DNA of 11,789 nucleotides, taken from Candidatus Pacearchaeota archaeon. GTDB taxonomy: Archaea > Nanoarchaeota > Nanoarchaeia > Pacearchaeales > GW2011-AR1. Position numbers and translations under genes: made by a program. A model generated the notes under the pieces. The model ran no database searches. It was not told the origin of the DNA and was given only the letters and a program-made list of their open reading frames with translations. Below are positions 1-11,789 of the stretch, in pieces (position 1 is the first letter of the stretch; each line of letters begins with the position of its first letter). The DNA is taken from contig NZER01000218.1 of the NCBI GenBank assembly GCA_002690445.1, positions 1 to 11,789 on the forward strand, read 5' to 3'.

Positions 1-48
1 AGATATAAAAAATTTAGCAGAATTGTTATAAATCTTAAACCTTAATCC

Positions 49-66
49 AGGAACTTACTCGTTCCT
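49..66. other. Short hairpin upstream of the pilin-like gene
   Basis: The arms AGGAAC and GTTCCT form a perfect 6-bp stem around a 6-nt loop, followed by an A-rich stretch. It lies in the otherwise gene-free first 141 bases. It could belong to the 3' end of a transcript that enters from the left, but there is no U-tract, so this is not called a terminator. Confidence 0.3.
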
Positions 67-112
67 AAAATCAAAACTCCCGTTAACTTAACAATGCAGT
101 AATCTCAAAACA

Positions 113-120
113 TTTATAAA
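113..120 (+). promoter_or_regulatory. TATA box of the pilin-like gene
   Basis: TTTATAAA is centred 25.5 nt before the ATG at 142, the spacing expected for an archaeal TATA box driving a leaderless or nearly leaderless mRNA. Confidence 0.7.
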
Positions 121-141
121 ACACTCTCTCTTAAGATAAAT

Positions 142-687
142 ATGAAAAGGGGGGCGATTGAATTATCTATTGGAACGATTGTGATCATTGTCTTAGCTAT
201 GTCTATGTTAATTTTGGGGCTGGTTCTTATTAGGAGTATTTTTTCTGGGGCGAAATATAATGTTGATGAAATGAATGATAAGGTGAAGGACGAAATTTCA
301 AAGTTATTTGTTGAAGATAAAAAAGCAGTAGTTTATCTGCCGAATAGACTTGCAGAGATAGAACAGGGGGAACAGTGGGGGGTCGGATTTGCAATCCAGA
401 ATGTTCTTTCAACTCAGAAATTTAGCTGGAAGGTGGAGGTAGATGATTCGGGAATACGGGAAAAATGCGGGGTGACAGAACTGCAGGCAGAAAAATGGAT
501 AACGACTGGCAGGGAAGGTAGTGTGGATATTGCGTCTGGGGACAAATATATGGACATTGCGAGGTTTAATATTCCGGAAGGAGCTGTGAATGATGTAGCT
601 TCGTGCATTGTGAGGTATCATTTGATAATTGAAAAAGAAGACAGGACAAATTATGTTACTGAGAGTTTTGATGTTGATGTGAAGTAA
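142..687 (+). CDS. Pilin-like secreted protein with class III-type N-terminus
   Basis: The protein has 181 residues. A short basic start (Met-Lys-Arg-Gly) is followed by AIELS and one long hydrophobic helix (about residues 8-34), then a soluble domain. This resembles archaeal type IV pilin or archaellin N-termini, in which a prepilin peptidase cuts after the charged Gly and the helix packs in a filament or stays in the membrane. The rest is predicted extracellular and has two cysteines (C109, C155) that could form a disulfide. No domain of known function is recognised beyond the N-terminus. The ATG is supported by a TATA box 25 nt upstream. No peptidase or assembly ATPase is nearby, so a pilus role is inference; a simple one-helix membrane-anchored protein is the alternative. 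Confidence 0.65.
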   Translation: MKRGAIELSIGTIVIIVLAMSMLILGLVLIRSIFSGAKYNVDEMNDKVKDEISKLFVEDKKAVVYLPNRLAEIEQGEQWGVGFAIQNVLSTQKFSWKVEVDDSGIREKCGVTELQAEKWITTGREGSVDIASGDKYMDIARFNIPEGAVNDVASCIVRYHLIIEKEDRTNYVTESFDVDVK

Positions 688-690
688 GGT

Positions 691-698
691 TTTTATAA
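691..698 (+). promoter_or_regulatory. TATA box of the DUF2283 gene
   Basis: TTTTATAA begins 3 nt after the preceding stop codon and is centred 28.5 nt before the ATG at 723. The gene is therefore probably transcribed on its own, with a leader of only a few nucleotides. Confidence 0.55.
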
Positions 699-722
699 TC
701 ACAGCATATTGGTTAGATTAAG

Positions 723-950
723 ATGAAGGTTAAGGAAGTTTGGTATGATGAGGAAGCAGATGTATTAAATGTTGAAATAGAAGACAAAGAATCCTGGAAA
801 AGTATTGAACTGCCAAATGGTTTTGTAATAGATATTGCAAAAGATGGCTCTATGATTTCAATTGAAATATTGAATGCCAGCAAGGTGTTTTATGGGGATA
901 CACAAAAAGTTATAGAAAATGCAAAACCTGTTTCTGAAATAAAATTTTAA
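723..950 (+). CDS. DUF2283 family protein
   Basis: The protein has 75 residues. It shows the DUF2283 pattern: an N-terminal strand with YDEEADVL (residues 8-15), a central ELPNGFVIDI segment, then a D-x-G turn followed by SIEILNAS (46-53). The family is small, widespread in bacteria and archaea, and without a known biochemical function. The length is complete for the family. The gene has its own TATA box and is followed by another small single gene. Its composition is less G-rich than that of the large plus-strand genes. No toxin or partner gene is adjacent. Confidence 0.82.
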   Translation: MKVKEVWYDEEADVLNVEIEDKESWKSIELPNGFVIDIAKDGSMISIEILNASKVFYGDTQKVIENAKPVSEIKF

Positions 951-987
951 TTGTCAGGCGTGGATGGTGGTGAAATTTTGTGGAAAG

Positions 988-995
988 TTTTAAAA
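988..995 (+). promoter_or_regulatory. TATA box of the gene at 1018
   Basis: TTTTAAAA is centred 26.5 nt before the ATG at 1018. This decides the start in favour of 1018 over the in-frame TTG at 997, which lies too close to the box. Confidence 0.6.
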
Positions 996-1017
996 ATTGA
1001 TTTTTTATTATTTGAAT

Positions 1018-1239
1018 ATGCTAAATCCCAGAATGATTACCATAATGCCTGGAAGGGAAGATACTGCAGGAAACAAACTATATCAGATTAGTTACCATAT
1101 GAGGCGACGCAGAGGTGAACGAATTGATCCTAAGCATATTGCTCCAGAATATATAAAATTAGCAGAAGCTCTTGTAAATGCCTTAAAGGAAAATGAAGAT
1201 ATAGGTAGGGTGTCCTGCCTTGAACTTGATCTTGTTTAA
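1018..1239 (+). CDS. Small hypothetical protein
   Basis: The protein has 73 residues from the ATG at 1018; an in-frame TTG at 997 would add seven residues but is disfavoured by the TATA spacing. I do not recognise a family. Visible features are a basic run (residues 29-32, four consecutive arginines) and a C-terminal amphipathic helix with acidic residues. No membrane segment or metal motif is seen. It sits between the DUF2283 gene and the metallophosphoesterase with its own promoter. It is arginine-rich relative to its neighbours, which could mean a different origin. It may not be a real protein, although the promoter fit supports it. Confidence 0.55.
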   Translation: MLNPRMITIMPGREDTAGNKLYQISYHMRRRRGERIDPKHIAPEYIKLAEALVNALKENEDIGRVSCLELDLV

Positions 1240-1253
1240 TATAGGTTAGATAG

Positions 1254-1262
1254 TTTTATTAA
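1254..1262 (+). promoter_or_regulatory. TATA box of the metallophosphoesterase gene
   Basis: TTTTATTAA is centred 26 nt before the ATG at 1284. This supports that ATG as a leaderless start over the in-frame TTG at 1263, which would touch the box. Confidence 0.6.
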
Positions 1263-1283
1263 TTGATTTTTTGTTTTAGGTTT

Positions 1284-2015
1284 ATGGTTAAGATTTTAGC
1301 TATTGGAGATCCTCACGGGAAATTGCCGAAGAATTTGCCTAGGAAAAATATTGACTTGATTTTGCTGGCAGGAGATATTGGAAAATCTGATTTAGCTAGA
1401 AAAATTTATCTTATAAATAAATTAAATGGGATTGAACCTTCTGCTAAAGAGGAAGTTGCTGCGCATAAGGAAATTTATGATAGTACAATAAAATTATTGA
1501 AAAAACTTTCTCAAAAAAATGAAGTGTATTTGATAATGGGAAATGTTGGAAGAAGTTGGTCTAAACTTATTCAGGGAATCAAAAAAATAAAAAGGGTCCA
1601 TGTTGCTAAAAATTCTCTTAGAAAACTTAGTGGATTGAGAATTGGGTTTTTAGAATATTTTGCAGATAGCTGTTGGATTAAGGAGTTTGAAGAAAAAGAC
1701 AAAAAAAGAATTAGGAGGGCGAGAAAGGAGACTGCGAAGGCAAAAAAAGTTTTAGCAAGATTTGGAAAATCTGATGTAGATATTTTAGTTTGCCATCAGC
1801 CGCCTTATGGTGTTTTGGACAAGGTTGGGAAAAAGGCACCAAAGCACTGGAAGGGGAAGCATGCTGGGAGCAAGATTATTTTAAATTATATTAAAAAGCA
1901 TTCTCCTAGGTATGTAATTTGCGGGCACATTCATGAAGCTGCTGGTGAGAGAAAAATTGGAAAAACAAAAGTTATAAACTTAGGTGAGCGTAAATATAGG
2001 GTTATAAAATGCTGA
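1284..2015 (+). CDS. Calcineurin-like metallophosphoesterase
   Basis: The protein has 243 residues from the ATG at 1284, with no signal peptide, so it is probably cytoplasmic. The dinuclear-metal motifs appear in family order: GDPHG (8-12, D9 and H11), GDIG (30-33, D31), GN (86-87, N87), the histidine of VCHQPP (H171) and GHIH (214-217). The usual GNH(D/E) is GNVGRSW here, so the proton-donating His of motif III is missing; YfcE-like phosphodiesterases also vary at this place. A lysine/arginine-rich segment (about 133-159) lies between motifs III and IV. The substrate cannot be told; cyclic or diester phosphates are typical of the family. The stop codon is 2 bp from that of the convergent gene on the other strand. 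Confidence 0.88.
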   Translation: MVKILAIGDPHGKLPKNLPRKNIDLILLAGDIGKSDLARKIYLINKLNGIEPSAKEEVAAHKEIYDSTIKLLKKLSQKNEVYLIMGNVGRSWSKLIQGIKKIKRVHVAKNSLRKLSGLRIGFLEYFADSCWIKEFEEKDKKRIRRARKETAKAKKVLARFGKSDVDILVCHQPPYGVLDKVGKKAPKHWKGKHAGSKIILNYIKKHSPRYVICGHIHEAAGERKIGKTKVINLGERKYRVIKC

Positions 2016-2017
2016 AA

Positions 2018-2473
2018 TTATACAGCGCGAGATGTTAATCCTCTCCTTTGGTTTAATAATGTCCTTATTTCTTGGTTTAATATAGTATCACCTTCAAAAC
2101 TTAATCCTGGATAGATGATAATAATTCCTGAAGAATCAAAAGAAGTATAACCAAAAAGGCCTCGATCAATAAGTTCGCCGAATAATCTTACTGTTGATTC
2201 TGTTGGCTCTCTAAGAGATTGATAAATTCTGATTTCTTGAGATTCAGTGATCTCGTCTATTAAATAAGCAAGGACTGAATTGTCCGCTGTTCTTATCCCA
2301 TTTGTAAATTCGTGAGTGCCAGTATCTCCTAGTACCCACTGATCGCCTTCTCTATGCAAGTCTGTATAGGATGTAGAATAAAGTCTAGCAGCTATTTGGC
2401 CATCATTATTCTTTAGCGAGTTGTATTCTCTTGAAAGAACAACATGTCTTACATTGCTAGGTTGATCTGGCAT
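2018..2473 (-). CDS. Lysine-poor hypothetical protein
   Basis: The protein has 151 residues from the ATG at 2473; an in-frame TTG at 2494 overlaps the TATA box and is rejected as the start. I recognise no family. The chain looks soluble, mixed alpha/beta, with a hydrophobic strand near SGIIIIYPGLSFEGD (about residues 116-130). It has a single lysine against 13 arginines, in sharp contrast to the lysine-rich proteins around it, and its DNA lacks the G-rich bias of the neighbours. It is the only gene called on the minus strand, divergent from cysS and convergent with the phosphoesterase. Horizontal acquisition is a reasonable inference. Confidence 0.62.
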   Translation of the reverse strand: MPDQPSNVRHVVLSREYNSLKNNDGQIAARLYSTSYTDLHREGDQWVLGDTGTHEFTNGIRTADNSVLAYLIDEITESQEIRIYQSLREPTESTVRLFGELIDRGLFGYTSFDSSGIIIIYPGLSFEGDTILNQEIRTLLNQRRGLTSRAV

Positions 2474-2494
2474 GGAGATAGTAAGAGAAAACAA

Positions 2495-2500
2495 TTTAAA
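2495..2500. promoter_or_regulatory. Palindromic TATA box shared by two divergent genes
   Basis: TTTAAA is centred at 2497.5, exactly midway between the minus-strand ATG (A at 2473) and the cysS ATG (A at 2522), 24.5 nt from each. The sequence is its own reverse complement, so one TBP site could serve both leaderless genes. Confidence 0.6.
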
Positions 2501-2521
2501 AGCATTTATCTAATCTAATAC

Positions 2522-3886
2522 ATGGTTTTAAAACTATACAATACACTGAGCAGGAAGAAAGAGGTTTTTAAGCTGTTAAGGGGGCGGGAGGTGCGGATGT
2601 ATGTTTGCGGGCCGACTGTTTATTGGTATCCGCATATTGGGAATTTGAGGAGTTATATTTTTTCTGATGTTCTTAAGAGGGTCTTGAAGTTCAATAGGTT
2701 TGATGTAAAGGACGTAATGAATGTCACTGATGTTGGGCATCTGACTTCGGATGCTGATGAAGGTGAAGATAAGCTGGAAAAGGCAGCTAAGAAAGAACAT
2801 AAGAAGGCGCAGGATGTTGCGAAGTTTTATTTTGATGTTTTTGTTGATGATCTTAAAAAGCTTAATATTTCTCAACCTAAAATTTGGAGTTGGGCAAGTA
2901 AGCATATTAAGGAGCAGATTGATTTGATTAAGGTTTTGGAGAAGAAGGGTTATACTTACAAGACTTCGGATGGGATTTATTTTGATACTTCTAAATTTAA
3001 GAATTATGGGAAGTTGTCGCGGAAGAATATTGCAGGGCTTGAAGCTGGGAAGAGGGTGAGTATGGGGGAGAAGAAGAATAAGACTGATTTTGCTCTTTGG
3101 AAATTTTCTGAAAAGCTGGGGGAGAGGCAACAAGAGTGGCCGAGCCCGTGGGGGGTGGGGTTTCCGGGGTGGCATATTGAGTGTTCTGCAATGTCAATGA
3201 AATATTTAGGAGAAAGTTTTGATATTCATACTGGTGGGGAGGACCATATTGGGGTTCATCATGAAAATGAGATTGCGCAGAGCGAGGCAGCGACTGGGAA
3301 GAAGTTTGTTAATTTTTGGATGCACGGGGCTTTTCTGATTTTTTTCGGGGAGAAGATGTCAAAGTCAAAAGGAGCGGTTACGAGGATTTCTGATTTAGAA
3401 CATCAGGGTTATAGTCCGCTTAATTATAGGTATTTTACTTTTACTGCACATTACAGGAAGCCGTTGGTTTTTTCTGTAGATGCATTGTTTAGTGCGAGGA
3501 CTTCTTATGAGAGATTAAGGAATATTGCAGGTCATATTAAAGATGATGATAAGGAAAATAAAAAATATTTAGAAGATTTTGAAAAAGCAATTAATAATGA
3601 TTTGGATATGCCTAAAGCAATGGCTGTTTTGTGGAAGCTGGTTCGTGATAAGGAGGCTGAAGGTAAGTTTAGGACAATCAAGAAAATGGATAGTGTGTTT
3701 GGGCTGGATTTGCTGAAGAAGGATCGGGTTAATATTCCAACTGAAATTAAGAAGCTAGCTGAAAAAAGAGAAAAGTTGAGAAAGGAAAAAAAGTGGAAGG
3801 CGGCAGACAAGATTCGGAGGGAGATTAGGGGGGCGGGATGGGTGGTGGCGGATGTGGGGGTGGGGTTTGCTTTGGAGAAAAAATGA
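2522..3886 (+). CDS. cysS: Cysteinyl-tRNA synthetase
   Basis: The protein has 454 residues. It is a class I aminoacyl-tRNA synthetase that charges tRNA-Cys using ATP. Visible are the HIGN signature (38-41), the KMSKS loop (278-282) and the catalytic zinc ligands by comparison with the E. coli enzyme: C29, C221 in GWHIEC, H246 and E250 in HHENE. The C-terminal anticodon-binding region is present and ends in a short domain. The length is near the usual 460. The first in-frame ATG lies 24.5 nt from a TATA box, so the mRNA is probably leaderless. A Cys-rich small ORF overlaps the stop by ATGA. The reading frame is intact and the DNA is strongly G-rich. Confidence 0.98.
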   Translation: MVLKLYNTLSRKKEVFKLLRGREVRMYVCGPTVYWYPHIGNLRSYIFSDVLKRVLKFNRFDVKDVMNVTDVGHLTSDADEGEDKLEKAAKKEHKKAQDVAKFYFDVFVDDLKKLNISQPKIWSWASKHIKEQIDLIKVLEKKGYTYKTSDGIYFDTSKFKNYGKLSRKNIAGLEAGKRVSMGEKKNKTDFALWKFSEKLGERQQEWPSPWGVGFPGWHIECSAMSMKYLGESFDIHTGGEDHIGVHHENEIAQSEAATGKKFVNFWMHGAFLIFFGEKMSKSKGAVTRISDLEHQGYSPLNYRYFTFTAHYRKPLVFSVDALFSARTSYERLRNIAGHIKDDDKENKKYLEDFEKAINNDLDMPKAMAVLWKLVRDKEAEGKFRTIKKMDSVFGLDLLKKDRVNIPTEIKKLAEKREKLRKEKKWKAADKIRREIRGAGWVVADVGVGFALEKK

Positions 3887-4002
3887 AAGAAATTAATAAA
3901 GACTGCCCGTGTTATGATGTTGATTGTCCGAGGCACGGGTGCTGTGAAGAATGCCAAGCATATCATCGTGAGCATGGCGGGCAGACGAGTTGTGGAAAAT
4001 AA
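3883..4002 (+). CDS. Small cysteine-rich protein (39 residues)
   Basis: The ATG overlaps the cysS stop (ATGA), and GGAG lies 5 nt upstream, so translation is probably coupled to cysS. The protein has six cysteines and four histidines in a tight pattern: CPC (8-10), CPRHGCCEEC (15-24), AYHREHGG and a late Cys at 37. It resembles short Cys-rich proteins of the type CPC...CPRHG.CE.C..YH found in bacteria and archaea, for which I know no function. Zinc binding is an inference from the Cys/His spacing. The order after cysS may be chance, but a link to cysteine supply is conceivable. Confidence 0.72.
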   Translation: MKEINKDCPCYDVDCPRHGCCEECQAYHREHGGQTSCGK

Positions 4003-4008
4003 TAAAAA
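4000..4008 (+). promoter_or_regulatory. TATA box of the RubisCO leader cassette
   Basis: TAATAAAAA is centred 26 nt before the ATG of the leader ORF at 4030, and it overlaps the stop codon of the preceding small gene. This places transcription initiation at or next to the leader ATG. Confidence 0.5.
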
Positions 4009-4029
4009 GGTGTTTTGGCAGTTAATAAT

Positions 4030-4101
4030 ATGAAAAAAGTAAATTTTTCTTTGGAAAAATTTTCATGCTTTCATTTTTCTCGTGGAGGAGATGAAAAATG
4101 A
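4030..4101 (+). CDS. Leader ORF, copy A, before the membrane protein-RubisCO operon
   Basis: This is a 23-codon ORF of the pattern MKKxNFSxEKFS then CFHFSxGGxEK. It starts about 26 nt after a TATA box, so it would be translated from a leaderless mRNA, and its TGA overlaps the next ATG (ATGA). A second copy at 6828-6899 is identical at 63 of 72 bases and 19 of 23 residues. The ORF contains a 9-bp hairpin (4041-4062) and the Shine-Dalgarno sequence of the next gene. Eight of the nine differences fall in codons that change the amino acid, so selection may act on the nucleotide sequence rather than on the peptide. It could be a translated leader that controls the second cistron, a functional micropeptide, or a duplicated promoter cassette. 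Confidence 0.55.
   Translation: MKKVNFSLEKFSCFHFSRGGDEK
4041..4062. other. Perfect hairpin inside leader copy A
   Basis: AAATTTTTC pairs with GAAAAATTT over 9 bp with a TTTG loop. The equivalent hairpin at 6839-6860 has the same arms but the loop CAAA, the reverse complement. Confidence 0.7.
4072..4100 (+). promoter_or_regulatory. Start-codon hairpin with SD in the loop, copy A
   Basis: CATTTTTC (4072-4079) can pair over 8 bp with GAAAAATG (4093-4100), which includes the start codon of the membrane protein. The 13-nt loop holds GGAGGAG (4084-4090), a strong Shine-Dalgarno sequence. Translation of the leader ORF through this stem would open it. This is a fold read by eye; copy B at 6870-6898 keeps both the stem and the loop length. 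Confidence 0.45.
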
Positions 4102-4367
4102 AAAAGAGTATGAGTGTTTGGGATATTTTAGCATGGATTGTTCTATTTAGTATTTTATTATGGGTGATTCTTAAGATGCTTGAGGTAATAAACACGCCGA
4201 TTTTACTTGAGTACTATCCTATTTTTGGAGCGATTTATTTAGCAGGATGGCAAATGCACAAACTTGAAAGTGTGGCCAATGATGTTAAGAATTTAAAAAA
4301 ATTTAGAAGAGAAACAATTAATCAGGTAAATGACATAAAACTAAACTGCGCGAGGAACCATTTATGA
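4098..4367 (+). CDS. Two-helix small membrane protein upstream of RubisCO
   Basis: The protein has 89 residues, with hydrophobic segments at about 8-30 and 33-52 and then a charged, probably helical tail (55-85). I do not recognise a family. The start is set by GGAGGAG 7 nt upstream and the ATGA overlap with the leader ORF. Its stop overlaps the RubisCO start (ATGA), so the two are almost certainly co-transcribed and translationally coupled. A functional link to RubisCO is suggested only by this coupling; membrane tethering or an unrelated role are both possible. The AT-richer composition differs somewhat from that of RubisCO. Confidence 0.75.
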   Translation: MKKSMSVWDILAWIVLFSILLWVILKMLEVINTPILLEYYPIFGAIYLAGWQMHKLESVANDVKNLKKFRRETINQVNDIKLNCARNHL

Positions 4368-5653
4368 AACACGTGAGGGCGAAGTTTGCATTTGTGGATT
4401 TGAATTATAAGCCTAAGAAAACTGACTTGGTTTGTTTGTTTCGGGTGAGTCCGGCGAAGGGGCTGAGTTTGGAAAAGGCTGCGAATATTGTTGCGTTGGA
4501 AAGTTCGACTGGAACTTGGACACCTGTTTCTTCTTCTAAGCGATATGTGAATAAACTTGCTGCGCGGGTTTTTTCGATTTCAAAAGATGGTATGGTTAAG
4601 ATTGCTTATCCTGGTCGGTTGTTTGAGGGAGATAATGCACCGAATATTTTGTCTTCGGTTGCAGGAAATATTTTTGGGATGAAAGCTATTCAGGGGTTGA
4701 GGTTGGAAGATATTGATTTTTCTAATGATTTAATTAAAACTTTTGACGGGCCGAGGTATGGTATTGAGGGTATTCGGAAAATTTTGAAAATTAAGAACAG
4801 GCCGTTGGTTGGGACAATTGTGAAGCCGAAGCTTGGGTTGAAAACAGAGGACCATGCTAAGGTGGCGCGGGCGGCGTGGGTGGGGGGGTGTGATTTGGTG
4901 AAAGATGATGAGAATCTGGCGAGCCAGGATTTTAATGAGTTTGATAAGCGGGCTGCAAGAACTTTAGAGATGGCTGATTTGGCTGAGGCAGAGACAGGCG
5001 AGAAAAAAGGCTATCTGATTAATGTGACTGCTGAGACAAAGGATATGCTTGAGCGGGCAGATGTTGTACGTGAGTTAGGTGGAAGATTTGTTATGCATGA
5101 TTTTATTACGGCAGGGTTTGCAGCTTTTCAGACATTGCGGAAGAATACTAAACTTGCAATTCATGCTCATCGAGCAATGCATGGAGCTTTTACTGAAAAT
5201 CCTAAACACGGAATAAGTATGATGGTTATGGCTGATTTTGCTAGATTGATTGGGGCAGATAGTCTGCATATTGGAACAGGAATTGGAAAGATGCGGGGGG
5301 GTGTAGAAGAGGTGGAAGATATTCGCGAAGAAATTGAATTAAAGGAACTGGAGGAGACAAAATTCAGATTAAGTGAAAAATGGGCTGGGAAAAAGCCAGT
5401 GATGGCTGTTTGTTCGGGCGGGCTTTATCCGGGGCATGTTCCTTATTTAATAAAACATTTTAAAAAAGATATAATTATTCAGGCAGGGGGCGGGATTCAC
5501 GGGCATCCGCAAGGAACTAAGGCAGGGGCAATGGCAATGAGGCAGGCAGTTGATGCTGTGATGAAAAAGAAAACGCTGGAGAGGTGGGTTGAAAAGGAAA
5601 AAGCTGTTGAGTTAGGGACGGCGCTAGAGTTTTGGGGGCGGGTTCGGTTTTGA
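4364..5653 (+). CDS. rbcL: Form III-type ribulose-bisphosphate carboxylase
   Basis: The protein has 429 residues, the usual length for archaeal RubisCO. It carboxylates ribulose 1,5-bisphosphate to two 3-phosphoglycerates; in archaea it normally works downstream of AMP phosphorylase and ribose-1,5-bisphosphate isomerase in nucleotide salvage. Key residues by comparison with the plant enzyme: E46 and T51-W52 (N-domain), N102, K154 and K156 in KPKLGL, the carbamylated lysine K180 with D182 and E183 in KDDE, H269-R270, H302, loop-6 K309, S351 in SGG, and the phosphate-binding GGG at 375-377. Nothing essential is missing, so it is a true RubisCO rather than a RubisCO-like protein. GAGG lies about 8 nt before the ATG, which overlaps the membrane-protein stop. 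Assignment within form III (a, b or II/III) needs a tree. Confidence 0.96.
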   Translation: MKHVRAKFAFVDLNYKPKKTDLVCLFRVSPAKGLSLEKAANIVALESSTGTWTPVSSSKRYVNKLAARVFSISKDGMVKIAYPGRLFEGDNAPNILSSVAGNIFGMKAIQGLRLEDIDFSNDLIKTFDGPRYGIEGIRKILKIKNRPLVGTIVKPKLGLKTEDHAKVARAAWVGGCDLVKDDENLASQDFNEFDKRAARTLEMADLAEAETGEKKGYLINVTAETKDMLERADVVRELGGRFVMHDFITAGFAAFQTLRKNTKLAIHAHRAMHGAFTENPKHGISMMVMADFARLIGADSLHIGTGIGKMRGGVEEVEDIREEIELKELEETKFRLSEKWAGKKPVMAVCSGGLYPGHVPYLIKHFKKDIIIQAGGGIHGHPQGTKAGAMAMRQAVDAVMKKKTLERWVEKEKAVELGTALEFWGRVRF

Positions 5654-5658
5654 TAAGG

Positions 5659-5668
5659 TTTTTAAAAA
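5659..5668 (+). promoter_or_regulatory. TATA box of trmY
   Basis: TTTTTAAAAA is centred 24.5 nt before the ATG at 5688, so trmY has its own promoter immediately after the RubisCO stop. Confidence 0.65.
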
Positions 5669-5687
5669 GGATTTTGCTTGTGAAATT

Positions 5688-6278
5688 ATGAGAGAATTTA
5701 TTTATTATTCAAAATCAGCTGTGACAGCTGGGAATTTTATTAAGGACAATCTGATGCAGGCGGGGCGGATGGATATTGTATGTAATGTTATTATTTCTGC
5801 TTTTTTTGTTTCGAATAAGGTGCGGGATGATGTAAGGCTGCATCTGGTTTTTGACGGTCCGCCAAATGCGCCGCGCCACCTTGTTCTAGATTCTAGTCTT
5901 GAAAAGGAACTGCTGATTTCGAAAAAAGACGTTGCTGGTTTGATTAAACGGATGTTGTATAAATGTTCTGATAAGCAGGATGGGTTGAAAGAGATTTTTC
6001 CTGGCTGTTTTATTGAAAAGAAAAGTTTTGAGGCAGTTGTTAAGGGGCTTGACGCTGATGGGAAAAATGTTTTGCTTCTTTATAGGAAGGGGAAAGATAT
6101 TCGTGCTTTGAATCTGAAGAGGAACGAGGTTTTTATTTTAGGGGATCAGGAAGGTTTTCCTAAGGACAAGAAAAAGTTTTTGAAAAGAATTGAAGGGGTT
6201 TCTGTTGGGCCTGCGATTTTATTTGCGAGTCAGGTTTTGACTGTGGTGCATAATGAGTGGGATCGGCTGGGAGTTTAA
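5688..6278 (+). CDS. trmY: tRNA pseudouridine-54 N1-methyltransferase
   Basis: The protein has 196 residues and resembles archaeal TrmY (DUF358), a SPOUT-fold enzyme that uses S-adenosylmethionine to methylate N1 of pseudouridine at tRNA position 54. The family signs are the start MREFIYYS, the GRMDIVCNVIISAFFVSN helix (about 26-43), DGPPNAP (56-62), the FPGCFIEKKSF segment (104-114), and the C-terminal SAM-binding knot with LGDQEGFP (about 151-158) and SVGPAILFASQVLTVVHNEWD. The length is usual. It is an archaeal hallmark that supports the taxonomic call. A leaderless start is supported by the TATA box. The gene is followed by a hairpin-rich repeat. Confidence 0.93.
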   Translation: MREFIYYSKSAVTAGNFIKDNLMQAGRMDIVCNVIISAFFVSNKVRDDVRLHLVFDGPPNAPRHLVLDSSLEKELLISKKDVAGLIKRMLYKCSDKQDGLKEIFPGCFIEKKSFEAVVKGLDADGKNVLLLYRKGKDIRALNLKRNEVFILGDQEGFPKDKKKFLKRIEGVSVGPAILFASQVLTVVHNEWDRLGV

Positions 6279-6317
6279 TGTACTCTACATTTATTGATGT
6301 CTCATAATAATCTATTT

Positions 6318-6338
6318 GCCGCGCCCGAAGGGCGCGGC
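6318..6338. other. Strong GC hairpin before repeat copy 1
   Basis: GCCGCGCCC and GGGCGCGGC pair over 9 bp with a GAA loop, about 40 nt after the trmY stop. Copy 2 of the adjacent repeat lacks it, so it is not a constant part of the element. It could help end the trmY transcript, but no U-tract follows. Confidence 0.55.
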
Positions 6339-6428
6339 TTGGTGCCGATGGCAACATACGCGAGCTTTGGGCTCGCTCATTTAGAGCGTGCCTGGCGGCA
6401 CGCAGCTACCTTCGGCAGTTTGGTAATG
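6338..6428. repeat. Four-hairpin intergenic repeat, copy 1
   Basis: This 91-bp element is shared with 9529-9618. It consists of four short hairpins in a row: TGCC/GGCA (6343-6353), GCGAGC/GCTCGC with loop TTTGG (6360-6376), GCGTGCC/GGCACGC (6386-6403), and an imperfect CTACC/GGCAG (about 6406-6418). The border sequences CTTGGTGCC and GCAGTTTGGTAATG are conserved. It is much more GC-rich than the AT-rich flanks. In hairpin four the copy-1 change gives an A-C mismatch on plus-strand RNA but a G-U pair on minus-strand RNA. It has no tRNA or CRISPR pattern; it may be a REP-like element or a small RNA. Confidence 0.75.
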
Positions 6429-6492
6429 ATGAAACTTAAGTAAAATGTAAATTTATTTTAGAATGTCAAATATATTCTACATTATCATAATC

Positions 6493-6500
6493 TTTATAAA
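6493..6500 (+). promoter_or_regulatory. TATA box deciding the start of the gene at 6521
   Basis: TTTATAAA is centred 24.5 nt before the ATG at 6521. It overlaps the other possible ATG at 6500, which therefore cannot be the start of a transcript made from this box. Confidence 0.65.
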
Positions 6501-6520
6501 TGAAAATCTTATCTAGTGAT

Positions 6521-6790
6521 ATGGCAAGACGTGTACAATTGCAGTATGACTTTAGTACAGCTGAAAATAGAGAATATTCGAATAATCTTTTTGTTGCTCT
6601 TGCTGAAAAAAGGATTGGGTTTGATGATTCAATCAGTATTAGGGGGAAGGTGCAGCTTATTGTGGATGATACTCATTATTATGCATACCTTATGACAATA
6701 GACGAGCAGGCAGATGCATTACAACATGCTCAGAGAGCAGATATGAGTCTACCTCCAAAATCTGAGCTTGCACAAACTGCCTCGCAGTAA
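6521..6790 (+). CDS. Small hypothetical protein
   Basis: The protein has 89 residues from the ATG at 6521, the start chosen because the TATA box covers the in-frame ATG at 6500. I recognise no family. It looks soluble: a basic N-terminus (MARRVQLQYDF), a middle with alternating strands (GKVQLIVDD, YYAYLMTI) that resembles a compact beta or alpha/beta fold, and a polar, Gln/Ala-rich tail. It has only three lysines against six arginines and is not G-rich, unlike the neighbouring housekeeping genes. It lies just after hairpin repeat copy 1. It may be acquired, and no function is proposed. Confidence 0.62.
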   Translation: MARRVQLQYDFSTAENREYSNNLFVALAEKRIGFDDSISIRGKVQLIVDDTHYYAYLMTIDEQADALQHAQRADMSLPPKSELAQTASQ

Positions 6791-6798
6791 GAGTAAGA

Positions 6799-6806
6799 TA
6801 TAAAAA
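6799..6806 (+). promoter_or_regulatory. TATA box of leader cassette copy B
   Basis: TATAAAAA is centred 25.5 nt before the leader ATG at 6828. Both leader copies thus have a TATA box at the same distance although the surrounding promoter sequences differ. Confidence 0.6.
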
Positions 6807-6827
6807 CCTATTTCTATTTTTATAAAA

Positions 6828-6899
6828 ATGAAAAAAGCAAATTTTTCCAAAGAAAAATTTTCATGCTTTCATTTTTCTAATGGAGGAGTCGAAAAATGA
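6828..6899 (+). CDS. Leader ORF, copy B, before acylphosphatase
   Basis: This is a 23-codon ORF with the same pattern as the one at 4030-4101: MKKxNFSxEKFS, then CFHFSxGGxEK. Residues that differ from copy A are A4, K8, N18 and V21. Its TGA overlaps the acylphosphatase ATG (ATGA). Sequence identity stops right after the shared ATG and a few A residues, so the repeated unit is the leader plus ribosome-binding region, not the downstream gene. A peptide product is unproven; a cis-acting leader is equally plausible. Confidence 0.55.
   Translation: MKKANFSKEKFSCFHFSNGGVEK
6839..6860. other. Perfect hairpin inside leader copy B
   Basis: AAATTTTTC pairs with GAAAAATTT over 9 bp with a CAAA loop. 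The whole 22-bp unit is the exact reverse complement of the hairpin at 4041-4062. Confidence 0.7.
6870..6898 (+). promoter_or_regulatory. Start-codon hairpin with SD in the loop, copy B
   Basis: CATTTTTC (6870-6877) can pair with GAAAAATG (6891-6898), covering the acylphosphatase start codon. The 13-nt loop contains GGAGGAG. The stem and loop length equal those of copy A, while the loop bases outside the Shine-Dalgarno sequence differ. Confidence 0.45.
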
Positions 6900-7174
6900 A
6901 AAAAGCAGCGAAGATTGTTGTATCAGGAACTGTGCAGGGTGTTTTTTTTAGAGGTTTTATTAAGAAAAAAGCAGAGGGGCTGGGGTTGACTGGGTTTGTT
7001 CGGAATTTGGAGGATGGGAATGTGGAGGTGGTGGTGGAAGGAGAGCGGGAGAATATTAACAAATTGGTTGATTTTTGCAAGAAGGGTCCGGAGCATTCTA
7101 TTATTAGCGGGCTGAAAACAGAAGAGATAAAGTGGTCTGGTGATTTCAAGGAGTTTAAAATTTTGAGGTTTTGA
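6896..7174 (+). CDS. acyP: Acylphosphatase
   Basis: The protein has 92 residues, the standard length of this one-domain alpha/beta enzyme, which hydrolyses carboxyl-phosphate bonds such as that of acetyl phosphate or acylphosphate side products. The signature GTVQGVFFR (11-19) contains the phosphate-binding loop and the catalytic R19. The second active-site residue, N37, is in GFVRNL (33-38), followed by the conserved DGNVEVVVEG. It is cytoplasmic. The start is fixed by GGAGGAG and the ATGA overlap with the leader ORF. It is followed by lysS, which has its own promoter. Confidence 0.94.
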   Translation: MKKAAKIVVSGTVQGVFFRGFIKKKAEGLGLTGFVRNLEDGNVEVVVEGERENINKLVDFCKKGPEHSIISGLKTEEIKWSGDFKEFKILRF

Positions 7175-7180
7175 TAAGTA

Positions 7181-7186
7181 TTTAAA
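7181..7186 (+). promoter_or_regulatory. TATA box of lysS
   Basis: TTTAAA is centred 24.5 nt before the lysS ATG at 7208, the same spacing as the shared box before cysS. Confidence 0.6.
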
Positions 7187-7207
7187 CTTTATTTTTATAG
7201 ATATATT

Positions 7208-8686
7208 ATGGCAGAAAAATTTTTCTGGGCAGATAAGATTGCAGAAGACATAATAAAACAGAAAGGGAATAAGGCTGAGTATGTTTGCGCTTCGGGAATT
7301 ACTCCTTCGGGGAAAGTTCATATTGGGAATTTTAGAGAGGTAATCACTACAGACCTTGTTGTGAGGGCGTTGAAAGACAAGGGGAAGAAAGTCAGATTTA
7401 TTTATTCGTGGGATGATTATGACAGGTTTAGGAAAGTCCCGGTTAATGTTCCTGGAGGATATGAAAAATATATTGGGATGCCTATTAGCGAGTTCCCTTC
7501 TCCTTTTGATAAGAAGAAAAATTATGCGAAATATTTTGAAGATGAATTTGAAAAATCGCTGAAGGGGGTTTTGATTGAACCGGAGTTTGTAAGGCAAAAC
7601 CTGATGAATAAAAAATGCAAGTATGCTGAGTTGATAAAAAAATCTCTGGATAACAAAGGCAAGATAATTAAGGTTTTGAATAAGTATCGCAAAGAGCCCT
7701 TAGAGGAATCGTGGTGGCCGATAATTGTTTATTGCGAGAAATGCATGAAGGACTGTACTAAAGTTTTAGGAGTTGCAGGATACTCTGTTGAGTATGAATG
7801 CTGCTGCGGAAATAAGGGGAATGTGGATTTTAGAAATAAGGGGTTGGTTAAGGCGGTGTGGCGGGTTGACTGGCCGTTGAGATGGACTTACGAGCATGTT
7901 GATTTTGAGCCGGGCGGGAAGGACCATAGTGCTTATGGCGGGAGTTTTATGACTTCAAAGGAAATTGTTAAGGATGTTTTTGGTTTTGAGCCGCCGGTTT
8001 ATCAGTTGTACGAATGGATTAATATTAAGGGGGGTCAGCAGTTTTCTTCTTCAAAAGGTGTGGCAACTAGTTTAAGTGATGTCGCAGAAATTTATGAACC
8101 GGGCGTGTTAAGGTTTTTGTTTGTTGGGACCCGGCCGAATAAGGGATTTCAAATTAGTTTTGACGACGATGTTATTAAACTTTATGATGATTTTGATGCT
8201 CTTGAAGAAAAATATTTTTCTAAAGATGTTAATCCGCAGGAAAAAAGAATTTATGAACTGTCGGTTTTAGATGTTCCAAAGAAAAAACCAGAGAGGGAGA
8301 GTTTTAGGCACTTGGTTACGCTTGTTCAGGTTGGCAAGGTTGGTAATTTGTCTAAGGGGCGGGCGGAGATGGTTAAAAACTGGCTTGAGAAATATGCTTC
8401 TGAGGATAGGAAGTTTGAGGTTCAGGATAAAGTGAAAATAAAATTAAGCAAGGATGATAAAGAACTTCTTTCAGGGGTTCGGAAAGTTTTGGCGGGCGCG
8501 AAAAATGCTGATGGGCTGCAGGAGGCGCTTTATGAATTTGCTAAAACAAATGGGAAGGATCTTAAGGAATTTTTTAAATTAATGTATGGGGTTATCTTGA
8601 ATAAGGAGAGGGGGCCGCGGCTTGGGGGGTTGATTTTTGCAATTGGCAAAGCAAAAGTGATCAAACTTATTGGGCAAGTAAAATAA
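7208..8686 (+). CDS. lysS: Lysyl-tRNA synthetase, class I
   Basis: The protein has 492 residues. It is the archaeal-type class I LysRS that charges tRNA-Lys, unrelated to the class II enzyme of most bacteria and eukaryotes. Visible are the HIGN motif (38-41) after GITPSGKV, the KMSKS-equivalent SSSKG (280-284), and a cysteine cluster (C176, C179, C183 with C198-C200) that looks like the zinc site of this family. The C-terminal helical anticodon-binding region is present, and the length fits archaeal homologues (about 500-530, slightly short). A TATA box supports a leaderless ATG. The DedA gene follows after 1 bp, so they are probably one operon. Confidence 0.97.
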   Translation: MAEKFFWADKIAEDIIKQKGNKAEYVCASGITPSGKVHIGNFREVITTDLVVRALKDKGKKVRFIYSWDDYDRFRKVPVNVPGGYEKYIGMPISEFPSPFDKKKNYAKYFEDEFEKSLKGVLIEPEFVRQNLMNKKCKYAELIKKSLDNKGKIIKVLNKYRKEPLEESWWPIIVYCEKCMKDCTKVLGVAGYSVEYECCCGNKGNVDFRNKGLVKAVWRVDWPLRWTYEHVDFEPGGKDHSAYGGSFMTSKEIVKDVFGFEPPVYQLYEWINIKGGQQFSSSKGVATSLSDVAEIYEPGVLRFLFVGTRPNKGFQISFDDDVIKLYDDFDALEEKYFSKDVNPQEKRIYELSVLDVPKKKPERESFRHLVTLVQVGKVGNLSKGRAEMVKNWLEKYASEDRKFEVQDKVKIKLSKDDKELLSGVRKVLAGAKNADGLQEALYEFAKTNGKDLKEFFKLMYGVILNKERGPRLGGLIFAIGKAKVIKLIGQVK

Positions 8687-8687
8687 T

Positions 8688-9356
8688 ATGATTATTGAAA
8701 AAATTTTAGCTTTAAATTTAGGATTTGTAGAGACATTTGGGTATCTTGTGATTTTTGCAAGTTTGTTGATTGAGGGTTTGCCTTTTATTGGGGCGTTTAT
8801 TCCGGGGGGTTCTATAATTTTATTTATTGCAGGTTTTGTTTCGCGGCTTGGTTTTTTGAATTTGTGGGTTTTGATAATTGCGGCTAGTGCTGCTTCGATT
8901 TTAATAGATAGTTTTGGGTATTGGCTGGGGCGGTATCGGGGGCAGGCGTTTTTGCATAAGTATGGAAAATATTTTTTTATGAAAAAAAGTTTGATAGAGA
9001 GAATTGGGGGTGTGATTCACGGGCATGCGGGGAAGGCGTTGATTCTTGGACGGTTTAATCCGGCGACAAGATCTATTGCTCCTTTTTTAGTTGGGGGTCA
9101 GAAAGTCAAATTTGGGAAGTTCTTTTTTTATAATGTGATAGGTGGGATTTGCTGGGTGGTGATGCTTTGTTTTTTGGGCTACTTGTTTGGGAATAGTCTG
9201 CAGTTAGCGCAGAGTTTAGAAAAATATATTTTGATTTTAACTGTTTTGCTGGCAGCGGGTTTTTATGGTTATTATGTGGTAGGATATTTGTTAAATGGAA
9301 AGAATAAAAAAGCTAAATGTGTTTTAGAAGAAGATGGCATTGATTGTAAAGAGTAA
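8688..9356 (+). CDS. DedA family membrane protein
   Basis: The protein has 222 residues with several hydrophobic segments. It belongs to the DedA/SNARE-associated (VTT) family, integral membrane proteins linked to membrane homeostasis and lipid-carrier flipping. Family signs are the re-entrant segment EGLPFIGAFIPGG (29-41, acidic E29), D74 with GYWLGR (77-82), and GRFNPATRSIAPFLVGG (121-137), which carries the conserved arginines R122 and R128. A short charged tail with two cysteines ends the protein. It starts one base after the lysS stop without a clear Shine-Dalgarno sequence, so it is probably translated by re-initiation. Its 3' end overlaps the next gene by 23 bp. The substrate is unknown. 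Confidence 0.93.
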   Translation: MIIEKILALNLGFVETFGYLVIFASLLIEGLPFIGAFIPGGSIILFIAGFVSRLGFLNLWVLIIAASAASILIDSFGYWLGRYRGQAFLHKYGKYFFMKKSLIERIGGVIHGHAGKALILGRFNPATRSIAPFLVGGQKVKFGKFFFYNVIGGICWVVMLCFLGYLFGNSLQLAQSLEKYILILTVLLAAGFYGYYVVGYLLNGKNKKAKCVLEEDGIDCKE

Positions 9357-9495
9357 GATTAAGGAAGTTGTTGAGCTGAATGTTTCTGATGAGGTGGCGA
9401 GGGAGTTGGAGATGAAGATCGAGGAGATTTTGAAAAAGGCAGAGGGGCGGGCGCGGGGGAATGGGCGGCGGACTATTTTTGCGCGGGATTTGTGA
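9334..9495 (+). CDS. Short histone-fold (DUF1931-like) DNA-binding protein
   Basis: The protein has 53 residues and starts inside the DedA coding region in another frame. The start ALIVKSKIKE, the central helix VSDEVARELEMKIEEILKKA and the end GNGRRTIFARDL match the pattern of small archaeal histone-fold proteins (DUF1931-like: IVKS.VKE...V...F...L...V..IL..A..RA..NGRKT...RDL). The helix-strand-helix is consistent with a minimal histone fold that pairs up and binds DNA. A role in chromatin or transcription is inferred from the family. It would be translated from the lysS-DedA mRNA. The reading is supported by the family match rather than by a ribosome-binding site, which is weak. Confidence 0.78.
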   Translation: MALIVKSKIKEVVELNVSDEVARELEMKIEEILKKAEGRARGNGRRTIFARDL

Positions 9496-9528
9496 TGTTT
9501 CACATTGTATTATGATTTACTAATCCAG

Positions 9529-9618
9529 CTTGGTGCCTTTGGCAATATAGGCGAGCTTTGGGCTCGCTAATTTAGGGCGTGCCTAGCGGCACGCACTGCC
9601 TTCGGCAGTTTGGTAATG
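9529..9618. repeat. Four-hairpin intergenic repeat, copy 2
   Basis: This 90-bp element corresponds to 6338-6428, with the same order of hairpins: TGCC/GGCA with loop TTT, GCGAGC/GCTCGC with loop TTTGG, GCGTGCC/GGCACGC with loop TAGC, and a perfect CTGCC/GGCAG. The strong extra hairpin found before copy 1 is missing. It fills most of the 205-bp gap between the histone-fold gene and the nuclease gene. Differences between the copies lie mostly in loops and linkers, which points to selection on RNA or DNA structure, or to shared descent with stem constraint. Confidence 0.75.
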
Positions 9619-9670
9619 GGAAAATGATGGGTTATTTTAGGATATGGCATTCAAGGGGTGGTATCAATAA

Positions 9671-9679
9671 AAATAAAAA
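9671..9679 (+). promoter_or_regulatory. Probable TATA box of the nuclease gene
   Basis: AAATAAAAA is centred 26 nt before the ATG at 9701. It is a weaker match than the other boxes, but the spacing is right. Confidence 0.45.
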
Positions 9680-9700
9680 GTATGTCTTTCTTGTTAGAGT

Positions 9701-10276
9701 ATGGAACTTGAATCAAAAAGAATTGAAAAGATAATCTCTAAAAAACAGAGGCGAAAAGAAATTCTAGAAAAAATAAAAAAAGCAGGAAGTGAAGAATATG
9801 AAACAGATTGGGATAATATGGGAATTCCAAAAATTTTAAAGAAAAAGGCGAAGATTTCTGAAGGGCGGAAGTCGCGGGCACGGGGGGCGGGGTTTGAGTT
9901 GAAGGTGCGGATGGATTTGGGAAAGTTGGGGTGGGTTGTTGATAAGTGGTCGAATAATGTTGATTTGGAGGTGGGGGAGGTGGTGACAGCTAAGAGAAAG
10001 TTTAATCCGTTTTCTAAGGTCATGACAATTGGAACTGGGTTTCCTGATTTTATTGCGTTTCAGTTAGTTGATGACAGGCGGTATAATGTTGTTGGTGTTG
10101 AAGTGAAAGTGAATGGTTTGTTGAGCAAGGTTGAGAAAGAGAAGTGTGCTTTTTTACTGAAAAAGAAAATTTTTAATGAGATTTGGATTGCTAAGAAAAG
10201 GAAAGAGGGCAGGCGGGTTTTTGTTGAGTATGTTGATTTTAAAGAGAGGTACGGGAATAAGTTTGGGTTAGGATGA
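9701..10276 (+). CDS. PD-(D/E)XK nuclease-like protein
   Basis: The protein has 191 residues. After a basic, coiled N-terminal region (1-60) comes a pattern typical of PD-(D/E)XK endonucleases: E66 in GFELKVR, a strand with W79 area residues, P115-D116 in TGFPDFIAF, and E134-V-K136 in VGVEVKV, followed by a helix and the strand FNEIWIAKK. Together these make E...PD...ExK, the metal-dependent active site seen in Holliday junction resolvases, VRR-NUC and restriction-like nucleases. Which subgroup is not clear by eye. No methylase or other defence gene is adjacent. The stop overlaps the next start (ATGA). It has its own probable promoter after hairpin repeat copy 2. Confidence 0.7.
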   Translation: MELESKRIEKIISKKQRRKEILEKIKKAGSEEYETDWDNMGIPKILKKKAKISEGRKSRARGAGFELKVRMDLGKLGWVVDKWSNNVDLEVGEVVTAKRKFNPFSKVMTIGTGFPDFIAFQLVDDRRYNVVGVEVKVNGLLSKVEKEKCAFLLKKKIFNEIWIAKKRKEGRRVFVEYVDFKERYGNKFGLG

Positions 10277-10920
10277 AAAAATTAATGTGCTTGGTGGTTT
10301 TTGTTTTGGCTGCTGGTTTTTGTTATGCTCTTGAGGTTGATTTTTCGTGTCCGAGGAAAGTTGAGGTGGATGAGGAATTTGAATGTGTATTGGAAGTGAG
10401 GGGCGGGGAGGGGGTTTATGATATGAAGGTTGAGCTGGTTGACGGGAAAAAGACGCTGGCTGAGATTTGGGATGGAGATAAGTGGAAGTCGGTATATTAT
10501 TATTTATATGAATTTATTGATGATGGAAAGGAAAAAGTTAAACTGAGGATTATTGAAGATGTTGAAGGGGATTTGGAGGGGGTGGTGAAGCTGAGGCAGG
10601 GCGACACGAGGGAATTTTTTGATTTTGATATTGAGGTGGGTGGGGGTGGTGGGGGTGAAGATGAAGAAGAGGGTGAAGACAGTAATGTTGGAAATAGTGA
10701 GGGAGAAGTTGGAGAAATAAAAACAACAGAAAAGGAAGTGATTATGCTGAATCAGAACGAAACAAGGGAAAATGTTATAAACTTAAATTCGCAACAAGAA
10801 GTTAAGCAAACAGGCAATGTTATATATGAATCAAAGAATCAGAAAATAACGGACTATGCGATTTATTTTTTTGCGGGTTTTTTGATTTTGGTTATTGTTG
10901 TTTTGCTTATTTGGCGGTGA
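10273..10920 (+). CDS. Secreted membrane-anchored protein with acidic linker
   Basis: The protein has 215 residues. A Sec signal peptide (1-19, MKKLMCLVVFVLAAGFCYA) precedes a beta-rich domain with two cysteines (C26, C38) that could form a disulfide. A Gly/Glu/Asp-rich linker follows (about 123-147), then a polar region with a possible glycosylation site (N152-E-T), and a C-terminal membrane helix (about 195-214) ending in Arg. The topology is therefore an outside domain on a stalk anchored at the C-terminus, typical of archaeal surface proteins. No function is recognised. It overlaps the nuclease stop by ATGA with no clear Shine-Dalgarno sequence, so co-translation is likely despite the unrelated product. 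Confidence 0.8.
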   Translation: MKKLMCLVVFVLAAGFCYALEVDFSCPRKVEVDEEFECVLEVRGGEGVYDMKVELVDGKKTLAEIWDGDKWKSVYYYLYEFIDDGKEKVKLRIIEDVEGDLEGVVKLRQGDTREFFDFDIEVGGGGGGEDEEEGEDSNVGNSEGEVGEIKTTEKEVIMLNQNETRENVINLNSQQEVKQTGNVIYESKNQKITDYAIYFFAGFLILVIVVLLIWR

Positions 10921-11227
10921 GGGTGCTCTTAATTGATATATGTTCCCTTTAGAATAACCTAGTAAAATCAGACCTTACTCCGGCGAAAATCTCCACCTTG
11001 TCGGTTTTCGATTTTCGCACACATTTTTATTAATGTGACATCTTCTTCCTACGTCGTAAAATACTAAATCAATAATAAGTAAAATGCTGAACAGAACATA
11101 GGAAATTTGCAACTGATCATAAATTCTAGAGGAGCAAAATGGGAAAGGACGAAGTCCGGATTTTGCGAGAGGTTGTTTGGATATATCTGACAAATAGTTT
11201 TATAAAATAGGAAAATCTGGTTAGATA
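10921..11227. other. 307-bp gap without a convincing gene, with hairpins
   Basis: A 9-bp perfect stem GCGAAAATC/GATTTTCGC (10983-10991 with 11010-11018), a small CACAT/ATGTG hairpin (about 11030-11039 region), and a compound stem GCAAAAT/ATTTTGC (11134-11140 with 11160-11166) enclosing GGAC-GAA-GTCC (11147-11157) are visible. An AT-rich TTGATATATG at about 10933 could be a plus-strand TATA box. A minus-strand frame runs through most of the gap but starts with TTG and ignores the hairpins. I compared it by eye with RNase P RNA, SRP RNA, tRNA and C/D box patterns and saw no match. An unrecognised structured RNA is possible. Confidence 0.4.
11198..11207 (+). promoter_or_regulatory. TATA box of the gene at 11228
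   Basis: TTTTATAAAA is centred 25.5 nt before the ATG at 11228. It is palindromic and could also fire leftwards into the gap. Confidence 0.65.
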
Positions 11228-11740
11228 ATGGCAGAAAAAGTAAGGGCGTTAATGATTGTGGAAATGGCAGGTCGGCCTGCTGGGCATGTTGTGACTACTT
11301 TGGAAAATCATGTTGGGCAGTTGAAGAATTTTCGGGATATAGAGGTTTTTGATATCAAGGTGAGTGCGCCGAAGGAGCTTGAGGAGAGGAAGGGGTTTTT
11401 TACGTGCTTTGCTGAGGTTGAATTTGAGGCAGATAATTTTGCAAGGGTAGCTGATATGATTTTTGATTTTATGCCTTCGTCTATTGAAATTTTAGAGCCG
11501 GCAAATATGAAGTTTAATGCAAATGATGCTACAGGTCTTTTGAATACTCTTTCTGGGAGACTGCATCGGTATGATGAAATTGCGAAGATTGCGAATCTGC
11601 AAAATCAGCAGCTGCTTAAAAAACTTCAGGCATTTGAGGGTGGGGTAGGCGGGGGGAGTGGGGCAGAGGCAGGGGGGGAGAAGGTGGAAGAAAAAGCTGT
11701 TGAGAAGAAGGAAAAGAAGAAAGAGAGGAAGAAAAAATGA
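11228..11740 (+). CDS. Conserved-looking hypothetical protein with charged tail
   Basis: The protein has 170 residues. The core (1-140) is soluble and mixed alpha/beta. It starts with a strand-helix unit (VRALMIVEMAGRPAGHVVTTLENHV), continues with a strand region FTCFAEVEFEAD, then MPSSIEILEPAN, and ends in a helix RLHRYDEIAKIANLQNQQLLKKL. The strand order resembles a ferredoxin-like fold. The style matches hypothetical proteins I have seen in DPANN archaea, but I cannot name a family. A Gly-rich linker (about 139-150) and a Lys/Glu tail follow, suggesting a disordered end that could touch nucleic acid or the ribosome. A leaderless start is supported by the TATA box. Confidence 0.82.
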   Translation: MAEKVRALMIVEMAGRPAGHVVTTLENHVGQLKNFRDIEVFDIKVSAPKELEERKGFFTCFAEVEFEADNFARVADMIFDFMPSSIEILEPANMKFNANDATGLLNTLSGRLHRYDEIAKIANLQNQQLLKKLQAFEGGVGGGSGAEAGGEKVEEKAVEKKEKKKERKKK

Positions 11741-11750
11741 GGGGGCGGTG

Positions 11751-11789
11751 GTGAGGGTTGGTGACGGGGCGGCGGGGGGGGGGTTGGTG
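11751..11789 (+). CDS. Possible start of the next gene, cut by the window edge
   Basis: After the stop at 11740, a GTG at 11751 (or 11748) opens a frame reading VRVGDGAAGGGLV up to the edge. Its GGG-rich codons resemble those of the other plus-strand genes, but 13 codons with a run of ten G (11774-11783) are too little to identify anything. Confidence 0.2.
   Translation, partial: MRVGDGAAGGGLV

Follow-up and report, generated by a model that had tools for sequence, protein, structure and literature searches.

A dispersed family of short leader reading frames in front of unrelated genes in Candidatus Pacearchaeota and related archaea

Two nearly identical short open reading frames (ORFs) stand in front of unrelated genes in an 11,789-nucleotide stretch of Candidatus Pacearchaeota DNA (contig NZER01000218.1; this whole stretch is the window hereafter), raising the question of what such leaders are and how they came to precede different genes. 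Leader copy 1 (4030..4101, + strand) and leader copy 2 (6828..6899, + strand) each comprise 23 codons, encode the peptides MKKVNFSLEKFSCFHFSRGGDEK and MKKANFSKEKFSCFHFSNGGVEK, respectively, and end in a stop codon that shares an ATGA with the start of the next gene. The copies are identical at 63 of 72 bases and 19 of 23 residues. TATA-like boxes, TAATAAAAA at 4000..4008 and ATATAAAAA at 6798..6806 (both + strand), lie 22-30 nt 5' of the respective leader ATG, and a Shine-Dalgarno motif, GGAGGAG, is found within each leader (4084..4090 and 6882..6888, + strand), with 9 nt from GGAGG to the gene ATG in copy 1. The first-pass annotation had described the near-identical ORFs, a TATA box before both, the internal GGAGGAG and the ATGA overlap, and all of these were confirmed.

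The leader pair is the best ungapped 72-mer self-match in the window. The other self-match well above background (62/72) belongs to a separate GC-rich repeat, and the next reaches 46/72. The 30-base leader core, searched with up to three mismatches, gave two matches in the window compared with a maximum of 0 in 200 shuffles. Ahead of the leader ATG, blocks of ten bases share 3-5 positions between the copies, with the TATA block (7) as the exception, and from 10 bases inside the downstream genes agreement is 1-6 of 10.

The genes behind the two leaders are unrelated, as had been claimed. Leader 1 precedes an operon that begins with a gene for an 89-aa membrane protein (4098..4367, + strand), which has 16 relatives of 57-77% identity in public data and no Pfam family, followed by the RubisCO large subunit gene (4364..5653, + strand; Pfam PF00016/PF02788) with a further ATGA overlap between the two. 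Leader 2 precedes an acylphosphatase gene (6896..7174, + strand; Pfam PF00708). The closest relative found was locus L086 (MAG ARS1414), whose RubisCO is 79% identical to that of the window and which has the gene order phosphoesterase, CysS, small Cys-rich ORF and RubisCO in common with it. At this RubisCO locus L086 has neither the leader nor the 89-aa gene, and a block matching the window upstream region (TTTGGCAGTTAAT) runs directly into the RubisCO ATG; leader 1 therefore starts at the point where RubisCO itself starts in L086. The small ORF of the window (3883-4002) has 39 codons, is Cys/His-rich, lies between CysS and the leader and shares an ATGA overlap with CysS; a similar ORF lies between CysS and RubisCO in L086. 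The ARS1414 genome (G001) carries two CysS genes, on C28 and C51, that are 73% and 67% identical to the window CysS. The window also contains a second dispersed repeat (6331-6428 and 9528-9618), which is GC-rich, multi-hairpin, intergenic and REP-like; its copies are 90% identical over 68 nt and 96% over 23 nt, and no match to it was found in 99 relatives of G001.

Searches for the leader itself gave few matches at the start. The back-translated motif FSCFHFSxGG had 0 matches in genome contigs, and FSCFHFS had 0 in the 99 relatives of G001; in viral contigs FSCFHFS occurred in 85 stretches, none with the GG of the leader next to it, and FSFIQKxxGYF had 0 matches. Among plasmids and phages, the matches listed were short and weak (E 3). 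A covariance model of the two window copies gave one match in 190 relatives (E 0.0054; G091, L151), which shares hairpin 1 only (see below) and was not counted as a member, and four matches at E <= 1 in 73 loci, none of which was accepted. The negative results of this two-copy model are weak, since it missed the real leader in locus L138. The loci L150-L236, which contain acylphosphatase and 89-aa-gene homologs, likewise yielded nothing with the later 18-member profile.

A DNA search of 371 genomes of the phylum, in which at most two candidates were scored per genome, gave eight matches at E <= 1e-4, of which seven were judged to be chance and one, in genome G371, was kept. This match lies inside an ATG-started ORF, MKVNQKFSCIHFSTKIQRKNK, that has an ATGA overlap with a 227-aa gene without a Pfam match. 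A hairpin 2 pattern run against the same 371 genomes had a single match, the G371 leader, which it matches by construction, and its backwards control also gave one match; the motif FSC[FI]HF was matched 16 times in 92 relatives of G371 and five times in the backwards control, with a complete upstream ORF in G371 only. Locus L138 (MAG SI047_bin24, genome G002), which had entered the set because of its RubisCO alone, has the window's gene order of methyltransferase, small ORF and acylphosphatase. Its leader, MKSNLPSRSKGKFSFIQKKIQRLF, stands before the PF04013 methyltransferase and was spotted by eye when 13,436 ATG-started windows were scanned, among which its score of 37 against the window copies was not outstanding. 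With a score of 48, against a background of 39, the G002 and G371 leaders were each other's best match beyond their own loci in a set of 17,514 windows. A second G002 leader, MKANKKFSFIQKVSGGYFK, overlaps a phosphoglycerate mutase gene. Among 309 relatives of G002, a DNA pattern derived from these leaders of G002 and G371 had eight matches in six genomes, compared with 0 in the backwards control; seven of the eight are leaders, four of them new (G509 twice, G505 and G454). Protein relatives of a 49-aa reading around one leader were limited to one identical protein.

An iterated nucleotide profile, trained on its own members, then delimited 18 leaders in 2.77 Mb at E <= 8.8e-6, with the next match at 0.051: two in the window, 11 in G509, two in G002 and one each in G371, G454 and G505. 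The DNA read, from incomplete genomes, covered 707,833 bases of G002 (most of the genome), 380,676 of G371 (a part), 458 kb of G509, 137 kb of G454 and one contig of G505. The profile found none at E <= 5 in 1.06 Mb of control DNA from other, mainly archaeal loci that overlap in part. All 18 matches lie just 5' of a start codon, and 16 have the ATGA stop-start overlap; one has TGA immediately before the ATG and one stops early. From KFS to the stop there are exactly 14 codons in 13 of the 18, the window copies among them, and 12, 12, 13, 16 and 5 in the rest. The typical peptide reads MKxN..KFSFIQ and continues in one of two ways: a GGYFE-type end, which comes with GGAGGT, or an IKFK-type end, which has no Shine-Dalgarno motif. 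GGAGG or AGAGG is present 7-9 nt 5' of the gene start in 13 leaders, including both window copies. As the other five lack it, the Shine-Dalgarno step is not universal, and the earlier idea of a Shine-Dalgarno-driven second cistron would apply to part of the family. The proposed leaderless start, which the window copies with their TATA-like boxes may use, is not general either, since the leaders at L340:2515, L340:6141 and L312:9708 follow closely behind another gene and have a Shine-Dalgarno motif of their own before the leader ATG.

Pfam families of the genes behind the leaders include uL23, uS3, uL14, Spt4, Aminotran_5 (presumably of the cysteine desulfurase type), a MacB/FtsX permease, an ABC ATPase and, behind a G002 leader, Methyltrn_RNA_2, which we take to be TrmY. 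Phosphoglycerate mutase is found behind leaders in two genomes (G002, G509) and Rpp14/Pop5 in three (G454, G505, G509), with one Rpp14/Pop5 match just above the cut-off and two just below it. The genes of two leaders remain unnamed because these members reach contig ends. The genes share no obvious need. At L354 of G509, leaders stand before both an ABC ATPase gene and a permease gene near to it (positions 4822 and 6455), and that of the ATPase gene (6455) stops early, after 10 codons and 22 nt before the gene.

The architecture alone is common: 64 upstream ORFs in G002, G371 and the window passed a loose filter for TATA box, Shine-Dalgarno motif and overlap, and the control loci contained 740 short ORFs beside a gene-length ORF. 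The family is set apart by its repeated sequence only and not by its architecture. When candidate upstream ORFs were compared genome by genome without reference to the family, the comparison recovered these leaders and the second type described below in the window, G371, G509 and G002, along with some unrelated pairs in G002 and G509, and gave nothing in G454; in the other loci, compared within each locus only, it returned overlapping-frame artefacts.

A second leader type, reading ATGAAAAAAGGAAACTTTTCAAGATATAAATTC..GGAGGAATTTACATAATG, is present in G371 as well. A profile of four such leaders had seven matches in G371 at E <= 9.7e-8 and one in L115 at E 0.017; the window copies were absent from its matches at E <= 5. 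In G371 the type-2 leaders precede uL23, eL32, uL30, uS11 and two proteins that could not be assigned to a family with confidence. Two of them stand in tandem before uS11 (L314:6130-6237), the second starting a few bases past the stop of the first.

We consider it likely that the leaders form a dispersed multi-copy family of short translated fore-cistrons that pass terminating ribosomes to the next gene. Initiation on the leader would use the 5' end of a leaderless mRNA in some cases and a Shine-Dalgarno motif belonging to the leader in others; the ribosome would then read about 14 codons from the KFS motif and stop at the ATGA that overlaps the gene start. The internal GGAGG, 9 nt before the gene start, may keep or recruit the small subunit, while translation of the leader would open structure around the start codon so that the ribosome could restart at the gene. 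Through such a handover, one module would give unrelated genes a standard start, and the occurrence of related leaders before ribosomal-protein and housekeeping genes of other genomes suggests that nature has such a plug-in part for starting protein synthesis.

Two hairpins had been proposed in the window copies. Hairpin 1 (4041..4062 in copy 1 and 6839..6860 in copy 2, + strand) differs between the copies by a loop inversion, as from template switching: the two 22-nt elements are exact reverse complements, so four of the nine differences between the leaders represent one event. All nine lie outside both proposed stems. Hairpin 1 is not a feature of the wider family. In the proposed hairpin 2, the anti-start arm (TTTCATTTTTC, 4069..4079 in copy 1; 6867..6877 in copy 2, + strand) would pair with 4093-4103, which holds the gene start codon, and with 6891-6901, respectively, so that the Shine-Dalgarno motif would be looped out and the start codon paired within the stem. 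Pairing between core and gene start is strong in the window, with a duplex of -13 kcal/mol compared with about -8 for swapped starts. The window copies folded mildly better than shuffles (z -1.2 to -3.6; hairpin 2 alone, -2.3 and -2.6), and the G371 leader gave z values of -0.9 and -1.35 and was equalled by 35 of 200 shuffles. Rfam 15 covariance models gave no leader match in the window, where the single match (E 0.96) lay elsewhere and far under its gathering score, and detected three tRNAs but no leader in 10 relative loci.

At the codon level, the core TTT TCA TTC is strongly constrained. TTT is found in 18 of 18 members, TCA accounts for 17 of 17 Ser codons and TTC for all 12 Phe codons in position four, against 85%, 26% of Ser and 15%, respectively, in G509 codon usage, and the core pairs better with the start of its own gene than with starts swapped between members (permutation values of 0.0014 for all 18, 0.008 without the window and 0.022 without the window and G371); these counts and values are not independent, because the members are related by descent and relatedness inflates them. 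As the core keeps its codons more strictly than the peptide sequence would require, the RNA of the leader probably matters besides the peptide. The nucleic-acid-level function suggested by the first-pass annotation is favored by the invariant synonymous sites but gains less from the hairpins, the first not being family-wide and the second being supported modestly by the pairing tests.

The frozen codons and the preference for the own gene start would also fit a leader that acts as a regulator and not as a constitutive booster, either through its nascent peptide or through a switch between leader-start/anti-start and anti-start/gene-start pairing, moving a regulon of translation and housekeeping genes together. 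Recurrence at the same genes, uL23 in G509 and G371, Pop5-like in G454, G505 and G509 and phosphoglycerate mutase in G002 and G509, points in the same direction. However, most genes behind leaders start with ATGAAA, which alone is enough to make TTTCAT complementary, the kinship of the members weakens the permutation values and codon counts, the folding is only mildly better than that of shuffles, and neither a ligand nor a stalling motif nor a shared pathway came to light, so that we regard a regulator as rather unlikely. Similarly doubtful to us is a genome-wide translational regulon in which the portable micro-ORF would sense the state of the ribosome, by a start/anti-start RNA switch or by its nascent peptide, and co-set ribosomal protein, RNase P subunit, Spt4, RNA methyltransferase and metabolic genes, with leader types differing by lineage at the same gene.

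Returning to the fore-cistron reading, we compared orthologous genes with and without a leader by a motif check of the 75 upstream bases within the DNA read. The acylphosphatase gene has a leader in the window and none in G002, G454 and G001; the PF04013 methyltransferase gene has one in G002 and none in the window, L086, G371 and G454; and the Pop5-like gene has one in G454, G505 and G509 and none in G002. A long leader form precedes the methyltransferase gene in G002 and the Pop5-like gene in G454, and a short form the Pop5-like gene in G505. Leader form therefore does not track the gene, as the long form occurs at two genes and the Pop5-like gene occurs with both forms. The uL23 gene is led by type 1 in G509 and by type 2 in G371. 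The search of relatives proposed with the earlier reading of this DNA recovered further copies, again before unrelated genes, in agreement with its view of a portable cassette as opposed to a gene duplication, and the leaders may have moved as modules.

Movement raises the possibility of a selfish or MITE-like palindromic repeat that inserts at start codons and has the micro-ORF as a by-product. The palindromic arms, the exact inversion of hairpin 1 between the copies, the tandem leaders in G371 and the second palindromic repeat family of the window would all be in line with this. ATGAAAAAAGCA flanks copy 2, with a near match flanking copy 1, and the match between leader start and gene start exceeded that of swapped pairs in all 18 (0.0012 and 0.0067; 0.065 and 0.068 without the window copies). 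Target-site duplication at the leaders was nevertheless set aside: type-2 leaders of G371 start with MKKxNFS before genes that do not start with MKK, so the MKKxN start is intrinsic to them, and the ATGAAAAAAG direct repeats, which had resembled target-site duplications, fit this start of the leader itself. Position just 5' of a start codon in all 18, stop-start overlap in 16, conserved codon length and correct spacing of the Shine-Dalgarno motif where present further argue against a selfish repeat, which we consider very improbable.

The window copies are, as judged by profile comparison, diverged members of the family that are tied in through G371. In a profile built without them they scored E 0.0045 and 0.031 and were the two best non-members in 2.77 Mb, the second only just, as an unrelated match followed at 0.034. 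When G371 was also left out, the profile found G371 at E 0.00029 and did not list the window copies at E <= 10; their membership thus depends on G371 as a bridge, itself originally found by similarity to copy 2. Their starts, MKK[VA]NFS, resemble the second leader type. That the pair is a functionless local duplication merely resembling the family, as the weak leave-out scores and the absence of the peptide motif from genome contigs and from relatives of G001 might suggest, is hardly credible given their rank among non-members, the 14-codon length, ATGA overlap and GG at the same codons that they share with the family, and the fact that both copies, compared with 31,828 ATG-started windows from G002 and G371, matched the G371 leader best, even though it was found via copy 2.

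Coupling through stop-start overlaps is known, and bicistronic cassettes have been hand-built by engineers. In the open-access literature, with little coverage of subscription journals, we came across no description of very short translated leaders that form a natural family and recur before unrelated genes. If the mechanism holds, small-genome archaea have a standard part that evolution has plugged into their metabolic genes and ribosomal operons, and leaderless genes would have one route to acquire Shine-Dalgarno control. As leaders of about 20 codons are easily dropped from annotation, more such families may have been missed.

Attenuation and arrest leader peptides of the TrpL, TnaC and SecM type each serve a particular gene and have codons or motifs that answer to a single signal. 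The leaders described here resemble them in being short, putatively translated ORFs 5' of a gene, but one leader type precedes unrelated genes, no arrest motif was recognized, and neither peptide nor codons carry a signal tied to the function of one gene. With REP- and MITE-type repeats, as these are generally understood, the leaders have in common that they are short, palindromic and dispersed; unlike them, they are fixed relative to start codons and conserve codon length and core. Further parallels come from translational coupling. Overlapping gene pairs of Haloferax volcanii are coupled by termination-reinitiation (PMC6728339), likewise with ATGA overlaps in an archaeon and with a contribution of the Shine-Dalgarno motif that differs between genes; that work concerns gene pairs, whereas here one family of tiny ORFs precedes many unrelated genes. 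A synthetic counterpart is bicistronic design, in particular its leaderless version in Corynebacterium glutamicum (PMC10367133), in which a short fore-cistron behind a leaderless promoter is translated first, both its translation and the Shine-Dalgarno motif are required for the second cistron, and the cassette is intended for use with different genes. That design is engineered, while the leaders described here are natural, repeated within one genome and present in several archaeal genomes, have a conserved core, in some cases lack a Shine-Dalgarno motif, and are predicted to be translated. As in the bicistronic design, the Shine-Dalgarno motif of the second cistron lies inside the first in the window copies and 11 more of the 18 leaders, and the same fore-cistron stands before different genes, here of unrelated Pfam families.
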